A DNA stretch of 64,000 nt from IMG/VR virus record IMGVR_UViG_3300020183_000023, positions 42,654-106,653 of that record, one strand, 5' to 3'. The translations under genes were made by a program, and so were the position numbers. The notes under the pieces are model-generated. The model had not been told where the DNA came from. It saw only the letters and a list, made by a program, of their open reading frames with translations, and searched no databases. This document shows, one piece after another, positions 1-64,000 of the stretch. Source of the stretch: a virus. Numbering within the stretch: position 1 is the stretch's first letter; every line of letters begins with the position of its first letter.

Positions 1-643
1 CTTTACACAGGCAACTTTCTACTTGACCAATTGGCGCAGACCATTTTTTAGATAACTCCCATCCAAACTCCTCCCATTTTGTTAATATTTTTCGGTCATA
101 CTTTTGGTCAATTCCATATAAATATCTGAGTCCAAAAATTGGACCGGTGTTTTTATTTGGGTCTGAATTTTCAATTCCTAATCCATGAATACGCAAATTA
201 TTGTATCCGAGTGTTTGATCTAAAACTTCGCAGATTTTATAACAAGCCCAATCACCAAAGTACGGAATCGTTTTAAAAAGCTCTCTTCCGCTATCAAAAT
301 TATGTTCTTTTGTAACTAGCAGCGGTTTAATTTCCAACCATCTCTGATAGGCTTTTTGAAAGTTTTCTAAACGTCGTACTTGCGGTGTTCGCCCTCGTTC
401 CATACCAAATTTAGTAATTTTATTAAAACAGACAGTTTCTGTACTATCAGAAACCATCCGCATGAAATGAATCATGCTTTCTATAGAATAGTAGTAGACA
501 TACATGAAAACGGCAGTCTCTGGATCAAACTTTTCATGTTGAATAATTTTTTGTAAAAACGGATAAACAGGGTCAACATCTTTGGTTTGAATCAATGCAA
601 GACTGGCTTTTTCAAAATCACCATAATTAAATAGCTGATGCAT
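1..643 (-). CDS. AGPT-Pplase-like amino acid:DNA transferase (partial)
   Basis: This reading frame starts at an ATG at 643 and stays open for 214 codons to the window edge, so the C-terminus is missing. It overlaps the end of the upstream flavoenzyme gene by 17 bases, which suggests co-translation. The protein is helical and carries IPYFGDWACYK, a later GPIFGLRYLYG stretch and a terminal E-x-x-LCK pattern. I associate these with the alpha-glutamyl/putrescinyl-thymine pyrophosphorylase family (DNA-glycosylase-like fold). That family replaces the pyrophosphate on activated 5-hydroxymethyl-dU in DNA with an amino acid or polyamine. The neighbour being an FAD oxidoreductase fits this pathway. The family call is by remembered motif pattern only; a helical protein of unknown function is the alternative. 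Confidence 0.5.
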   Translation of the reverse strand, partial: MHQLFNYGDFEKASLALIQTKDVDPVYPFLQKIIQHEKFDPETAVFMYVYYYSIESMIHFMRMVSDSTETVCFNKITKFGMERGRTPQVRRLENFQKAYQRWLEIKPLLVTKEHNFDSGRELFKTIPYFGDWACYKICEVLDQTLGYNNLRIHGLGIENSDPNKNTGPIFGLRYLYGIDQKYDRKILTKWEEFGWELSKKWSAPIGQVESCLCK

Positions 644-1535
644 AGACTTGCGCCTGAATTGCGTCTGCAATTTCTTTTATATAGGAAGGTGCGTGTCGTA
701 ATCCGTTTGCAGATTTAGGCGTGATGTACATTTGATTACTTTCTTGTATAAAGGCATATGGAAATTCGGAAACATATGCGGGACGCCAACCAACTGTAGG
801 AGATCCCTCTGGTTGAATATCTACTTGTCCGTCTGTAACTTTTTTAATATGAGAAATAATATTTTCCACTTTACTGCCGATTTCTAAATCTTTTTGATTT
901 TTTTGATAAATAAAATGTGTTCCAAGGTAATAATCATCAGTCATTGGTCGAGGATACAAATATGCATTAATAAAACGACCTTCTTTAGCATTCAGACACA
1001 TGCGCGGGTATTTATCAAACACTTCTCCAGAAACTTTGCATGGAACAGACCATCCCCATCTATAATCAGTGGGACGATGTTTATGGAATCCATGAGCATG
1101 GACAATTAAAGCATCTGATTGGCAATAACCAGGTCCAAATAATGAAAAGAAAAAATTTCTAGAAAAATTAACAAATTTTTGTACATTTACATGCATAGAA
1201 TGTTTATTAAGAATTTTAATATTGCCAATACATTCTTCAACTTTTAGATCTTTTGAATTATTTCCATGCGGGATACTTTTTTGTGTAAATCCATATGGTA
1301 CAGATTCTGCAAATAATTGTATTGGCATAGTTTCATCGGGGGCAAATTTTTTTATCCAAAGATTATAATTTAAATTATCAAATGAATCTCCAGATGGATA
1401 AATGCAACCAGTGCTTGCCTTCCAAGCTGATGGATGATCTTCGTCATGCCATGTAAAATCAATTTTTCTTTCTGTTAGTTCCCATGCAAGCAGGCTGCCA
1501 ATTAATCCAAAGCCTTTAATATGTACTTTAAGCAT
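627..1535 (-). CDS. FAD-dependent oxidoreductase, DAO/MnmC-like
   Basis: The N-terminus has a Rossmann dinucleotide-binding motif G8-x-G10-x-x-G13 (VHIKGFGLIGSLLAWEL), with an acidic D31 near the end of the second strand. The C-terminal part has GWRPAYVSEFPYAF and GLRHAPSYIKEIAD, which resemble the closing FAD-contact segment of D-amino-acid-oxidase-fold enzymes. At 302 residues it is short for that fold. Flavin enzymes of this class oxidise C-N bonds of amino acids; MnmC does so on a modified tRNA uridine, releasing glyoxylate. Because the next gene is AGPT-like, I infer that this enzyme trims an amino acid attached to thymine, as described for flavin-dependent lyases of phage thymidine hypermodification. 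The substrate is inference; the FAD fold is fairly secure. Confidence 0.62.
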   Translation of the reverse strand: MLKVHIKGFGLIGSLLAWELTERKIDFTWHDEDHPSAWKASTGCIYPSGDSFDNLNYNLWIKKFAPDETMPIQLFAESVPYGFTQKSIPHGNNSKDLKVEECIGNIKILNKHSMHVNVQKFVNFSRNFFFSLFGPGYCQSDALIVHAHGFHKHRPTDYRWGWSVPCKVSGEVFDKYPRMCLNAKEGRFINAYLYPRPMTDDYYLGTHFIYQKNQKDLEIGSKVENIISHIKKVTDGQVDIQPEGSPTVGWRPAYVSEFPYAFIQESNQMYITPKSANGLRHAPSYIKEIADAIQAQVYASAI

Positions 1536-1551
1536 TTAACTATACCTGCCT

Positions 1552-2028
1552 TTAGTATGGGCCAAAAGCTCCACTTCCACGCCTGCGTGTTTGTGCAGAG
1601 TTGCGGCGTTGTTGTTCCTCCCACTCTTGCTTTAGCTCCTCCTGTGTCGCCGCTATTATCGTTGAGTCTTGACGGTTGCTCGTTGCTGTCAGGGTTCCGT
1701 TTCCCACGGGTGTTTGCGCTGGTTTAGACGGCTGTGGATTAGATAAATTTTGATTAATTCGTTGTAGAACATCAATAACTGGATTAGAGGAAATTTTTTC
1801 TAAAAGCTCAACGACCTTTGTTGCTTTTGCTTCGGCATCAGAAACAGATCGAACAGTTTCTGGCGTGTTATTTTCTAATAGTTGTTCTAAAACATTATTT
1901 AGATTTTTATGAATATGCTCCCATAAAAACTGTCCACTAGGCAGACCAGCTACCATTTGTTTTAATTCTGTGTTTTCTAATGCTGATTGCACATCGCCAA
2001 GTAATTTAATTTTTTCTTTCTTGTCCAT
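1552..2028 (-). CDS. Hypothetical protein upstream of the FAD gene
   Basis: This 158-residue protein is not recognised. The first 100 residues look helical and charged. The rest is low complexity, rich in P, Q, S and T, and ends in an arginine-rich patch (QTRRRGSGAFGPY). The gene lies between uvsX (one base apart) and the flavoenzyme, so it probably belongs to the same transcript. The basic disordered tail would suit nucleic-acid or protein contact, but no function is assigned. Confidence 0.6.
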   Translation of the reverse strand: MDKKEKIKLLGDVQSALENTELKQMVAGLPSGQFLWEHIHKNLNNVLEQLLENNTPETVRSVSDAEAKATKVVELLEKISSNPVIDVLQRINQNLSNPQPSKPAQTPVGNGTLTATSNRQDSTIIAATQEELKQEWEEQQRRNSAQTRRRGSGAFGPY

Positions 2029-2029
2029 A

Positions 2030-3118
2030 TCATCCCTCGTAAATATCGGCGTTCATTGCAATTCCCATGTTTTTAGAAATAAAAACTTCTTGTTTAATCT
2101 TTGCGTAAAGATTTTCATCCATTTTTACTAAATCAACAAATTTTGACATGTTTCCGGCCTTAATACCAAGTTCTTCTGGACCAAAGTAAATAGTATTGCC
2201 AGTTTCTTTTTTATGAAGAACGCCAAGATTAAGCGCAAGTTCTACCAGTTCTTCATCTTGATTAGCTAATTCGCCAGATTCCATATTGAGCCAAAACTCT
2301 GCAGCTTTGCCTTCAACAGTCAATCGTGTTTTATTAACTTTGCAACGTACTTTAGAACCAACAGCAATATTCTTACCTTGGCTATCTTTTGATTCAGATA
2401 CAAGCTTGTCCTTCATGCCGGTAGCTTTTTCAAGGAAAATAATTGTAGAACAGAGATGTTTAAGTCTTTGTCCACCCGTAAGTACCCATGGATAATATTT
2501 AGCCATTCGCGTATCAAGGTTTGCCATTGCATGGTTAGTTAAAATAACTAATACTTCACATTCATTAGCAATACGATTTAGCACGTTTAGAGCAGGATTA
2601 ATGCTCTTAGAAATACCGCCATAACCATTTGCAGCACCACTAACATCGCCCTCTTCCATTGCACCTTGCTCGCCTAATGCAGTTAATGCCTTAACCGAAT
2701 CAAGAATAATTGCACAACAATCTTTGTTCTTTTTAATTTCTTCTTCCATTTTGGCTAGTGGTTTAATTGCGCCTTCAAATGTATTGGATTGAATAACAAC
2801 AAGACGATCTAGATCAACACCCAAACTGCCCGCACGTTCAGGATTAAATGCATACTCTGTGTCGATAAAAATACCGTACTTATTTGGATTAGCTTTTTGT
2901 TCTTGAGCAAGTAGTTTTAGAGCCATTAGGCTTTTACCAGAACCAGGCGAACCCCAAAGCATAACTAGTTCTCCAACTGGAATACCGCCGCCAACTGCCC
3001 AATCAAAAGATACAGAGCCTGTTGTACGAATATGTTTTTCTTTATTTTTAAATTCTTTTGCTACGGCAACTCGTTCCATTTTCAACATTGACGACAAATA
3101 ACTTGGAAGCTTAGACAT
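2030..3118 (-). CDS. uvsX: RecA/UvsX-like recombinase
   Basis: A 362-residue ATP-dependent strand-exchange protein that would form filaments on ssDNA during recombination-dependent replication and repair. Walker A is GSPGSGKS (residues 56-63). It is followed by the RecA-type IDTEYAFNPERAGSLGVD segment, whose acidic residue corresponds to the catalytic Glu region. Walker B is CAIILDSVKAL, and a RecA L2-like segment runs through NHAMANLDTRMAKYYPW. The length is close to T4 UvsX and bacterial RecA. It lies downstream of the SSB and a possible mediator gene and upstream of the DNA-modification genes, all on the minus strand. The distinction between RecA and UvsX types is not resolved by eye. Confidence 0.9.
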   Translation of the reverse strand: MSKLPSYLSSMLKMERVAVAKEFKNKEKHIRTTGSVSFDWAVGGGIPVGELVMLWGSPGSGKSLMALKLLAQEQKANPNKYGIFIDTEYAFNPERAGSLGVDLDRLVVIQSNTFEGAIKPLAKMEEEIKKNKDCCAIILDSVKALTALGEQGAMEEGDVSGAANGYGGISKSINPALNVLNRIANECEVLVILTNHAMANLDTRMAKYYPWVLTGGQRLKHLCSTIIFLEKATGMKDKLVSESKDSQGKNIAVGSKVRCKVNKTRLTVEGKAAEFWLNMESGELANQDEELVELALNLGVLHKKETGNTIYFGPEELGIKAGNMSKFVDLVKMDENLYAKIKQEVFISKNMGIAMNADIYEG

Positions 3119-3126
3119 TGTTCACC

Positions 3127-3597
3127 TCATGCACGGATATTTAAATTGTTAAAATTTGTACGGCCATAAATATTTTTCTTAACATCATCGATAGAAATTG
3201 ATAGCACTGATCTTACTGAAGATAAATAAGAATATACACTTTCCCAATAAGCTTCATCTTCGGCTACGATTTGATATTCTGGCTGTAAAGAAATAAATGC
3301 TTGCTTATCTTTTTCTGTTGGTTTTTGCATGTTTTTTTCTGATGCCCATTCAGGAAATTTTTCAATTCTTAAAACTGATTCGACGCGTTCTTTTTCTATT
3401 TTTGATTTTGATAAAGAATATTGCGCCTTAGTCATTAATTCAGAAATTGTTAGCAGTCCATCTCGCATAGATTGCAAAAACACAGGAGCGTCGTGTTCTG
3501 TCACATGAACAGACTGTTTGCTTTTAGCGATAAAGGGGGCAAGTTGGCTGGCAATCATATTCATTTGATCACGTTTGGAAACTATATCTGTACTCAT
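3127..3597 (-). CDS. Possible UvsY-like recombination mediator
   Basis: I chose the ATG at 3597 (156 residues) because a GGGGG Shine-Dalgarno-like run precedes it, and because the longer in-frame start at 3639 would begin inside the terminator of the upstream SSB gene. The protein is all-helical and charged, with a conserved-looking C-terminal segment AEDEAYWESVYSYLSSVR followed by SIDDVKKN. Its size, helical character and place between SSB and UvsX match the gp32-UvsY-UvsX arrangement of T4-like replication systems. UvsY loads UvsX onto SSB-coated DNA. The role is inferred mainly from context; sequence similarity to UvsY is not proven. Confidence 0.35.
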   Translation of the reverse strand: MSTDIVSKRDQMNMIASQLAPFIAKSKQSVHVTEHDAPVFLQSMRDGLLTISELMTKAQYSLSKSKIEKERVESVLRIEKFPEWASEKNMQKPTEKDKQAFISLQPEYQIVAEDEAYWESVYSYLSSVRSVLSISIDDVKKNIYGRTNFNNLNIRA

Positions 3598-3639
3598 TTT
3601 TACCCCCATAAAAATCCAAATTTTGGGAATTTTTGCCAC

Positions 3640-3674
3640 TAAAAAAATAAACCGACCACAAAATATGGTCGGTC
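3640..3674 (-). terminator. Rho-independent terminator after SSB gene
   Basis: A 7-bp GC-rich stem (ACCGACC at 3651-3657 with GGTCGGT at 3667-3673) encloses a short AT loop. On the minus strand it is followed by a T-rich tract (3640-3650). It lies just downstream of the SSB gene stop, so it would end or attenuate the SSB transcript before the recombination genes. Confidence 0.8.
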
Positions 3675-3696
3675 AAATTAAAATTAATGAGTACTG

Positions 3697-4608
3697 TTAG
3701 AACGGATTCCAATTCTCTTCATCAGAGCCAGAAAAATCTGCTTGATGTTGGCTTGGTGTTTCTACAGCCTGTTCGCCACCCGCACCTTGCTTTTTAAGCA
3801 ATCTTGAAGGAAGTTCTGTGCCTTCTGAAGCAACAAATGCAGCGACTTCATCTTCACTCCAAAGCCGAGAAGCAATCATTTGGGTTAGATCGATCATCTT
3901 TTCTGGATCTTTTAGGCGTTCTTTAACGGAGTTAGAAAGCGGTTGTTCATAAAGCATTTCTGTTTTTTGGCGACCAACCATTTTAGATTCTACACACAAA
4001 TCGGCAAAATATCTTGTGTCAAGTTTTTCGCCAGTTTTGTTGAGAACAAGCCAGCCAGTTGGTTCTGCTGGGTTATAGACTTGCGCGTTATAGTCTTTAA
4101 ACTTATGCACTGCGCCAGGAATTTTCTTGCTAGCATCGCCAAAAATAGCTTTGATTAGAGAAGTTTTTGCATCAAGAACAGAAACTTTATCATCACCACG
4201 CAATACAACAAGAGCTGCAAATCTGCGTTTTTGCTCAAAAGCTTTAGCTAGCGTGGCGTGGTTTAGATATTTTTCATGCATTTTATGGCCAGAAGCCTTG
4301 GCACCAGTTTGCTCTAGTTTAGCTGCTTCGTCTCGATGTTTCCAGTGAGCATCGCAAATTGCACAAGACTTTCCTACAGAGCGAGCGCACGGGATGCGCA
4401 TGTATTCGCCGTTCAGAGTATATTCATGAAAATGATTCTCTACATACGGGCGAGGTTTTGCTACATGTTGATTAACAACAACTCTTAGCGTAAGAGGCCA
4501 TGTAGTATTTTTTGCACCACCAACATAATTTACTTTCTCGCGCTGTTCTTTTTGTTTTCCAACAGAAAAGTCTTCATTTTCCAACATTGTATAATCAAAA
4601 TTTTCCAT
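3697..4608 (-). CDS. gp32-like single-stranded DNA-binding protein
   Basis: This 303-residue protein has the organisation of T4 gp32: an N-terminal basic segment, a core containing a Cys cluster (C74, C82-x-x-C85, with H88 nearby) able to bind zinc, and an acidic C-terminal tail (DFSGSDEENWNPF) after a flexible linker. It would coat ssDNA and recruit recombination and replication partners through the tail. It has its own strong terminator and sits next to a possible UvsY and UvsX, matching replication-recombination clusters of large myoviruses. The Cys spacing differs from T4 gp32, so the call rests on architecture and context. Confidence 0.68.
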   Translation of the reverse strand: MENFDYTMLENEDFSVGKQKEQREKVNYVGGAKNTTWPLTLRVVVNQHVAKPRPYVENHFHEYTLNGEYMRIPCARSVGKSCAICDAHWKHRDEAAKLEQTGAKASGHKMHEKYLNHATLAKAFEQKRRFAALVVLRGDDKVSVLDAKTSLIKAIFGDASKKIPGAVHKFKDYNAQVYNPAEPTGWLVLNKTGEKLDTRYFADLCVESKMVGRQKTEMLYEQPLSNSVKERLKDPEKMIDLTQMIASRLWSEDEVAAFVASEGTELPSRLLKKQGAGGEQAVETPSQHQADFSGSDEENWNPF

Positions 4609-4620
4609 AAACGACTCCTT

Positions 4621-5244
4621 TTAACGGTATTGAAATTTAGTTACTGACGGATTAATAGAATTATTAGCCGAAGCTGTTATTTTTGATAACTCAATACCTT
4701 CTTCAATTAGTTTGAGAAGAGTAGCAACTTTTTCTTCTTGAGCCTTCTTTCCTCCTCCTTTTGGCACTGGTAAAACAGTTCGAGATAAACGGTTATTAAT
4801 TGGCGAACGACGGTAGGTATAAAATACACTAGATTGAAGCTCTGCAGTCCTAAAAATTTGTGAAATACTGATATTATCTTGCTGTAGTGTCAAATCATCT
4901 ACAATTCTTACAAAATCTTTGACAGTTTCTACACGTTTTACTACTCGGCTAGTGTCTGGTGTACGACGAAGAGCGGTAGAGCCGCAAAATTCTTTAAGAC
5001 AGTTTGCAAATAAAACATTGATTTCTGTTGAAGAAATTTCAATCGGTAGTTCTTTATTTAAAGTTTGATAGCCTTTTTTAGCCATTTCCGCTGCACAAAG
5101 AGGCGCATGGTCGGAAACATATCTCAATTCTTGCGGTGCATATTGTTGCATACCTTCGATTACTACTTGAGCCTCTTCTTCTTTTAGATCTGAAAGATCT
5201 ACAATTACTGGAATTGAATAGGAACGGTCATACATAACGGTCAT
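4621..5244 (-). CDS. Hypothetical protein between HNH and SSB genes
   Basis: This 207-residue protein is not recognised. It appears soluble and mixed alpha/beta, with a Gly-Lys-rich bend (VPKGGGKKAQEEK) near residue 165. Its start overlaps the stop of the HNH gene by four bases, so it is translationally coupled, and it ends 12 bases before the SSB gene. Context suggests a replication or recombination accessory role, without direct evidence. Confidence 0.6.
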   Translation of the reverse strand: MTVMYDRSYSIPVIVDLSDLKEEEAQVVIEGMQQYAPQELRYVSDHAPLCAAEMAKKGYQTLNKELPIEISSTEINVLFANCLKEFCGSTALRRTPDTSRVVKRVETVKDFVRIVDDLTLQQDNISISQIFRTAELQSSVFYTYRRSPINNRLSRTVLPVPKGGGKKAQEEKVATLLKLIEEGIELSKITASANNSINPSVTKFQYR

Positions 5245-5711
5245 TTTTTATCCTCCGACACGCTTTTCGTAGTTCGTTTTTTAAAACGTTTTCGTTCTTT
5301 ATTTTCAACAACACTTTTAGCATTGTGACAATCGATACATTTAACAGTTAACTTTGACAAAATTAAATTTTTTGTTTCTTTTGATAAATTCTCCTCGTCA
5401 AAAAAATCTACACCTACAAACATTCTTTCAACATACGTGTTCCAGTCTTTCCATCCAGCAATTCCAATAACAGGATCTTCATGGTCAACTTGAATTTCTT
5501 TGTAATCAAAAACATGTTCGCACACACAGCATCTATACTTAACTCGTTTAGCTTTACTAACTGTTCCATCTTTTTTAGTAGCTTTATGAGAAACTTTTGC
5601 GTTTTCTAAAACTAATTTTTTGATTGGACTAATAGAAAATAATCGCCGAATAGCAGATACTAGGCCGGCTCTTAGAACCCATTTTCTTTTCTTTTTACTC
5701 TTCTTTACCAT
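5241..5711 (-). CDS. HNH endonuclease
   Basis: This 156-residue protein has a Lys/Arg-rich N-terminus and an HNH core. A CCVC pair, then QVDHEDPV (the first catalytic His), a WNTYVERMF helix and a closing KCIDCHNAKS with the second Cys pair and the final His together make a zinc-stabilised beta-beta-alpha-metal nuclease. This layout recurs in phage HNH proteins found in replication clusters. Stable placement among replication genes suggests a role in DNA processing rather than homing, but a homing nuclease cannot be excluded. Confidence 0.75.
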   Translation of the reverse strand: MVKKSKKKRKWVLRAGLVSAIRRLFSISPIKKLVLENAKVSHKATKKDGTVSKAKRVKYRCCVCEHVFDYKEIQVDHEDPVIGIAGWKDWNTYVERMFVGVDFFDEENLSKETKNLILSKLTVKCIDCHNAKSVVENKERKRFKKRTTKSVSEDKK

Positions 5712-5729
5712 CCTGAAATGGTATTCTAA

Positions 5730-6548
5730 TTAAATTGAAAAGTCGATGATATCTTGCAAATTAAAATATGCTTTTTTAGTAAAATTACTGACGGATACTT
5801 TGCCAACAAATAAACAAAGTTTATGGCGATAAGAATTCATTTTCTTACTGACTTTTGGGTCGTATTCAAAAACTTTCTTTTTAATTCCACTGATAGGATC
5901 ATCAACTAATCGCTCTTTTGGCCACATTCGAACTTTTACGTCTTCGGCCCCATCAAAAATTGATATTTCAATAAATTCTTTGCCGTCATATTTTTTAGTA
6001 TTGTACCCATTGAAATATCCAAAAAAAGCCTTTCGCCACATGTTTGTTTTAACAGAAAACTCACCAATAGTTCCGCTGTAGCTCTTGGCGATAGCTACTC
6101 TGTCTTCAACGTTTTGCCCATTTTGATTAATTGTAAATTGGCGCGCAAATGGAAATACTTCTGCAAATTCTGCTTTTGTTTGCCTAAATCCTAATTGTTG
6201 AATTGCAGATTGATATACATTACAAAAATTAATAGAAAAAATTGGATTAAAATCAGCAAGCCAAAGCTGCCGATCAAAATCAGATGAAATTTTTTCCATA
6301 GGAATTCTTTGATCTTTAATCTTTGGAAATCCGGCAGTAGATTTGCATGTTTTCTTAAGCTGTTCAATCAGCTCAAAACGCTGAGAAACAGTCAATTGTT
6401 GGTCAAAACAATCATCAAAAGCTCCGCTCATAATCAATGTAATGATTGGCGACACCATGATTTTAATCTCGCCAGTTTCATAATTTTGTTTAATGTCTTT
6501 AACTTTTGTTAAAAACTCTTCCCATTTATTCAATGTAAAGAACCTCAT
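5730..6548 (-). CDS. DnaE C-terminal-like protein (HhH plus OB fold)
   Basis: I place the start at the ATG at 6548; the codon before it is TTG. The 272-residue protein resembles the C-terminal portion of bacterial replicative polymerase DnaE. An early helix ends in ITLIMSGAFDDCF, matching the DnaE 'LI.SGAFD' helix-hairpin-helix signature, and is followed by a basic helical region. The end (from KYDGKEFIEISIFDGAEDV to AYFNLQDI) reads like an OB fold of the DnaE type. No palm, PHP or finger domain is present. It overlaps the end of the SbcC gene by 23 bases. It could be a DNA-binding accessory or part of a split polymerase. Moderately confident in the resemblance, not in the role. Confidence 0.45.
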   Translation of the reverse strand: MRFFTLNKWEEFLTKVKDIKQNYETGEIKIMVSPIITLIMSGAFDDCFDQQLTVSQRFELIEQLKKTCKSTAGFPKIKDQRIPMEKISSDFDRQLWLADFNPIFSINFCNVYQSAIQQLGFRQTKAEFAEVFPFARQFTINQNGQNVEDRVAIAKSYSGTIGEFSVKTNMWRKAFFGYFNGYNTKKYDGKEFIEISIFDGAEDVKVRMWPKERLVDDPISGIKKKVFEYDPKVSKKMNSYRHKLCLFVGKVSVSNFTKKAYFNLQDIIDFSI

Positions 6549-8523
6549 CAAAATAATGATCTTGCGTATAATGCTCGATCATCAAAACTAATTTACGATC
6601 TGATATTTCTTTAATTGCATCAATACAAATTTCTTGTGTGGCAATGTCACAGCCTTGTAAACTTTCGTCAAGCATCAAAATCGGACTGTTGTACATATCT
6701 GATAAAGCCAATTGAAACGCTAATACTAGCCTGCTGAATTGACCACCAGATAAATCGTCCTCACTCAATGTATCTAATACTTGCCCATCACAAATAAGTT
6801 CTAGGTTAATTGTGGAAATTTCTTTATCTTTAGATTTTAATTTTCTGGAAGTCTTTAATTGAGCTTTTACTCGTCCATCCAAAAGAATATCTAGCCAATA
6901 TGTAGCGCGAAAGTTTATTTCGTCAATAATTCCCTCAAGTGATTCGAGCATTGACTTTTGCCAAATTTCTGCAATTTCCGAACATCCAGAAAATAACTTT
7001 TTAGCTTCTTCTCTTTCGGATTCTAATTGTTTTATTGTTTTATTGAGAGCAATCAGTTTATTTTCATATTCATGAATTTTTTCTGAAATTTCATTATTTT
7101 TAGTTATTTGCCCTAACACTGATTCTGATTCAATTCGTTTGGCAGAGTACAAATTAAGTTCGGATGAATGTTTTTCTATTTCTTCGTAAATTTGTTGAAT
7201 TTCTTGTTCTAATTCAACAATTGGAATCAATGTTTCATTTGCCTTCAAAATTTCATCAGCTTTATTCTTTTTCTTTTGTAGTTGGTTTAATGAATTTTCT
7301 GTTTCCTCTAAAACAAACTTATGTTTTTGTATATCTTTTAGAGTTTCTTCTAGTTGATTGGCAGCTGTTTCAAATGTTTTGATATTTTTTTTGCATTTAT
7401 TGATTTTGTTTTTTATTTCATCTTCAAAGTTTGATATAGAGATAGATTGAATTGCATCATGATGTGATAAAAAATCTTCACAATCAAGTTTAAGGGATAA
7501 AATTTTGTCAATAATTTCTGGTTCGCCGTACAGGTTTAACCCATCTATTGTTTCAAAAATTTTATTTAAAGACGTGTCCTTTTGTTCTTTATATCTTTCT
7601 AAATTTTGCAATTGGTTTTGTAACCATTCAAGTTTATTGCATTCAGATTTTAAATTCTTTATTTGTAAATTGCTCTCAGCAAGTTGGTTCTGGATGCTTT
7701 GTTCTTTATATTGAGATAAATGAGCTTGGCACATCTTTTGTTTATCAGTTAATTCTTGTAAAGAGTCTGAGTATTTTTTTAGAAAATCTGAAGCCGGTTG
7801 GAAAACTTCTCTTGCGGGATGGTTTTTATTATCAGTCAAGACTTTTCTTTTAATTTTTAAATTCTGAACTTTTTCTTCCAGTTTTCCTATTTGAGAATTA
7901 TATTTTTTAAGTTTAGTTTTTATAGATTCTTCAGAATCTGTGATATTGAATAAAGTTTGTTTTAAAGATTTTATTGCATTTTTAATTTCGTCTGTCTTTT
8001 CTTTGACATTATTTTCTTTAGTTTCTAATTGATTTAGAAGAGCACCTACTTCTTTAATTTTTTCTGCAATTTCTTCTTTTTGCTTAAATGGATCAGAGCC
8101 TTTAAAAGCAAGTTCGTTAATCAACTCCATTTGTTCAGAAGGAGAAAGATTAATCAAACTATTCTTTTGATTTTGGGCAACATAGGAACAAATATCAAAC
8201 TCTGTTTTATTCATTCCTAGAGTATTTTCGATTTCGTTCTGCGCCGTAGATGAACTCAGTCCATTTACTTTTAAAATGTTTGGGCCGCGGCCTCTAACAA
8301 TTGACAAGCCAAAACCGGCTAAATCAACTTCCGTTGTTTCTTCATTCCATGTTGTAATTTTGTTTTGTTTACCATAAAGAGCATAGCTAACGGCTTTAAA
8401 GATTGATGATTTTCCTACGCCACTTTTACCATCAATTCTTACCATTCCAGTTTCTGGAAATGAAAAATCTGCATTTGAATGATTACGGAAGTTTGTTAAA
8501 GATAAATTGATACGATTCTTCAA
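6526..8523 (-). CDS. sbcC: SbcC/Rad50/gp46-like exonuclease ATPase subunit
   Basis: The start is a TTG at 8523, supported by an AAGGAAAG ribosome site; no ATG exists before the ATPase motif. Walker A is GKSGVGKSS (32-40). A long coiled coil fills the middle, then come LSGGQ (about 591-595), Walker B PILMLDES (about 614-621) and the switch His in MIEH (about 651). This is the layout of the Rad50/SbcC/T4 gp46 family, which works with the adjacent Mre11-like nuclease to resect DNA ends. At 665 residues it is short, and I see no CxxC zinc hook at the coiled-coil apex. It overlaps the SbcD gene by 41 bases. Confidence 0.88.
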   Translation of the reverse strand: MKNRINLSLTNFRNHSNADFSFPETGMVRIDGKSGVGKSSIFKAVSYALYGKQNKITTWNEETTEVDLAGFGLSIVRGRGPNILKVNGLSSSTAQNEIENTLGMNKTEFDICSYVAQNQKNSLINLSPSEQMELINELAFKGSDPFKQKEEIAEKIKEVGALLNQLETKENNVKEKTDEIKNAIKSLKQTLFNITDSEESIKTKLKKYNSQIGKLEEKVQNLKIKRKVLTDNKNHPAREVFQPASDFLKKYSDSLQELTDKQKMCQAHLSQYKEQSIQNQLAESNLQIKNLKSECNKLEWLQNQLQNLERYKEQKDTSLNKIFETIDGLNLYGEPEIIDKILSLKLDCEDFLSHHDAIQSISISNFEDEIKNKINKCKKNIKTFETAANQLEETLKDIQKHKFVLEETENSLNQLQKKKNKADEILKANETLIPIVELEQEIQQIYEEIEKHSSELNLYSAKRIESESVLGQITKNNEISEKIHEYENKLIALNKTIKQLESEREEAKKLFSGCSEIAEIWQKSMLESLEGIIDEINFRATYWLDILLDGRVKAQLKTSRKLKSKDKEISTINLELICDGQVLDTLSEDDLSGGQFSRLVLAFQLALSDMYNSPILMLDESLQGCDIATQEICIDAIKEISDRKLVLMIEHYTQDHYFDEVLYIE

Positions 8524-9466
8524 GCTTTCTTTCCTTTATATAATCGGAAAAACGTTCTTCAAAACTCTTTGTTTTTGTATTATGTTTTCGTTCACTGGAG
8601 GTTTGTTGATCTTCTGAGATGAATTTAAACTTGACTAATTTTGCTAAATTTTTATAATCTTTTGTTTTCTTAAACGCAATAATATTAAATGATGTATCTT
8701 TGATAACAATTCTGTATTCGTTTTCTGTATCTACCGCAAAATTTTTGATATCTGCAATATCAACTTGACGTGTAATAAATTTAGGCATATTTAGATCAAT
8801 AGCTTTTTCAACGGTGTAATTACCATTATCAATATTAATCAAATAAATTGATTTATTTTCTTCTTCACTAAATCTGTGTTGGCAAGGCGTTCCGGGATAC
8901 CAGACTCTGTCTGCTACTGTGTGTTCGCCATGAATGTGCCCGCTAATAATTTTGCAATTTGGAATATCATCGCCATTTTCGCTTTTAAGACCACCGTCCA
9001 TTAAGCAGCCTTTAAATTCTTGATGCGCAAACAATATATGTGGCTTGCTACTAAGCATGTCAACAGCGGTTTGGAATGATCCAGGAGGGCAATATGGAAT
9101 AAACCCTAAAATCGTATCAGAAACTATTTTTTCCGTTGGCCGATCTACAACTATATAATTTTCTATTTGTTTAAATGGAGTCAAGGCATGAAATCTTGGC
9201 AAAAAAGTTTTACTATCATTCATTTCATGATTACCGAGAATATGAATGATTTTTGTATTTCTGTTTACACACAAAAACTCTGAAAAAATAGTTAGGCAAT
9301 CGTTACGAACAACGTCATGTTCATCAAATACATCGCCAAGCAAAACGACGGATTCTGGATTATATTCTTTAATTTTTTCTGTAATTGTTTTAAGTAGAAG
9401 CTCGGAACGTTTTAGTCTGCGATGAGAAAGATGAATATCACCAATGACTAAATATTTTTGATGCAT
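8483..9466 (-). CDS. sbcD: SbcD/Mre11/gp47-like nuclease
   Basis: A 327-residue calcineurin-like phosphoesterase. Metal-binding motifs appear in order: IGDIHLS near the N-terminus, LLGDVFDEHD, ILGNHEM, ILFAHQE and SGHIHGEHT, the complete Mre11 set. It would be the nuclease partner of the SbcC-like ATPase encoded immediately downstream. A strong AAGGAG site precedes the ATG. It is the first gene of the minus-strand recombination block, and transcription probably begins in the 125-base gap shared with the divergent gene at 9592. Confidence 0.9.
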   Translation of the reverse strand: MHQKYLVIGDIHLSHRRLKRSELLLKTITEKIKEYNPESVVLLGDVFDEHDVVRNDCLTIFSEFLCVNRNTKIIHILGNHEMNDSKTFLPRFHALTPFKQIENYIVVDRPTEKIVSDTILGFIPYCPPGSFQTAVDMLSSKPHILFAHQEFKGCLMDGGLKSENGDDIPNCKIISGHIHGEHTVADRVWYPGTPCQHRFSEEENKSIYLINIDNGNYTVEKAIDLNMPKFITRQVDIADIKNFAVDTENEYRIVIKDTSFNIIAFKKTKDYKNLAKLVKFKFISEDQQTSSERKHNTKTKSFEERFSDYIKERKLEESYQFIFNKLP

Positions 9467-9591
9467 TGCGGCTCCTTTTGTAACTACAGTATCATCTGTA
9501 ATCGCAAATTGAACACAAGACTAGTTCTATTTCCTTTTCATACTCATTTGTTTTGTTTTATATAAGTATTGCGGTTGTTTGTGGAGACAAT

Positions 9592-11514
9592 ATGAGTCGC
9601 GCTCAAAATGTTTATTTTCCCTTCTTTGTTCGCAGAAAATGGGAAAAAGATAATCAAATCATTCCGTATTTAAAAATATCTAGTCTATTGCTAGACAAAG
9701 AAAAAAATAAAGAGAAAAAATATTTAGTTTTTTATAATCGTAAAAATCTAGAAAAAATTAAACAAATCAAGGCAAATAGATATATTCCGTTTGTCGAACC
9801 TACTAATGATTATTCTTTACAAACTACGTTTGTGATTGATTTTGATATCAAGCAAGATTTACCAGAAATTAATGCAAAGATTTTAAACGGATTTAGTACA
9901 TTACATTCAATTTTAAATGGAAAATGTCTTTTAGTAAGAAGCGCAAGTGGAACCGGTTGGCATATTATTTTTGTGGCTAACGGAAATATAGAACCCAAAA
10001 ACTATCAACAGCTTCAAAAAGACATCATATCTAATTTATTTGCCGATATTGAAGAATATATTGATTACAACGCATCGTTATCAAAACGTCAAGGATTTTA
10101 CCATTTATCGTATTTTCCAGAATGGATAGAACACGGTTATATTAATATCACAAAAAAAGATCAGGGTAAGAAAAGAAATTTTTGGACAAATAAAATCACA
10201 TTAGATCCATTTGAAATTCATTCTTTACAAGATAATTTAGTTCCATTTAATAAACGAGATTGTTACAGATTAGATTCAGATATTATTAAAACTTTACAAT
10301 TTATCAACCGTGCAAATGAAATAAATAACCAATCAATACAAAACCAATATATTAATAGATTTATTAATCTAATTGGCGAAATATCTGAAAGTAAAAACTT
10401 TCAGCTAAAAAATTTATTGAACAAATATAATTTAGCGTTTGTTCGGGCTAATTATCCAAACGCTGCAAATGTAATAGAAAAAGATATATTATCTATTGCA
10501 AGATATGTTGGATATTATCGTGCAATAGATGAATTCTTATGTGCAAAAAAAACATTCCAAGAATCAAACGATATTCATAAATTTATGCTGTCTTTACGGG
10601 ACATTAATTTTAATAAAAAAGTCAATGAATTTTTTGCTTCTAATGAAAAAGATAAAATCTTATTTTTTGAATCGGAAATTACTTTGTTAAACAATGTTTT
10701 TATTGATTGTTTTGATATTTCATTAGTAAATAATCCCTTTAAAAGTTATGAAATTCTTCATTCATACGTTGAATCTTTTGAAGAAAAGAATCAAATAAAT
10801 TTAATACAATCAATAAAACGATTTATTAAATTTATTTTTGAAATTAAAAATAGCAAAAAGGCAAATTATTTAGAGAGTAATTTTGAAATTAATGAAGATT
10901 TTTCGTTTATGTTTTTAGATGGTTTATTTGCTGAAGATTTTACAAATCTATCAATATCAAAACATAATCAACAGACGTTAAAAAAGATTTGGCGTGAAGA
11001 AAAACAATGGTTATTTGTTGGATTTAAAAACCTTATTGCGGCAATTTACCAACTAAAAGTTGCTCAAAATAGTATTTTTATTGATATTGGTCTGGAAGAT
11101 TTCAAAAAATATTGGAACACCCACGAAAGAAAAGCTATTGCGCTCAGACAACTGATCATGCCAAAACTATCAAAAGACATAAATGAATATAAGCCTCACT
11201 GGAAACGGCGAGGATTTATGATTGATTGGCACACAGTTTCTAATTTTTGTATCAAGAATTTTACATTTACTCCCAAATATCTAGCAGATAAAATGGGCAA
11301 TGGAAATACTTGGTCTGCTATTAGATCTTACGCGAAGCCTTTAGTTGCAAATTACGGATTATATGAAGCTTGCAAAATATTCAACGAGGCTATATGGTTA
11401 TCAGAAGCTAAGAATAAAAAACAGCGAATTAGAGAATTTGCTCTTTTTGCAAGAAAAATTTCAAAACAGTTACAGGAACAGAAATGCAAGTTACAAGCGC
11501 AGACGGCCGTATAG
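9592..11514 (+). CDS. Candidate AEP-type primase-polymerase
   Basis: I use the ATG at 9592 (640 residues) because GGAG lies at the right distance; the longer start at 9553 has no ribosome site. The N-terminal third has features of archaeo-eukaryotic primases: TTFVIDFDI (motif I, hhhDhD), SGTGWHIIF (motif II, sxH) and IDYNASLSKRQG (possible motif III). The remainder is a long helical region with no motif I recognise; its end contains a possible DNA-binding segment. If correct, it could prime replication or extend primers. It is divergent from sbcD and leads into the methylase-like and GroEL genes. A DnaG-like primase also exists at 25523. Alternative: a replication initiator of unknown type. 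Confidence 0.42.
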   Translation: MSRAQNVYFPFFVRRKWEKDNQIIPYLKISSLLLDKEKNKEKKYLVFYNRKNLEKIKQIKANRYIPFVEPTNDYSLQTTFVIDFDIKQDLPEINAKILNGFSTLHSILNGKCLLVRSASGTGWHIIFVANGNIEPKNYQQLQKDIISNLFADIEEYIDYNASLSKRQGFYHLSYFPEWIEHGYINITKKDQGKKRNFWTNKITLDPFEIHSLQDNLVPFNKRDCYRLDSDIIKTLQFINRANEINNQSIQNQYINRFINLIGEISESKNFQLKNLLNKYNLAFVRANYPNAANVIEKDILSIARYVGYYRAIDEFLCAKKTFQESNDIHKFMLSLRDINFNKKVNEFFASNEKDKILFFESEITLLNNVFIDCFDISLVNNPFKSYEILHSYVESFEEKNQINLIQSIKRFIKFIFEIKNSKKANYLESNFEINEDFSFMFLDGLFAEDFTNLSISKHNQQTLKKIWREEKQWLFVGFKNLIAAIYQLKVAQNSIFIDIGLEDFKKYWNTHERKAIALRQLIMPKLSKDINEYKPHWKRRGFMIDWHTVSNFCIKNFTFTPKYLADKMGNGNTWSAIRSYAKPLVANYGLYEACKIFNEAIWLSEAKNKKQRIREFALFARKISKQLQEQKCKLQAQTAV

Positions 11515-12182
11515 TTGTAATGATTACTGATGATATTTACAATAAAAGTATTTATCCTCAATGTGATTTTAGTATTATCGAATTGCCTATTGAGGCAAAA
11601 GACGCTAAAAAGATGTATCAGCAATTATTCAAAACTCAAAAAAACAATCATATTTCGTTACAATTTAGTCGTTTGCCTAAAAAACTTAGGCTAAAGGCTA
11701 TGAGTAACGCTTTTATTGGTGACGAAGTCGGATTTAAATTTTATGATTATGTGACTATTGTTTCGCAACAGCCCTGCAGACAACCGCCTAATCATCTTTC
11801 TCCTCTTGGCGAAACGGTAATTTTATTTACTAAAAACGAAGAACCAAATGTAAAAACTACTAATTGGTTTAATACAGAAGTGGGAGATTGTACAAATGTT
11901 TGGGATGTAACACTGCAACCAAAAGAAGGGGTCGGGCAAACAGTTTCTAAAAAATTTGCATGGGAGATTGGATATCTTTTAGCAAATTTAGCTAGTCCAT
12001 TAATTTGTAGAAAATTTCTTGTTTTAGGTCTTCCTGAATTGTCAATGGCAAAATTTGCATTAAATTCAAATTTGCAAATGTATGCGATTACATCAGATGA
12101 ATTTACCGCAAATAAAGTTATTAAAGAATACGATAAATCGCTAAAAGACGAGGTTAGTAATAAAACATGGCAAAAGAAATAA
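11484..12182 (+). CDS. Degenerate beta-type DNA methyltransferase-like protein
   Basis: This 232-residue protein follows the order of small N4/N6 amino-methyltransferases, but the key motifs are changed. The DPPY position reads IIELPI. A segment FKFYDYVTIVSQQPCRQPP leading into ETVILFTK matches the family's conserved K-x-N-P and E-x-x-x-x-F-x-K region. NVWDV follows, and the DPFxGSGTT region reads LVLGLPELSMAKFAL. It therefore looks like a methyltransferase fold without catalytic or SAM-binding residues. It overlaps the primase-like gene by 31 bases and groEL by 16. It may bind DNA or another protein. The similarity is by eye, so moderate confidence. Confidence 0.4.
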   Translation: MQVTSADGRIVVMITDDIYNKSIYPQCDFSIIELPIEAKDAKKMYQQLFKTQKNNHISLQFSRLPKKLRLKAMSNAFIGDEVGFKFYDYVTIVSQQPCRQPPNHLSPLGETVILFTKNEEPNVKTTNWFNTEVGDCTNVWDVTLQPKEGVGQTVSKKFAWEIGYLLANLASPLICRKFLVLGLPELSMAKFALNSNLQMYAITSDEFTANKVIKEYDKSLKDEVSNKTWQKK

Positions 12183-13774
12183 AGTACGGACAAGAGGCCA
12201 GAGCAAAGGCTGTAAAGGCTTTAGAAGAAATTGCTGCAATTGTAGGAAGTACTCTTGGGCCAGGCGGAAAAACTGTTCTGTTAAGTCGGCGTAATTCTGC
12301 TGATGAAATTTCTGTTAGTCACACAAAAGATGGTTTTAATGTTTTGAATGGCCTTCGATATACCGACCCTGTTTTTGATGCTGTCCATAAACTTTGTTTA
12401 CAGGCCAGTGCAAATTCTGTGGTCTCTGCTGGAGATGGTACCACATCAACCATTGTTATGGCCGCTGCGTTTGCAAATGCATTGGTCAATAGTGGAAATA
12501 ATCCGCAGGCAGCGGCCAGAAAATTTCGTAAAGAAATACAAAGAGCTATTGAGGCAATTAAGCAAGAGTGTATTTCTGGTGAAGAGGCTATTTATAAAGT
12601 TGCTCTTACTAGTAGTAACGGAGATGAAGAACTTACCTCCTATGTACTAGAAGCAATTCAACAAAGCTCTGCTTACGGAACTGTAATTGTTGAAAAAAAT
12701 CCAATGTCTAGAGAACCATTTAAAATTGATAAAGAATATGGATACCAAGCGGGTACTGGATATAGTTATTACCTACCATTTGCTCAAAGCATTCGACCAA
12801 ATTTAGCAAATAACGCTGAATTTACTATGAAACAATGTTTTGTAATGCCATATAATGGCGATTTAATGATGATGTCACAAGTAAAGCCAATGCTAGAAAC
12901 ATTAGCTCGTAATCATCAGCAATGGAATTTATTGATTGTATGCCATCAAGTAGCAGAAGATTTAGCTGCAAACTTAGCGTATTTTAATCGCCAGAATCCA
13001 CAAGTAAAAGTGTTTGTGGTTCGCACAACACCATCGGCAGAACTAAATGGGCAGGTTCAGCAATTAAATGACATTGCCGCATATACTGGCGCTAAAGTTA
13101 TGGATGGTGGTAGTTTGACGCACATTACTATAGAAGACTTTGGCGATTGCAAATCTGCACGTATTGGGTCGCACAAAACATTTTTACTTGGCCGATCAGA
13201 TCGAAATTGGATTATTGAACGTGCAGAACAAAATGAAGAATCTGCAAGATTAGCACCAAGTCAGATGGATAGAGATATCATTAATTCACGAAACGCATCA
13301 TTAACAGGTGGCTGCGTGAAGCTAATTATTGGCGGGACGCTATTCAGCGACTTGCAAGAACGTGCCGACAGAGCTGATGATGCGATTAAAGCTTCACAGG
13401 CATGTGGGCGGAGTGGTGCTTTGCCAGGATGTGGTGCTTCATATATGCGGGCAGGACAACTTGGCGAAGTTTCAGAAGAAGTTTTAAAAGCTCTTTCAAG
13501 TATTCATTCGGTAATCATGGAAAATTTCGGTGAGACGCCTATGAAGCAATTTAAAAAATCAGAAACTTATTTTATTACAGAAAATAATATCAAAAAAGTG
13601 AGCAATTTTGTTGATTATGGTGTTGCAGATAGTTTTGAGACAATTAAATCTGTGATTACAAATGCTTTTGAATTAGGATTATTAGTGACTAATCTTGGTG
13701 GATATAGCCTTGAAGCTGATTTAGACCAAATGGAGCAGGCCGCTAGAGCAAAAGAAATTTTAAGAGGCGTATGA
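12167..13774 (+). CDS. groL: GroEL-like chaperonin
   Basis: A 535-residue group I chaperonin subunit. TLGPGGKTVLL (29-39) and GDGTTSTIV (89-97) are the ATP-binding motifs. The catalytic and magnesium Asp equivalents are present in RADDAIKAS (about 402-410) and GVADSFETIK (about 485-494). The usual GVVAGGG hinge reads GALPGCG. There is no C-terminal GGM tail. Phage chaperonins of this kind (for example from phages EL and AR9) fold virion proteins and can work without a GroES; no co-chaperonin gene was recognised here. The gene overlaps the methylase-like gene by 16 bases, implying co-expression. Confidence 0.92.
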   Translation: MAKEIKYGQEARAKAVKALEEIAAIVGSTLGPGGKTVLLSRRNSADEISVSHTKDGFNVLNGLRYTDPVFDAVHKLCLQASANSVVSAGDGTTSTIVMAAAFANALVNSGNNPQAAARKFRKEIQRAIEAIKQECISGEEAIYKVALTSSNGDEELTSYVLEAIQQSSAYGTVIVEKNPMSREPFKIDKEYGYQAGTGYSYYLPFAQSIRPNLANNAEFTMKQCFVMPYNGDLMMMSQVKPMLETLARNHQQWNLLIVCHQVAEDLAANLAYFNRQNPQVKVFVVRTTPSAELNGQVQQLNDIAAYTGAKVMDGGSLTHITIEDFGDCKSARIGSHKTFLLGRSDRNWIIERAEQNEESARLAPSQMDRDIINSRNASLTGGCVKLIIGGTLFSDLQERADRADDAIKASQACGRSGALPGCGASYMRAGQLGEVSEEVLKALSSIHSVIMENFGETPMKQFKKSETYFITENNIKKVSNFVDYGVADSFETIKSVITNAFELGLLVTNLGGYSLEADLDQMEQAARAKEILRGV

Positions 13775-13779
13775 ATTAG

Positions 13780-14031
13780 ATGAAAAAGAAATTTTCTGCA
13801 AAAATTGAATTTTTACTCCCAGATGATTTTGAAGGTTCGTATACTGACGCTCTTAAAGAATATGTAAAATATTTAGAGTTGAATGGAGCGGAGGAAACAA
13901 ACATTCCTCAATTCTTGCCAGAGGATTGGCATTTTGCTTTTGCCCTTGGCCAAGGAAAGAAGTCTTGCCACAGTTATGCTATAGACTTTTTTGGAGTAGA
14001 TGTTCATGATTTAGAAGAATATCTCGATTAA
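13780..14031 (+). CDS. Hypothetical small acidic protein after groEL
   Basis: An 83-residue acidic protein with no recognised domain, five bases after the groEL stop and probably on the same transcript. It is too unlike GroES to be called a co-chaperonin: there is no mobile-loop or beta-barrel signature. Its tight linkage makes it a possible chaperonin-associated factor, but that is context only. Confidence 0.6.
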   Translation: MKKKFSAKIEFLLPDDFEGSYTDALKEYVKYLELNGAEETNIPQFLPEDWHFAFALGQGKKSCHSYAIDFFGVDVHDLEEYLD

Positions 14032-14061
14032 ATATTTTTTATTTTGTTTGTTTTTTTATGA

Positions 14062-14096
14062 TATAATAATCTATCTTTCACAAAAGGAGTGTTTGT
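14062..14096 (+). promoter_or_regulatory. Candidate promoter and leader of tail-fibre gene
   Basis: A TATAAT box (14062-14067) with no clear -35 element is followed by a leader containing CACAAAAGGAGTGTTTGT, which includes a strong ribosome site. A closely similar TATAAT plus AAAAGGAGTGTTT arrangement precedes the gene at 33308, suggesting a shared phage promoter class. Confidence 0.45.
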
Positions 14097-15941
14097 ATGT
14101 CCCAGATTAAGAAAAAGTTTATTAAGAATAATGCTGTCGATGGCGCGAAGCTATTACTTCTTAATGAGCAATCCATCCGTGCCCTTGATGCTAGTGGTAA
14201 TGCTGTTGAGCTTATGAAGCTTGATGCTTCTGGCGATCTCCGTTTGCTAGTCCTTCCAAAATCAGATGCCGATCCTACTTCATCTGAGCATTTGGCTCGT
14301 AAAGGCTATGTTGATGCTGAAGTTGCTGGCGCTTTAAGTTCTGCAAATAGCTATGCCGATGCGCAAATTGCTGCGACAGTAGGTGCTGCACCTGATCTTC
14401 TTAATACTCTCCAAGAACTTGCTTCTGCTCTTGGCGATGATGCTAACTTTGCTTCTACAATCGCTAGCCAAATTTCTGCTCTTGATGGTCGTTTAGACAC
14501 ACTTGAAGGCGACGATAGCGTAGCTGATTCTGTCGAACAAAGAATTTCTGAGCGTTTGAGCCCTTCTGATTCTCGCAGAATGCTTTATGTAGACCTTACT
14601 GCTCCTGGCGGTTGGCATAAACCAACAGAAAGTCTTTCTTATACTCCAGATGGTACTATTTTCAAACCGTTCAATGACATCCAAGCTGCAATTAACCACG
14701 GTTATACGCAATTAGATGACATGGTTTATGGAGCTAGTGACGCAAACCATGACTTCTGTGTTGTTGTTCGCGCTCTTGCTTCTGGTGATGCCACTGGTTC
14801 TGATGTCAGCATGCAAACTGGTAATAATGCAAGACCTTTGAGCATTGTTATTGACCCAAGTGCAATTCGCCAAGCTGCTGGATTAAACGCGCTTTCTTCA
14901 GCTGGCGGCGGTAAAATGACGCTTATGGTTGAAGACGGAAATTTTGGTGCTATCATTCCAATTAAATTGATTGGTACTATCACAATTAGCGGTCAATATA
15001 CAACACGCGTTAAGCTCAAAAATGTGTTTATCGAGGCTCCTGGGTTCACTTCTGCTAACCCTCCTACAGTTGTTACAATTAACGGTACTGCTGGTAGACA
15101 TTATTTTGATAACTGTAACCTCATGGGTAAAGTTGCATTCCAAGGCGCATGGGCTCGTTGGCATGACTTTTATAACTGTGCAACACACGGTTATGTTCTA
15201 AGCGGTACATCTACAGGTTCTGTTTATTCTTACAACACAATTGTAGATGGATCAACATCAGTTGGCACTGGTATTATGGCGTTTAACACGTCTGACCGCA
15301 TCCACTCTGTTTCACACACAGCTGGTATTCTTCTTATGACCAGATGTGCGCTTACAAACTCTGCTGGTGTTGTATCTTCAGCCGCTGCTCCTGGCGCTCT
15401 CTCTTTAAGAGACGTTAACTTTCATAACGGTACTGCTTACTGCGCATTAACTAAATCTGGTTCCGCACCATACATGTTCAGCAATGTCATAAGAAGTGAC
15501 GCGGCTGACGAAGGAATGGTTGGAACAAGACTAGTTCTTGGTGCATCATCTGCAGACTTAAAGTTCGTTTCACAAGATGCGGGTAAATGGAATGCTGGTT
15601 CTAACCCAATTAGCGTTAGATCTGCACTTGATGAAGTTGCTGGAAAAATCTCCAATTTAAGTCAATCGTTAGATAACCGTTATCCTGTTTCTGGAGTTGC
15701 AGTTTTAACCGCTCAAGATATTGCAAACGGATATCTTGCACTTGGTGCGCCAATGAGCTCAATTGTGCCATCTTCTATTCTTGCATGGGTTGATCGTTTG
15801 GCTATTTTTGAAAATAGTGATTTCGCCTTACTTGATACTGGTACAGATACTCATTTGGTGTTTGACGGAAGTCTCATGCCAGGCGGTGATGAAGCTCTTG
15901 CTGTAGGCGATAGAATTCGTTTTCAGTACTGGGTTGTGTAA
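14097..15941 (+). CDS. Tail fibre / receptor-binding protein 1
   Basis: A 614-residue protein with a short attachment region, then the PDLLNTLQELASALGDD-type segment common in phage tail fibres. A long Ser/Thr/Gly/Asn-rich stretch follows that looks like a parallel beta-helix (repeated N-G-T and hydrophobic strands), then a compact C-terminal domain. Such proteins bind host surface receptors. Its GC content and codon choice are higher than those of neighbouring replication genes, consistent with strong late expression. It has its own promoter-like leader and terminator. A second fibre gene lies convergent downstream. Confidence 0.75.
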   Translation: MSQIKKKFIKNNAVDGAKLLLLNEQSIRALDASGNAVELMKLDASGDLRLLVLPKSDADPTSSEHLARKGYVDAEVAGALSSANSYADAQIAATVGAAPDLLNTLQELASALGDDANFASTIASQISALDGRLDTLEGDDSVADSVEQRISERLSPSDSRRMLYVDLTAPGGWHKPTESLSYTPDGTIFKPFNDIQAAINHGYTQLDDMVYGASDANHDFCVVVRALASGDATGSDVSMQTGNNARPLSIVIDPSAIRQAAGLNALSSAGGGKMTLMVEDGNFGAIIPIKLIGTITISGQYTTRVKLKNVFIEAPGFTSANPPTVVTINGTAGRHYFDNCNLMGKVAFQGAWARWHDFYNCATHGYVLSGTSTGSVYSYNTIVDGSTSVGTGIMAFNTSDRIHSVSHTAGILLMTRCALTNSAGVVSSAAAPGALSLRDVNFHNGTAYCALTKSGSAPYMFSNVIRSDAADEGMVGTRLVLGASSADLKFVSQDAGKWNAGSNPISVRSALDEVAGKISNLSQSLDNRYPVSGVAVLTAQDIANGYLALGAPMSSIVPSSILAWVDRLAIFENSDFALLDTGTDTHLVFDGSLMPGGDEALAVGDRIRFQYWVV

Positions 15942-15962
15942 TTAAAAAATTACATATAAATT

Positions 15963-15997
15963 AAAGAGCCGGTGAAAAACCGGCTCTTTTTTTATTT
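15963..15997 (+). terminator. Strong Rho-independent terminator
   Basis: An 11-bp stem (AAAGAGCCGGT at 15963-15973 with ACCGGCTCTTT at 15979-15989) and a short loop are followed by a run of T. It lies right after the tail-fibre gene and separates it from the convergent fibre gene. Confidence 0.9.
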
Positions 15998-16281
15998 AAT
16001 TATTAAAATATAATTAACTTATCAAGTCAATAGAAAATAAATATTCAGAAATTTGTGTATCTATAAAATTTAAACATTTATTTAATGATTTTGTTTCAAA
16101 CATTGGAGATTTGAATTCATTTTGATTAATTTTATGATTAAAATTCAATTTGTATTTTTTATTTAACTTTCAAAAACAATCATTGATCCAAAAATTGTTT
16201 TAAATTCAATTCTAAAATAACGGAACACCAGTCATTTTAACCCTTCGTGGTTATTATAAGTATAATGCAAATTCCTCAATA
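15998..16281. other. AT-rich intergenic region between two fibre genes
   Basis: About 280 bases of very AT-rich sequence between the two convergent tail-fibre genes. I see no supported gene, tRNA or further strong hairpin. A 29-codon minus-strand frame near 16015-16105 exists but has no ribosome site. Confidence 0.6.
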
Positions 16282-18141
16282 TCAAAGCTTAATAATGTAG
16301 TAATTTACGACATAGTTCGCGCTATCTGTTGTTTGCGAGGTCGTAAAGCTGAAACTATTACTCGCTTTAGCGGTTATTACAGATGACAAATGCCGAGGAG
16401 TGGTGTCAACCGTATTTGAAATGTCCATAAGAACCACATAGCTTGTAGACCCAATATCGCTGAATGAAACCGTAAAAGTAGAAACCTGCGATGTCATGGG
16501 TGAAGTACCATAGCGAACAACGCCTGAGATGGTGTTTGCCGCCACATAAGCCTTCATTGCCGAGATAGAAGGAGCCTGATCCGTTTCACTTCCGGCAGTC
16601 GAGTTTACAACCGCCGCAGTTCTTGCGCGAGCAGTTGTGAAATACTGATTACTTCCTTCAGTGATTACACTTGTGGTTGTGTCGATTGCAGCTTGCAATT
16701 TCGTGATTGCGCTCGCAACAGACGTATTAGCAAGATAAATGTTAGAAGCATAATAAATAACAGCACCAGCAGAACCGTCAATTGCTTTACCTGTTCCAGC
16801 TGCAATATTGAAAGAACAATTAAGAACAGTGCAAACTGTTCCAGCCGCAATTAAAATACCTGACTTATTAGCAGTACCGTTTTGGATTAAACTCAGTGCT
16901 GCAGTGAATCCGCCTGTTCCGGCCATTTCAATAACATAGTCTTTATCAGAGATAATTTGACTATTTGAAATAGATGAAACAACAGAATTATTGCTCATCT
17001 TAATTGCTCTTGCCGAAACATCTGTTGAATAAAGGCGGTAAATCTCAGAGTTGAATGCTGAGAAAAGTTGACCTTTAATCAAGTCAAGCGCGTGTCCTGC
17101 ACCCGTACCAACACAATTGATAACAGTATTATCAAGGTATAGCCGTGAAAGACTTGGAGCTGTGTTGTTCATTGACACCGCACTATATCCTGCACTTGTT
17201 TGGTGAACTTGAGAGTTAATAAGCTGCAAAATAACTTGTTGATTACCGGTATAATTCAGAACATTTCTTGTCCCGCCTAAAAGATTAGCCACGAGGATGT
17301 TGCTGATAGATGAAATGTTTGCAAATATTCCACCGGGTTCAGCAATACCAATTGCAAAATCAATACCGCCCTTAATAGAAACAGCTTGGATATTCTTTCT
17401 TGGAGCTTGGAGACCAACAAGGTGTGTATTTGAGCGAGTCCAGCTCAACGTCTCATTGTAAACACCTGGGTAAATATAAATAACACAGTCTTCGATATTT
17501 GCTCCAGCAACAGGTGCAGGCAAGGAATCCATTGCAGCCTGAACTGTTCTATAAGGAGCAGCTTCTGAACCATTTCCAGTTGAGTCTGAACCATTATATG
17601 CAACATAACGGCTGTATTCTGGTCTGAATTGGATAGCACCTTTAACTGAAGAAACAGATGGAGCTTGGTTCGTTTGGGAACCAGCCATTGAATCAACGAC
17701 AGCTGCAGTTTGAGCTAATGCGTCTGAGAAGTATTTATTGATAGCACCTTCAGAAACATCATCCGTATCAAGAACAACATCACCAATCTCTCCGTTCACA
17801 GAAGTAACTGGAGCCGACAAATCTGGTAATTGAGAAGATGGAATTTTACCATTCCCATCAAGAGTAGCTACGCCGTCGGGCGAACCTTTTTCTGAATTTT
17901 GAACTGTATTATCTGCAGTGTTTAGCCTTTGCCATTCCAAACTATTATATATAATCCAATCACCAACTTCCCAATTAGATACTCCATCAATTAGTGTTGT
18001 GCCTGCAACAGAGACAATATAATAGTTTCCGCTAACACCAAGACCGCTATTTAACTCTGGTAAATTAGCGTTTGCGTCCCACGTTCCTTTATAAGTCAAA
18101 ACTCCTAATTTATTAGACGCAAATTTTTTTAAAAAACTCAT
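16282..18141 (-). CDS. Tail fibre / receptor-binding protein 2
   Basis: A 619-residue protein. The N-terminal domain (about 15-72) has YKGTWDANANLPEL...NYYIVSVAGTT...WEVGDWIIYN, a module common in phage tail fibres. A beta-helix-like region follows from about 175 to 480 (GSEAAPYRTVQAAMDSLP is the usual start of a pectin-lyase-like fold). A 40-46-residue segment is repeated before and after the helix (about 129-170 and 491-536; shared TAAVV and QAPS), and a beta-rich C-terminal domain ends the protein. It is on the opposite strand to fibre 1, so the two may be expressed separately or belong to a switchable host-range module. Confidence 0.75.
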   Translation of the reverse strand: MSFLKKFASNKLGVLTYKGTWDANANLPELNSGLGVSGNYYIVSVAGTTLIDGVSNWEVGDWIIYNSLEWQRLNTADNTVQNSEKGSPDGVATLDGNGKIPSSQLPDLSAPVTSVNGEIGDVVLDTDDVSEGAINKYFSDALAQTAAVVDSMAGSQTNQAPSVSSVKGAIQFRPEYSRYVAYNGSDSTGNGSEAAPYRTVQAAMDSLPAPVAGANIEDCVIYIYPGVYNETLSWTRSNTHLVGLQAPRKNIQAVSIKGGIDFAIGIAEPGGIFANISSISNILVANLLGGTRNVLNYTGNQQVILQLINSQVHQTSAGYSAVSMNNTAPSLSRLYLDNTVINCVGTGAGHALDLIKGQLFSAFNSEIYRLYSTDVSARAIKMSNNSVVSSISNSQIISDKDYVIEMAGTGGFTAALSLIQNGTANKSGILIAAGTVCTVLNCSFNIAAGTGKAIDGSAGAVIYYASNIYLANTSVASAITKLQAAIDTTTSVITEGSNQYFTTARARTAAVVNSTAGSETDQAPSISAMKAYVAANTISGVVRYGTSPMTSQVSTFTVSFSDIGSTSYVVLMDISNTVDTTPRHLSSVITAKASNSFSFTTSQTTDSANYVVNYYIIKL

Positions 18142-18183
18142 TTGAAAAAAAACCTCTATAAAAGTTTTAACATAAATATCATT

Positions 18184-18213
18184 ATATAATAATATGATAT
18201 CATTAATTATAAT
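18184..18213 (+). promoter_or_regulatory. Candidate promoter for gene 18228
   Basis: Two TATAAT boxes (18184-18189 and 18208-18213) lie in the short gap between the divergent fibre gene and the gene at 18228. The second is close to a AAAGGA ribosome site. No -35 box is evident. Confidence 0.35.
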
Positions 18214-18227
18214 ACAAAGGATTTATT

Positions 18228-18635
18228 ATGCAATTTGGAATTCAACCAATTGAATATTATGGCAATATTAATGATTTTACAACTGTAAAAAGCTGGGATG
18301 TTTCTGGCGGCAGTCCAGCTACGTTGTATTTTATTCTGACTAAAACAGATGGATTAGGAACCAAACGGTTTATTACTGATAATTCTACTACAGTCAATGT
18401 TTTATTTTTAAGATCTAGGCCAGCAAAAAGCGGGGAGTCTGCAAAAACAATTTCCAAAACAGCCGTTGCTGTTTCTCCAAATGATAAATCTTTGTTTCAA
18501 ATAAATTTATCAGCAGAAGATGCTTCCAATATACTTTCCGGATCAGTCCAGTTGGTAGTAACCATCAGTGGTGTTCAAAACAAGAGTAGTGTGCCATATA
18601 TAATCAAAAAAAGTATTTCTTCCCCTGGATTTTGA
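18228..18635 (+). CDS. Putative virion-associated beta protein
   Basis: A 135-residue protein, not recognised. It is rich in short hydrophobic strands (TLYFILTK, NVLFLRSRP, QLVVTISGV) like an immunoglobulin or jelly-roll domain with no enzyme motif. It precedes a set of highly expressed small virion-type genes, so it may be a decoration or adaptor protein. Confidence 0.5.
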   Translation: MQFGIQPIEYYGNINDFTTVKSWDVSGGSPATLYFILTKTDGLGTKRFITDNSTTVNVLFLRSRPAKSGESAKTISKTAVAVSPNDKSLFQINLSAEDASNILSGSVQLVVTISGVQNKSSVPYIIKKSISSPGF

Positions 18636-18637
18636 TG

Positions 18638-18680
18638 TATAATTTGTGTAGTTTAACTCTTTCTTCTTTAATAGAGGTGT
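18638..18680 (+). promoter_or_regulatory. Promoter-like leader shared with capsid gene
   Basis: TATAAT (18638-18643) is followed by GTTTAACTCTTTC (18651-18663) and an AGAGGTGT ribosome site. The same 13 bases and a similar ribosome site precede the major capsid gene (27382-27394), also below a TATAAT box. This suggests a shared strong late promoter or leader. Confidence 0.45.
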
Positions 18681-18684
18681 ATTT

Positions 18685-19212
18685 ATGGCTAGTCCACGTT
18701 TTTCAAAGGTAGCAAAGCAACTTGAAGATAACCTAAAGAATTTAGGCTATTCAAAGGCTAAAGCTAAAGTTGTTTCGGTTGATTCTGATGGCAATGTTAT
18801 TGCTTGGCTTAACCATTCTTCAGCAGGCTCTGCAGCTGGTGATCTTCAATGCTTCCTACGTTTTAAAGCATGGGAAGTTGCTGGTCTTCAGTGGCCAGAT
18901 TCAATGAAAACACAGCTACATGCTGCTGGTCAATTTGCAGAAGGTGCTGCTCTTGTTGAACTTATTATCGAAGCTCCTGCGGCAACACCTGCTGCCGGCG
19001 GACTTCATAAGTTCCTTCCAGATGTTCTCCATGTTCTTCGTGGACAAAACGGCGCAGTCGTCAGGCTAAAAGAAACTGCCGCTGGATCAGCCCCTGCTCT
19101 TGCTCCAGGCGGAGTCCTTGCAACTGCTGCTGCAACATGGAATGCTGCTGGTGTAGAAGTCGGTGTGCTTATGCCTTACGGCCGTGGCACTGCTCCTGGT
19201 TCTTTGGCCTAA
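18685..19212 (+). CDS. Putative abundant virion protein
   Basis: A 175-residue protein rich in Ala and Gly, with a central beta-like region and no recognised motif. It shares its leader with the major capsid gene, uses GC-richer codons than the metabolic genes and is followed by its own terminator. These are signs of very strong late expression, as for a capsid decoration or internal head protein. The name is inferred from these signs only. Confidence 0.5.
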   Translation: MASPRFSKVAKQLEDNLKNLGYSKAKAKVVSVDSDGNVIAWLNHSSAGSAAGDLQCFLRFKAWEVAGLQWPDSMKTQLHAAGQFAEGAALVELIIEAPAATPAAGGLHKFLPDVLHVLRGQNGAVVRLKETAAGSAPALAPGGVLATAAATWNAAGVEVGVLMPYGRGTAPGSLA

Positions 19213-19216
19213 TTTA

Positions 19217-19245
19217 GTGGGCCGAAAGGCCCATTTATTTTTAAT
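19217..19245 (+). terminator. Rho-independent terminator
   Basis: TGGGCC (19218-19223), a GAAA tetraloop and GGCCCA (19228-19233) are followed by a T-rich stretch (ATTTATTTTT). It ends or attenuates the transcript of the gene at 18685. Confidence 0.8.
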
Positions 19246-19258
19246 CTTGAGGTGAAAA

Positions 19259-19525
19259 ATGGCTTTACTAAGTCCAGAAGTAAAAAAACTATTAAACGAC
19301 TTTTCAAAGTCACAGCCAGCTTTGAATCTTCCAGGTCTTCCTGCTGACCAAGCAGGCATTAAGCTTGGTGATCTTATCGAAGCAGCTGCGGCTGGTGAAG
19401 TTGCTGACCAATCTGCTGCAATTGCAGCACTACAGGCGGCTGTGCTAGCACTACAAGGTCAAGTTAGTACGTTGCAATCAACTGTAGCTGATCATGAGTC
19501 TCGTATTGCTGCTCTTGAACCATAA
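19259..19525 (+). CDS. Small coiled-coil virion-type protein
   Basis: An 88-residue protein with a Pro-rich middle and a C-terminal heptad coiled coil (ALQAAVLALQGQVSTLQST) typical of trimerising fibre tips or head fibres. A GAGGTG ribosome site precedes it. Codon use matches the abundant virion genes around it. Function unknown. Confidence 0.5.
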   Translation: MALLSPEVKKLLNDFSKSQPALNLPGLPADQAGIKLGDLIEAAAAGEVADQSAAIAALQAAVLALQGQVSTLQSTVADHESRIAALEP

Positions 19526-19535
19526 GAGGTGTTAA

Positions 19536-20453
19536 ATGAAACAAAATGAGTTATTTCAAAACATTGACACGCTTATGACGGAAGTTCTTGAACTCAAGAA
19601 ATCTTGGGACGAGAAAGTTGAAAAGGCTGAAGCTGAGCCTTCTGATGCGCAAGATGATGCTGTTCATATGGCAGATCATGGCGCAGACGAAGAAAGTCTC
19701 GCTGAATACGCTAAAAAACTTTCTGACGAAGAACTTCATGAACTCATTTCTTCACTAGTCCAAGAAGCAGAAGGACGAGGCGGAGAAGGTGAAGAACAAG
19801 AAGCCCCTGAAGTGGGTAAAAGCGAAGACGAAGACGAAGACGAAGGCGAGGACGAATCTGAAGAACCAGAAATGGAAAAAGCAGATGAGCAAATGCCTGA
19901 AGACGACGAAGCTATGCAAATGCCTGAACAAGACGCAGATGCTGAATCGGAACCAGAAGAAGGTGGCGATTTAGGCTCAAAAGTAGCTGAACTTTCTGAC
20001 GAAGAAATCCAAACTTTGATGTCAGCAATTCAAGCTGAAATGGGCAATCGTGGCGGCGGTGGTGCTGGTCCTGCTCCAGTTGGAAAATCAGAGTATGAAG
20101 AAAAGATGGAAAAAAGCTTACGTGCTGCTATCAAAAAAATTGATGAACTTAGTTCTCAAATTGACTCTCTAAAAAAGAGTAACGCTAAGAAAGTAGAACG
20201 TAAAGAGTCTATGCCATCTCAAAAATATGCTGATCCTAAAGTTACAGTTTTAGAAAAATCTGTTCCAGAAGATTCTAAAGTTGTTATGACTGGAGCAACT
20301 CTTGCAAACTGGCTAATTAGCGAACAAGCTGCCGGAAACAAAAAGGTTAACTCCGATATTGTTACTAAGGCAAACCTTGCTAAGTCTGTTGAAGATGCTT
20401 CTGAGTTCTATAAAGAACTCGAAAGAATTGGAATTAAAGCACCTCGCTCATAA
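19536..20453 (+). CDS. Highly acidic repeat protein, possible scaffold
   Basis: A 305-residue protein with a long Glu/Asp-rich centre. Two copies of a helical unit (about 59-84 and 148-176; core LSDEEL/LSDEEI and a GRGG-type end) are each followed by VGKSE. The C-terminal part is a Lys-rich coiled coil and a small helical domain. Acidic helical proteins near capsid genes often act as prohead core or scaffolding components, or as DNA-mimic proteins. It lies in the strongly expressed cluster and is followed by a terminator. No family recognised. Confidence 0.5.
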   Translation: MKQNELFQNIDTLMTEVLELKKSWDEKVEKAEAEPSDAQDDAVHMADHGADEESLAEYAKKLSDEELHELISSLVQEAEGRGGEGEEQEAPEVGKSEDEDEDEGEDESEEPEMEKADEQMPEDDEAMQMPEQDADAESEPEEGGDLGSKVAELSDEEIQTLMSAIQAEMGNRGGGGAGPAPVGKSEYEEKMEKSLRAAIKKIDELSSQIDSLKKSNAKKVERKESMPSQKYADPKVTVLEKSVPEDSKVVMTGATLANWLISEQAAGNKKVNSDIVTKANLAKSVEDASEFYKELERIGIKAPRS

Positions 20454-20488
20454 TGCCCATCCCTCCCTCTTATGAGTTAGGTATTCTG

Positions 20489-20522
20489 CCCTAAGAATTT
20501 TTTCTTAGGGTTTTCTTTTTTT
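20489..20522 (+). terminator. Strong Rho-independent terminator
   Basis: CCCTAAGAA (20489-20497) pairs with TTCTTAGGG (20502-20510) around a T loop, followed by TTTTCTTTTTT. It separates the acidic virion-type gene from the replication genes. Confidence 0.9.
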
Positions 20523-20556
20523 ACAAAACTGCATACATTTAATTTAGGAGATTTTT

Positions 20557-20829
20557 ATGCAAGAAAAACTAATTCGTCTTTGTTGTAAAAATTGTTCTAA
20601 TAGCTTTTTATGTTGGGAAGATAAAAAACCAACTAATTGTCCAAAATGCCAGTCAGCAACTTTACTTACTGTTATGAATACAAACACTGTTCCTGTTACT
20701 ACTGGGACGATGATTGAATATTCATATGACAATTTAGATACAATCGATTCTTTTATTACAGAACAAGCGCAAATTGAAGATCAAGAGCGTGATTTAAACA
20801 AATTAGCAAAAGGTCGAAAAGACGCATGA
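20557..20829 (+). CDS. Small zinc-ribbon protein
   Basis: A 90-residue protein with a zinc-ribbon N-terminus, CxxC (CKNC) and a second CPKC about 17 residues later, followed by an acidic/basic helical tail. Its stop overlaps the start of the helicase gene by four bases (ATGA), so the two are translationally coupled. A helicase or primase accessory or transcription role is possible; none is shown. Confidence 0.65.
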   Translation: MQEKLIRLCCKNCSNSFLCWEDKKPTNCPKCQSATLLTVMNTNTVPVTTGTMIEYSYDNLDTIDSFITEQAQIEDQERDLNKLAKGRKDA

Positions 20830-22190
20830 GCACAGAAATTAAAGATAATATTGCTAACTTTGACGCTAGATTTTTAAAAGGTGCTGTACTTCGCCTTATT
20901 CTGCAACCATCTTTGATAGATAAATATCGAGAATATCTATATCCAGAAATGTTTGATATTGGAGATGAATTTCAATCTTTATTTCGTGTTGCAAAAATAT
21001 TATTAGATCGATCTAAAATCGAACCTGTTTCTATGGAAGCTTTGATAGGTTGGTTAAATTTGCAGCCATCGGGCGATGGGCGTGATGCTAGTATGCAGCT
21101 AGCAGAAAAAATGCGACTAGATTCTGATCTTTATAAATTTGCGCAAAATGATGGATATTTTGCAGAATTTTTAAGATATCTTAAAGCGCAAACTTTTATT
21201 AATTCCCATAAATCGGTTACTAAGAAATTTAAAAATACAGATTTTGATTCTGCGTATAAAGATCTAGAAATTACTCTAAGCAAGATTAAGTCTATTGGTA
21301 CCGAGGAAGAAGAAACTGTTAATTGGGAAACTGCTCATAAATTTCTAGAAGAAAATTCACAAAAACGATACAATCGATTTAAAATTGGCATTGCAGACTT
21401 TGATTCGCTGGCAGGTTTTGAAGAGCAATCAATGAATTTGTTTATCTCCACTTCTGGTGGTGGCAAGAGCATGATGTCGATTCATTTGGTTGTACAAGCT
21501 GTGCGGCAACAAAAACACGTTCATGCTGTTTTTGTGGAAGACCGGCAACCAACTATCTTACGGCGTTTATTTGCAAACATGACTGGTATTCCAATTAATG
21601 AACTTTCTAAATACAATGATTTATCTCAAGATAAAAAAAACGCAATTAAAGCCGCTGCCGTTGAATTAAAAAAATACGCCACAATTGATTTTATTTATCA
21701 AAACCCTCCATCTTCTATTTTGCAAAAAATTCATGAAAGAAATCGTGAAAGAAAAAATCAGGGATTAGCGGAAAATAAAGTTGTGATTATTGATTATATA
21801 CAACATATTGGTCATATGGCGGCAGGCGATAGTATGCATGAAAAGTTGCATCGTTCTATGGCCGATTTTAAGGATTTTTGTTTGAAGCACCATATGATTG
21901 GATTCACCCATTTCCAAGTAAACAGATCTGGAGCAGCAATGATGCGTAATAACGACGAAAATCAGCTTATTGATATGAGCATGATTTCAGGTTCATATAA
22001 TGCTTGCTTTGTGGCCGATAATATTATTTCTATTAATAGAACACCACAAATGCGGATTGACAATGAAGCCGTTTTGTACGTTATTAAAGGTCGAGAAGGC
22101 TGTAATGAGAATAAATATAAAGTTAAAACAGACTTTGCATATGGTATATACCGTATGGAATCGGCAGAAAAACTGGAAGATGTTCTCTGA
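20826..22190 (+). CDS. DnaB-like replicative DNA helicase
   Basis: A 454-residue protein with an N-terminal helical domain and a C-terminal RecA-type motor. Walker A is STSGGGKSMM (about 208-217). FVEDRQPTILRRLFANMTG corresponds to the DnaB H1a region. Walker B is VVIIDYIQHI, and GFTHFQVNRSG and SGSYNACFVADNIISI fit motif H3 and the family end. It would unwind DNA ahead of the replisome, working with the primase at 25523. Length is typical of T4 gp41 and DnaB. Confidence 0.88.
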   Translation: MSTEIKDNIANFDARFLKGAVLRLILQPSLIDKYREYLYPEMFDIGDEFQSLFRVAKILLDRSKIEPVSMEALIGWLNLQPSGDGRDASMQLAEKMRLDSDLYKFAQNDGYFAEFLRYLKAQTFINSHKSVTKKFKNTDFDSAYKDLEITLSKIKSIGTEEEETVNWETAHKFLEENSQKRYNRFKIGIADFDSLAGFEEQSMNLFISTSGGGKSMMSIHLVVQAVRQQKHVHAVFVEDRQPTILRRLFANMTGIPINELSKYNDLSQDKKNAIKAAAVELKKYATIDFIYQNPPSSILQKIHERNRERKNQGLAENKVVIIDYIQHIGHMAAGDSMHEKLHRSMADFKDFCLKHHMIGFTHFQVNRSGAAMMRNNDENQLIDMSMISGSYNACFVADNIISINRTPQMRIDNEAVLYVIKGREGCNENKYKVKTDFAYGIYRMESAEKLEDVL

Positions 22191-22299
22191 AGCGAATTTA
22201 AATAATTAAAACATAGTTTTATAATTTAAAATTGATTTTTGAAACATATTCGGGTGACAATAGAACTCTGGCTAAGATTTCTACGGGAGTTATTTTTAG

Positions 22300-23280
22300 A
22301 TGCACAATCTTCCTAAAATTCTACAAAAAAGAACAAATTTTAGGCCCTTTGCTTATCCCACCGCATTTGAAATTTTTGAAAAACAGCAAAAAGCTCATTG
22401 GACACCGTCCGAAGTAGAAATGGATGCCGATGTTCATCAATATCACACAGAATTTTCTGCAAAAGAAAAACATGCAATTACAACTATTTTAAAAATATTC
22501 ACACAAACAGAAAACATTGTTGCGGATTATTGGACAAACGTTGTTGGTAAATGGTTTGTGCAACCAGAAATTTGCATGATGGCAAACACGTTTGCTTCAT
22601 TTGAAGCTATTCATGCGCAAGCATACGACAAACTAAATACTGCTCTTGGTCTTGATTCTAAAGAATTTTATCTATCATTTCTTGAAGATGAAACTTTAAA
22701 AAAGAAAACGGAATTTATTGAATCCAAAATGGAAATCTTTACAGAAAAAGATCTACCATTATCCCTTGCAGTATTTTCTGGTTTTACCGAAGGCGTTTCG
22801 CTGTTTAGCTCATTTGCAATTTTATTAAATTTTCAGCGGTTTAATAAACTAAAAGACGTTGCTAATATTATTAGCTGGTCAATTAGAGATGAAAGTTTGC
22901 ATTCAAGTGCTGGATGTTGGCTATTTAGAACACTAGTTTCCGAAATGAATTTTTCTAAAGAACAATTATCTGATTTGGAAGAACAAATCAAAGAAGTCGC
23001 TGAGCAAATTCATGAGATGGAAATGATTTATATCGATAAAATCTTTTTAGAAGATGAGCTCGAAGGTTTAACTAAAAACGATATGAAAAATTTTATTAGG
23101 CATCGTATTAATCAAAAAATGCGTGATTTAGGATTGAGTGATATATATAAAAATCTTCCAACAGATAAAGTCGGCGCCTGGTTTAATCCATTAAATCAAG
23201 CCGTAGAGTTTGTAGACTTCTTTGAAGCGCGTTCTACAAACTATGTCAAAGGTTGGAATTTCGGACACATTAACTGGTAA
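22300..23280 (+). CDS. nrdB: Ribonucleotide reductase small subunit NrdB
   Basis: A 326-residue class I beta subunit with the expected di-iron ligands: D44 (WTPSEVEMDAD), E102 and H105 (SFEAIHAQAY), E164 (GFTEG), E198 and H201 (RDESLH). The radical Tyr equivalent is present (Y109, seven residues after E102 as in E. coli). It makes the tyrosyl radical used by NrdA to reduce ribonucleoside diphosphates. The gene follows the helicase after about 110 bases and precedes nrdA; a GGGAG site lies before the ATG. Confidence 0.93.
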   Translation: MHNLPKILQKRTNFRPFAYPTAFEIFEKQQKAHWTPSEVEMDADVHQYHTEFSAKEKHAITTILKIFTQTENIVADYWTNVVGKWFVQPEICMMANTFASFEAIHAQAYDKLNTALGLDSKEFYLSFLEDETLKKKTEFIESKMEIFTEKDLPLSLAVFSGFTEGVSLFSSFAILLNFQRFNKLKDVANIISWSIRDESLHSSAGCWLFRTLVSEMNFSKEQLSDLEEQIKEVAEQIHEMEMIYIDKIFLEDELEGLTKNDMKNFIRHRINQKMRDLGLSDIYKNLPTDKVGAWFNPLNQAVEFVDFFEARSTNYVKGWNFGHINW

Positions 23281-23305
23281 TCTTCATACCTAAAAGAGAA
23301 TACAA

Positions 23306-24973
23306 ATGAAGCTTAAAGAACTGAAGTCATCTTTTGAAGCTCCCCAATGGCTAACCGAAGAAGGTTTTATTACTTTAACAAAAGGCTATTTGCTTTCAAA
23401 CGAAACACCAAAAGGTATGTATCGTAGGGTAGCAAAAGCTGCGGCTTCTTATCTACCAAATAATAAACAAAAATGGGAAGACGATTTTTTTAATATTATT
23501 TGGAATAACTGGCTTTGTCTTGCAACGCCAGTCGCATCTAATTTTGGAACGCAAAGAGGATTACCAATCAGTTGTTTTGGTAGTTATGTTGACGACAGCA
23601 TTTATTCTATTTTTGAAAAAAATTTAGAAGTGGCTGTTTTAAGCAAACATGGCGGTGGGACATCTTCGTTTCTTGGAGATGTTCGCGGGCGCGGGGCTAC
23701 AATCAACGGTGGTGGAAATAGCAACGGTACAACTAGCTGGGTAGAAGTGCTCAGAACAACTGTTAACCAAGTTTCCCAAAACGGCATTAGACGAGGCCAA
23801 CACGCTACTTATATCCCAATTGACCATGCAGATTTTGATGAATTTGTAGATGTAAGAAAACATTTAGACGGAATCCACTTAGGCGTTTCTATTTCTGATG
23901 AATTCTTAAAAAGATGTGAAAATAAAGAAGAAGAAGCTTTACGAAGATGGTTCAAATTGCTCAAGGCTCGAATGGAAACCGGTGAACCATATATTTTGTT
24001 TATTGATAAAGTAAACGCTCAGAATCCAAGTTTATATAAAGAGCAAAACCTAAGTGTAAAAGCTAGCAATCTATGTTCAGAGATTGTTTTACATTCTGAT
24101 GCGGAACATTCATTTGTTTGCTGTTTGTCCTCAATGAATTTAGCTAAATGGGATGAATGGAAAGACACAAATGCGGTTTTTTTAGCAACTGTTTTCTTAG
24201 ATTGTGTGATGGAAGAGTTTATTAAAAAAGCTTCTAGCATAAAAGGCATCGAAGCTGCTGTCAGATTTGCTAAGAAATCTAGAGCCCTTGGATTAGGTGT
24301 TCTTGGATATCATACATATTTACAAAAAAATATGATTCCATTCGACAGTCTTCAGGCAAGAATTTTTAACCACACTTGGGCAAAAGTATTAAAAATGGAA
24401 TCGCAAAAAGCTACTGAATGGATGGCTACTGAGCTTGGAGAGCCAGAATGGTGCAAGGGTGAATGCGTTCGTAACACACATTTGCTTGCTATTGCACCAA
24501 CAACTTCAAATGCAATTATTTCTGGTGGCGTTTCTCAAGGAATTGAGCCGATTGTTGCAAATGCATTTGTGCAAAAAACTGCAAAGGGTACATTCATTAG
24601 AAAAAATCCTACACTTGAAGAATATTTAGAAAATTTAAACTTAAATACTAATGAAATATGGGAAAAAATCATTGATAACCATGGCAGTGTTGTAGATATC
24701 CATGGTATTTCTGAAGATGCTAAAGAAGTATTTAAAACTGCTTATGAAATTAATCAAAAAGAAATTATTTTTCAAGCAAACCAACGCCAGAAATATATAT
24801 GTCAATCACAATCACTTAATTTGTTTTTTGATTCTAATGAAAGTCCAGAATGGATTCACAAAATTCATAAAGAGGCCGCTTTGTCTTCGCATATTAAATC
24901 GCTTTATTATGTAAGATCTATGGCTGGGATTAGAGCTGAAAAAGCTGAAGGCTGTAAAAGCTGCGAAGGATAA
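23306..24973 (+). CDS. nrdA: Ribonucleotide reductase large subunit NrdA, no ATP cone
   Basis: A 555-residue catalytic subunit. Active-site Cys residues are visible: C90 (PISCFGSY), the radical Cys C257 with N255 and E259 (NLCSEI), and the partner Cys in FVCCLSSMNL (272-273). The redox pair CKSC sits at the extreme C-terminus (C550, C553). At about 200 residues shorter than E. coli NrdA it lacks the N-terminal ATP cone, so overall activity is probably not shut off by dATP, which suits heavy phage DNA synthesis. It follows nrdB closely. Confidence 0.93.
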   Translation: MKLKELKSSFEAPQWLTEEGFITLTKGYLLSNETPKGMYRRVAKAAASYLPNNKQKWEDDFFNIIWNNWLCLATPVASNFGTQRGLPISCFGSYVDDSIYSIFEKNLEVAVLSKHGGGTSSFLGDVRGRGATINGGGNSNGTTSWVEVLRTTVNQVSQNGIRRGQHATYIPIDHADFDEFVDVRKHLDGIHLGVSISDEFLKRCENKEEEALRRWFKLLKARMETGEPYILFIDKVNAQNPSLYKEQNLSVKASNLCSEIVLHSDAEHSFVCCLSSMNLAKWDEWKDTNAVFLATVFLDCVMEEFIKKASSIKGIEAAVRFAKKSRALGLGVLGYHTYLQKNMIPFDSLQARIFNHTWAKVLKMESQKATEWMATELGEPEWCKGECVRNTHLLAIAPTTSNAIISGGVSQGIEPIVANAFVQKTAKGTFIRKNPTLEEYLENLNLNTNEIWEKIIDNHGSVVDIHGISEDAKEVFKTAYEINQKEIIFQANQRQKYICQSQSLNLFFDSNESPEWIHKIHKEAALSSHIKSLYYVRSMAGIRAEKAEGCKSCEG

Positions 24974-24992
24974 TCATTTTTATTATCCTTCG
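24964..24992 (+). terminator. Stem-loop overlapping the nrdA stop
   Basis: CGAAGGATAAT (24964-24974) pairs perfectly with ATTATCCTTCG (24982-24992) around a seven-base loop. The stop codon TAA is inside the stem. The sequence after it is not a clean T run, so it may be a weak terminator or an mRNA-stabilising hairpin. Confidence 0.6.
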
Positions 24993-25014
24993 GTATTATT
25001 AAATCGGAGGAATT

Positions 25015-25542
25015 ATGAACCTTTTTGTTATTGGCTCACAGCAAGAAAGTGCTCAAGCTCTTGATGACCGTCGTTTAGTAAAAATGACTGTAGAAACACT
25101 GCAATTATTTGCGTATGCTATGCATAATTTGGAAATTCCAGAATATCATTATCCAGTAAGTAAAGAAACTGGCTTACCATTCAAAGCAAATAACTCGCAC
25201 ACAAAACATCCAGTTACAATTTGGCTACAACAAAGCGTTGGCAATTTTGATTGGATGTTTATTTATTTACAAGAAATGATGAAAGAATACGAGTTTAGAT
25301 TTGAAAAACCTGCATTTGTTGAACAAATTAACCTTCAGAAAATACAAAGTGCCAGAAATTTATGGCCAATAGGTGAGTTAACGCCATTTGCTAACTGTTC
25401 ACTACACCAAGATATAGAAAATACTATAATTGCATACAAAAAAACATTAGCGGATAAATGGAAAAAGGGCGAATTGTCTACTAGAACTTTACCAAAGTGG
25501 ACAAAACGGGAGCGGCCAAACTTTGAGTGCGCATCAAACTGA
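25015..25542 (+). CDS. Conserved phage protein near nucleotide genes
   Basis: A 175-residue protein with the pattern ALDDRRLVKMTVETLQLFAYAM, a downstream HTKHPVTIWLQQS and N-FDWM. I recall this as a conserved phage family of unknown function, often written with a D-K-H-V-V-K-M signature. Charged and aromatic conserved residues suggest an enzyme. It sits between nrdA and the primase gene, so a nucleotide or replication role is plausible. A GGAGG site precedes the start. Confidence 0.55.
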   Translation: MNLFVIGSQQESAQALDDRRLVKMTVETLQLFAYAMHNLEIPEYHYPVSKETGLPFKANNSHTKHPVTIWLQQSVGNFDWMFIYLQEMMKEYEFRFEKPAFVEQINLQKIQSARNLWPIGELTPFANCSLHQDIENTIIAYKKTLADKWKKGELSTRTLPKWTKRERPNFECASN

Positions 25543-26614
25543 AAATGCTATTGCTAATTTGTTGGATAAATATGCGGTTGATTATAAAGTCAATCGCAGA
25601 TCATTTATTTTAAAATTTTGCCCAAGTTGCGGTAAATCAAAATATTCAGTTTGGCTTTTAAAGCCAGACGATGATGAAACAAAAGTGTACGGTCAATGTT
25701 GGGTTTGCGGTGCAAAATTTTCAATTCTTAAATATTTAACTGACTGCGGTGTAGAAAGTTATAAAAAATTAAAATCAGAACTATTCGGCAGGCAGATATC
25801 TAAACCAAATGCTGGAATGTTTGATTTAGATACTCCTATGCCAAATACTCCAATTAATCAAAAACATGAAAATTTAAAGCTTAACCACTGCTCCATTCCC
25901 GAAACATTTCACAAAGTGTATGATTGGCCGTCTAATCCGGCTTCTATGTATGCAAAAAAACGCGGTGTTGTCGGAGATTTGCAGCACGAAGTGTATATAG
26001 ACCCATTTGCTCGCGCAGTTGCGTTTCCTATTTATTGTTTTGATACTTTAGTGGGATTTCAGAAGCGTTTTATTTCTCCAGATGCAAAAATAAAAGTACA
26101 CACTGATGCTAATCTACCCAAAGCTCATGCGTTTATTAGATTCGGCCATGTTAATAAGCCAATTTGCGTAGTAGAAGGCCCATTTGATGCTGTTGCTGCA
26201 GTATGGTTTGGATATTACGGGCTTGCTACCATGGGTGCTCAAATATCAGCATCTCAAGCAAGGCAAATTGCGATGATGGCTATGGAACAAAATCCAGATA
26301 ATCCAATTGTATATCTTGGCTTAGATCCGGATGAAGCCGGTGAAAATGGGGCTTGTAAACTGGCTAGGTTTTTAGATTTTTATGGCGTTAAATATGAACG
26401 TATAACACCAATGATCGAGCATGAAGATTTTAATTCTATGCTAGTTAAACATTCTGGTTTAGATTTAGAAAAATCAGATAAATTAGTTACTATAAATGGT
26501 CTTGTACAGTCGCAACATTGGTGGATTCCAAATAAAATACGAATAGATGATATATATGAACAAAGAATGATTAAAAACGTTAAGAAAAAATTAAAAGATC
26601 TTTCAGAGGGATGA
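25523..26614 (+). CDS. DnaG-like primase (zinc finger plus TOPRIM)
   Basis: The start is a TTG at 25523 with a GGGAG site, overlapping the previous gene by 20 bases. This 363-residue protein has an N-terminal zinc finger (C33-P-S-C36 and C59-W-V-C62) for template recognition. Its TOPRIM core has the catalytic Glu in VVEGPFDAV (E218) and a metal-binding LGLDPDEAG (about 266-273). It would lay RNA primers with the DnaB-like helicase of the same block. It is shorter than DnaG, like phage gp61/gp4-type primases, and has no separate helicase-binding domain that I can see. Confidence 0.85.
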   Translation: MSAHQTENAIANLLDKYAVDYKVNRRSFILKFCPSCGKSKYSVWLLKPDDDETKVYGQCWVCGAKFSILKYLTDCGVESYKKLKSELFGRQISKPNAGMFDLDTPMPNTPINQKHENLKLNHCSIPETFHKVYDWPSNPASMYAKKRGVVGDLQHEVYIDPFARAVAFPIYCFDTLVGFQKRFISPDAKIKVHTDANLPKAHAFIRFGHVNKPICVVEGPFDAVAAVWFGYYGLATMGAQISASQARQIAMMAMEQNPDNPIVYLGLDPDEAGENGACKLARFLDFYGVKYERITPMIEHEDFNSMLVKHSGLDLEKSDKLVTINGLVQSQHWWIPNKIRIDDIYEQRMIKNVKKKLKDLSEG

Positions 26615-26618
26615 TTAA

Positions 26619-26858
26619 ATGAATTTAGAAAAATTTTTGTATCAATTGCGTAAAAAAAATAATGAACTTTATATTGCAAGACTTAGTTTGTCTTCAAATA
26701 GTCCATTACAATTAAAACGGATTGGCGATTCAGAATGGTCTGAAGTTTCTCCTTGGGATCAAGAACAAAACAAAACTGTCCCATGCAGTGATTGGTTAGA
26801 TCAAAACCATATGAAAAATCACTTGTGTGTTAATGGAATACAGAATTACGTATTATGA
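26619..26858 (+). CDS. Hypothetical small protein
   Basis: A 79-residue protein, mostly hydrophilic, with no motif recognised. It starts five bases after the primase stop and overlaps the next gene by four bases, so it belongs to the same transcript. Confidence 0.55.
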   Translation: MNLEKFLYQLRKKNNELYIARLSLSSNSPLQLKRIGDSEWSEVSPWDQEQNKTVPCSDWLDQNHMKNHLCVNGIQNYVL

Positions 26859-27145
26859 ATTATTTGTATAAAATTTATCAAAAAATGAAATTTGATAAAC
26901 ATACAAATGCCTATGAAGTAGAATCTTGGTGTATTCATAGATTCAATACTGAAACTTTTGAAATTTTTAAACTAGAATGTATCGTTGGTTCTATGGGCAG
27001 CGTAGATATATGGCTGCCTGTATATCCTTCTATGTTAACGAATCTATCACAAATGACTGATTTTATCACTTTGGAAGAAGCAATCAATTATTTAGAGAAA
27101 TATGGGCTAAAAACTCTTTCTTCTAAGCTCATGAATCACCTATAA
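26855..27145 (+). CDS. Hypothetical small protein
   Basis: A 96-residue mixed alpha/beta protein of unknown function, translationally coupled (ATGA overlap) to the gene before it. It is the last gene before a regulatory gap that leads to the capsid gene. Confidence 0.55.
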   Translation: MNYLYKIYQKMKFDKHTNAYEVESWCIHRFNTETFEIFKLECIVGSMGSVDIWLPVYPSMLTNLSQMTDFITLEEAINYLEKYGLKTLSSKLMNHL

Positions 27146-27207
27146 TCAGTATTTACCAATATAAAAAACTATCCATGAATTAAAAAATCTAGACAGTCTT
27201 AAATACC

Positions 27208-27228
27208 ATGTATAATATTATTATACAT
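27208..27228. promoter_or_regulatory. Perfect palindrome with divergent TATAAT boxes
   Basis: ATGTATAATA and TATTATACAT form a perfect 10-bp inverted repeat around one T. Each arm contains a TATAAT box, one per strand. It lies in the 260-base gap upstream of the major capsid gene and could be an operator or a two-way promoter. Confidence 0.45.
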
Positions 27229-27321
27229 AAAGTTTAGTGATTTTAGTTATTTATTTAATTAATGATAAAAAATATTAAGATTAATTTAACTTATCACTTT
27301 TTTTGTTTATAGATCTATGTG

Positions 27322-27406
27322 TATAATTACTTTAACTTTATGAGTTTACGCTTTTTTAGTGTAGAATGTTATAAGAAATTTGTTTAACTCTTTCAGAGGT
27401 GTTATA
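27322..27406 (+). promoter_or_regulatory. Candidate late promoter and leader of capsid gene
   Basis: TATAAT (27322-27327) is followed by a leader holding GTTTAACTCTTTC (27382-27394), identical to the leader of the gene at 18685, and an AGAGG ribosome site. The rest of the gap 27146-27321 is AT-rich and holds no gene. Confidence 0.45.
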
Positions 27407-27407
27407 T

Positions 27408-28913
27408 ATGTCAGGTTTTAGTCCACTTAATCAGCAAGAGCTTCAAATGATCGCTCAGAAGCTAGAAAGTCTTAATAAGTCTTTCGCAGCTGGCTTCCCT
27501 GGTCTCAACAACGCAGGAAGAACTGGTACTTCTGCAATCGCTATTGATAGCCTTGAGCCAACTGTGCGTTCTTTGACTCTAGAGGATGAAGACTTCCTCT
27601 TGACAAAAAATGTACAAACCCTCAAAGCTACACAGACTACATATAGCTATGTAGTTAAGACAGCGGTTCGTAGCGGTATTGACACTTGGGGTGTCGAAAC
27701 ATTCCTTCCACAAGAAGATGTTTCTCAATATATGCGTGTTGCAGAAGTTCTTCGTGTACAAGGTATTCGTAAGACGATTTCTCACCTTGCACAAACAGTA
27801 AACTCTGCTGGCGGCTACATGCTTGACCTCGAAGCAGAAAACGACAAGAATGCAGCTATGTCAATGGCCGAAGGTCTTGAGCGTGCAATGTATATCGGTG
27901 GCGATATGTATCTTGACCAAAATGGCGAGATTGACAGCACGCTTGCTGCTAATCCAAACGCTCCTATGCGTATGCCACGCGGTATTCAGGCTCAAATTCG
28001 TGAAGGTAACAAATCTGCTCGCGGTATCATTGGTGACTTCGTTGGATACGGTAACAACCGTGTAACTTTTGCTGATGCAAAAGGCCAAGTCCTGACAAGG
28101 GGTCAAGTTGACAAGCTTGTTTCAGCTGTTCGCGAAAACCGCGGCCGTATTGTTGAAGCACACTGTACGGTTGACCAACTTGTTCACTTCCGTGCTACGT
28201 TCTTCCCATTTGAGCGTGGTGATCTTGGCGCTGCTTACGCAATTCGCGGTGCTAACGTAGAAGCAGAAGCTAAGTCTGGATTCCCACTCCAAACAGTTGT
28301 TGGTACAGTTGACTTTATTCCTTCTGTATTCAAATATACTCGCGCTTATCCAGAGCCTGTAATGAGCTCAAGTGGCACAATTGCTACTCCAGCTATCAGC
28401 GCTACTGCACAAGTTGCTGGTAATACATCATTCAAAGCTGGTGACGTTGTTAAGTATGTTGTTCAGGCAGTTAACATCCACGGAATTTCAATGCCTTCGG
28501 CTGAAGTTTCTGTAACAATTGCTGCTGATGGAAACAAAGTTCAGCTTACTCTCGCTGCTGTTCCTGGCGCTGAAGAATTCGCTCTTTTCCGCACTTCAGT
28601 TGGTGGAGCTTCTGGCACATGGAAAGCTTGTGGACGCGTAATTGCTGCTCGCGCTGGTGCTACTACTGCAGTTGATGCACAAGCAATTCTTCCTGGACTT
28701 GACAGCGTAGTGTTCCTACCAAAAGCTCAATTCCGTGCGAAACTTGCTGTCCTTGGCGAAATGCTTTCTAAGATGAAACTCGGCCTTCGCGGTCTTGTTG
28801 AAGAAACTCTTTATGTAAGCTACCTCGCTGTAATTCTCGAGTATGTACGTCATCACGGTCTCCTTGATAACGTCTACCATGAGCTTAACGATGAAACTTA
28901 CGGAAGCGTCTAA
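27408..28913 (+). CDS. Major capsid protein, HK97-like with Ig-type insertion
   Basis: I use the ATG at 27408 (501 residues); AGAGG is spaced correctly for it, not for the in-frame GTG nine bases earlier. The N-terminal half has the long helical and EDEDFLLTKNVQTLKATQT-like segment seen in capsid proteins of large myoviruses. A segment at about residues 330-410 (VVKYVVQAVNIHGISMPSAE) reads as an inserted Ig/FN3-like domain. The C-terminus returns to a capsid-type fold. GC-rich codons, a strong leader and a strong terminator indicate very high expression. No direct similarity search supports the call, so it rests on size, expression signals and domain layout. Confidence 0.7.
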   Translation: MSGFSPLNQQELQMIAQKLESLNKSFAAGFPGLNNAGRTGTSAIAIDSLEPTVRSLTLEDEDFLLTKNVQTLKATQTTYSYVVKTAVRSGIDTWGVETFLPQEDVSQYMRVAEVLRVQGIRKTISHLAQTVNSAGGYMLDLEAENDKNAAMSMAEGLERAMYIGGDMYLDQNGEIDSTLAANPNAPMRMPRGIQAQIREGNKSARGIIGDFVGYGNNRVTFADAKGQVLTRGQVDKLVSAVRENRGRIVEAHCTVDQLVHFRATFFPFERGDLGAAYAIRGANVEAEAKSGFPLQTVVGTVDFIPSVFKYTRAYPEPVMSSSGTIATPAISATAQVAGNTSFKAGDVVKYVVQAVNIHGISMPSAEVSVTIAADGNKVQLTLAAVPGAEEFALFRTSVGGASGTWKACGRVIAARAGATTAVDAQAILPGLDSVVFLPKAQFRAKLAVLGEMLSKMKLGLRGLVEETLYVSYLAVILEYVRHHGLLDNVYHELNDETYGSV

Positions 28914-28932
28914 TAAACGCTTCTAACGAAGA

Positions 28933-28959
28933 AGGCTGGGGAAACCCAGCCTTTTTTTA
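28933..28959 (+). terminator. Strong Rho-independent terminator after capsid gene
   Basis: AGGCTGGG (28933-28940), a GAAA tetraloop and CCCAGCCT (28945-28952) are followed by seven T. The T run overlaps the stop codon of the convergent GMP-reductase gene. Confidence 0.92.
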
Positions 28960-29982
28960 TTTCCTATTGAAATGCGTTCCATTTTCCCTAACGCCATTTG
29001 CCGTAACTAATACAAATTCGGCATTTTCTTCAAATTGTTGTAAATTAGAAGCATTGCAATAAGTCAAAGCAGACCGTAAACCGCCGTTGATTTGCTGCAA
29101 AACATCTTGGGTATTACCTATACTAGAAATAGTATGAGAAGAGCCCTCTGCCGATCTATGAGTAGATAATTTGCCCTGATCTTTGTATGAACTAAAGCTG
29201 GCGGACCCGCGAAATTCATTTGGACGTTCGCAGGCATCGGTTCCAGCTAACATACCGCCAATCATAACCGCCTTTGCACCAGCCGCTAAAGCTTTGGCAA
29301 TATCGCCGCTGGTTTTACAACCGCCATCGGCAATTAATGAATACCTATCTGGTGAGTTATCCATAATAGCAGAAAGCTGCGGGTAACCACAACCAGTAAC
29401 AGTGCGAGTTTCACACACAGAGCCTGGACCAATTCCAATTTTCCATCCAACAATATTACTTAAATCATGATCTATTACTGTTAGATGCCTTGATACATTT
29501 TTAATAAATGGAAAAATATCAATAAAATTACCAACTATGTAGTCAATGTGTGGATTGAATTCAGCAATGTCTGCAACAAATTTTGCAACTTGAGATTGTG
29601 CGGCATGGGCTACATCAATAACAAATGTTTTAACGCCAACACTTGAAAGCTCGTTATGTCGTTCATAACTAAGTTTGTCTATGCCAATAGATGCCCAAAA
29701 ATTTACTTTTTGTTTAACTAAACTCTCGGCAATAATGCAATTTTCTTCAATGCTCATAAATCGATGCAGACAGCCGATTCCGCCAGCTTGGTGCATTGCT
29801 ATACACATATTATGGCCTGTAACGGTATCCATATTTGCAGAAATAACGGGAAGAGACAAAGATGTATATCGACCTATTTGAACCGACAGATCTACGTTAC
29901 CTCTAGAATTAATCCAAGAAAATTTTGGTACTAACAAAACATCGTCAAAAGTATATGCAGTCTTTTTAATCAAAGAACTCAT
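28957..29982 (-). CDS. guaC: GMP reductase / IMP dehydrogenase family enzyme
   Basis: A 341-residue TIM-barrel enzyme. FDDVLLVPKFS at the N-terminus, the phosphate-binding DGGCKTSGDIAKALAAGA and the active-site loop GIGPGSVCETRTVTGCGYPQL-type segment (Cys190) are typical. TG-GYPQLSA and FRGSASFSSYKDQG favour GMP reductase over IMP dehydrogenase. There is no CBS domain. The enzyme would convert GMP to IMP, allowing adenine nucleotide synthesis from host guanine nucleotides in an AT-rich phage. It is convergent with the capsid gene and follows a short unknown gene. Confidence 0.82.
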   Translation of the reverse strand: MSSLIKKTAYTFDDVLLVPKFSWINSRGNVDLSVQIGRYTSLSLPVISANMDTVTGHNMCIAMHQAGGIGCLHRFMSIEENCIIAESLVKQKVNFWASIGIDKLSYERHNELSSVGVKTFVIDVAHAAQSQVAKFVADIAEFNPHIDYIVGNFIDIFPFIKNVSRHLTVIDHDLSNIVGWKIGIGPGSVCETRTVTGCGYPQLSAIMDNSPDRYSLIADGGCKTSGDIAKALAAGAKAVMIGGMLAGTDACERPNEFRGSASFSSYKDQGKLSTHRSAEGSSHTISSIGNTQDVLQQINGGLRSALTYCNASNLQQFEENAEFVLVTANGVRENGTHFNRK

Positions 29983-29997
29983 TATTTCTCCAATAAA

Positions 29998-30366
29998 TTA
30001 AATATCTTGGCACAAAAATTCGATAAGGCTTGAATATTTTTTTCTTTTTAATTTAGAAGACCCAATTAACTCAATCGCCTCGTGTACTCCTATCGCCTTT
30101 TTTGTTTTTAAGACAATAAAAGCGTGATCAATTAAGCCCATCGAGTTGTAATTTTGCATGATATTATCTTCGGATTGAGCTAGAAAGTCCCATTGAAATT
30201 GAGCCATTTTTAGATGTGAATTCATTGCAAAATAATAAAGCTTTTTATAAAAAATCTTTTTTGTGTGCATTGAATTTTGTTCTTCTTTAAAGATATGAAG
30301 ATTGCCATCCATAGTATAAAGGATTAAGTATTTAATTTGATTATTTTTTATTTGTTGTGTTTCCAT
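29998..30366 (-). CDS. Hypothetical protein upstream of GMP reductase
   Basis: A 122-residue protein with a beta-like N-terminus (IKYLILYTMDGNLHIF) and Lys-rich C-terminal helices. It is not recognised. It ends 15 bases before the GMP-reductase start and probably shares its transcript. Confidence 0.55.
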   Translation of the reverse strand: METQQIKNNQIKYLILYTMDGNLHIFKEEQNSMHTKKIFYKKLYYFAMNSHLKMAQFQWDFLAQSEDNIMQNYNSMGLIDHAFIVLKTKKAIGVHEAIELIGSSKLKRKKYSSLIEFLCQDI

Positions 30367-30404
30367 AATAATGTTATATTAGTAATAATAACGGTTGATA
30401 ATAT

Positions 30405-30632
30405 ATGCAATTTCAAGGTAAAGAACATAAAAAACGAGTCAGGGATGCTCTTCGTAAATACAACGAAGAAGCCAGAAAACCTGTTTATTGTATAGATATG
30501 ATTACAGGCGAAATAGAAAATTTTGAAAGCAAATATGATGCGGAAAAGGCCGGTTATAAACGATATAGAATTGATCGCTGTTTAAACGGGGATCGCAGAA
30601 GTTACAAGGGTAAAATGTGGTACCTTGCTTAA
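30405..30632 (+). CDS. Stand-alone NUMOD-like DNA-binding protein
   Basis: A 75-residue basic protein. From about residue 25 it reads PVYCIDMITGEIENFESK, then a helical DAEKAGY segment and I-x-R-CLNG...KGKMWYLA. This is the NUMOD-type helix-turn-helix module usually attached to HNH or GIY-YIG homing endonucleases. Here there is no nuclease domain, so it may be a remnant of a homing gene or a small regulator. It stands alone on the plus strand between two minus-strand genes. Confidence 0.6.
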   Translation: MQFQGKEHKKRVRDALRKYNEEARKPVYCIDMITGEIENFESKYDAEKAGYKRYRIDRCLNGDRRSYKGKMWYLA

Positions 30633-31447
30633 TTTTTTTTGATCTCTTCTAAACTTTTTTGAAGAACTTCGTTCACTATATTTTGTATGGATTGTGTTTG
30701 AACTTCTTCTAAACTTTTTTGGAGAGCTTCATTTATATAATTTTGAATAGATTTTTCTGCTATTTTAATTTTTGGCTGATTTAAAAATTTAGGTTTATAT
30801 GTATTATATTTCAATTGTCTGTCTAAAAAACCATTAATTTCAGCAGGACTTTTTGCTGCTGGTTTATTAATTGCACGAGAATGTTCAAATACATTATCCC
30901 AATTTTTTACTTTGGGCCTTACTTGCGTTTCCCAATACTTTAACGCAACTTGAGCGGCAATATCTGGATCAGAGGCTAAGTGTGGATTATTATACAGGTC
31001 AACACCTATCATTTGCCCATATTTTTTATAATTATAATCATGCGTTAAATGTATATATCCTCGCCCAAGAAAATTTTTACCGCCTTTATATCTTTTATTT
31101 GCTATATTGTCTGAAATTATTTCTTTAGGTTTTTTGAAATTCATAGTTTCATGAGCTATTTGTGCCATAAATGCAGCTAGTTCTTTGCCGTGTAATCCCG
31201 CTTTTCTGGCTTCGCCAAGAATATGTTCTTCGCCAAACACAGGTTTTGTGTCGGGAGGAGTTGTTGGTTGCTCAATTTTTGGTTGGACTGGTTGCTGCGT
31301 TTGATTCTGAACCGAGGGATTAAATAATAATGATGAACCGGCTACAATTCCAGCTTTAATTTTGTCTTTTAAACCAGTTTTTTCTAAATCTTCATCATAG
31401 TTTTGTTTAGAGTAATAAAGATCTTTTAAAGATTTTTTTAACTGCAT
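30629..31447 (-). CDS. GH19-type endolysin with coiled repeats
   Basis: A 272-residue lysis enzyme. The GH19 core (about 75-220) has the catalytic Glu in AQIAHETMNF (E100), then KRYKGG..FLGRGYIHLTHDYNY and a NPHLASDPDIAAQVALKYW segment typical of this family, which cleaves peptidoglycan or chitin. N-terminal residues 1-70 have a helical start and a Pro-rich linker. The last 40 residues hold two copies of a short helix (INEALQKSLEE / VNEVLQKSLEE). There is no signal peptide, so a holin is needed. The extra helices may anchor it to a partner or the virion. Confidence 0.8.
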   Translation of the reverse strand: MQLKKSLKDLYYSKQNYDEDLEKTGLKDKIKAGIVAGSSLLFNPSVQNQTQQPVQPKIEQPTTPPDTKPVFGEEHILGEARKAGLHGKELAAFMAQIAHETMNFKKPKEIISDNIANKRYKGGKNFLGRGYIHLTHDYNYKKYGQMIGVDLYNNPHLASDPDIAAQVALKYWETQVRPKVKNWDNVFEHSRAINKPAAKSPAEINGFLDRQLKYNTYKPKFLNQPKIKIAEKSIQNYINEALQKSLEEVQTQSIQNIVNEVLQKSLEEIKKN

Positions 31448-31492
31448 AGTATAACCTCTATTGTAGAAATATATTATACTATGCCATTTTAT

Positions 31493-32824
31493 TTAAAATA
31501 AACGTTTATTGAGACTTGATTTGATAGTTTCACTATCTGGTTTTTTGATCCAAACCATATTTTTAATATCAATGACTGCAACGCCAGGAAATTTAATCAA
31601 ATTTCTGTAATCAACTCCATATCCTCTATTTGCAGTAATATTTTTAGCTCTGTGATAACCGTTTTTATAATATCCATCATTAAGAACTTTCCTTAGTTCT
31701 TCATTATCAGTATCTAAAATAAATAAATAACTAGATTTAAATCCATAAATTGCATAAATTTCTGTATTTTGCCGACCAGCTTGTTTAAAGCCCCCAACTT
31801 TAGATTTCGCTTCGGAAGAAGCTCCCTTGTCCATTTCAATAAAAACATTAGGAGAATCAGTAACTTTTCCAAGTTCGTTATATACTTTATCTTGGCAAGC
31901 GGCGTTAAAAATACCATCGCTTTTAATTTCTACACGACCGCCATTTGGCAGTCCAATATCCATTGAAGCTCTCTTCTCATTACCTCTAGGAAATGCACCA
32001 TCCAAAAACAATGGGACAAGAAGAGTTTCTAATTTATTAGAAAGTTCATATTTTTCTTTTCTTGAATCAGTATTTTTAATCATTTCTGCAACTTTATTAA
32101 TTTCTTTTACATTTAATTTAAGTTTTTCTGCAGTAATTTTAATGCTTTCTGATTCAGAAAGAGGATTTGCTTTCTTGCTAGAAACCACAGTTTTTTTAGG
32201 AGTATTTTTTAGTTGCTCGGTTGAAATTTTTGTTAAACTAAAATCTTTTTCGTTTCTTTTAAGAGCGTGAATAAAAGTCCTGATCATTAAAATATTATCT
32301 TCGTATGCATTGTGCGGAACAATTTCTTTAATTCCACTGCGTTCAGCACATATTTGCATAGAAGGAACACCGTATTTATCGTTTGGCATAGCAAATAAAA
32401 TTGCTGGATCAACAACCTGAAATGGACTAACAGCTAAAGTTTCCTTGATAGTTTTAGGAATAAAATGCCAGTCAAATGAAGGATTTCTGATAAGAAATTT
32501 CCAATCTCGTCGATCTAGAGTGTGTTTTTTAAGAAATGAAATGCTTTGGCTGATCCATTCTTCTAAGCCCATAACTGGAAGCTCTGCATTTTTAGAACGA
32601 ATTTTTTTTAGAATTTCTACAGTTTGTAATTTTTCTGTAAAAAGCGTATCTAACTCGACTACATAATTATCTTGTTGAATATATGCAGAAAAATGAGGCA
32701 AATCAAAAGGATTTTCACAAATCTTTTGGCTATCGAAAACGACCCAAGATGCATTAATAAGTGATTCTGGAGATCTATAATTTAAAGATGTAGTTTCGCA
32801 ATCAAACGCTATGTAAATAGTCAT
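31493..32824 (-). CDS. DEDDh-type 3'-5' exonuclease with extra C-terminal domain
   Basis: I place the start at the ATG at 32824 because AAGGAGAATAT precedes it; the longer frame to 32890 has no ribosome site. The 443-residue protein begins with IYIAFDCETTSL (Exo I motif, D and E) and has later Exo II-like NPSFDWHF and Exo III-like HNAYEDNIL motifs, as in DnaQ and T4 DexA. After a linker (about 215-250) there is a second domain of about 200 residues with charged strands (RVEIKSDGIFNAACQ, NVFIEMDKG) that might be a restriction-endonuclease-like or DNA-binding domain; I do not recognise it. Confidence 0.7.
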   Translation of the reverse strand: MTIYIAFDCETTSLNYRSPESLINASWVVFDSQKICENPFDLPHFSAYIQQDNYVVELDTLFTEKLQTVEILKKIRSKNAELPVMGLEEWISQSISFLKKHTLDRRDWKFLIRNPSFDWHFIPKTIKETLAVSPFQVVDPAILFAMPNDKYGVPSMQICAERSGIKEIVPHNAYEDNILMIRTFIHALKRNEKDFSLTKISTEQLKNTPKKTVVSSKKANPLSESESIKITAEKLKLNVKEINKVAEMIKNTDSRKEKYELSNKLETLLVPLFLDGAFPRGNEKRASMDIGLPNGGRVEIKSDGIFNAACQDKVYNELGKVTDSPNVFIEMDKGASSEAKSKVGGFKQAGRQNTEIYAIYGFKSSYLFILDTDNEELRKVLNDGYYKNGYHRAKNITANRGYGVDYRNLIKFPGVAVIDIKNMVWIKKPDSETIKSSLNKRLF

Positions 32825-32873
32825 ATATTCTCCTTGTATCGAAAATATATATGTATATAGCTGTATTGAATAG

Positions 32874-33236
32874 CTATAAAATATTGGCAAGTATATCTAG
32901 AATAGAATCTTTTGTTTTGCTGTCAATATCATCTTGTTTTTCTTGGTTATTTTTACAAATAATCTGCAAAAATGGAAAACTATCAGTAATATCATCGCTT
33001 TCCCAAAGCAATTTATAGTGCTTATAATAAGGTTGTCTTGTATAGTAATTACAACAAAATTTTATTGATGGCCAAAAATTCAATTTAAAGAGTTTACATA
33101 ATTTTAACCTGTTAGAAATAGATATGTATGCAAGTTGTTCAGAAATTAATTCTTTATCATTATATTTAATAACAATATGGTTTCTATCGTTATTCCAATC
33201 ACTCATTTTTGTAAGAAAAAAAATTTTGATGGTCAT
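32874..33236 (-). CDS. Hypothetical protein
   Basis: A 120-residue protein rich in Asn, Lys and aromatic residues, not recognised. Neither the ATG at 33236 nor the one at 33206 has a clear ribosome site, so the start is uncertain. It precedes the exonuclease gene by about 50 bases. Confidence 0.45.
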   Translation of the reverse strand: MTIKIFFLTKMSDWNNDRNHIVIKYNDKELISEQLAYISISNRLKLCKLFKLNFWPSIKFCCNYYTRQPYYKHYKLLWESDDITDSFPFLQIICKNNQEKQDDIDSKTKDSILDILANIL

Positions 33237-33273
33237 GTATTGTCACTGTTGCGTATTTAAATTAAACGATTAA

Positions 33274-33302
33274 TATAATCTTATCACTAAAAGGAGTGTT
33301 TT
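33274..33302 (+). promoter_or_regulatory. Candidate promoter and leader of gene 33308
   Basis: TATAAT (33274-33279) is followed by CACTAAAAGGAGTGTTT, nearly the same leader as at the tail-fibre gene (14062-14096). The ribosome site is inside this element. Confidence 0.42.
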
Positions 33303-33307
33303 TAGCA

Positions 33308-33817
33308 ATGGTAAAGAATGTAGAACTAAAAGCTGTTGTAAAATCTTTTGTTTCTAATGTCACAAGGGAAAAACTAGGCAACGGGGAGCTAGATGAAGAA
33401 GCTGAAAAAGAACTATCTGCTGTGAAAGACTTTTTCAAAGTTCAAGAGCTTGATAGCGTAGTGAATTTACGACTTTCCCTTGAAAACATGCTATGGAAAT
33501 TGTTTGAAAATGTAAAAGTGCCAGAAAGTCCTCTGCGTTTAAAGGCACATGAAAGATTCCTTGGGCGCGTAGCTGAGAACCTAAAAGCGACGTTGGATAC
33601 AGAGCAAATTCCTAAACTAGAAACTGAAGACTTAAAACAAGTTCTCTATATGGTAGAAGATCCAGAAGTTTTTTCTAAACTAGAATTACCATTTGAATAT
33701 GCAGCCCAAGATGGAACCGTGCGAGTGCTTCCATTACCTGCAACTAATATTTTGCAAAATGAACAATTTGTTAATACTGTAGATGAGCTCTTTATTCCAT
33801 GCGTGGAGAAAAAATGA
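33308..33817 (+). CDS. Hypothetical helical protein
   Basis: A 169-residue, mostly helical acidic protein with no recognised motif. The ATG at 33308 is preferred because AAGGAG lies 11 bases upstream. It shares its promoter-like leader with a tail-fibre gene, which hints at late expression. Confidence 0.55.
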   Translation: MVKNVELKAVVKSFVSNVTREKLGNGELDEEAEKELSAVKDFFKVQELDSVVNLRLSLENMLWKLFENVKVPESPLRLKAHERFLGRVAENLKATLDTEQIPKLETEDLKQVLYMVEDPEVFSKLELPFEYAAQDGTVRVLPLPATNILQNEQFVNTVDELFIPCVEKK

Positions 33818-34170
33818 CAGTAATTGATTTTAAAGAATATTTGAAAAATAAAAAATCAATTGCGCATGCACCAGTTGCAAAAAATTCAGAAATTTTTCGT
33901 TCTGCCCTCTGTATGGAGCTAGAAGCTTTGCTCCGTCAGGGGGGGTTCCCTGCTGTCAAAGTTATGTATCATAAAACAATGTACGTCTTTGTGTTAAACA
34001 CAAATTTATGGATGTTTTTTAAAATTAAATTAATGAAATGGTTAAAAATCTTCTCATGGGAAGATTCTATGTTTGCTGCGATCAAAAAAATTGATACTGA
34101 TGCTGAACATCTAAAAATGTTTCGTACATGGCCAAAAGCAAAAACTATTGATCAAATCCTAAATTCTTAG
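33814..34170 (+). CDS. Hypothetical protein
   Basis: A 118-residue protein starting at the ATG at 33814 (GGAG upstream, ATGA overlap with the previous stop). It contains a hydrophobic, aromatic stretch (MYVFVLNTNLWMFFKIKLMKW) that could be buried or membrane-associated. Not recognised. Its stop overlaps the convergent gene by four bases. Confidence 0.5.
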   Translation: MTVIDFKEYLKNKKSIAHAPVAKNSEIFRSALCMELEALLRQGGFPAVKVMYHKTMYVFVLNTNLWMFFKIKLMKWLKIFSWEDSMFAAIKKIDTDAEHLKMFRTWPKAKTIDQILNS

Positions 34171-34733
34171 AGGCGTTTTTTCTTACGCCCTTTTTTCTTT
34201 TTTTCCGTGATAACACTAGAAATTAATGATTCATCTATTTCTTCTTCTGGACTAGAAGGCAATAAACCTTCTGTGACAGAATTAATTGGAAAATATATAT
34301 AATCATCAGATGAATCTTCTGATAAAACCCCACCATATTTTTTATGAATTGCTGTAATTTCTTGAACTGTTTTTTGCTTTTTTAATTTTTCAATACCAGA
34401 ATCATACGCAGCTTTTACTTGTTCTTTTGTAATACCTAATCTTTTTGTTATTTCTGATTCTGAAAAGGACTCGCCTTCATGAATATTCATGAATTTAAAA
34501 AAGCAATAACTTGATTCATCTTCAGAAATAATCCCCCAAACACAACCGCCAGAATTAATATCTTCTGACATCATATGACCAGGATTGTCTTTGTACCATT
34601 GAGCCTTTTGTAATCCTAAATTACAAATATCTTGTGGATAATTTTGTAATTTAAGAGGGCAGCAACGTTTAAAACGAGATCTATTATCGTCTTCAGTGTC
34701 AGTCTGGGATGATAATTTTTTGTTGTGCATCAT
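34167..34733 (-). CDS. HTH protein with sigma region-4-like segment
   Basis: A 188-residue protein. The N-terminal half has several Cys residues in a spacing that could bind a metal (CCP...C...CVWGI...YCFFK). The middle reads SFSESEITKRLGITKEQVKAA, a helix-turn-helix close to sigma-factor region 4. The tail is acidic and then Lys/Arg-rich (EKKKKGRKKKRL). It may be a transcription or packaging regulator. It is the last gene of the minus-strand portal block. Confidence 0.5.
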   Translation of the reverse strand: MMHNKKLSSQTDTEDDNRSRFKRCCPLKLQNYPQDICNLGLQKAQWYKDNPGHMMSEDINSGGCVWGIISEDESSYCFFKFMNIHEGESFSESEITKRLGITKEQVKAAYDSGIEKLKKQKTVQEITAIHKKYGGVLSEDSSDDYIYFPINSVTEGLLPSSPEEEIDESLISSVITEKKKKGRKKKRL

Positions 34734-34953
34734 CCGCAGTCCCCATTTGGTTTTCTTGCTGAGAAAGACTGGCGTTAAATGCTGCCATCCATTCTTTATC
34801 TTTAGATAAAAGATAAGCTACAGCCTTTTCTACTTCTTCTAAACGCCCGAAAAGTTGATATGAATTTGCAATAAACTGATTCAAAGTTTCCTCAAATTTT
34901 GAGGAAAGCTGTTCTTGATTGTCTTGAGACAATTGTTCTTGTGATTCATTCAT
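34699..34953 (-). CDS. Hypothetical coiled-coil protein
   Basis: An 84-residue Gln/Glu-rich helical protein. The ATG at 34953 is chosen because AAGGAG is nine bases upstream, whereas it touches the ATG at 34962 directly. It overlaps both neighbouring genes, suggesting coupled translation in the portal block. Confidence 0.5.
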   Translation of the reverse strand: MNESQEQLSQDNQEQLSSKFEETLNQFIANSYQLFGRLEEVEKAVAYLLSKDKEWMAAFNASLSQQENQMGTADDAQQKIIIPD

Positions 34954-35398
34954 TTTTTTCATCTCCTTCAGTAATTTCTGAATCCATTTTATTTAAATAG
35001 TCTTCGATGTCCATACCAGCATATGTTGTAAGGAAAATTTGAGCAATAATATCTTGTTTCATATTTTCAAATGCTTCAAAATTAATATCTTGTAAAGAAC
35101 CAATAAAAGAAACTTGAGAAACTAAAGATTGCGTAATAGCTTTTACTGCCAAAACTCCAAATTTTTTATCATTTTCAGATTTATCACAATATTTTAAAAC
35201 TACTTCATCAATTTCTTTCATCATGTCCGACAACCAGACAATCCACTGAGCGGCTTCTGCCTCGTTTATACCTAATTTTTCAATATTATCAGATAATTGC
35301 TTGTCGGTTTTAATTATTTGTTTTGCTAAACTGAGATCATAGCTAGACTCTTCTTTTTTAGATTTGTCTTTTGATTTAAATTCAAAAATATTAGACAT
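34946..35398 (-). CDS. Hypothetical protein downstream of portal
   Basis: A 150-residue acidic helical protein, not recognised. It follows the portal gene after 51 bases and precedes the coiled-coil gene with overlap. It may be a head-assembly accessory by context. Confidence 0.5.
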   Translation of the reverse strand: MSNIFEFKSKDKSKKEESSYDLSLAKQIIKTDKQLSDNIEKLGINEAEAAQWIVWLSDMMKEIDEVVLKYCDKSENDKKFGVLAVKAITQSLVSQVSFIGSLQDINFEAFENMKQDIIAQIFLTTYAGMDIEDYLNKMDSEITEGDEKNE

Positions 35399-35449
35399 GA
35401 TTATTCCTCTTTTATACGTTTTTAAATATAAAAGAGGAATAATGCAAGG

Positions 35450-37471
35450 TTATTCAGATTTTGAAGATTCGTTTAGAAGTTCTTTAATAGATTTTCCAGA
35501 TTTATTTTTAGCATTTAATGCAGTTTTATGCTTTTCATCTGCGTGCTTCATTTTTTGTTCATGTTGCTCTTTTTTCATTTGCATTTCTTGCGCGTGTTTT
35601 TCTTGCATTTGTTTTAATTGTTCTTCGCTCATATTTTGTTCATTTTCAGCCTGAGCTTGCTGTTGTTCTTGCCCATCTTGTTGTTGCTGTTCGCCTTGTT
35701 GTGCTTGTTGTTGCTGTGCTTGCATTTGTTGTTCAGCTTGTTGCATTTGCATTTCAAGCTGTTCGGTTTGCATCTTCATTTGCTCTGCCTGCATTTCTGG
35801 AATTTTACCGCGTTGTTTTTGGTAAGCATCGTTTAGTGCTGGATCAATGAAAAAATCTAATGCTGGATCTTTTAGAGCTTTTTTATCATGAAAAAAATGA
35901 TATCTTAGTTCTGACATTTTCATGTATTTAGCAACTGATGCATGGAATAGTGGAGAAGTAGGGACGTCTCCGCCGAATGGAAAGATATCTAAGCGTTCGC
36001 TATCGGACCATATTTTACCAAACGTACCAGATGTTTGTAATTCTTCTTTGTAAATAGCTAAATCTGCTTCTTTTGTGTTTTGGCCAAGACCAATAGGCTC
36101 TAATTTTAAAATATCTTTTGCTTGTTCAAAAGAATCACCAACTAAATCATTAAGCAGGTCAAATAGCGCTTCCATTAATTGACGAAGACCGCGTTCTTCT
36201 CCTTGAACAATCTGTTCTTGTTTTCCTGTATCGCCCATTGTTGGTTTTGCAGAATCTAACGCACCAAATCCAATTTCTTGTGGCGAAATCTGAAATGCGC
36301 CACAAACAATCATTAAAACACGTTGATATAAATTATTAAACTCTAAATCTTTTGCTGTAATGTTTAATGGCACAAATTCAACATCAATAGGGCCAGCAAC
36401 AATTGGAATTGTTGCTGAATTATCATTTCTGGCGACATAATTACTAAAAAGTTTCCTAAAAGCTTCTGCTTGCTCTGGACTTACAACACCAGGCTCTTGT
36501 GTTTTTAGATTAATAATGCCTTTTGTCGCTAACCCCTTAGTAAAAGAGTTTTGCAAATATTGTTGGGCATAAAAATGCATTGAAACTGCATAAAACGCCT
36601 TTTCAATCGGCGCCATTGGATAACCATCTAAATTTTCATGAGCTTGTTTTTGCAAATACGTAACAATTAGATCATTTTCTGTAAAAAATGCGACATTTTT
36701 TCCGTCAATTCTTTGCACATATGCAATTGGCCTGCGGCCTTCTTCAATATTTCTATAATCTTTTAGATCCGCTTGTGACTGATCTGATATATCTTTATCA
36801 TTAACCGATAAAGTTACTTCTGCTTGATCTAAAACGCGATAAATACTTTCAACTGGAACTGGTCTAAATAAAACCGGAACACCTTCTTTGCTTCTAATGA
36901 TTTGTGTAGCGCAGCGCCCATATACTAATAAATTTCTTGATTGAGCACCTAAAAAATCTGCAAGATTACAATATTTAAATGTTGTATCAGAACCTTGAAA
37001 TACGTGGTCTAGGATTTTTTTATTAGTTGTTCCACAATTTAAAACAAATTTAACAATCAAATTAGAAAGCTCTGTTCTAAATTTGACTTCTTCTAATTTT
37101 TCTTCTTCGGAAATAGAAGAATCCATTTGCGCTGGAATAACTTCTCGAAGAACAAATCCACGGTCATATTTATTTGCAGATTTACGACCAAACGCCATCG
37201 ATTGATTAGCGCGAGTGTCAATAATTAAAGAAATAATTGAGTCATAATATGCAAGTTCACGCAATTCTCTATCGGACATCCGCCCTTTTTTCTCAAAAAG
37301 GCTGTTTGAGCTGGCATTTCTAGATTCAAGGCTAAAAACAGCCTTGCTTTGTTCAATTTTATCTTTAATCAAATCGTTACTTTCTAACGGTTTGACAGAT
37401 TTGTTCAAATCTTCAACAGAAAATGAGACTTGCCCTTGTCTACTTTTTTTTAAAAAATCAAAAAGCCCCAT
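35450..37471 (-). CDS. Portal protein
   Basis: A 673-residue protein with portal features: an N-terminal DRELRELAYYDSIISLIIDTR helix region, the NLLVYGRCATQIIR wing segment and a PVPVESIYRV strand, then a long helical stem region. The C-terminal 110 residues are a low-complexity Gln/Met/Glu coiled coil ending in a Lys-rich segment, seen in some large-phage portals. The portal forms the dodecameric DNA gate at the capsid vertex. The position, two genes after the large terminase, supports the call. Confidence 0.75.
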   Translation of the reverse strand: MGLFDFLKKSRQGQVSFSVEDLNKSVKPLESNDLIKDKIEQSKAVFSLESRNASSNSLFEKKGRMSDRELRELAYYDSIISLIIDTRANQSMAFGRKSANKYDRGFVLREVIPAQMDSSISEEEKLEEVKFRTELSNLIVKFVLNCGTTNKKILDHVFQGSDTTFKYCNLADFLGAQSRNLLVYGRCATQIIRSKEGVPVLFRPVPVESIYRVLDQAEVTLSVNDKDISDQSQADLKDYRNIEEGRRPIAYVQRIDGKNVAFFTENDLIVTYLQKQAHENLDGYPMAPIEKAFYAVSMHFYAQQYLQNSFTKGLATKGIINLKTQEPGVVSPEQAEAFRKLFSNYVARNDNSATIPIVAGPIDVEFVPLNITAKDLEFNNLYQRVLMIVCGAFQISPQEIGFGALDSAKPTMGDTGKQEQIVQGEERGLRQLMEALFDLLNDLVGDSFEQAKDILKLEPIGLGQNTKEADLAIYKEELQTSGTFGKIWSDSERLDIFPFGGDVPTSPLFHASVAKYMKMSELRYHFFHDKKALKDPALDFFIDPALNDAYQKQRGKIPEMQAEQMKMQTEQLEMQMQQAEQQMQAQQQQAQQGEQQQQDGQEQQQAQAENEQNMSEEQLKQMQEKHAQEMQMKKEQHEQKMKHADEKHKTALNAKNKSGKSIKELLNESSKSE

Positions 37472-37481
37472 TGTTCACCTA

Positions 37482-38468
37482 TTATTCTAATGTGCAGCTT
37501 TGAACAGAAACGGTGGCTGGTTCTGAATTTTTATTTGTTGCAGAAATATTAACTAAGTTAGTAGTTGTTGCAAACAATGCTGAACCAGCGTTTCCATTAA
37601 TAACGGGAAATTCATTATTTGAGCCATCAAAAGATAAATAAATTGTGCTATCAGATTCGATAGTGACAAAATTAATTAATCTGGAATAAAATAAAAACGG
37701 AGTATTAATACCAGCTAAAACGGTCTCGGGAATAATTTGTGGATTATAAAAAATAACATCCCTATCTGTCACATCCATCACTTGAAAATCTTTGCATTTA
37801 TTTTCTGAATTAAATGCAGAAGATTGAGCAACTCTCAATTTATCGCCAATTTGTACACCATCGGCAGAAAAAAACCTAATCACAGAATCAAACAATGATC
37901 CTAAAACAATTCCATTTTCATCGCCAATCATTCCATTATCACGAACAATAACAGAATTTGAAGTCTTAGAAAGAACAACATACCCTCTTCCGATTGAAGA
38001 AGGATTAAGAGGCGAAGAAAGGCCGGAATCGGACTCTTGTAGATACATAATATCGCCTGGTAATACTGCGCTTAAATTAACTCCACCGCCATTCAGAGTG
38101 ATTTGTGAAGCAGATGGGCTCATTCTAGAGGCGGAGTATGTTGTAAGCGCAGAATGAGCAATAGAACGATTGATTCTAAAATTTGGTGAAGACCCAACTC
38201 CAGTCCAACGTAATCTCACAAGATCTGTACCCGATTTAGGCAAAGAAATAGAAAATTCGGAGGCGGCTAAAGATGAACTAATTGTTCGCGCTGTTGATTG
38301 CAATAAAACTGTTTCGCCAGGTAAAACGCTGATAGTTTCACTTATTGGATTAGTGACAGAAAGACCAGTGACTGATGAAAGAAAATCAAAATTTCTTTGC
38401 TTAGGACTTTGCGATGGATTTACATCACTGTAACATAGTCTTGATATATAAAAATTCAAAAGAGCCAT
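37482..38468 (-). CDS. Putative virion protein between TerL and portal
   Basis: A 328-residue beta-rich protein with Ser/Asn/Gly-rich loops and no enzyme motif. It lies directly between the terminase and portal genes with gaps of about ten bases on each side. A head, neck or decoration protein is likely from context; the family is not recognised. Confidence 0.55.
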   Translation of the reverse strand: MALLNFYISRLCYSDVNPSQSPKQRNFDFLSSVTGLSVTNPISETISVLPGETVLLQSTARTISSSLAASEFSISLPKSGTDLVRLRWTGVGSSPNFRINRSIAHSALTTYSASRMSPSASQITLNGGGVNLSAVLPGDIMYLQESDSGLSSPLNPSSIGRGYVVLSKTSNSVIVRDNGMIGDENGIVLGSLFDSVIRFFSADGVQIGDKLRVAQSSAFNSENKCKDFQVMDVTDRDVIFYNPQIIPETVLAGINTPFLFYSRLINFVTIESDSTIYLSFDGSNNEFPVINGNAGSALFATTTNLVNISATNKNSEPATVSVQSCTLE

Positions 38469-38476
38469 AATTGCCC

Positions 38477-40396
38477 CTAAAATAAAATAGTCGCGCTACC
38501 CGATTTTAACATTTTTTCTGAGTCTTCTTCGTTCTTTTTCTTAATATCTAAGTTATATTCATTTGCATAATGAACCCGTAATGCTTCTTGCATCCCTTCT
38601 ACTGTAGTAAAATTTAGCTTTTTTGTAAAATCAAAAGCATCATTTTGATTTGCTTGTATAACACTGGCGTTTGCAGTAATAAAGGGATCTATTGCGTATC
38701 TGAGCGCGTCTGGACCATGAGTAAAATCATCATCTGCAAATTTAGAATAATCATATCCCATCAATCCTCTTGCATATGTCCAATTTTCCATACATTTTAT
38801 TAAAAATGTATTTTTCATATCGTCTAAAATCATAAAATTAGCTTGTTGTCGCATAGCATTCCATAATTTTGAACGAATCCATGCAACACCAGTGTCAATT
38901 GTTAATGGTTTTTCGCCTCTGGCTGGCATATTCATGCTGCCAGCAACAGATGTTGATGATTTATCGGCAGTGTCTGGACATAATAAATCAAAACCGTATT
39001 TTAAATATATGTTTTCTTTTATAAAGGAAAGCCAGTCTGGATTGGCATATCCTGTTGAATTTTCTGTGTGTAAAACTATTAATTTATCATCAGATTTTTT
39101 ATATGCGACTAAAACAGCAACTGCTGGATCAATGAATCCAAAATCTACTCCACAATGCAATCGCCATCCGTTTTGTCGTAATTCTTTAATCAATAATTCT
39201 TTTGTTGGTTCAAATAAATTTCCGTATTTGTCTGTTGGAAATACATTAAATGCAAAATTCCATACGTCAGAAATAGGTTTTACATGAACGCTTCTATTAA
39301 ATTTATTAAAAACAACACCAGATGACTCTGGCCTTAAGTTCAAGATCTGTGCATTTATTTTATCTGGGTCACTCGCATTTAATAAAGTGTTTTTAACAAA
39401 CCCTATATCACGTAACATTTTTGATTTTGATTGTTGTTTAATTGATTTTGTGCGACAGATTGAAAAAACTGGACAAGTTTTGCAACCCTCATACGCTAAA
39501 ATGCCAGAATATGCCATTTTATATTCGGCATTCAATGCTTGATATGCCGGATTTCCAATAACGTCCAGATTTTCAGAATGAACAAATAACATATCTCTAG
39601 GATGTTCTGGTTTATGTCTTTCTGGAGGACATGGTTGCATCCAATCAACAATTGACCATTTATGCAAACGAATGCCCGAGTTAGGTAAATCAGATTCATC
39701 TATTTTTTGTTGAATTGGCCCAGATCCAGATTTTCTGGAAGATAAATAAATAAAAATTGGCGGTTTTCCTGATCTATCTGGGTCGGCAATAAACGTTGCC
39801 TCAGATAAAATGTCTTTATCGATTAAGTCAAGCTCATCAAAAATCAAACAACTTGCGCGTTGGGCGTTTGCAGACTTTTTAGTAGAAACAACAACTTGTA
39901 ATTTACAATAGCCAACTGGTCGAGATGGCGCGGATGGCAACCTATTAAGTTCTTTTATTCGTTTACTGTCTGTTTTAGCAAATGAAGATATAATTGGCAG
40001 AGCTAAGTATTTATCTAAATATCTAATCGCAGCTAACGATTGATCTAGAATAGCTGCCATATGTACAATATCGCGGGCAAAATGCACCATTAACAAAAAT
40101 TCAATAATAGATGCTGCTAATGTTTTTGCAGAGTTTCGGCTTGCTGCTACAACAAATGTAGTCCTGTTTGGATCGCCGTCTTTTGCTGCGGAATAAACAT
40201 CCCAAATAAAATCTATTGGATTGGAATTACTATTTTCATCTACCGTGCAATCCGGTAAATCAATATCTAGAAAAGTCTTAATCCATTGTTTAAGTTGTGG
40301 TTTTGTGTCACAAACTGCAAAAAATTGTTCTTCATACAGCTCATTAAGAGCTGCATTTAATTGATTTTGATTTGTTATCTCTGTTTTTTTAACCAT
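38477..40396 (-). CDS. terL: Terminase large subunit
   Basis: A 639-residue DNA-packaging motor. The ATPase has Walker A SRNSAKT (about 86-92) and Walker B CLIFDELD (183-190). The C-terminal RNase H-like nuclease has CGVDFGFIDPA (first catalytic Asp near 418) and a later DDFTHGPDALRYAI segment with the last acidic residue. Between them is a C-x-x-C-x5-C-type cluster (about 305-314), a possible metal site. It pumps and cuts DNA at the portal. It is preceded in the same operon by the dioxygenase, AGPT-like and HTH genes. Confidence 0.92.
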   Translation of the reverse strand: MVKKTEITNQNQLNAALNELYEEQFFAVCDTKPQLKQWIKTFLDIDLPDCTVDENSNSNPIDFIWDVYSAAKDGDPNRTTFVVAASRNSAKTLAASIIEFLLMVHFARDIVHMAAILDQSLAAIRYLDKYLALPIISSFAKTDSKRIKELNRLPSAPSRPVGYCKLQVVVSTKKSANAQRASCLIFDELDLIDKDILSEATFIADPDRSGKPPIFIYLSSRKSGSGPIQQKIDESDLPNSGIRLHKWSIVDWMQPCPPERHKPEHPRDMLFVHSENLDVIGNPAYQALNAEYKMAYSGILAYEGCKTCPVFSICRTKSIKQQSKSKMLRDIGFVKNTLLNASDPDKINAQILNLRPESSGVVFNKFNRSVHVKPISDVWNFAFNVFPTDKYGNLFEPTKELLIKELRQNGWRLHCGVDFGFIDPAVAVLVAYKKSDDKLIVLHTENSTGYANPDWLSFIKENIYLKYGFDLLCPDTADKSSTSVAGSMNMPARGEKPLTIDTGVAWIRSKLWNAMRQQANFMILDDMKNTFLIKCMENWTYARGLMGYDYSKFADDDFTHGPDALRYAIDPFITANASVIQANQNDAFDFTKKLNFTTVEGMQEALRVHYANEYNLDIKKKNEEDSEKMLKSGSATILF

Positions 40397-40398
40397 AA

Positions 40399-41052
40399 TT
40401 AATCTTTAAATGGGTGAAACCATGTAACAATACAAAATTTATTACCATTAATAACTTTGTGTGCGATATGTTCATATGCATAGTTTGATGGAAATAATAA
40501 TATTGAATTTTTTTTTGGTTTAATTTTTAAATCAAACTTTGTGAATTCTAATTCACCGCCTTGGTAATCATCATTTAAATACATTATACAAGAAACTTCT
40601 CTAGATTGTGTTAATCCACCGGCATCTGTATGCTTATGGTATACACCGTTCTCTTTATATCTCAAAACATGGTAGCCTTCATCATTTTTGATGAAAATAT
40701 CGTGATCATTTGAATAATCTAAAATACTTTTTTTAAAAAATAAAAAGATTAATTTGTCAAATTCTGACATAAAATCATTATTTTTTAAATGACTAGAAAC
40801 AAAAAAGGTATCACAAATTCTTAATCCGTTATTATACTGATTTTTTTGTATTGTAGCTGGCTGCCACATTTCTTCTGAAATTTTTGATATAAAATCAAAA
40901 AAAATACAATTAAATTCATCTGGAAATATATATTGTGTGATGCATGGTCCAATAATATTTTTTTCAAATTCAAATTCCGTAATATTTTCTATTCCTGCCT
41001 TTTCCTTCAAGGAGGCTGCAGTATTTTCTAAATTCACAAGCAATTCCTTCAA
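40399..41052 (-). CDS. 2-oxoglutarate/Fe(II) dioxygenase
   Basis: A 217-residue oxygenase with the double-stranded beta-helix signature. HKHTDAG supplies the His and Asp ligands (H141, D143), CIMYLNDDYQGGELEF is the typical strand after it, and LFPSNYAYEH supplies the distal His (H195) with the 2OG-binding basic residue in GNKFCIVTW. The domain resembles prolyl-4-hydroxylase-like enzymes (P4Hc). Phage enzymes of this type hydroxylate proteins or, in other subfamilies, bases. It overlaps the AGPT-like gene by 83 bases and ends three bases before terL. The substrate is unknown; the context suggests DNA modification or a virion protein. Confidence 0.8.
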   Translation of the reverse strand: MKELLVNLENTAASLKEKAGIENITEFEFEKNIIGPCITQYIFPDEFNCIFFDFISKISEEMWQPATIQKNQYNNGLRICDTFFVSSHLKNNDFMSEFDKLIFLFFKKSILDYSNDHDIFIKNDEGYHVLRYKENGVYHKHTDAGGLTQSREVSCIMYLNDDYQGGELEFTKFDLKIKPKKNSILLFPSNYAYEHIAHKVINGNKFCIVTWFHPFKD

Positions 41053-41893
41053 TATTACAGGTAGTTAATAAAATATTTTTACCGTTCATTTGTAAGTAAG
41101 GGAAAGATTCTGTTGGTTGGTGTTTCATCAAAGTATAGGCGACGTCTTCAGGCTTTGCTTTTTTGTTTAAAATTTTACAAGTTGGCGCTGCTCCTCGCCC
41201 CATTTCTAAATACTTGAATTCATCAATATATTCTGGAAATTGATATCCAAAATCCATCATAATCTCGGTCATATGGAATGGATTTTTAAATTTTAAAATT
41301 GGATGAATGCTATTAGTTAAGTATTGAATACTATGTTTTTTATCAGACATCAGCAATTGATAAATTGGTTCAACTAATTCTGGCAGTTTTTCATATAAAA
41401 ATGCTTCTCGATTTTCTGCGCCAATAATAGAAAGACCTGCTTGCGGGAAAAGATATGCAGTATTGAATTTTGGCCCTTCTATTTTATTGAATTTTTCACG
41501 TGAAAGTTTGTTTTCTTCTTTATTTAAAGAAATATTACCGGTAATTTCAAGAGTTTTAGGTAAATTAATATACCTAGCAAACATAATATTTAATAAAGTT
41601 AATTTTTTATCGTGAAGACACGATTGAAGCCAGTTGTGTATCCACAGTGTTGTTTTATCTAATTCTCTATAACAGTTTGTAAAATAATTTCTATTCAAAA
41701 TAGGATCTTCTGTCCACGGTCTTGGTTGCCCGTTATCTTTTAAATGAAAAATTTTCATTCGTTCAATTGCAAAATCCCAATATCTCTGTTCAATAATAGA
41801 ATCTATAGCAACTTCATTCCCCTGCATCCAACCAAAATTTTGGTATTCAGAAAAATGAATATAAGAATTTAATGCTTTGATAATAGAACTCAT
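40970..41893 (-). CDS. AGPT-Pplase / 5-hmdU kinase helical-domain-like protein
   Basis: A 307-residue helical protein. An early segment reads YWDFAIERMKIF, then RPWTEDPIL (58-66) and NYFTNCYRELDKTTLWI (69-85). Near the C-terminus comes a GRGAAP segment and CEFRKY. I recognise this as the pattern shared by AGPT pyrophosphorylases and the helical domain of 5-hmdU DNA kinases, both of the phage thymine-hypermodification pathway. No P-loop kinase domain is present, so a transferase or DNA-binding role is more likely than a kinase. It starts four bases inside the preceding gene's stop and overlaps the 2OG dioxygenase. The family call is by eye. Confidence 0.58.
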   Translation of the reverse strand: MSSIIKALNSYIHFSEYQNFGWMQGNEVAIDSIIEQRYWDFAIERMKIFHLKDNGQPRPWTEDPILNRNYFTNCYRELDKTTLWIHNWLQSCLHDKKLTLLNIMFARYINLPKTLEITGNISLNKEENKLSREKFNKIEGPKFNTAYLFPQAGLSIIGAENREAFLYEKLPELVEPIYQLLMSDKKHSIQYLTNSIHPILKFKNPFHMTEIMMDFGYQFPEYIDEFKYLEMGRGAAPTCKILNKKAKPEDVAYTLMKHQPTESFPYLQMNGKNILLTTCNIEGIACEFRKYCSLLEGKGRNRKYYGI

Positions 41894-42597
41894 CTCGTTT
41901 TAACCTTTTCTAACAATTCTAAAAGTTCTAATCTGTCGTGTTCTGATTTTTCTTCAATTAACGTCGGCTCTATTACGCTGGATTCAATAGTTTCAACCCT
42001 ATTTTTAGCCGCATTATTTAGGTTTGCAACGTTAACATTAACAACTGTACCACTTGCTGACTTGCCTTCGGCTTCTTTAGTTTGAAGAGATTGAAGCATA
42101 TCTAATAAAGTCATAAAATCACGATAATTTTTCGGAATTAATGGACAATTTTTAGCTTGAGTTGGATCTTTTATAACTTCTGCTAATTGTTGTTTATATA
42201 AAGCGGCAGTTGCTACAATTGCGTCTGTAACTAAATCAATAGCGGCTGCATCTGCGCGAGTGACTTTTTCACCTGCACGAACAGAGGTAACAAGTTTTTT
42301 TCGTTCATGCCATTTATAATAAATGCCTGTGTATAACAAAATTCCCAATGGAATATTAAGTTTATTGGCAATTTCTTCCCAGCTAGCTCCCATGTAATAA
42401 AAATAAAACGCCGACTGCTCTACTTGTGACGGCAACCTGCTTCCAATTTTAACGGCCGTAGTTTTTGCTAGTTGAAATTCTTCCGCAGTCATATCAATTG
42501 GCTGATCACCAAAACAATCTAAAGGCTCTTCACGTTTTATAAACGAAGATTCTGAATAATTTGGAGTAATATTGCTGTTTTTATTATTCTTTTTCAT
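41890..42597 (-). CDS. HTH protein, possible terminase small subunit
   Basis: A 235-residue protein with a helix-turn-helix at about 65-90 (YFYYMGASWEEIANKLNIP), followed by a basic segment, a helical domain and an acidic tail. Small terminase subunits have this plan: N-terminal HTH for DNA recognition, then an oligomerisation helix. It is the first gene of the operon that ends with the large terminase and portal. Two presumed modification genes lie between the two terminase candidates, so the pairing is less certain. Confidence 0.5.
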   Translation of the reverse strand: MKKNNKNSNITPNYSESSFIKREEPLDCFGDQPIDMTAEEFQLAKTTAVKIGSRLPSQVEQSAFYFYYMGASWEEIANKLNIPLGILLYTGIYYKWHERKKLVTSVRAGEKVTRADAAAIDLVTDAIVATAALYKQQLAEVIKDPTQAKNCPLIPKNYRDFMTLLDMLQSLQTKEAEGKSASGTVVNVNVANLNNAAKNRVETIESSVIEPTLIEEKSEHDRLELLELLEKVKTR

Positions 42598-42627
42598 ACA
42601 AACCGCCTTTTTTACATATATATTATT

Positions 42628-42669
42628 TTTTCATAAAAATAAACAGCCTAAGATATTATTCTTAGGCTG
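42628..42669 (-). terminator. Rho-independent terminator after sheath gene
   Basis: CAGCCTAAGA (42644-42653) pairs with TCTTAGGCTG (42660-42669). On the minus strand it is followed by TTTATTTTTAT. It lies just downstream of the tail-sheath stop, in front of the terminase operon. Confidence 0.85.
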
Positions 42670-42697
42670 CAATATTTTTAGTTTTTACTAGAGTAAA

Positions 42698-45544
42698 TTA
42701 CTCTGTAACACCAGTAGCACGGCGAGCGAGGACATCAACCGTGATGAACTCAACAGCTTCGACAGGAAATACACTAATTGTAACCTTGTATGTATTACCA
42801 TCAAGAATAATTGAATCAACACTAAATTGACGCAAAGCGCCTTGGGCAACAAAGCTAGATAAAACGTCTTGAATTGATTTAGATACAACCGATGGAGAAA
42901 CATCTGTTGTTCTTGAGCCAATAAAATTATCTAATGTGCTGCGAAGAGTTTTAACCGTTTCATCTACAACAAATTGAACATTCACTCGTTCAAAATACCA
43001 TCCCTTTGGATCATTTTGGCGAGAACGAGTTGAAAGATCTGGAGATTCCATGCGAACTCCAAATCCTGTAACTGATTTAAGAACAATTAAACCAGCTTCA
43101 ATTGCTTCGTCTAATTCTTTAGTATCTGCATCAAAATCTGGCACAAATACATCAGAAAATACGCTCAAATCACCAATATGTTTAATGTTTGAAACTTGGA
43201 AACTCTTTCTAAGAAGAGAAGTTCCGAGAATCGCTTGCGCACGACCGGCAGCTAGAGAACAAGCAAGCATCCAAGGTAAAAACCATTGGACATCGCCGTT
43301 TGAATTAATTGTTCTAGCTTGCTGAAATGCCATTTGAACACGTTCACAGCTTACTTCTGCAGCTTTTTGCCTTGCTGCCGCAAAAGAACTATGAACGCTG
43401 CAGATTGCAAATCTTTCACGTTGATATTGAATGCTGCTTGCGCTTAAAACATGGGCTTTAACCGCCGAATTAATAGAATCAATTGAATATACACTTGCTT
43501 GGTCTGTTAAACCATCTTCAATATCTTTACTAGAATCTCGACTAAACAACGGCACTACTTGAGAAACATCAATTTTCAAGGCCGCATCAAGAGCATTCTG
43601 TACTTCAATGTTTGAAGTTGCACCTACAGAACCGCCTTCTAAAAACTTTGGAGAAGAAAAAACATCAGGAAGTCCTGCAAATGCGGGAGATGCTGTGTTT
43701 TCTACCAAACTAATCAAACCAAAATTATTATCAACCAGTGATTTAAAATCAAAATAATCAGATTTAAGTAGTCCTGGGAATGCGTTTCCTGAATGGCCAG
43801 TACAAATTCCAACTGAATCAACTTGGTCAATCACAGAAGGACTAAGGCTTTTCCAACGAGCATCGGAAACACGTGCCTTATAACCAGTTTTAGTATTAAT
43901 AAATGCAATCAAATCACCGATTGTATTATATTTAGCTAATAAAACATCAAGGTTAGCGCCAGAACCACCGGAGACTGATGTTTTTAGCTTTTTGTCTTTT
44001 GTTACTGTAACTGTTGCAGTTGTTCCTTCATAGCCAAGCTCAAGAACTACACGGCCGCCTACTGGTGTATTTGGAAATTGAGCTCCGTCTGTTAATCTTG
44101 CAGAAACAATTCGGACTTGTTTTTCTGAAGAAGAACGAGAAATAACTGGGCCTTCTACTGTGCTGATACTATTTTCTTTAATATAAAATGGTGATGTTTG
44201 GCCATCAAGTGCTTGGACAGCTACAGATACAGGATTATTAGGGGCAGAACCTGTAATACATTTCTTAGCTTTAATAACCGATGCACCTGCAGAAGTTACA
44301 ATCCAAGCTCCAACGTTTTTTGATCCTGCGCCTTTTAAAACACTGTTTGATGGAACAACAAGCAATTCACCTAGTTTGGGTTGAACTGCAAATGCGCCAC
44401 TTGAAAGGACAAACGAACCTTCAGATCCACTTACACCCAAAGAAATAGAAGCTGAAATAGATACATTATTTGAAACAGCAGGTCTTTTAGAAGCTGACAT
44501 TAAAAATTTAGCTGCAGCGCCAATATCTCCACCGGCAACGTAGTATTCAATTGAAGCCGCGGCTCCGTCTTTTGTGGATTCTGTGACTTCAAAAGAAACT
44601 GGTGCATGCACCAATAATTCTGCATCAGCAACGGAACTCTGGCTACCAGAAACTAGACCAGATACAGATTCGCACTCTTGAATCGTGCGCTCGCCGGCAG
44701 AAGTGTTAGCTGTCAATCGATCCATAACGATTGTATTAGAAGTACGAGATTGAATCTCATAATTTCCGCAATTTTTTTCGTCTGCACCAGCGAGAGCGGA
44801 ACCTAGAGGAATATAAACAATGTCGCCGGCAACTACATCTGCGCCAAATGAACCTGAAGTTGAAACCGATACTCTTGTGGGATGTTGAAGATCAACAGAA
44901 AGAGTAAGAGTATCGCCAGCTGTCAAAAAAGATTTTAAAGCTCCGCCAGAAACAGAGAATCCATCAGCAGATGCATTAATTGTTGTAACCATTTCAGCGG
45001 GAGTCGCTTCAGAAGCTGCCAAAAAACTTTGCTCTTCGCCACCGTTAGCGCGAACCATAAGGCCAGCCGCACCAGATCCCATTAAATATCTAACTGTTTT
45101 TTTAGGTTTAATTTCGGCTGCTGCTTCTTTAATTTGAACAGAAATAGAATTTCCGTCTTCGCCATATTCTGCAGCGGCAATAGTCGCATAAAGGCTTGCA
45201 CCTCTAAGAAGATTAGAAGACGCTAATCCTGAACTATTAGTTTTATAAACAAACAAACTATTAACAGCGCCAGTGAAAACCGGACTTGCTTGGTTTGAAA
45301 ATAGCATTCTAGCCGCATCTACTATTGGACCTGAGCCATAATAGTTCTTGACAGATTGATAATCTGTGAAGAACGTTCTATTAAGATCTAAAAGCGCACC
45401 GGGAACACCTTTAGTTGCTTCGCCAATAATAAGAATGTTACGTGGACCAGGGGCGACATTAGTGAGGTTATCTTCAACTTTTACAGAAGAATAAACTCCA
45501 GGAACAACAACCCTCGTTCCATTAATTACAGCGGATAAAGTCAT
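42698..45544 (-). CDS. Tail sheath protein
   Basis: A 948-residue contractile-tail sheath subunit. The N-terminus has VVPGVYSSVKVEDNLTNVAPGPRN-like sequence with ILIIGEATKG, typical of sheath starts. The C-terminus, with TGFGVRMESPDLST, the NVQFVVDETVKTLRSTLDNF segment and a final beta-strand VTISVFPVEAVEF, matches the conserved gp18-like end. The middle (about 200-600) is an expanded, surface-exposed insertion, so the protein is much longer than T4 gp18. It defines the phage as a myovirus. It has its own terminator. Confidence 0.88.
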   Translation of the reverse strand: MTLSAVINGTRVVVPGVYSSVKVEDNLTNVAPGPRNILIIGEATKGVPGALLDLNRTFFTDYQSVKNYYGSGPIVDAARMLFSNQASPVFTGAVNSLFVYKTNSSGLASSNLLRGASLYATIAAAEYGEDGNSISVQIKEAAAEIKPKKTVRYLMGSGAAGLMVRANGGEEQSFLAASEATPAEMVTTINASADGFSVSGGALKSFLTAGDTLTLSVDLQHPTRVSVSTSGSFGADVVAGDIVYIPLGSALAGADEKNCGNYEIQSRTSNTIVMDRLTANTSAGERTIQECESVSGLVSGSQSSVADAELLVHAPVSFEVTESTKDGAAASIEYYVAGGDIGAAAKFLMSASKRPAVSNNVSISASISLGVSGSEGSFVLSSGAFAVQPKLGELLVVPSNSVLKGAGSKNVGAWIVTSAGASVIKAKKCITGSAPNNPVSVAVQALDGQTSPFYIKENSISTVEGPVISRSSSEKQVRIVSARLTDGAQFPNTPVGGRVVLELGYEGTTATVTVTKDKKLKTSVSGGSGANLDVLLAKYNTIGDLIAFINTKTGYKARVSDARWKSLSPSVIDQVDSVGICTGHSGNAFPGLLKSDYFDFKSLVDNNFGLISLVENTASPAFAGLPDVFSSPKFLEGGSVGATSNIEVQNALDAALKIDVSQVVPLFSRDSSKDIEDGLTDQASVYSIDSINSAVKAHVLSASSIQYQRERFAICSVHSSFAAARQKAAEVSCERVQMAFQQARTINSNGDVQWFLPWMLACSLAAGRAQAILGTSLLRKSFQVSNIKHIGDLSVFSDVFVPDFDADTKELDEAIEAGLIVLKSVTGFGVRMESPDLSTRSRQNDPKGWYFERVNVQFVVDETVKTLRSTLDNFIGSRTTDVSPSVVSKSIQDVLSSFVAQGALRQFSVDSIILDGNTYKVTISVFPVEAVEFITVDVLARRATGVTE

Positions 45545-45621
45545 CGAAAAAACCTCGTCTAAGGTTAAGAATAGTATCTAAAATATTATATTCAATATAT
45601 TAATGATACTTTTATTTTTGC

Positions 45622-45888
45622 TTACTTAAGAATATACCCGTATTGTTTCATAACATCGAGCATTTGTTCTTCTGTACCAATTATTGGATAACCTTTGTGA
45701 TTACAAAAAGCAACTAATCCGCTAAGATGATTTGGTTTAAATTTAGGAATAAATTTATCAGCATGCATGCTAGCAACTTGTTCTAAGCTCAACAATTGTG
45801 GAGTTTGCTCAGTTGCTTCACTGGCTTTATTTTCTTGAACGTCGATTTGTTCTTCAACAATCTTTTTCGATTTTTTTTCTTTTGCCAT
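45622..45888 (-). CDS. Hypothetical small protein
   Basis: An 88-residue protein with a Lys/Glu-rich start and a compact C-terminal half (FKPNHLSGLVAFCNHKGYPI). Not recognised. It lies between the ClpP-like gene and the sheath gene, so it may be a tail or head accessory. Confidence 0.5.
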   Translation of the reverse strand: MAKEKKSKKIVEEQIDVQENKASEATEQTPQLLSLEQVASMHADKFIPKFKPNHLSGLVAFCNHKGYPIIGTEEQMLDVMKQYGYILK

Positions 45889-45926
45889 TTTTTAAAACCC
45901 TTTATAGAAAAAAGTAATTAATAAAA

Positions 45927-46505
45927 TTATTTTTTGGTATCAACGCATTCTTCGTAAAAGAATGGTTCAATAATACCAATTCTGTTAACTATATTATACG
46001 CCACAGCTTTTTTAGCATCGAAAAACATGTCTGGCGTTTTGTTTCTGTTAAAATCTTGAATAAATTTTTTAAAATTTTTAGTGCCCATGTATTTTTCCAT
46101 GTATCCTAAAAATGATTTTTCTTGATTTTGAAGATTTTCAATATCTTTTTTTGCTTTTTCAAAATCTGTATCTTCAAAATTAACTAGATAGTTATGATGC
46201 ATAAACTGAGCTTCTGGCCAAGCCACTCGCTCTTCACCAATACAAGCTAGAATCACGCCGTAGCTCTGAGCCATTGCCATGACTTGTGTTTTGATTGGTT
46301 TTTTACTTGAATTTAATAGAGGAACTAAAGGGCGGGCAAAATCGATGTCAGAAGAACCTGTACAGTTAATATTCATTAATATCCATGAGACGTTTGGATC
46401 GTTCTGCAATTCATAAAAACGAGTATATACATATTGCAATTCTTTAAAAGAACCAATATCCTCTGGAATCCAAAGAATGTTATTTTTTATAACCTTGTTT
46501 GCCAT
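45927..46505 (-). CDS. ClpP-like serine protease
   Basis: A 192-residue ClpP/crotonase-fold protein. The catalytic Ser lies in AMAQSYGVILACIG (S81), the His in AQFMHHN (H103 or H104), and the FFDAKKAVAYNIVNRIG end is characteristic of ClpP, with an Asp in the preceding loop (D159) able to complete the triad. In phages such enzymes mature capsid or tail proteins. A herpes-type prohead protease is also encoded at 50972, so this one may act on other substrates. Located among tail genes. Confidence 0.75.
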   Translation of the reverse strand: MANKVIKNNILWIPEDIGSFKELQYVYTRFYELQNDPNVSWILMNINCTGSSDIDFARPLVPLLNSSKKPIKTQVMAMAQSYGVILACIGEERVAWPEAQFMHHNYLVNFEDTDFEKAKKDIENLQNQEKSFLGYMEKYMGTKNFKKFIQDFNRNKTPDMFFDAKKAVAYNIVNRIGIIEPFFYEECVDTKK

Positions 46506-46556
46506 TAGATAGTTTCCTGATCGTATGCAACGACAGTATCTTCCTCTACCTTCTGT

Positions 46557-47420
46557 TTAGTTTTTTACAGATAACTGTATTTTGTCCACACCTTTCGATT
46601 CTGTAATAATCCATTGCTCTTGTAAAGAGCCATTTATTGTGTGTTGTGTGATCCATACGTTTGATTCTGGGAAATCTGCACTTCTACTAAGAGCAGAATG
46701 AGAAAAGGTAACGTCTTCCATTCCGTTTTCAATCAAGTAAATACGACTTTGTTTCAGTAAAAATCTAATAATGCAAGAAATTAATTCAGATAATTCAGGA
46801 TCGCCTGCGACGTTAACATAAACGGTGATTCTTACTCTGTCAAATGAACTTCCGACTATCAAATTTTTTGAATCTAGACAACTAACGGCTTTCCAATTTA
46901 TCAACGGTTGCGTTTTATCTGCTTTTACGTCTAAAACAATAACAAAATCGCCATTTTTGTCAGTTTCAAAATTAATAATTTGAGATTGAAACTTTTTATT
47001 TTTGACTATTAATCTACGCCAGATCTTATTTTGCAAATTCAAATCTTTGCTAACTATCAGATTACCTTCATCTGTGATATTTTTTATATCAAATGACGCA
47101 TAACTTTTTTGTTCTATGCTCATTCTATGAGTTTCGCCATAATCGCCAATGAATTGGCGTTCTTCGGAACCGCCTTCGTAAGTTACACAGATATTTGGTA
47201 ATTTATCAATATCAAGACGATACCCTAACGTGTAATGAAATTCATTTTCCATAATCCATTTGATAGCCATGTCAATATATGGCGCACCATATACATCATT
47301 CATTTCATCATTTAAACAAAACCCCCTAAGCAAAAATTCTAAATGTTCGGGTTTTTCTCGTAAAAAAGAAAGTTGCTTTTTTAGATATTGGAGTATGTAT
47401 AGGTGGGGAAGTAATATCAT
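46557..47420 (-). CDS. Putative virion (tail or baseplate) protein
   Basis: I choose the ATG at 47420 (287 residues), which overlaps the preceding stop as ATGA and follows a GGAG site; the longer frame runs into the upstream gene. The protein is beta-rich with no recognised motif. Between tail-completion-like and ClpP-like genes, it is probably a structural tail or neck component. Confidence 0.5.
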   Translation of the reverse strand: MILLPHLYILQYLKKQLSFLREKPEHLEFLLRGFCLNDEMNDVYGAPYIDMAIKWIMENEFHYTLGYRLDIDKLPNICVTYEGGSEERQFIGDYGETHRMSIEQKSYASFDIKNITDEGNLIVSKDLNLQNKIWRRLIVKNKKFQSQIINFETDKNGDFVIVLDVKADKTQPLINWKAVSCLDSKNLIVGSSFDRVRITVYVNVAGDPELSELISCIIRFLLKQSRIYLIENGMEDVTFSHSALSRSADFPESNVWITQHTINGSLQEQWIITESKGVDKIQLSVKN

Positions 47421-48265
47421 AAATCTCCAAATGCTTCTGCTAAAAGAGAATCCAAAGTATCGGCAAATAATCGCTCTTCGTTCTCGTTCTTCCAATCAAT
47501 TATCTTCTTATAAATTTCTTTTCCTGAAAAGCCAGGATGATTCCATGCGGCTGAGCCATGTTTTGCGCTTACTGTTCTAAATATTACATACTTTGTTTTA
47601 ACAACTTTTTGTGTTTTGGCCGCTGCTTCGAAGGTTTCTTCTTTAATGAGCGTTCCAAGGTCTAGAGGATTTTTGGCTATTGACCTTTTTATCGAGCGTC
47701 CTTCGGCATCTTTTGCATCTTCTAAAAAAGAAAATTTTGTTTTTTGTAAAACCGTATTTATTTTTGATTGAATTTCAATTTCTTTTGATGTTAAGACAGT
47801 CTTTTTTGCCTCGGTAGAGGCTGTTCTTGATGCAATTCTTTGAAATGTATCCATTTTTGAATCTAGGGAACCGGCGTCGTGTCTCAAAGGTACGGTTTTA
47901 TACGGGAACCCTTTTTTAGATATTTTTACATTTCCCGTTGCTAATAATTTTTCCTTCATACTGAAGGGCTGTATTCCAGATTCTAAATATCCAATGACTG
48001 GGGTTACTGGCGAAAAGAAAACAGCGTTTTCATTCCCCGTAGAAATAACTCTAAATGATGCAATATAATTTGCGGCTACGCTTGGATCATCTACACTTTG
48101 AATGACAATTGCAAAAATTGCCTGTTCTATCTTTGTTTTTACGATTTCTCTAGCAATTTTTTGTAAATCTCGTCGGATTTCTTCCCGCTCGACTGATTCC
48201 AGATATTCTAGATACTCTTGATAGAATGCATATTCTTCGTATAATCTATCTATCTTGCGTTTCAC
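47417..48265 (-). CDS. Putative tail-completion / neck protein
   Basis: A 282-residue protein with an N-terminal coiled coil. A middle segment PVIGYLESGIQPFSMKEKLL and KKGFPYKTVPLRH, and a later SAKHGSAAWNHPGFSG, resemble HK97 gp10-like/virion-morphogenesis proteins, where a W-x-H-P-G motif recurs. Such proteins close the head-tail joint. The next gene is translationally coupled to it. Confidence 0.55.
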   Translation of the reverse strand: MKRKIDRLYEEYAFYQEYLEYLESVEREEIRRDLQKIAREIVKTKIEQAIFAIVIQSVDDPSVAANYIASFRVISTGNENAVFFSPVTPVIGYLESGIQPFSMKEKLLATGNVKISKKGFPYKTVPLRHDAGSLDSKMDTFQRIASRTASTEAKKTVLTSKEIEIQSKINTVLQKTKFSFLEDAKDAEGRSIKRSIAKNPLDLGTLIKEETFEAAAKTQKVVKTKYVIFRTVSAKHGSAAWNHPGFSGKEIYKKIIDWKNENEERLFADTLDSLLAEAFGDL

Positions 48266-48357
48266 TTCCCCTCCTGAGCTTTCCTAATATATATCCCCAT
48301 ATTATATAAAGCCAACTGTGAAACACTACTAGATAATTGACTAATAGTCAAGAAATA

Positions 48358-48963
48358 TTAAGTACCACTCAATAGATTATTCTTGACTAACTCTAGAACT
48401 TGTTTTTCTTGATCTGATAGTCCAGAACAAGATTCCATAATTTTTTGAAGAACGTTTTCTCCGGCGTCTTCGGACGCTACTACACCCATCATTGCAGATA
48501 CGGCTTCAAGAAGAGATTGAGGTTTAGCTTCTTCAACATTCTTTTCCATTGGCTCTGCAGAGGTTGGTAATTCAGCCGCTTTATTTTCTTCTTGAGCAGT
48601 TAAAGCCATGGCCAATTCTTCTTGGTGAGATTTCTTGTCTTTTTGCATAGTTCTTTTTAACATGCCAACTTCGCGTTTCAGGTCTTGAATTTTATTAAAA
48701 AGAATTTCAAGATCTTTAGGAATCAGTTCTTTATCACGCAAGGCTTTAAAATCATGATAATTAAGCTGATCGTGCAAAATTAAATCGCCTAAATCCTCTG
48801 GCATGACATCTCTTGACTCTAATAAATGTAAAAAATTTGGTACATTAGTCATTTTTTTATCTAAAAGGCTGTATAGTCCTTTTTCATTTTCGCCGTGACC
48901 ATAATAAACAGGTTTATCGTGCATAGTGTAAATTTTCATACTAAGAATTTTTGGTTCTTTCAT
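48358..48963 (-). CDS. Hypothetical coiled-coil protein
   Basis: A 201-residue protein with an N-terminal mixed domain (KIYTMHDKPVYYGHG), a central Lys-rich coiled coil and an acidic Ala/Glu/Pro linker before a last helix. AAGGAG supports the start at 48963. Unknown role in the virion gene block; adaptor or chaperone-like by appearance. Confidence 0.5.
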   Translation of the reverse strand: MKEPKILSMKIYTMHDKPVYYGHGENEKGLYSLLDKKMTNVPNFLHLLESRDVMPEDLGDLILHDQLNYHDFKALRDKELIPKDLEILFNKIQDLKREVGMLKRTMQKDKKSHQEELAMALTAQEENKAAELPTSAEPMEKNVEEAKPQSLLEAVSAMMGVVASEDAGENVLQKIMESCSGLSDQEKQVLELVKNNLLSGT

Positions 48964-48965
48964 AA

Positions 48966-49838
48966 TTAACTCCTTGAATTATTAGTTCTTTCAGGTTCTA
49001 TATTTTTAGGCCATTCTGGTAAATCAATTCCAGACGAATCAATCCACAACATTTTTAACACAGCAGATCCTGCTACGTAAGTAGGAAAACTAGGTTTAGA
49101 ATCGTTTCCAAATTCATTCATAAACACAGTTCTAAAAACTCTGGGCGTAGATAAAACAGAAAAGTACGGCTTTGTCCAATAAACAACTGAAAGAGTTTCA
49201 CCACGCCCCTTATTTGAATCCCAATTTGGTTTTTTTCCAATCCATTCGATCATATTATTTGTAATAGCAAAATCAATATTATTTTCATATCTATTATTTC
49301 GTCCATCTACTAAATAATCGACGTCTATTATAGGAAATTTTAATCTTTGTAGACCATTTGGTTTGTATTCAAATAATTCTTGAGTAAGAACAGTGACACC
49401 ATTATCAACTGTGATAATGTCATTTTTTCTCAAATAAACACGCTCTAAATCTGGTCTATCTTCTTCATAATATGTTGTGTAATTAACTGCTGAGATTGCA
49501 TGAGAGCCATGCACGCCTTGGATAATATACTGGTCTTGCCAATTTAATTGCTGTATTGCAATATAAAAAGGTTTTGGATCATAAAGATTATAACCAGGAA
49601 TGTCAGTTTCTGTGTCTAAAAATACGCCCGCAGCGGGAGTTTCTCGAGATGCAACTAAAGCATGGCGCCAATGTGTGGCCTTAAACCCTTTTGATCGTAC
49701 TAGATTATCATGGGCATCATTACTAAAAATACCGCCCGGAACAGCGGGTCCATGTGGATGGACTCCACCAGGCAGACCACGATATTCATTTGGTGTTTTT
49801 ATCCCAATCAAAAAATTTGGGGGTTTTTTATCGGCCAT
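48966..49838 (-). CDS. Putative virion structural protein
   Basis: A 290-residue protein with a Pro/Gly/His-rich N-terminus (GLPGGVHPHGPAVPGG) and a beta-rich body with many aromatic residues and a VVYWTKPYFSVLSTPRVFRT strand region. No enzyme motif. First gene of the minus-strand tail block, so a neck, head-completion or tail-terminator role is plausible. Confidence 0.5.
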   Translation of the reverse strand: MADKKPPNFLIGIKTPNEYRGLPGGVHPHGPAVPGGIFSNDAHDNLVRSKGFKATHWRHALVASRETPAAGVFLDTETDIPGYNLYDPKPFYIAIQQLNWQDQYIIQGVHGSHAISAVNYTTYYEEDRPDLERVYLRKNDIITVDNGVTVLTQELFEYKPNGLQRLKFPIIDVDYLVDGRNNRYENNIDFAITNNMIEWIGKKPNWDSNKGRGETLSVVYWTKPYFSVLSTPRVFRTVFMNEFGNDSKPSFPTYVAGSAVLKMLWIDSSGIDLPEWPKNIEPERTNNSRS

Positions 49839-49934
49839 GAATTACCTCTTATCTTTTATTATCACACATAATTTAACAGGGGGCATACATTGTATTTAAT
49901 TACAAATGATACATACTATTAAAAATAAACTCTC

Positions 49935-50495
49935 ATGGCGGGGGTAATCTTGCAAAGCAAGCATTCTTTCGAAATTTATCTTGTTCGCTCTAATCCTCTT
50001 TACGAAAACTTACCACGAATATTTATCGCAAAAATAAAAAATGAAAAAATATCATGGGTTTATGAAATTGATGAAATTCAAGAAAGACTATTTGATAATG
50101 AATTTTGTTCAGAAGAAGCCGAGCATCTTGGAACTATTGAAAATTTAAATCACGATGAATTGTCAGCCGTGATTCGGCATCCAAAGAAAAATGAATTGAT
50201 TAATTTTGAATTAACTCAAAAATTAATGTGGATGTTTGAAACTTTGATGGGCGATCATATGAAAGTAAAAATTGGTAGCGTTGTTCATTTAGCAAAACCT
50301 AAGAAATTTACTAGAACACCGGAGATGGACTTAGCTGAACAAGAAGAAATGCGCCGTAAAATTGAAAACATAGAGCACAAAAATAAAACTATGCGCCGGC
50401 GCCAAGATGAATTATACCTGTCTGAAGAAGAGGTAGAAGAATATGTATTCAAAAATCGCAAAAACAATCGTAGCATCCATAATTCAAAAAACTAA
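49935..50495 (+). CDS. Hypothetical protein
   Basis: A 186-residue protein with a beta-rich N-terminus and a long charged C-terminal helix. It overlaps the next gene by 53 bases. T4-like vertex or internal proteins have similar layouts, but no family is recognised. It is first in the plus-strand late block. Confidence 0.5.
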   Translation: MAGVILQSKHSFEIYLVRSNPLYENLPRIFIAKIKNEKISWVYEIDEIQERLFDNEFCSEEAEHLGTIENLNHDELSAVIRHPKKNELINFELTQKLMWMFETLMGDHMKVKIGSVVHLAKPKKFTRTPEMDLAEQEEMRRKIENIEHKNKTMRRRQDELYLSEEEVEEYVFKNRKNNRSIHNSKN

Positions 50496-50940
50496 TAGTT
50501 TGGAAGATGCCCCAATTTTAGAAGAATTAGAAGCCGCCGGTGTAGACAATAATTTATTGGCTGAAGTTGTAGATTTTTTAGATCGTTGTAATCTAATCTA
50601 TGAATCTGGTATACCAAGTTATGCAACAGAGATTGCAAAAAACAATATTTCTTCTTTAAAAAGAAAAATTTTAATCTCTAATCATCAAGATAAGTCATTA
50701 GAATATGAACTAAAAATGTTAAATCAACCAAGTAAAATTTATTTAGGCGTTAGCTATAATAAAAAGAACGAAAATATTTATGTTAAATCAGATAGTGGCG
50801 AGATTTTAACTATTAAAAAGCTTAATTCTTTAGAAGATTTAAACGCTCATATTGCATCTCATAGTGACCTAGCAGTATACTTTAATGGTGAATTAGTTTT
50901 TATTGATAAAAATACTTCAGGGTATAATAATTTACAATAG
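50443..50940 (+). CDS. Hypothetical protein
   Basis: A 165-residue helical, acidic protein with a C-terminal beta hairpin (YFNGELVFIDKN). Not recognised. It lies directly before the prohead protease gene. Confidence 0.5.
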   Translation: MYSKIAKTIVASIIQKTNSLEDAPILEELEAAGVDNNLLAEVVDFLDRCNLIYESGIPSYATEIAKNNISSLKRKILISNHQDKSLEYELKMLNQPSKIYLGVSYNKKNENIYVKSDSGEILTIKKLNSLEDLNAHIASHSDLAVYFNGELVFIDKNTSGYNNLQ

Positions 50941-50971
50941 TATATCACCTATGAAGTGCTAAGGAGCCTCC

Positions 50972-51733
50972 GTGCTTATTTATGGAATAGCCGCAACTGA
51001 AACAAAAGACAGAACCGGCGAATCAATTGATTTAAACGGCATGGATATTGCAGATATTCGTTTATTAAATGATGAGCACAGTTCGGATAGATTCTTTGAA
51101 ATTCTTGGCTATATTGATTTAGCAAAAAAAATCTATTCAGAAAAAGATTGTGAAGATGAATTTCAAATAAAATGCTGGAACTCATTAAAAAAACCTTTTT
51201 TATACATATCTGGCAAGTTGATGGACGATCACCCAAATGCACAAAGTGCATCTTCGCTAATCAAATTTAGTATGCAAAATCCAAATTATCCAGTTGGGTT
51301 GTCTGTAGAAGGTATGACAATAGAAAGACAAGGACAAAAACTTGTCAAAACTAAAGTAAAAAATGTTTCTTTAACTATTAAACCCGCAAATCCAGAATGT
51401 AAAATCTTTTCAAAAACAGATTTAACAAAAAGTTTTGATAAAGTAGATCTTCCCGAGAAATATAAAAATATTCATGAATCAAGAAAGCAATTCCGAGAGC
51501 TTCCTTCTAAGCGCATGAGGCTCTTAGCAAAAAGTGAATTGCTTAATGATTTAGTCAGTCTTGCAAAATCTGGCGATAATTTACAAATTTCTGGCGCTAC
51601 TATTATGAAGTGCTGGAATTGCGGGGAAGGTAAAGCGTTTTTAAAGAGCAGATTGCCAAACCGCTGCCCTGCTTGCAATGAACGATTTACTATGTCTGAT
51701 ATTTATAAAGCTTTATGTTCTAAAGATGAATAA
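50972..51733 (+). CDS. Prohead core protease, with C-terminal zinc ribbon
   Basis: The start is a GTG at 50972 with an AAGGAG site. This 253-residue protein begins LIYGIAATETKDRTGE and contains NDEH (H36), a KLMDDHPNAQSASSLI segment and YPVGLSVEGMTIE, in which S111 fits the catalytic Ser of assemblin-fold proteases such as T4 gp21. The segment NVSLTIKPANPEC is also typical. These enzymes cut scaffold and capsid precursors during head maturation. The C-terminus adds a zinc ribbon (CWNC and CPAC), not usual for the family. Confidence 0.68.
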   Translation: MLIYGIAATETKDRTGESIDLNGMDIADIRLLNDEHSSDRFFEILGYIDLAKKIYSEKDCEDEFQIKCWNSLKKPFLYISGKLMDDHPNAQSASSLIKFSMQNPNYPVGLSVEGMTIERQGQKLVKTKVKNVSLTIKPANPECKIFSKTDLTKSFDKVDLPEKYKNIHESRKQFRELPSKRMRLLAKSELLNDLVSLAKSGDNLQISGATIMKCWNCGEGKAFLKSRLPNRCPACNERFTMSDIYKALCSKDE

Positions 51734-51747
51734 GAGGGCTCAAGAAA

Positions 51748-52152
51748 ATGTCTTCAGGATTATTTGTACGAGATAACTCTAGGCTAAGAAGCGAATATTC
51801 GGAGCTTTGGGCCCCAGGAGCAACTTCTGTGCCCGCAGGTGCTGCTCTGTTACCATTAACTGCTATTGATGCTGCTAATGCAAAACGTTTGATTAAAACT
51901 TCGCAGGAATCAAAAATACTGTATATTCACAACGGTATGAATGTAGAGCTAGATATCTGGGTATCGTCTAACGATCTAAGCCAAACAAAACAAAGATGGA
52001 TGTCTATTGGGCCAGGGCAAGCGTTCAATTTTGACTTAGCTTCTAACAACCTTTTATTAGAAGCTGGTGCTGAAATCTATGTGAGTTACAGTGGTGGTGG
52101 ATCTGCTCTTTCTTATCCAAACACCCGTATTCGTTTATTTACATGGGGTTAA
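51748..52152 (+). CDS. Putative virion decoration protein
   Basis: A 134-residue protein predicted to be a single beta sandwich (strands SKILYIHNG, LDIWVSSND, EIYVSYSGG, TRIRLFTWG). It follows the prohead protease by 14 bases. A small head or tail decoration protein is likely; not recognised by family. Confidence 0.5.
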   Translation: MSSGLFVRDNSRLRSEYSELWAPGATSVPAGAALLPLTAIDAANAKRLIKTSQESKILYIHNGMNVELDIWVSSNDLSQTKQRWMSIGPGQAFNFDLASNNLLLEAGAEIYVSYSGGGSALSYPNTRIRLFTWG

Positions 52153-52155
52153 TCA

Positions 52156-52896
52156 ATGGGCGGTTATGCAATTAATTTTCCCCCTAGTTTTGAGTTAACT
52201 CAAGCAAATAGCTCTACTATTGGCGGACTTTCAGATCAAATTATTTTTAATTGCACAGGCTTGAATGCTCTTCGTATTCAAGCAATCGGTGCATCTCCAA
52301 TGGATAGTATTTCAGTTTTTGTTTCAATGGATGGAATTAATTATTCTGCCGTGCAAACAATTTTAGGAAATACGCCGTTCTTTTGCAGCGTGCATAACTG
52401 GGTTTATGCAAAAATAAAACCGGACAATTTTACTGGTACGCCATATCAAATTTTTTGGAAGGGCGATACAAGTAACATCTCTCCAAAAATTAACCAAGAT
52501 GGCTCTCTAAACGTAAATATTTCTGCAACTTCCGTTGAAGATTCAGATATTGCCCGCAATTTTTTCGGTTCTGTAAATGGTGTACCTGCAAATGTTGAAA
52601 CTCAAATTGTGCAGTACACGGTTCCTGCTGGTAAACGGGCTGTGATTGTCAGAGCAGAATACTCTGGTGAACAAATCGGTTTATATAAAGTTTATATCGA
52701 TAACATTCAACAAGCCGCTAGAAGAACTCATCATGGCATTGGATTAACTGGACAATTTGAATTTACTGATGCAATTTCTTCTGGTATGATTGCACCATCT
52801 GGTTCTACTGTCAAAGTAACTGTAATACATGGTCGCCCAGGCTTAGGTCAGTTTGATGCAAGAATCCAAATCGTTGAACAAATAACAACTGTGTAA
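52156..52896 (+). CDS. Putative virion structural protein
   Basis: A 246-residue protein of two beta domains, with an AGKRAVIVRAEYSG-type segment common in phage tail or head-spike proteins. It follows the previous gene after three bases. No catalytic motif. Confidence 0.5.
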   Translation: MGGYAINFPPSFELTQANSSTIGGLSDQIIFNCTGLNALRIQAIGASPMDSISVFVSMDGINYSAVQTILGNTPFFCSVHNWVYAKIKPDNFTGTPYQIFWKGDTSNISPKINQDGSLNVNISATSVEDSDIARNFFGSVNGVPANVETQIVQYTVPAGKRAVIVRAEYSGEQIGLYKVYIDNIQQAARRTHHGIGLTGQFEFTDAISSGMIAPSGSTVKVTVIHGRPGLGQFDARIQIVEQITTV

Positions 52897-52912
52897 TAGG
52901 GATATATTAAAA

Positions 52913-53089
52913 ATGTCTGTTGAAATTCAAAAGAAAAAAGCTTCCGCAGAATTAGCAAGAGTTACTGCGGCTAGATTAGAAATGGAAGTAAAGCTAGCGG
53001 AACTAGAAGAAGCTATTGAAAGAATTAAAAAAGAAATCAATATTCAAACACAAAAAGAAGAAGAATTAAAGCAGAAAGTAACTTTGTGA
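52913..53089 (+). CDS. Short coiled-coil protein
   Basis: A 58-codon gene, ATG at 52913 to TGA at 53087-53089. The product is one long charged helix (SVEIQKKKASAELARV onward, Glu/Lys heptads to the end). It sits in an otherwise empty gap between two virion genes in the same direction, which supports its being real. A weak AGGGA ribosome site precedes it. Confidence 0.55.
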   Translation: MSVEIQKKKASAELARVTAARLEMEVKLAELEEAIERIKKEINIQTQKEEELKQKVTL

Positions 53090-53106
53090 CAGCAGAGTAT
53101 GATATT

Positions 53107-53134
53107 ATTATCTAGATATTATTATCTAGATATT
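53107..53134 (+). repeat. Tandem palindromic repeats upstream of gene 53159
   Basis: ATTATCTAGATATT occurs twice head to tail (53107-53120 and 53121-53134). Each copy contains the palindrome TATCTAGATA. It lies 25 bases upstream of the virion gene at 53159, whose AAAGGAG site follows, so it could be an operator or promoter element. Confidence 0.6.
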
Positions 53135-53158
53135 TTTTTCTAAAGGAGTTTTTGTAAA

Positions 53159-53920
53159 ATGGCTGATTATAATTCAAGTTTGCCTATTAGAACTGAAGGC
53201 GACCCTCAAGAGAAAGTACAATCTAAGATTGTAGACTTTACTGACCCCTCTAAAGGTCAGATTGTTGATACTGATGGTAACGCGCATGTAGAAATGCACG
53301 GTAATGACCCATCATCTACAGACCAAGTGCTACGACTCAGCGAAGAGGGCGCGTTAACTCCAGACGGTGTTTATAGCGCATCTGGAAATAGTAAACCAGG
53401 TAATGTTGGTCTTGTTGCTAGTGAACGAAGCGAAAGCCCAGACCATAATACTCAGACTCAACGCCTTACATCCGTCACTCAGGGCAATAAGCGTCTTCTA
53501 GACGTTTCTATCCATGATGAAAATGGACAAGTGTTTTCTGCATCAAACCCGCTTCCTGTTACTTCTGTTGATTCAGAAGGGGATGAAGTAAACGCGTTTG
53601 ATTCAGCCTCTACCGTTGCAGCTGGTTCATCAGCAGATATCGAGTACGTAGTTTCTGCTAGTAAAGTTTTAAAATTGTCACAAGTTCATGTTTCTGCTTC
53701 TGGTAAAGTTAAGGCAGAAATTAAAGTTGAATCAGCAGCTGGCTCTGGATCTTTTGCAACAAAATTTGTGATGTTTAACTCATCTGCAAACCCAAATATC
53801 CTTGCTGGTATTGGAGAAAATGTTTCTGTTTCAGCTGGTGCTAAAGTGCGAGTTACAATTACAAATAGAGATACGTCTCCAATGGATTTGTACTGCACAA
53901 TCTGTGGCCACGAAATTTAA
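53159..53920 (+). CDS. Putative virion structural protein
   Basis: A 253-residue protein starting MADYNSSLPIRTEGD, a start type I associate with phage virion structural proteins. Ser/Asp/Asn-rich, with a C-terminal beta sandwich (IKVESAAGSGSFATKFV). Codon use is GC-richer than neighbours, and a strong AAAGGAG site precedes it, as for abundant virion proteins. Role unproven; decoration or tail accessory. Confidence 0.6.
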   Translation: MADYNSSLPIRTEGDPQEKVQSKIVDFTDPSKGQIVDTDGNAHVEMHGNDPSSTDQVLRLSEEGALTPDGVYSASGNSKPGNVGLVASERSESPDHNTQTQRLTSVTQGNKRLLDVSIHDENGQVFSASNPLPVTSVDSEGDEVNAFDSASTVAAGSSADIEYVVSASKVLKLSQVHVSASGKVKAEIKVESAAGSGSFATKFVMFNSSANPNILAGIGENVSVSAGAKVRVTITNRDTSPMDLYCTICGHEI

Positions 53921-53953
53921 TAGTCATTAATTAATAATTAATGCAAAAAGTAG

Positions 53954-53978
53954 TAGCCGAGGAGAAATCACTCGGCTA
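53954..53978 (+). terminator. Stem-loop after gene 53159
   Basis: TAGCCGAG (53954-53961) pairs perfectly with CTCGGCTA (53971-53978). Only a short T-poor tail follows, so it is a weak terminator or an mRNA structure ahead of the next gene. Confidence 0.5.
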
Positions 53979-54003
53979 TAACTTTATTGAAGGATTTTAT
54001 TCA

Positions 54004-54390
54004 ATGGGTGATTTAAATTCTCTGGAATCTTCTGATACCATTAAAATTGCCGGGGCGAATAGTTCTGGACAAGAAACTAATTTCGTAAATTCTTCGCCTA
54101 ATGGCGATTTACAAACAACAGATATTATGAATACAGCCGCAGTCAGTGGAATTATTTCACTAACTGCGACCCCTGTTGCTTTAAAAATCGGCTCATCAAA
54201 TCTAGAAAACAGAAAATACATAATCCTTCAAGGTCTCACAAGTTCGATCCTTTGGGGATTTTCTGAAAGTAGTCAGACATTTGATATTTTTAAAAACCAA
54301 TTTGTTATGTTACCATGCGGGTCAAACATAACAATTTATGCTAAGGTGACGGCAGGCTCTGGACAAATTTCTGTTGGAGAACTTAGCTGA
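54004..54390 (+). CDS. Putative virion protein
   Basis: I choose the ATG at 54004 (128 residues) because AAGGA lies upstream and the longer frame starts in the hairpin region. The protein begins with IKIAGANSSGQETNF-type repeats known from phage virion proteins and continues as a beta sandwich. Its start region resembles that of the previous gene's product in style, and the two may be partner proteins. The stop overlaps the next start by one base. Confidence 0.5.
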   Translation: MGDLNSLESSDTIKIAGANSSGQETNFVNSSPNGDLQTTDIMNTAAVSGIISLTATPVALKIGSSNLENRKYIILQGLTSSILWGFSESSQTFDIFKNQFVMLPCGSNITIYAKVTAGSGQISVGELS

Positions 54391-54947
54391 TGCCAGCACC
54401 GTTTATTACCTATGCAATAAACCCAAAATTATTTAACACCACTGAACAGTCATTAATTTATATTACCGAAGAAGAAGCCGCTTCTGGCAGAGTTGACATT
54501 ACTTATTTTAATGAGATAACTCCTCTGTTTTTGACACTTGATCGCCTTTGTTTAGTGCAAAGTGTTGATTATGAAATTATTAAAGAAGATAGTTCTACGT
54601 TTATTCAATTTATGAACGAAGTTGCCCCTTCTGGTGTTTCTGCTCTAGAAGCTGGAGAAATATTAACTTTTGTTTACAATTCAGTCGCTACTGAATCTAA
54701 TACTCGCCAGCTCCAATACACACTCACACCGCAGCAATGTGCAGAAAATAGAATTGACGTTACCCAAGATGGTAATTTTTCCGTTTTAATGATTGCTTTA
54801 GATAGAATTTGTTTGACTCAAAATCTTGACTATGAATTACAAATTTTAGGTTCAAAAAAATATCTATATTTTATAAATGAACTATCTCAGTCTGGAAATC
54901 AAGCGATTGAGCCCGGCGAAGTTGTTACGATAGTTATAAAAGATTGA
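54390..54947 (+). CDS. Virion protein with duplicated domain
   Basis: A 185-residue protein made of two similar domains of about 75 residues (about 21-97 and 108-183). Both have R-x-D-I/V-T, a DRLCL or DRICL centre, Q-x-x-DYE, F-x-NE and E-P/A-GE elements in the same order. The duplication is internal and clear. Such repeats occur in virion fibres and collar proteins. No known family recognised. Confidence 0.6.
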   Translation: MPAPFITYAINPKLFNTTEQSLIYITEEEAASGRVDITYFNEITPLFLTLDRLCLVQSVDYEIIKEDSSTFIQFMNEVAPSGVSALEAGEILTFVYNSVATESNTRQLQYTLTPQQCAENRIDVTQDGNFSVLMIALDRICLTQNLDYELQILGSKKYLYFINELSQSGNQAIEPGEVVTIVIKD

Positions 54948-55011
54948 TTATAAAACACATTTATGTGCTATTATAAACAATAATTAAGCGCATAAAAGCA
55001 GGATAGTTTAC

Positions 55012-55344
55012 ATGGAAAATAATTCTGTTAATAATTTTGTTTTATCTGAAAGAATAAATAATATTTCAGATAAAATTGAAAATGTTGATGATCAGTTAAT
55101 CAGAATGAATGAAACTATCAACACTTTAGCTATGCTTAGTGTTAAACAAAATACAATCCTTGAACAACAAGAAAAAATTTTAGAGCAAAATACTGAATCA
55201 TTAAAAGAACATATGCGTCGTACAGATCTCTTAGAAAGAGATTCAACACAATTTAAATCTGCGGTTTCGTTTATAAAATGGGGCATTGGAATTCTTGTGT
55301 CTGGCGGAATGGCTCTCATATTAAAATTAATTTTTGGTATTTAA
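55012..55344 (+). CDS. Coiled-coil plus membrane-anchor protein (holin-like)
   Basis: A 110-residue protein with a long hydrophilic coiled coil (about 1-85) and one C-terminal hydrophobic segment (WGIGILVSGGMALILKLIF). This is the plan of XhlA/haemolysin-like holin accessory proteins. It could anchor in the inner membrane with the coil in the cytoplasm and take part in lysis. The endolysin is 25 kb away, so lysis function is uncertain. Confidence 0.45.
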   Translation: MENNSVNNFVLSERINNISDKIENVDDQLIRMNETINTLAMLSVKQNTILEQQEKILEQNTESLKEHMRRTDLLERDSTQFKSAVSFIKWGIGILVSGGMALILKLIFGI

Positions 55345-56187
55345 ATGTCTATTACAATAGATTCAACATTTCCGCATTATTCAAATACAGAAGACAACAG
55401 TTCTGTAGAAATCGAAGGCAGCTTTAAACGATTTCGTGCAATGGTTAATCCAAGTGATGTTTTACAATTTGGATTAGTCGGTATTCCTAAAATATTTCCA
55501 ATGACAAATGAACAAATCACAGAAGAGTATGTTGGTTTTCATTTGCAAGCAGCAATTTCTCAGCTAGAAATGCAAGGAATGATGCTTAGTCCAGTCATTA
55601 CATATATGATTGAAGACTTTAATGACGAAGGATTAGGCGGAACTAGATTTTTCCCTCTTCTACCCAAAAAATATCCATTAAGAAAAATTGAATATATCGA
55701 ACTTAGATTTCCTAATGGCACACGTGATCCATCAACTTTAGTGTACCGCATTCCTGATTCTTGGATCAGTTGGGAACCAAATATTAGTAAAGTAAATGTA
55801 ATTGCGACGACTGGTGTTTTAGCACCAACAATTGTGCAGGGAAGCGCTAATATTCCAATGTTTAATCTGTCCCTTACAAGCTATAGACCCTCTGGCATCC
55901 GCATGGCTTATCAGGCTGGATTCGATCAGGATAAGCTACCAATGGTTGTATGGCAGTTGATTTTAGATTTAACCACCTTCAATATTCTGTCCGAATTAGG
56001 CCCATTGTTATTTCCTACTACTGGTATCACAGTAAGCGTGGATAGCTTATCCCAATCTGGCCAACTTCCCGGACCGCGTATTTTTGAAGCGCGTTTAAAT
56101 TCTTTAATCCAACGAATCGAAAAAAATAAACAGCTCATAGCTGGTTATTACGGTAAGCAAATTACCTGTGAGTTCGCGGGGATTTAA
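55345..56187 (+). CDS. Putative head-tail connector / neck protein
   Basis: A 280-residue protein, starting one base after the coiled-coil gene stop. Helical motifs (TEEYVGFHLQAAISQLEM) and Pro-rich strands resemble gp6-like head completion proteins. It contains a RFPNGTRDPSTLVYRIPDSW-type beta hairpin. Structural role inferred from shape and location. Confidence 0.5.
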   Translation: MSITIDSTFPHYSNTEDNSSVEIEGSFKRFRAMVNPSDVLQFGLVGIPKIFPMTNEQITEEYVGFHLQAAISQLEMQGMMLSPVITYMIEDFNDEGLGGTRFFPLLPKKYPLRKIEYIELRFPNGTRDPSTLVYRIPDSWISWEPNISKVNVIATTGVLAPTIVQGSANIPMFNLSLTSYRPSGIRMAYQAGFDQDKLPMVVWQLILDLTTFNILSELGPLLFPTTGITVSVDSLSQSGQLPGPRIFEARLNSLIQRIEKNKQLIAGYYGKQITCEFAGI

Positions 56188-56651
56188 TGTTCATAATATA
56201 TACCGATGGATCATCTTCTCAAGGGCATCACAACTCTTGGAAAGGCGGATACGCTTTTATTATCTTAAAAGAAGACGGTTCGACTCTAACAGAAGGCGCC
56301 GGTAGCCATGAATGCGGAACGAATAACCGCATGGAAATTATGGCCGTATTAGAGGCGCTTAAATGTTTGCCTAAAAATAGTATTGTCACAATTAAAACTG
56401 ATAGTCAGTACATCATTCGAGCATTTAAAAATAAATGGGTCGAACGTTGGGAAAAAAATGATTGGAAGACTTGCAGCGGCAAGCTTGCACGCAATAAAGA
56501 TTTGTGGCAAGAACTTCTCCCTTTAGTCAAAATCCAGAATATAAACTGGGAATGGGTCAAAGGGCACAGTGGCGTGTATCATAACGAGTACGTTGACCTA
56601 CGAGCAAAGGAACAGCGTACATGTCTATATCTGAAGAAAAAAACGATTTAA
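56187..56651 (+). CDS. rnhA: Ribonuclease HI
   Basis: A 154-residue RNase H type 1. The metal-binding set is complete: D7 (IIYTDGSS), E50 (NNRMEIMAVLEAL), D72 (IKTDSQYI) and D137 (NEYVDLRAK), with the conserved H127 in KGHSGVYHNE and WVERWEKNDWKT forming the substrate-binding handle. It removes RNA primers from RNA:DNA hybrids. It overlaps the next gene by 31 bases and shares its first base with the stop of the connector gene. Confidence 0.93.
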   Translation: MFIIYTDGSSSQGHHNSWKGGYAFIILKEDGSTLTEGAGSHECGTNNRMEIMAVLEALKCLPKNSIVTIKTDSQYIIRAFKNKWVERWEKNDWKTCSGKLARNKDLWQELLPLVKIQNINWEWVKGHSGVYHNEYVDLRAKEQRTCLYLKKKTI

Positions 56652-56836
56652 TTGAAATTACTCTATATTCTCCATTCTTAATTCGAGAAGGAATGAGCAT
56701 AGATCATTGTTTCTCTTCTTTAGAAGAGCTAGATCGCGTTTGGGGCGAACAGTATTCTGAATATTACAAATATAATATCTGGATAGTTAGAGCTGAAAAA
56801 ATTCATATATCAAAAAAAGGACAGGCAAGCGGATGA
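56621..56836 (+). CDS. Hypothetical small protein
   Basis: A 71-residue protein that begins inside the RNase H gene and ends overlapping the next gene. Acidic and aromatic (WGEQYSEYYKYNIWIV). Not recognised. Confidence 0.45.
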   Translation: MSISEEKNDLIEITLYSPFLIREGMSIDHCFSSLEELDRVWGEQYSEYYKYNIWIVRAEKIHISKKGQASG

Positions 56837-57156
56837 GCCAAACTGTTGTAAGGTTTTTATTTAATCCTGCCTTTGCACAAACTGGTGGTACTCCGCGTGC
56901 TCTCACGGCAATTTTATTTAGATCTGAAGATAAAGATAATTCTTTGTACGTTAAAAAACATTTAGATTTATCATATTTGCCAGGACTATTTCCTCTCTCT
57001 AAAGAGAATAGCGAATTTTTAAATGCCATTTGCAATAAAGACTGGCAAGTAGAAGAAGGCATTTCTATGCTTTCGACATTTGCAAAAATAGACACAACCA
57101 ATAAACTAAATAGTGAAATCAATGGATTTATAGATTTTTGTATGAGGTTTATATAA
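56833..57156 (+). CDS. Hypothetical protein
   Basis: A 107-residue protein with no recognised motif, in an unbroken chain of overlapping plus-strand genes. Confidence 0.45.
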   Translation: MSQTVVRFLFNPAFAQTGGTPRALTAILFRSEDKDNSLYVKKHLDLSYLPGLFPLSKENSEFLNAICNKDWQVEEGISMLSTFAKIDTTNKLNSEINGFIDFCMRFI

Positions 57157-57377
57157 TGTCAAAAAAAAATGAAAAACGTGATGATGAAAAATTTGAACTA
57201 AAAACAACTATTATCATGGAGCATCGTGACCTCTATAATCATGTGTCAGAAAAAATGACGTTAGAAACATATGGCATAACTATTTCTGATTTGTTACGCT
57301 CTTTTGAGCAGGCTCTTCGTGGCGCAGGATTCCAATTTAAAGGCGTACTGGGGATAATTGATGAAGAACAAATATAG
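57156..57377 (+). CDS. Hypothetical small protein
   Basis: A 73-residue protein; the start at 57156 overlaps the previous stop (TAATG) and follows GAGG. The Glu/Lys-rich first part precedes a compact helical and beta segment. It overlaps the PLP-enzyme gene by 17 bases, so it may be co-translated with it. Confidence 0.5.
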   Translation: MSKKNEKRDDEKFELKTTIIMEHRDLYNHVSEKMTLETYGITISDLLRSFEQALRGAGFQFKGVLGIIDEEQI

Positions 57378-58425
57378 CGCACAAATGGATTGGGATTGGA
57401 CTATAGATCTTTCTTTAGGTTCTCCGTATGTGTTTAAAGATTATTTACAAAATTATTTAAATGATGCAACTCCATCCCGCGCTATCAAGCTTCATGAATT
57501 AATGCCATACAATAAATTAGGCGTTTTTCCAGAGCTAGAAGAACAGATTTTAAGATTACACAGAAAATATCATCCTAATTTCATTAATAAAAATACAAAA
57601 ATTGTAGTATCCAACGGCGCTACTCATGCAATAATGGCGTTATTTCATTTTGCCTCTAAACAATATTTACCAATGCATGTTCCAGCGCCATTCTGGTTTA
57701 GATTACCAGATATGGCAACCATGCAAGATCTAATTCTCACAAAAGAAATTCATGAAGAAATCACATCAGCAACTGCATTATTAACAGTTCCTAATAATCC
57801 AGATGGAAAGTTGCAAGAATTAACGGATAAATCAAAGTATAAATCTGTTTGGTATGACTGTGTTTATAACTGGCCGTGGTATTTTAAAAACAAAAACGAC
57901 TGGCCACACCAAGCTATTCCAGATCTACCAGAAGTGGCTATATTTAGTTTATCAAAATTCAGCGGTCATTGCGGAACACGTATTGGTTGGATGGTAGTTA
58001 ATGATCCTCAGCTTGCAAACTTTTTAGAAAATTATATTGAATATGACACAAGCGGAGTTTCTGTAGAAGCACAACTAAGAGCAGCCTCGGTTATTAAAAC
58101 GTTTGAAGATAATAATCTAGGAGATGTTTATAAACATATTGTTGATAAAAGAAAAACAGAACTATCTACGGTACTCAAAAAAATTCAAGAAGTGCATGGT
58201 CAAGAATTTAATATCAAAAATTTTTCCATTGAAAATGGCATGTTTGCATGGATTAAAGACGAATTAAACTGTTTTGTGTTAAATGATATTGCAGTAATGC
58301 CTGGTTGGAAATGCGGTGCGGATAATAAATACGTTCGCGTAAATTTATGCGCAGAGCCATGCGATTGGGACGAAATGGTGTATAGGCTTAATAACTATAT
58401 TGTTCGACAGTGTGATAATCTATGA
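57361..58425 (+). CDS. Alliinase/TAA1-like PLP-dependent enzyme
   Basis: A 354-residue fold-type I PLP enzyme starting at the ATG at 57361 (the TTG three bases earlier is in frame). Motifs: SNGATHAIMALFHF, PNNPDG (145-149), YDCVYNWPWY (166-173), the PLP lysine K199 in SLSKFSGHCGTRIGW and the binding Arg R207. The SGHCGTRIGW and VYNWPWY style is closest to alliinase and tryptophan-aminotransferase (TAA1) families. It could transaminate or eliminate an amino-acid side chain. In thymidine-hypermodifying phages PLP enzymes act on DNA-bound amino acids; that role here is inference. Confidence 0.72.
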   Translation: MKNKYSAQMDWDWTIDLSLGSPYVFKDYLQNYLNDATPSRAIKLHELMPYNKLGVFPELEEQILRLHRKYHPNFINKNTKIVVSNGATHAIMALFHFASKQYLPMHVPAPFWFRLPDMATMQDLILTKEIHEEITSATALLTVPNNPDGKLQELTDKSKYKSVWYDCVYNWPWYFKNKNDWPHQAIPDLPEVAIFSLSKFSGHCGTRIGWMVVNDPQLANFLENYIEYDTSGVSVEAQLRAASVIKTFEDNNLGDVYKHIVDKRKTELSTVLKKIQEVHGQEFNIKNFSIENGMFAWIKDELNCFVLNDIAVMPGWKCGADNKYVRVNLCAEPCDWDEMVYRLNNYIVRQCDNL

Positions 58426-58496
58426 GCTCAATTTTAGTTATTAGCCTTATAATCATCGTAGCAGTCCTATTAAAGGAGTTGACGTTGAATGAATAG
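58422..58496 (+). CDS. Very short single-membrane-span peptide
   Basis: A 24-codon frame starting in the stop of the PLP gene (ATGA overlap) and ending inside the next gene. Residues 3-17 form one hydrophobic helix (LVISLIIIVAVLL). A similar tiny gene occurs at 62305. Coupling and the repeated pattern suggest that it is real, but it is short. Confidence 0.4.
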   Translation: MSSILVISLIIIVAVLLKELTLNE

Positions 58497-58773
58497 TTTT
58501 AAACGCACTGCCGCAAAATTAAGATCTAATTATGTAAAAACAACAGCGTTTTCTCTTCTAAGTCATCCTGAGTTAAAAGAAGGCGAAATGGAAGAGCTAT
58601 GGATGATGATAAATACTTGTACTTCATTTACAATTATTAAATATTTGTTTTTAAAACGACTGATTTCAGAATCGAAATGTGCTTCATTACTTGGTATCAG
58701 CAATTCCGATTTAATTTTTAAATATAATAAATATTTTAATCAGGAAATATATGAAAGCTATTTTGGAGTTTAA
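58489..58773 (+). CDS. Hypothetical helical protein
   Basis: A 94-residue helical protein, with SESKCASLLGISNSDLIFKYN near the C-terminus that could be a helix-turn-helix. The AAAGGAG site is inside the tiny gene before it. Unknown function. Confidence 0.5.
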   Translation: MNSFKRTAAKLRSNYVKTTAFSLLSHPELKEGEMEELWMMINTCTSFTIIKYLFLKRLISESKCASLLGISNSDLIFKYNKYFNQEIYESYFGV

Positions 58774-58996
58774 TCTTCCCGAAGACAGAAACGAATATAC
58801 AATGACAACTAGAGCGGTTGATATGTATATTGATTTAACTGAAATTGCAGATAAAATTCGTTCATTTGAAAAATATGGATTAGGAATCGATCCGCCCGAT
58901 GAAGGCGTAGATGTAAAAGAATGGTGCAAAGAAATTTCTAAATTAGTTAATGAAATATGGTCTTTATCACATAAAAATACAAGAGATATAGAATAA
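58751..58996 (+). CDS. Conserved phage small protein
   Basis: An 81-residue acidic helical protein. Its start MKAILEFNLPEDRNEYT is one I recall from a family of small phage proteins of unknown function. It overlaps the previous gene by 23 bases. Confidence 0.5.
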   Translation: MKAILEFNLPEDRNEYTMTTRAVDMYIDLTEIADKIRSFEKYGLGIDPPDEGVDVKEWCKEISKLVNEIWSLSHKNTRDIE

Positions 58997-58998
58997 TT

Positions 58999-59259
58999 AT
59001 GTCATTCACAGAAAAACATAGATATTCTTTATACGAAATCAGCTACGGCAGAAACGAATTATTTGAAACATTTTATATGTCTCAATTTCCAAATAACCAA
59101 GAAATTTTTGATGCATTGTATCAAAACAAATTTTTTGGAAGCATGGCTCAATTTGATGAATATAAATTTGAAAGAATTGATGATAAATGGTTTAAACCAA
59201 CTGTTCGAGTATTTTTAATAGAAGATTATCCAAGATTAATTTGGGAGATACGACCATGA
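58999..59259 (+). CDS. Hypothetical protein
   Basis: An 86-residue protein with many aromatic and acidic residues and no recognised motif. Its stop overlaps the next start (ATGA). Confidence 0.45.
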   Translation: MSFTEKHRYSLYEISYGRNELFETFYMSQFPNNQEIFDALYQNKFFGSMAQFDEYKFERIDDKWFKPTVRVFLIEDYPRLIWEIRP

Positions 59260-59489
59260 GAGTTAGTTTATATGGCGGTCTTATTGCAGATCTTAAAAAA
59301 TATACATATGAAATTGGATTTTCATTGTTCGAGTGGGGTTTGATTTATAAAAATACTAAAACAATAACAGTATTAGTTGTAGGACCATTTAGTTTACATA
59401 TTTGTAATAACGAAGAACTGGAAAAAAAATTAGACGAAATGGTTTATAAAGATTTTGAAGGAGAAGACGATGCCACTAGTAGCAGCTAA
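59256..59489 (+). CDS. Hypothetical protein
   Basis: A 77-residue protein; the ATG at 59256 follows GGAG and overlaps the previous stop. A central hydrophobic segment (TITVLVVGPFSLHIC) is flanked by charged regions. Not recognised. Confidence 0.45.
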   Translation: MRVSLYGGLIADLKKYTYEIGFSLFEWGLIYKNTKTITVLVVGPFSLHICNNEELEKKLDEMVYKDFEGEDDATSSS

Positions 59490-59772
59490 ATTAAAAGCCG
59501 CGATGAAGGCTAGATTATTGCAAGAATTTCAATCACAGTTTCAAGGAGATCAAGCAGAAAACAAAACTGCTGCGGCTTCTTGGGAAAAAATGTCTACGGC
59601 TATTTCTGCAATTGCAGAAGACATTGTGCTGGCTCTGCAAACAGATGCAGAAATTTTACCAGGAATAGCTGTTACAGTTAACCCAGGTATTCCAACTGCA
59701 GGTTCTCCCGCAAGCCAAGTAACTGTTGGCCCTGGAACTGGTATGACAACTGCCCCTGCAAAAATAACTTGA
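59470..59772 (+). CDS. Putative virion-type small protein
   Basis: A 100-residue protein; AAGGAGA precedes the ATG at 59470. The start is an Ala-rich helix, then a Gly/Pro-rich tail (VGPGTGMTTAPAKIT). The layout resembles small phage tail proteins, but nothing definite is recognised. Confidence 0.45.
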   Translation: MPLVAAKLKAAMKARLLQEFQSQFQGDQAENKTAAASWEKMSTAISAIAEDIVLALQTDAEILPGIAVTVNPGIPTAGSPASQVTVGPGTGMTTAPAKIT

Positions 59773-59779
59773 GGTAATT

Positions 59780-59941
59780 ATGTTAGATTTTTTTGGAAAA
59801 AAGAAAAAAGAAATTGAAATTTTAAATAAAATAATTGATAAATTATCTTTTTTGTTAGTGCAAAAAGGGGTGAGTCCTGCAAAAGTTCAAGAAATCATCA
59901 CAAGTACTCGTAAAACAAACGAATTAAACAATGAAAAATAA
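59780..59941 (+). CDS. Short Lys-rich helical protein
   Basis: A 53-codon gene, ATG at 59780 (GAGG upstream) to TAA at 59939-59941, overlapping the next gene by 11 bases. The product starts LDFFGKKKKEIEILNK and ends in a helical SPAKVQEIITSTRK segment. Position in a tight operon supports it. Confidence 0.5.
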   Translation: MLDFFGKKKKEIEILNKIIDKLSFLLVQKGVSPAKVQEIITSTRKTNELNNEK

Positions 59942-60293
59942 TGAAAAACTCTCAGATGCAGTTTCTGCGTTTGAAACATTCAAAAATTTATATCCGGAAT
60001 TGTATTCTTCCGTCGTAAATGGAGCCGGCCCTGCTAAATACGGCAATGCAGTGCGTGATACATGGTTTTTAGGCTTCAGCGTCACCGATGCAGCAAATGT
60101 GCATGACTACCTATACAGTAAATATTGTGATGGCAAAAGATTTTCTAGAAAAGATGCCGATGATATTTTTTTAGAATTAATGCAACAAAAATTATCTCAA
60201 CAAAGTTTAATGTCTAGAGCCTTAAATACACCAATTATCTATGCGATTTGGTCTTCGGTAAGATTATGCGGTGCTCTTTTTTGGAAAAAATAA
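59931..60293 (+). CDS. Phospholipase A2-like protein
   Basis: A 120-residue protein with the PLA2 signature: a calcium-loop-like NGAGPAK (30-36), an active-site helix ANVHDYLYSKY with H58-D59, and an RKDADDIFLELM helix holding a partner Asp. The C-terminus has a hydrophobic aromatic patch. Viral PLA2 domains, such as in parvovirus VP1, open membranes during entry. Here it may act on host lipids at entry or lysis. Disulphide Cys of secreted PLA2s are absent. Close to several small membrane proteins. Confidence 0.6.
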   Translation: MKNNEKLSDAVSAFETFKNLYPELYSSVVNGAGPAKYGNAVRDTWFLGFSVTDAANVHDYLYSKYCDGKRFSRKDADDIFLELMQQKLSQQSLMSRALNTPIIYAIWSSVRLCGALFWKK

Positions 60294-60710
60294 ATGGCTA
60301 CGACAAGATTGTTTTCATTTCGTATTAATAATGTTGCATTCAAAAACATTCAGCCTTTTTTATTAGAAATTAATAAAGAAAAAATCAATCCAATAGTTAA
60401 ATTTTTTCATAAAATTTTTGGTATGCATGTTGAGCCAAGATATGTAATCAAATTTAAATATAAAGATCAAAATGATGATTTTAAATCAGATAATATCTTC
60501 TTTATAGACAAAGCAGAGGCAGAATATTGGTATAGTTTTATCTTTGATGCAGTTTTTTTAGAAAAGAATTTGACCGCAATGCCACCTAAAAAACCCGCTC
60601 CGCCTGCGCCTAACCCAAAACCCAAAATAAAACCTTTAGAAAAATTAAATAAACCAGATCATTTGAAAGTTGTAAAAGATAATGACTCAAAAGAAGATCC
60701 CAAGGAATAA
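60294..60710 (+). CDS. Hypothetical protein with Pro/Lys-rich tail
   Basis: A 138-residue protein. The N-terminal 95 residues appear globular with a small beta domain; the rest is a Pro/Lys-rich disordered tail (PPKKPAPPAPNPKPKIK). It overlaps the next gene by 29 bases. Not recognised. Confidence 0.5.
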   Translation: MATTRLFSFRINNVAFKNIQPFLLEINKEKINPIVKFFHKIFGMHVEPRYVIKFKYKDQNDDFKSDNIFFIDKAEAEYWYSFIFDAVFLEKNLTAMPPKKPAPPAPNPKPKIKPLEKLNKPDHLKVVKDNDSKEDPKE

Positions 60711-61047
60711 AAGAGTTCATCATGCTAGCGGTTCTGTTAAATCTGTCTATAAAGAAGACGTTGCTGGTATGATACAAGATTATCAAGACTATAGGGAAAA
60801 GTCTAAACATACATATTTGTTCTACTCTGAACGAACAAAAACCGTAAAAGACCACTTATTTGCCACAGAGCTTTTATCTCTAAAAGAACTTGAGGATGTT
60901 GTGGATGAAGATTTTCTTAAATATTTAGTTTCCTGCGAAAACATTGTAGAGTTTTTATTACGTCGAATAGAAACTCTAGAAAAAAGTATTTTACGTGTTC
61001 AATATGACTCGGAAGATGTTATACAAGAACTAATAGATGATATTTAA
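60682..61047 (+). CDS. Paralogue family member A
   Basis: A 121-residue acidic helical protein. Its C-terminal part (LKYLVSCENIVEFLLRRIETLE, then a short gap and an acidic IQELIDDI) is shared with the proteins at 61385 and 61771. Family and function are unknown; three tandem copies suggest recent duplication and diversification. Confidence 0.55.
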   Translation: MTQKKIPRNKRVHHASGSVKSVYKEDVAGMIQDYQDYREKSKHTYLFYSERTKTVKDHLFATELLSLKELEDVVDEDFLKYLVSCENIVEFLLRRIETLEKSILRVQYDSEDVIQELIDDI

Positions 61048-61071
61048 CTACGCTCGCGGTAAAAAATAAAA

Positions 61072-61329
61072 ATGAAAACTCAAAACAACTATCTAGAATT
61101 ACAACTAAATTTCTCAACCGAAGAAAAAAGAATCATCACGCAAATAGAAACCCTGCATAAACACAAATCACAAATGAACGATTACTTGCGTCTAAAAGTT
61201 GAGCAAGAAGATTGGCATGGCGTAGCTGATGCTGCTATGGACATCCGAGAAATTGTTGCAAAAATAACCACGCTACAGAGTGTCCTAGATGATTTGACAG
61301 TCGATAGTATGTCTAGCAAACAGAAATAG
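61072..61329 (+). CDS. Hypothetical coiled-coil protein
   Basis: An 85-residue helical protein with a charged middle (KVEQEDWHGVADAAMDIREI). It lies between members of a paralogue family and ends at a duplicated start sequence. Not recognised. Confidence 0.5.
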   Translation: MKTQNNYLELQLNFSTEEKRIITQIETLHKHKSQMNDYLRLKVEQEDWHGVADAAMDIREIVAKITTLQSVLDDLTVDSMSSKQK

Positions 61330-61398
61330 GAACCATATAGTATGTCAAACCATACCTAGTGATCTAAAATAGGAACCATATAGTATGTCAAACCATAC
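61324..61398 (+). repeat. Duplicated translation-start segment
   Basis: A 32-base segment occurs twice (61324-61355 and 61367-61398), 43 bases apart. Each copy includes AGGAACC, an ATG and the first codons of the gene at 61385. The upstream copy gives only a five-codon frame (MSNHT then stop). It looks like a small tandem duplication. Confidence 0.85.
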
Positions 61399-61774
61399 TG
61401 ACACACCATTTGCCATATTACAATCCGACTTAGATCCCTTTGTAGACGTATATGAACGTATGAACAAAGTATTATCTGTATATGTAATGGTACCTGTTCC
61501 CTTCGGTCACAGTGCCTTGACATATTTTGAAAATAACAACACACACAAAGTGATGATAGTTGATGCCGACGGCCGCGAAATTATAAGCCTACCGCGCAAT
61601 ATCCACAATTTGCCTGCTTCGTATTCGAACGAGGACATTTTGCGCTACTTTGTAGCTTGCGAAAACTTAGTGCCATTGCTCCTAGGCAGAATCAAACAAC
61701 TAGAACAAATCTTATGTGATAGCAATAGCGATATAGCCAAACCCATTTTAGAAGAATTGGCAGAAAAATTATGA
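61385..61774 (+). CDS. Paralogue family member B
   Basis: A 129-residue protein. The C-terminal helical region (ILRYFVACENLVPLLLGRIKQLEQ and ILEELAEKL) matches the proteins at 60682 and 61771. The N-terminal part is a small beta-containing region (HKVMIVDADGREIISLP). Start preceded by the duplicated segment. Stop overlaps the next start (ATGA). Confidence 0.55.
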   Translation: MSNHTDTPFAILQSDLDPFVDVYERMNKVLSVYVMVPVPFGHSALTYFENNNTHKVMIVDADGREIISLPRNIHNLPASYSNEDILRYFVACENLVPLLLGRIKQLEQILCDSNSDIAKPILEELAEKL

Positions 61775-62112
61775 GCAGTCTAGAATACTATAAACGCGCA
61801 CTACAAGAAGTTCAAAGGTGTAGCAGCCCAATAGAACATGAGTCTCGCGGATATTGGTTTTATATGGAAGACCGTTCCGAAACTCCATCCGACGAGGACA
61901 AAATTGACATATATTGCGACCTATACATAGAACCCATCTTGACTATTGCGTGGACCGAACACAATCTAAATATGACTCGCTATATAATAGCTCTTCAGAA
62001 TTTATCCCTTCCAGCATTGCGCCATATTATCTGCCTTGAAGATGCCCTTATGGGATTAACCACCGACGAATTTAAAGATAAACTAATAAAAGAACTAGCC
62101 GAAGATGTATGA
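61771..62112 (+). CDS. Paralogue family member C
   Basis: A 113-residue protein of the same family: MTRYIIALQNLSLPALRHI, then a gap and KELAEDV align with the other two members. Rich in acidic and aromatic residues. It overlaps the previous gene by four bases and the next by eight. Confidence 0.55.
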   Translation: MSSLEYYKRALQEVQRCSSPIEHESRGYWFYMEDRSETPSDEDKIDIYCDLYIEPILTIAWTEHNLNMTRYIIALQNLSLPALRHIICLEDALMGLTTDEFKDKLIKELAEDV

Positions 62113-62308
62113 CGCTCTAATAGAAATTATTAAGCAGCGTAAAACTAAAGTTATTGGCATACACGACCTGGAAAGAGCAGCTAGTCTACCGAAAGATTAT
62201 TTAGACGACGACTCATTGGCGGAATTATGTCGTCAACTCCGTGAAGAACATGTTATTGCATATGTACAAGGAAAAGGATTGTTTAAACATATAAGGATAA
62301 CTGGATGA
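62105..62308 (+). CDS. Possible small winged-helix protein
   Basis: A 67-residue protein: two helices (DLERAASLPKDYLDDD) followed by REEHVIAYVQGKGLFKHIRI, which fits a recognition helix plus wing. A DNA-binding or adaptor role is possible. Its stop overlaps the next tiny gene. Confidence 0.45.
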   Translation: MYDALIEIIKQRKTKVIGIHDLERAASLPKDYLDDDSLAELCRQLREEHVIAYVQGKGLFKHIRITG

Positions 62309-62367
62309 GCGGAGAACTTTTTTTGATTCTAATCGTCGTATTTATCATTGTTGCGGTCATTGGGTAA
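62305..62367 (+). CDS. Very short single-membrane-span peptide
   Basis: A 20-codon frame whose ATG overlaps the previous stop (ATGA). After a short polar start (SGE) it is almost entirely hydrophobic (LILIVVFIIVAVIG). It is the second such gene after 58422. Real expression is suggested by coupling only. Confidence 0.4.
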   Translation: MSGELFLILIVVFIIVAVIG

Positions 62368-62370
62368 TAT

Positions 62371-62493
62371 ATGGAAAGGCTCATAGTAATTCCAATAGAG
62401 TTTGGAATTTATGTTACGGCTGTAGTTGCTCTAAAAATATTAGAGTGTCCATTTAAAATTGAAGATTTAAGGTTTGAACAATGGCAAGATTAA
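62371..62493 (+). CDS. Short possible membrane protein
   Basis: A 40-codon frame starting three bases after the previous stop and overlapping the lipoprotein gene by 13 bases. It has a moderately hydrophobic centre (IYVTAVVALKIL) and a charged end. Possibly part of the small membrane-gene group. Confidence 0.35.
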   Translation: MERLIVIPIEFGIYVTAVVALKILECPFKIEDLRFEQWQD

Positions 62494-62951
62494 GCGTTCT
62501 ATTATTGTTGGTAATGTGTACGGCTTCGTGTTTGTCGTTGCGCCCTCCTATGTATTACACCGACGCTCGCTTGCAGGCAGAAATTTCTAACTTTTTTCAA
62601 GACTGTTTAGGATATTTTCATAGGGCGCAATGTATGCCCGAAGTGAATGTAGAAGTTAAAGTAGTTGATTTGCCCGATACTACATTAGGCATTTGTACTA
62701 TCTATCCGGATAATTCTTTGAAAATTAAAATCGACAGCTCGGTAGTGGATTCTCCTTTAAGGAAGTTGGTTGTATATCACGAGCTAATGCATTGTGTTTT
62801 TGATGTAGAGCATTATGACGACGATATTGACATTATGAACAAAGATGCAACGAACGATGAAGAAATCATCAAACATTTTAATTATTATTTACAGAAATCT
62901 TTTACTAGAATTCGTATGGAAATGTTTCAACGAATGCTAAAAAAGAAATAA
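62481..62951 (+). CDS. Lipoprotein-type zinc metalloprotease candidate
   Basis: A 156-residue protein. The N-terminus has a hydrophobic signal (LSVLLLLVMC) ending in a lipobox-like TASC (Cys17), so it may be lipid-anchored to the membrane. HELMHCVFDVEH (100-111) is a zincin HExxH motif with a third His near the metzincin position, and DIMN (117-120) could be a Met-turn. It would cleave cell-envelope or surface proteins, perhaps for lysis or superinfection control. The third-His spacing is one residue longer than standard, so catalysis is uncertain. Confidence 0.6.
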   Translation: MARLSVLLLLVMCTASCLSLRPPMYYTDARLQAEISNFFQDCLGYFHRAQCMPEVNVEVKVVDLPDTTLGICTIYPDNSLKIKIDSSVVDSPLRKLVVYHELMHCVFDVEHYDDDIDIMNKDATNDEEIIKHFNYYLQKSFTRIRMEMFQRMLKKK

Positions 62952-63051
62952 TAATATTTGGGTCGCTATGTTTGGGGGTAATATCCTGCCCCTTGCTCTT
63001 TGAAAATATTATATACCGATTACCCAGGCCCCCCGACTGCCTAAATATTTT

Positions 63052-63296
63052 GCACTGTCCAACTTTTTTACACTGTCCAAGGTTTTTACACTGTATAGTT
63101 TGTGTACAGTTGTACAACTTTTATACACTGTCGAATGTTTATACACACTGTATAACACCTATACACTGTACAATCCTTAGCCGCCTAAAAATTGGCCGGG
63201 GGTGTCGAAATTTTATACAGGAAAAATCGACCGCCGAGGGTGTAAAAACTTTATACACTGTGTCGAAATTTTAGTCGGCTAATTTTTGGACACTGT
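63052..63296. repeat. TACACTGT motif array
   Basis: In the roughly 490 bases without a supported gene (62952-63437), TACACTGT occurs at 63069, 63087, 63124, 63162 and 63254, with CACACTGT at 63144, GACACTGT at 63289 and GCACTGT at 63052. Spacings are 17-20 or 35-37 bases, apart from one gap of 92. Such regular iterations suggest protein binding: iterons or activator sites. Two copies of GTGTCGAAATTTTA (63202-63215 and 63260-63273) add to the structure. Any protein read through this region is made of the repeats, so I list no gene. Confidence 0.7.
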
Positions 63297-63315
63297 TTAT
63301 TTTTTAAACACCCCC

Positions 63316-63332
63316 TTGGCACGGTTTTTGCT
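63316..63332 (+). promoter_or_regulatory. Sigma-54-like -24/-12 promoter match
   Basis: TTGGCACG-GTTT-TTGCT matches the sigma-54 consensus with the GG-N10-GC spacing exact (GG 63318-63319, GC 63330-63331). It is about 105 bases upstream of the gene at 63438 and just downstream of the TACACTGT array, as expected for activator sites. However, GGCACG (63318-63323) also pairs with CGTGCC (63344-63349) and TTGCT with AGCAA (63335-63339), so the match could be part of a hairpin with another function. Confidence 0.45.
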
Positions 63333-63394
63333 ACAGCAAATTGCGTGCCATTGCACGGGTTTAAGTTTACCAATAGCGGTTGCCGATAAATATA

Positions 63395-63420
63395 TTGTAA
63401 GGAGCGAGTGTTCCTTACAA
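63395..63420 (+). promoter_or_regulatory. Leader hairpin upstream of gene 63438
   Basis: TTGTAAGGA (63395-63403) pairs perfectly with TCCTTACAA (63412-63420) around an eight-base loop. The stem contains an AAGGA ribosome-site-like sequence, and the true GGAGG site follows at 63427-63431. It may regulate translation of the next gene. Confidence 0.5.
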
Positions 63421-63437
63421 AACATCGGAGGTTTACC

Positions 63438-63866
63438 ATGGCAAAAATTGCTCGCTACGCTGGCCGGGAGTTGCAAATCGTAAACGCAGTAATTGCCGCT
63501 TTTGGCGGCAAGGAAATTTGGAACCAGGATTTAGCATCCTGGCTCCGCAGCCAGTTTCCCGACGTGCTCGGCGGCACCCGCGCCGCCGAAAATTTCCTGG
63601 AAGCCGTCGGCATGGCGGATTTTGCCAGCGCCCACTCCCGCACCGGCAAGCCCCGCACCCTCGGATACGCCGCATTCCGCGGCGTGCGCCGCCACCGGGC
63701 TGGCGAGCCTGCCCACACCGAGCCTCGCGCTCGGTACTGGGTTATTCCCAGTCGACCCTACACCGCCCTGCTTACTAAGCAGGAAGTATTCGCCCGCCTA
63801 GGGGCAGCCGTGCCACGGCCGCTCCCCACCAAGGAGCGCACCACACCCTACCACAAGGTAGGGTAA
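63438..63866 (+). CDS. GC-rich gene of unknown function
   Basis: A 142-residue basic protein; I place the start at the ATG at 63438 because GGAGG is seven bases upstream. The N-terminal half is a small helical domain (IWNQDLASWLRSQFPDVLGG...AAENFLEAVGM) that could be winged-helix-like; the rest is rich in Arg and Pro. The gene is about 71% GC over 63541-63660, unlike the AT-rich phage genes. It could be acquired DNA, a different genome part or an assembly join. Not recognised. Confidence 0.5.
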   Translation: MAKIARYAGRELQIVNAVIAAFGGKEIWNQDLASWLRSQFPDVLGGTRAAENFLEAVGMADFASAHSRTGKPRTLGYAAFRGVRRHRAGEPAHTEPRARYWVIPSRPYTALLTKQEVFARLGAAVPRPLPTKERTTPYHKVG

Positions 63867-63871
63867 TCCCG

Positions 63872-63956
63872 CGGGGGGCGCAAGCCCCCAACACTCCCCC
63901 ACATTTTAGTGGCTACGGGGGACGTAGCATCCACACCCAACGGGGGTACAGCCCCC
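63872..63956 (+). other. Three GC-rich hairpins between genes
   Basis: GGGGGC-GCAA-GCCCCC (63874-63889), GCTACG...CGTAGC (63912-63928) and GGGGG...CCCCC (63942-63956) form a row of stem-loops in the 100 bases between the two GC-rich genes. No T run follows, so they are leader or mRNA-stability structures rather than clear terminators. Confidence 0.6.
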
Positions 63957-63969
63957 ACAGGAGGTTTCC

Positions 63970-64000
63970 ATGTCCAACAACCAACGCTCCATCCTGTCCG
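63970..64000 (+). CDS. Start of a further GC-rich gene (partial)
   Basis: An ATG at 63970 with an AGGAGG site (GGAGGTTTCC leader, similar to that of the gene at 63438) opens a frame of ten codons to the window edge. Product begins MSNNQRSILS; nothing more can be said. Confidence 0.45.
   Translation, partial: MSNNQRSILS

Follow-up and report, generated by a model that had tools for sequence, protein, structure and literature searches.

A phage DNA-hypermodification system with a separate family of flavoenzymes and a possible cytosine substrate

The phage studied here, a large and uncultured bacterial virus, carries a DNA-hypermodification system, as indicated by the homology of its transferase, flavoenzyme, and aGPT-Pplase1 and by the co-occurrence of these proteins in the cassettes of other phages. 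The system as such belongs to a known kind; cytosine as the modified base and this family of flavoenzymes as the trimming enzyme may be new. We assign a probability of about 0.5 to the reading that an aGPT-Pplase/DNA-kinase-type post-replicative cassette acts here on 5-hydroxymethylcytosine (5-hmC). The more specific proposal, that a route known only for 5-hydroxymethyluracil yields an amino-acid-derived cytosine, for example 5-aminomethylcytosine, by means of a flavoenzyme family distinct from gp47 of phage PaMx11, is tentative and falls slightly short of even odds. If true, hypermodification of phage DNA with amino acids would extend beyond thymine, and an uncharacterized flavoenzyme family, annotated in several actinophage isolates as hypothetical protein or oxidoreductase, would gain a testable function.

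The window, that is, the whole stretch of 64,000 nucleotides analyzed, comprises bases 42654–106653 of a 106,653-bp virus contig. A second, 169-kb contig (G001) is 99.7–100% identical to the window's contig in the compared stretches and 66 kb longer. Two contigs derive from sister phages, G002 (L020) and G003 (L019), the latter being a fragment. Because the Pfam scores of the transferase and the flavoenzyme lie below the cut-offs, HMMs were built from the cassette proteins of other phages (SN1, PaMx11, the IMG/VR contigs L021 and L023, Tonitrus, and MossRose), with the present phage excluded. The search covered 706 stop-to-stop frames from both contigs, together with 706 shuffled controls; the searched contig pieces share overlaps of 1–3 kb, so that a few of the 706 frames are counted twice. 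With the HMMs for ADDT, flavoenzyme, and aGPT-Pplase1, the expected ORF ranked first among the 706 frames, the next frame had an E-value of at least 0.25, and the shuffled controls remained at noise. The relevant genes at the edge of the window and directly beyond it are:

Window 1-643, minus strand: amino acid:DNA transferase of the aGPT-Pplase2/ADDT family, first 214 of 284 amino acids (HMM, invariant columns, tblastn)
Window 627-1535, minus strand: DAO-fold FAD enzyme of 302 amino acids, candidate oxidase/lyase trimming an amino-acid adduct (tblastn, HMM, AF2 model)
L002:17099-17737, minus strand: P-loop kinase candidate, outside the window and downstream of the transferase (HMM, fold match)
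L002:16590-17126, minus strand: cytidine-deaminase-like protein (Pfam 4.7e-6)

An edge-truncated AGPT-like transferase whose gene overlaps that of a DAO-fold flavoenzyme was at the core of the original prediction, and both proteins were recovered at the top of the 706 frames, the transferase with an E-value of 3.1e-12 (1.6e-5 without the actinophage members of the HMM) and the flavoenzyme with 7e-54. The transferase ORF is cut by the window boundary, not by the contig end, and encodes 284 amino acids in the contig (L002:18442-19296, minus strand). The predicted motifs FGDWACYK and GPIFGL are present, but E-x-x-LCK is not final as had been assumed: since the ORF continues beyond the window edge, this motif is internal (residues 209–214). 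Against Pfam ADDT (PF18724), the transferase reaches an E-value of 0.002 and 18.4 bits, below the gathering threshold of 26.2. An alignment with SN1 aGPT-Pplase2 and the actinophage homologues contains 27 invariant columns, the invariants of the ADDT family are retained, including the GxWxxxK and VExxLC motifs, and tblastn connects the protein to Tonitrus aGPT-Pplase2 (4e-6). Judged by these sequence comparisons, the transferase is a divergent relative of aGPT-Pplase2/ADDT and not a Pfam-threshold member.

The flavoenzyme ORF, which starts with ATG, shares 17 bp with the transferase ORF. Its FAD-binding GxGxxG motif reads GFGLIGS, and its match to Pfam DAO (E = 0.11) is below the cut-off. A tblastn search of 50,697 phage records revealed eight relatives, which are confined to phages of Gordonia and to the Rhodococcus phage Tonitrus. 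A kinase gene adjoins the relative in all eight, and ADDT lies alongside in both loci that were opened (Tonitrus and MossRose). By pattern scan, no relatives were found in bacterial genomes. The AF2 model, calculated from a six-sequence alignment, has a pLDDT of 72, with one of five models above 40. Its matches in the PDB include D-amino-acid oxidase (DAAO, 3e-11), glycine oxidase (7e-9), and, by Foldseek, 8z79, the 5-N-alpha-glycinylthymidine FAD-dependent lyase gp47 of PaMx11 (E = 2.6e-8, TM 0.59/0.62). At the level of sequence, only the Rossmann segment aligns with gp47 (BLAST E = 0.2, hhalign probability 5%). The flavoenzyme is by this measure not a gp47 orthologue but a separate family, and from its model it may work like gp47. 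This likeness, which is one of fold and only weakly of sequence, counts against our best explanation, as does the small alignment behind the model.

An actinophage cassette bears on this point. ParB, TET, ADDT, and kinase of Phelemich are 44–65% identical to their Gordonia/Tonitrus counterparts, and the FAD gene in the slot of the flavoenzyme is a relative of PaMx11 gp47 (E = 2.4e-6). Unrelated FAD-enzyme families thus occupy one slot (L049:2545-3333 versus L010:3054-3926) of cassettes that are otherwise homologous between Phelemich and MossRose/Tonitrus. Since the two families interchange in this slot, we argue that they perform related jobs.

On the minus strand, the gene order is RecA-like protein (2030-3118), a 158-aa ORF, flavoenzyme, ADDT, ORFs of 113 and 125 aa, P-loop kinase, and cytidine-deaminase-like protein, and neighboring ORFs overlap or almost abut. 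The order from flavoenzyme to deaminase is kept in both sister contigs at 63–91% identity (flavoenzyme 68–69%, ADDT 75%, kinase 89–90%), with the kinase and the 113-aa ORF as the most conserved members. The cassette-kinase HMM ranks the P-loop protein best of all frames, at an E-value of only 0.0022, followed by other P-loop proteins at 0.07–0.1. Its AF2 model (pLDDT 65) matches the 5-hmdU DNA kinase of phiW-14 (E = 2.9e-3, probability 1.00) and also the kinase of Klebsiella phage KpS110; BLAST gave no match among phages, including the SN1 kinase. The protein is likely a cassette-type DNA kinase, with a weak sequence match. The search of the genome for 5-hmdU genes that had been suggested earlier led to a kinase candidate outside the window but not to a dUMP-type hydroxymethylase. 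A second P-loop kinase (L012:16776-17330, minus strand) was rejected as a T4-type dNMP kinase, as it had no PDB match at E 0.1.

Three further genes within the window had been proposed as partners of the pair:

Window 40970-41893, minus strand: aGPT-Pplase1/HMUDK_hel family protein (Pfam PF18723 1.6e-24, tblastn, HMM)
Window 40399-41052, minus strand: 2OG-Fe(II) oxygenase, accessory at most (2OG-FeII_Oxy_3 1.8e-17)
Window 57358: PLP enzyme, fold-type I aminotransferase/alliinase-like (Alliinase_C 9e-33)

The first is indeed a second AGPT-like protein. It exceeds the gathering threshold of Pfam HMUDK_hel (87.2 bits versus 25), so that the Pfam comparison proposed earlier succeeds for this protein but not for the pair, which stays below the ADDT and DAO cut-offs. 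The clade-1 aGPT-Pplase1 HMM matches it at 5.8e-19, and tblastn connects it to 126 phage records, among which M6/YuA-like and ViI-like phages are frequent.

The oxygenase and the PLP enzyme exist as predicted, but neither appears to be a core part of the system. The oxygenase scores below the Tet_JBP cut-off (5e-4, 19.7 bits versus 34.9), and an HMM of the Tonitrus/MossRose TET enzymes detects nothing above noise in the frames of this phage, this oxygenase included. In L031 and L032, the gene immediately after HMUDK_hel encodes a relative with 49–53% identity. This position holds no relative in L030, and no match was found in G002 (including the position directly downstream of the HMUDK_hel gene) or in the fragment G003. 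Since the oxygenase is not detectably related to the cassette TETs and is missing from its place in G002, it was rejected as the source of the hydroxymethyl base. The PLP enzyme was rejected as well, since it shows no BLAST similarity to its counterpart in the SN1/M6 cassette and is encoded far away; a 55% relative occurs in G002, and none was found in the fragment G003. Both enzymes are dispensable for the scheme proposed below, which needs neither. Outside the window, G001 encodes a second 2OG-Fe(II) oxygenase (L011:9618-10211, plus strand; 2OG-FeII_Oxy_5 5.5e-12).

Within window positions 35450-42597, the HMUDK_hel and oxygenase genes are located between putative terminase subunit genes, with a portal gene adjacent. 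The small (41890-42597) and large (38477-40396) subunits are without significant Pfam match and were assigned by eye. A terminase gene likewise follows the modification cassette at a short distance in Tonitrus, MossRose, and Phelemich.

Thymine had been named as the modified base, an assignment that the hydroxymethylase gene does not favor. No TS-family gene was found in the window's own 106,653-bp contig, and the longer contig contains a single one:

L013:13162-13869 (G001 149162-149869), plus strand: TS-family hydroxymethylase, apparently of dCMP type, sole TS-family gene in G001 (169 kb)

The TS-family cassette HMM ranks this protein first among the 706 frames (4.6e-9), and in the PDB it best matches T4 dCMP hydroxymethylase and CMP hydroxymethylase. 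The TS-family proteins of G001 and G003 carry Asp at the site of E. coli TS Asn177. In a tree, they group with T4 gp42 and with the corresponding protein of an Acinetobacter phage (UFB 96, SH-aLRT 94), a phage that also encodes glucosyltransferases. Asn occupies this site in the five cassette-type uracil hydroxymethylases of SN1, PaMx11, L021, L022, and L023 and in the SPO1-like enzyme of SH-Ab 15599. The exchange Asn177Asp converts TS from dUMP to dCMP, and Asp at this position marks cytosine-modified metagenome contigs (PMC8670742). Because several other phage TS-family proteins carry Asp, the residue points to a dCMP substrate and not necessarily to the pathway proposed here; it is also found in an Agathobaculum phage record annotated, by annotation only, as deoxyuridylate hydroxymethyltransferase. 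With Asp-177 and the grouping with gp42, the G001 protein looks built for cytosine; the base assignment of the system, drawn from one residue and a tree placement, is doubtful. A further point against cytosine is the location of the hydroxymethylase gene ∼110 kb away from the cassette. A C5-cytosine methyltransferase was found neither in G001–G003 nor in Tonitrus or MossRose.

Comparison with known cassettes places these genes in context. In PaMx11, the cassette consists of gp46 (ADDT), gp47 (FAD lyase NGTO), gp48 (acetyltransferase), gp49 (kinase), gp50 (aGPT-Pplase1), and gp51 (hydroxymethylase). The present phage likewise has ADDT beside a DAO-fold FAD enzyme and encodes a candidate kinase, aGPT-Pplase1, and a TS-family hydroxymethylase in one genome. 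In contrast to PaMx11, its hydroxymethylase has Asp instead of Asn, its flavoenzyme belongs to a separate sequence family, its operon lacks a recognized acetyltransferase, and aGPT-Pplase1 and hydroxymethylase are encoded elsewhere in the genome. In the IMG/VR contigs L021–L023, the ADDT gene is followed by those of the flavoenzyme, the kinase, and aGPT-Pplase1 and finally by that of a uracil-type hydroxymethylase; two of the three contigs have an Nmad5-like gene ahead of the latter, and in L022 a short extra gene separates ADDT and flavoenzyme. This is the PaMx11 arrangement with the present flavoenzyme family replacing gp47. The predicted base-modification system is thereby borne out, the pair being matched in other phages within full cassettes. 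The M6/SN1 cassette (hydroxymethylase, Nmad5, aGPT-Pplase1, kinase, rSAM, PLP, aGPT-Pplase2; PMC9476957) shares with this phage both aGPT-Pplases and a P-loop kinase (a candidate here), whereas here no rSAM was seen and the PLP enzyme is BLAST-unrelated, and the M6/SN1 hydroxymethylase is of the uracil type. Tonitrus carries a five-gene thymidine hypermodification system comprising a ParB-like protein, a TET-like enzyme, aGPT-Pplase2, a kinase, and a “hypothetical protein” (PMC11955845), which by its position is a member of the present flavoenzyme family. Tonitrus and MossRose resemble this phage in having this family beside ADDT and kinase, but they possess a TET-like enzyme and no TS-family gene, whereas no TET relative was detected here. 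With the T4 5-hmC pathway, the phage has in common the gp42-like TS-family protein with its Asp. T4 glucosylates 5-hmC; to our knowledge, it uses neither a DNA kinase nor an amino-acid transferase.

Family membership of the transferase, flavoenzyme, aGPT-Pplase1, and TS-family protein follows from the sequence and model matches above, as does the joint occurrence of the parts; the following scheme, in which the kinase, all reactions, the amino acid as well as the modified base are inferred, is our proposal. The dCMP-type hydroxymethylase would produce 5-hm-dCMP, which would enter DNA after phosphorylation. There, the 5-hydroxymethyl group would be phosphorylated by the P-loop kinase whose gene lies downstream of the transferase, the phosphate would be replaced by an amino acid through the ADDT-like transferase, and the flavoenzyme would oxidatively cleave the C–N bond of the adduct. 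With glycine as the amino acid, this would most likely yield 5-aminomethylcytosine plus glyoxylate. The aGPT-Pplase1-like protein could have an assisting role. In M6, ViI, and phiW-14, a kinase likewise phosphorylates hydroxymethyl bases in DNA before substitution takes place, and where representatives of the transferase, kinase, and aGPT-Pplase1 families have been studied, they use 5-hmdU (PMC6449724).

This preference of the studied relatives is one argument for a distinctly less probable but serious alternative, in which the same cassette modifies thymine, with kinase, ADDT, and flavoenzyme acting on 5-hmdU as in PaMx11 and 5-aminomethyl-dU or similar as the final product. Lee et al. (2018/2022) reportedly described such family members as acting on 5-hmdU, and neither a DNA kinase nor an amino-acid transferase acting on 5-hmC is known to us. 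The 5-hmdU could be supplied by the Asp-type TS enzyme after all, by an unsampled gene, or by a 2OG oxygenase oxidizing thymine in DNA. The phage has two such oxygenases, and, as the genome may be incomplete, an unseen uracil-type hydroxymethyl source is possible. Moreover, both a TS-family gene and a C5-cytosine methyltransferase are missing from the actinophages whose cassettes combine TET with this flavoenzyme family, which suggests thymine oxidation there. However, the only TS-family gene of the 169-kb contig appears to be of the dCMP type, as is that of the sister phage, and the oxygenase at 40399 is neither detectably related to the actinophage TETs nor present at its place in G002.

The cytosine reading is also weakened by a Glyco_transf_9 match in G001, as 5-hmC could be glycosylated instead. 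Two parallel systems might then exist, with plain or glycosylated 5-hmC on the one hand and a cassette acting on little of another base, or at specific sites, on the other. We consider this improbable: the Glyco_transf_9 match and a Mom homologue do represent more than one modification-type gene, but a distinct source for a second hydroxymethyl base was not detected, and a GT9 family match is more typical of surface sugars. Recruitment of flavoenzyme and transferase away from DNA modification, for example into small-molecule or tRNA chemistry, is very improbable, for although DAO-fold enzymes are versatile and the ADDT Pfam score is under the curated cut-off, the ADDT invariants are kept, a kinase candidate and aGPT-Pplase1 occur in the same genome, and every flavoenzyme relative found in other lineages sits in a hypermodification-type cassette.

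The hydroxymethylase, kinase, transferase, and flavoenzyme of the favored 5-hmC scheme are each of a small, expressible size, and the flavoenzyme family is also present in Gordonia and Rhodococcus phage isolates that can be propagated for analysis of their DNA.

The homologue of Mom of phage Mu is encoded outside the window (L011:15262-15906, plus strand; G001 115262-115906; Pfam Mom 3e-32, PDB 8bv8 2.5e-7), and because of its presence, adenine modification by this phage may occur, too. Within the window, a Cpn60/TCP-1-like chaperonin gene is located at 12167-13774 (Pfam 2.6e-26), and a scan of positions 2030-64000 revealed IMPDH/GMP reductase, the large and small subunits of ribonucleotide reductase, and a pyrimidine-dimer glycosylase.
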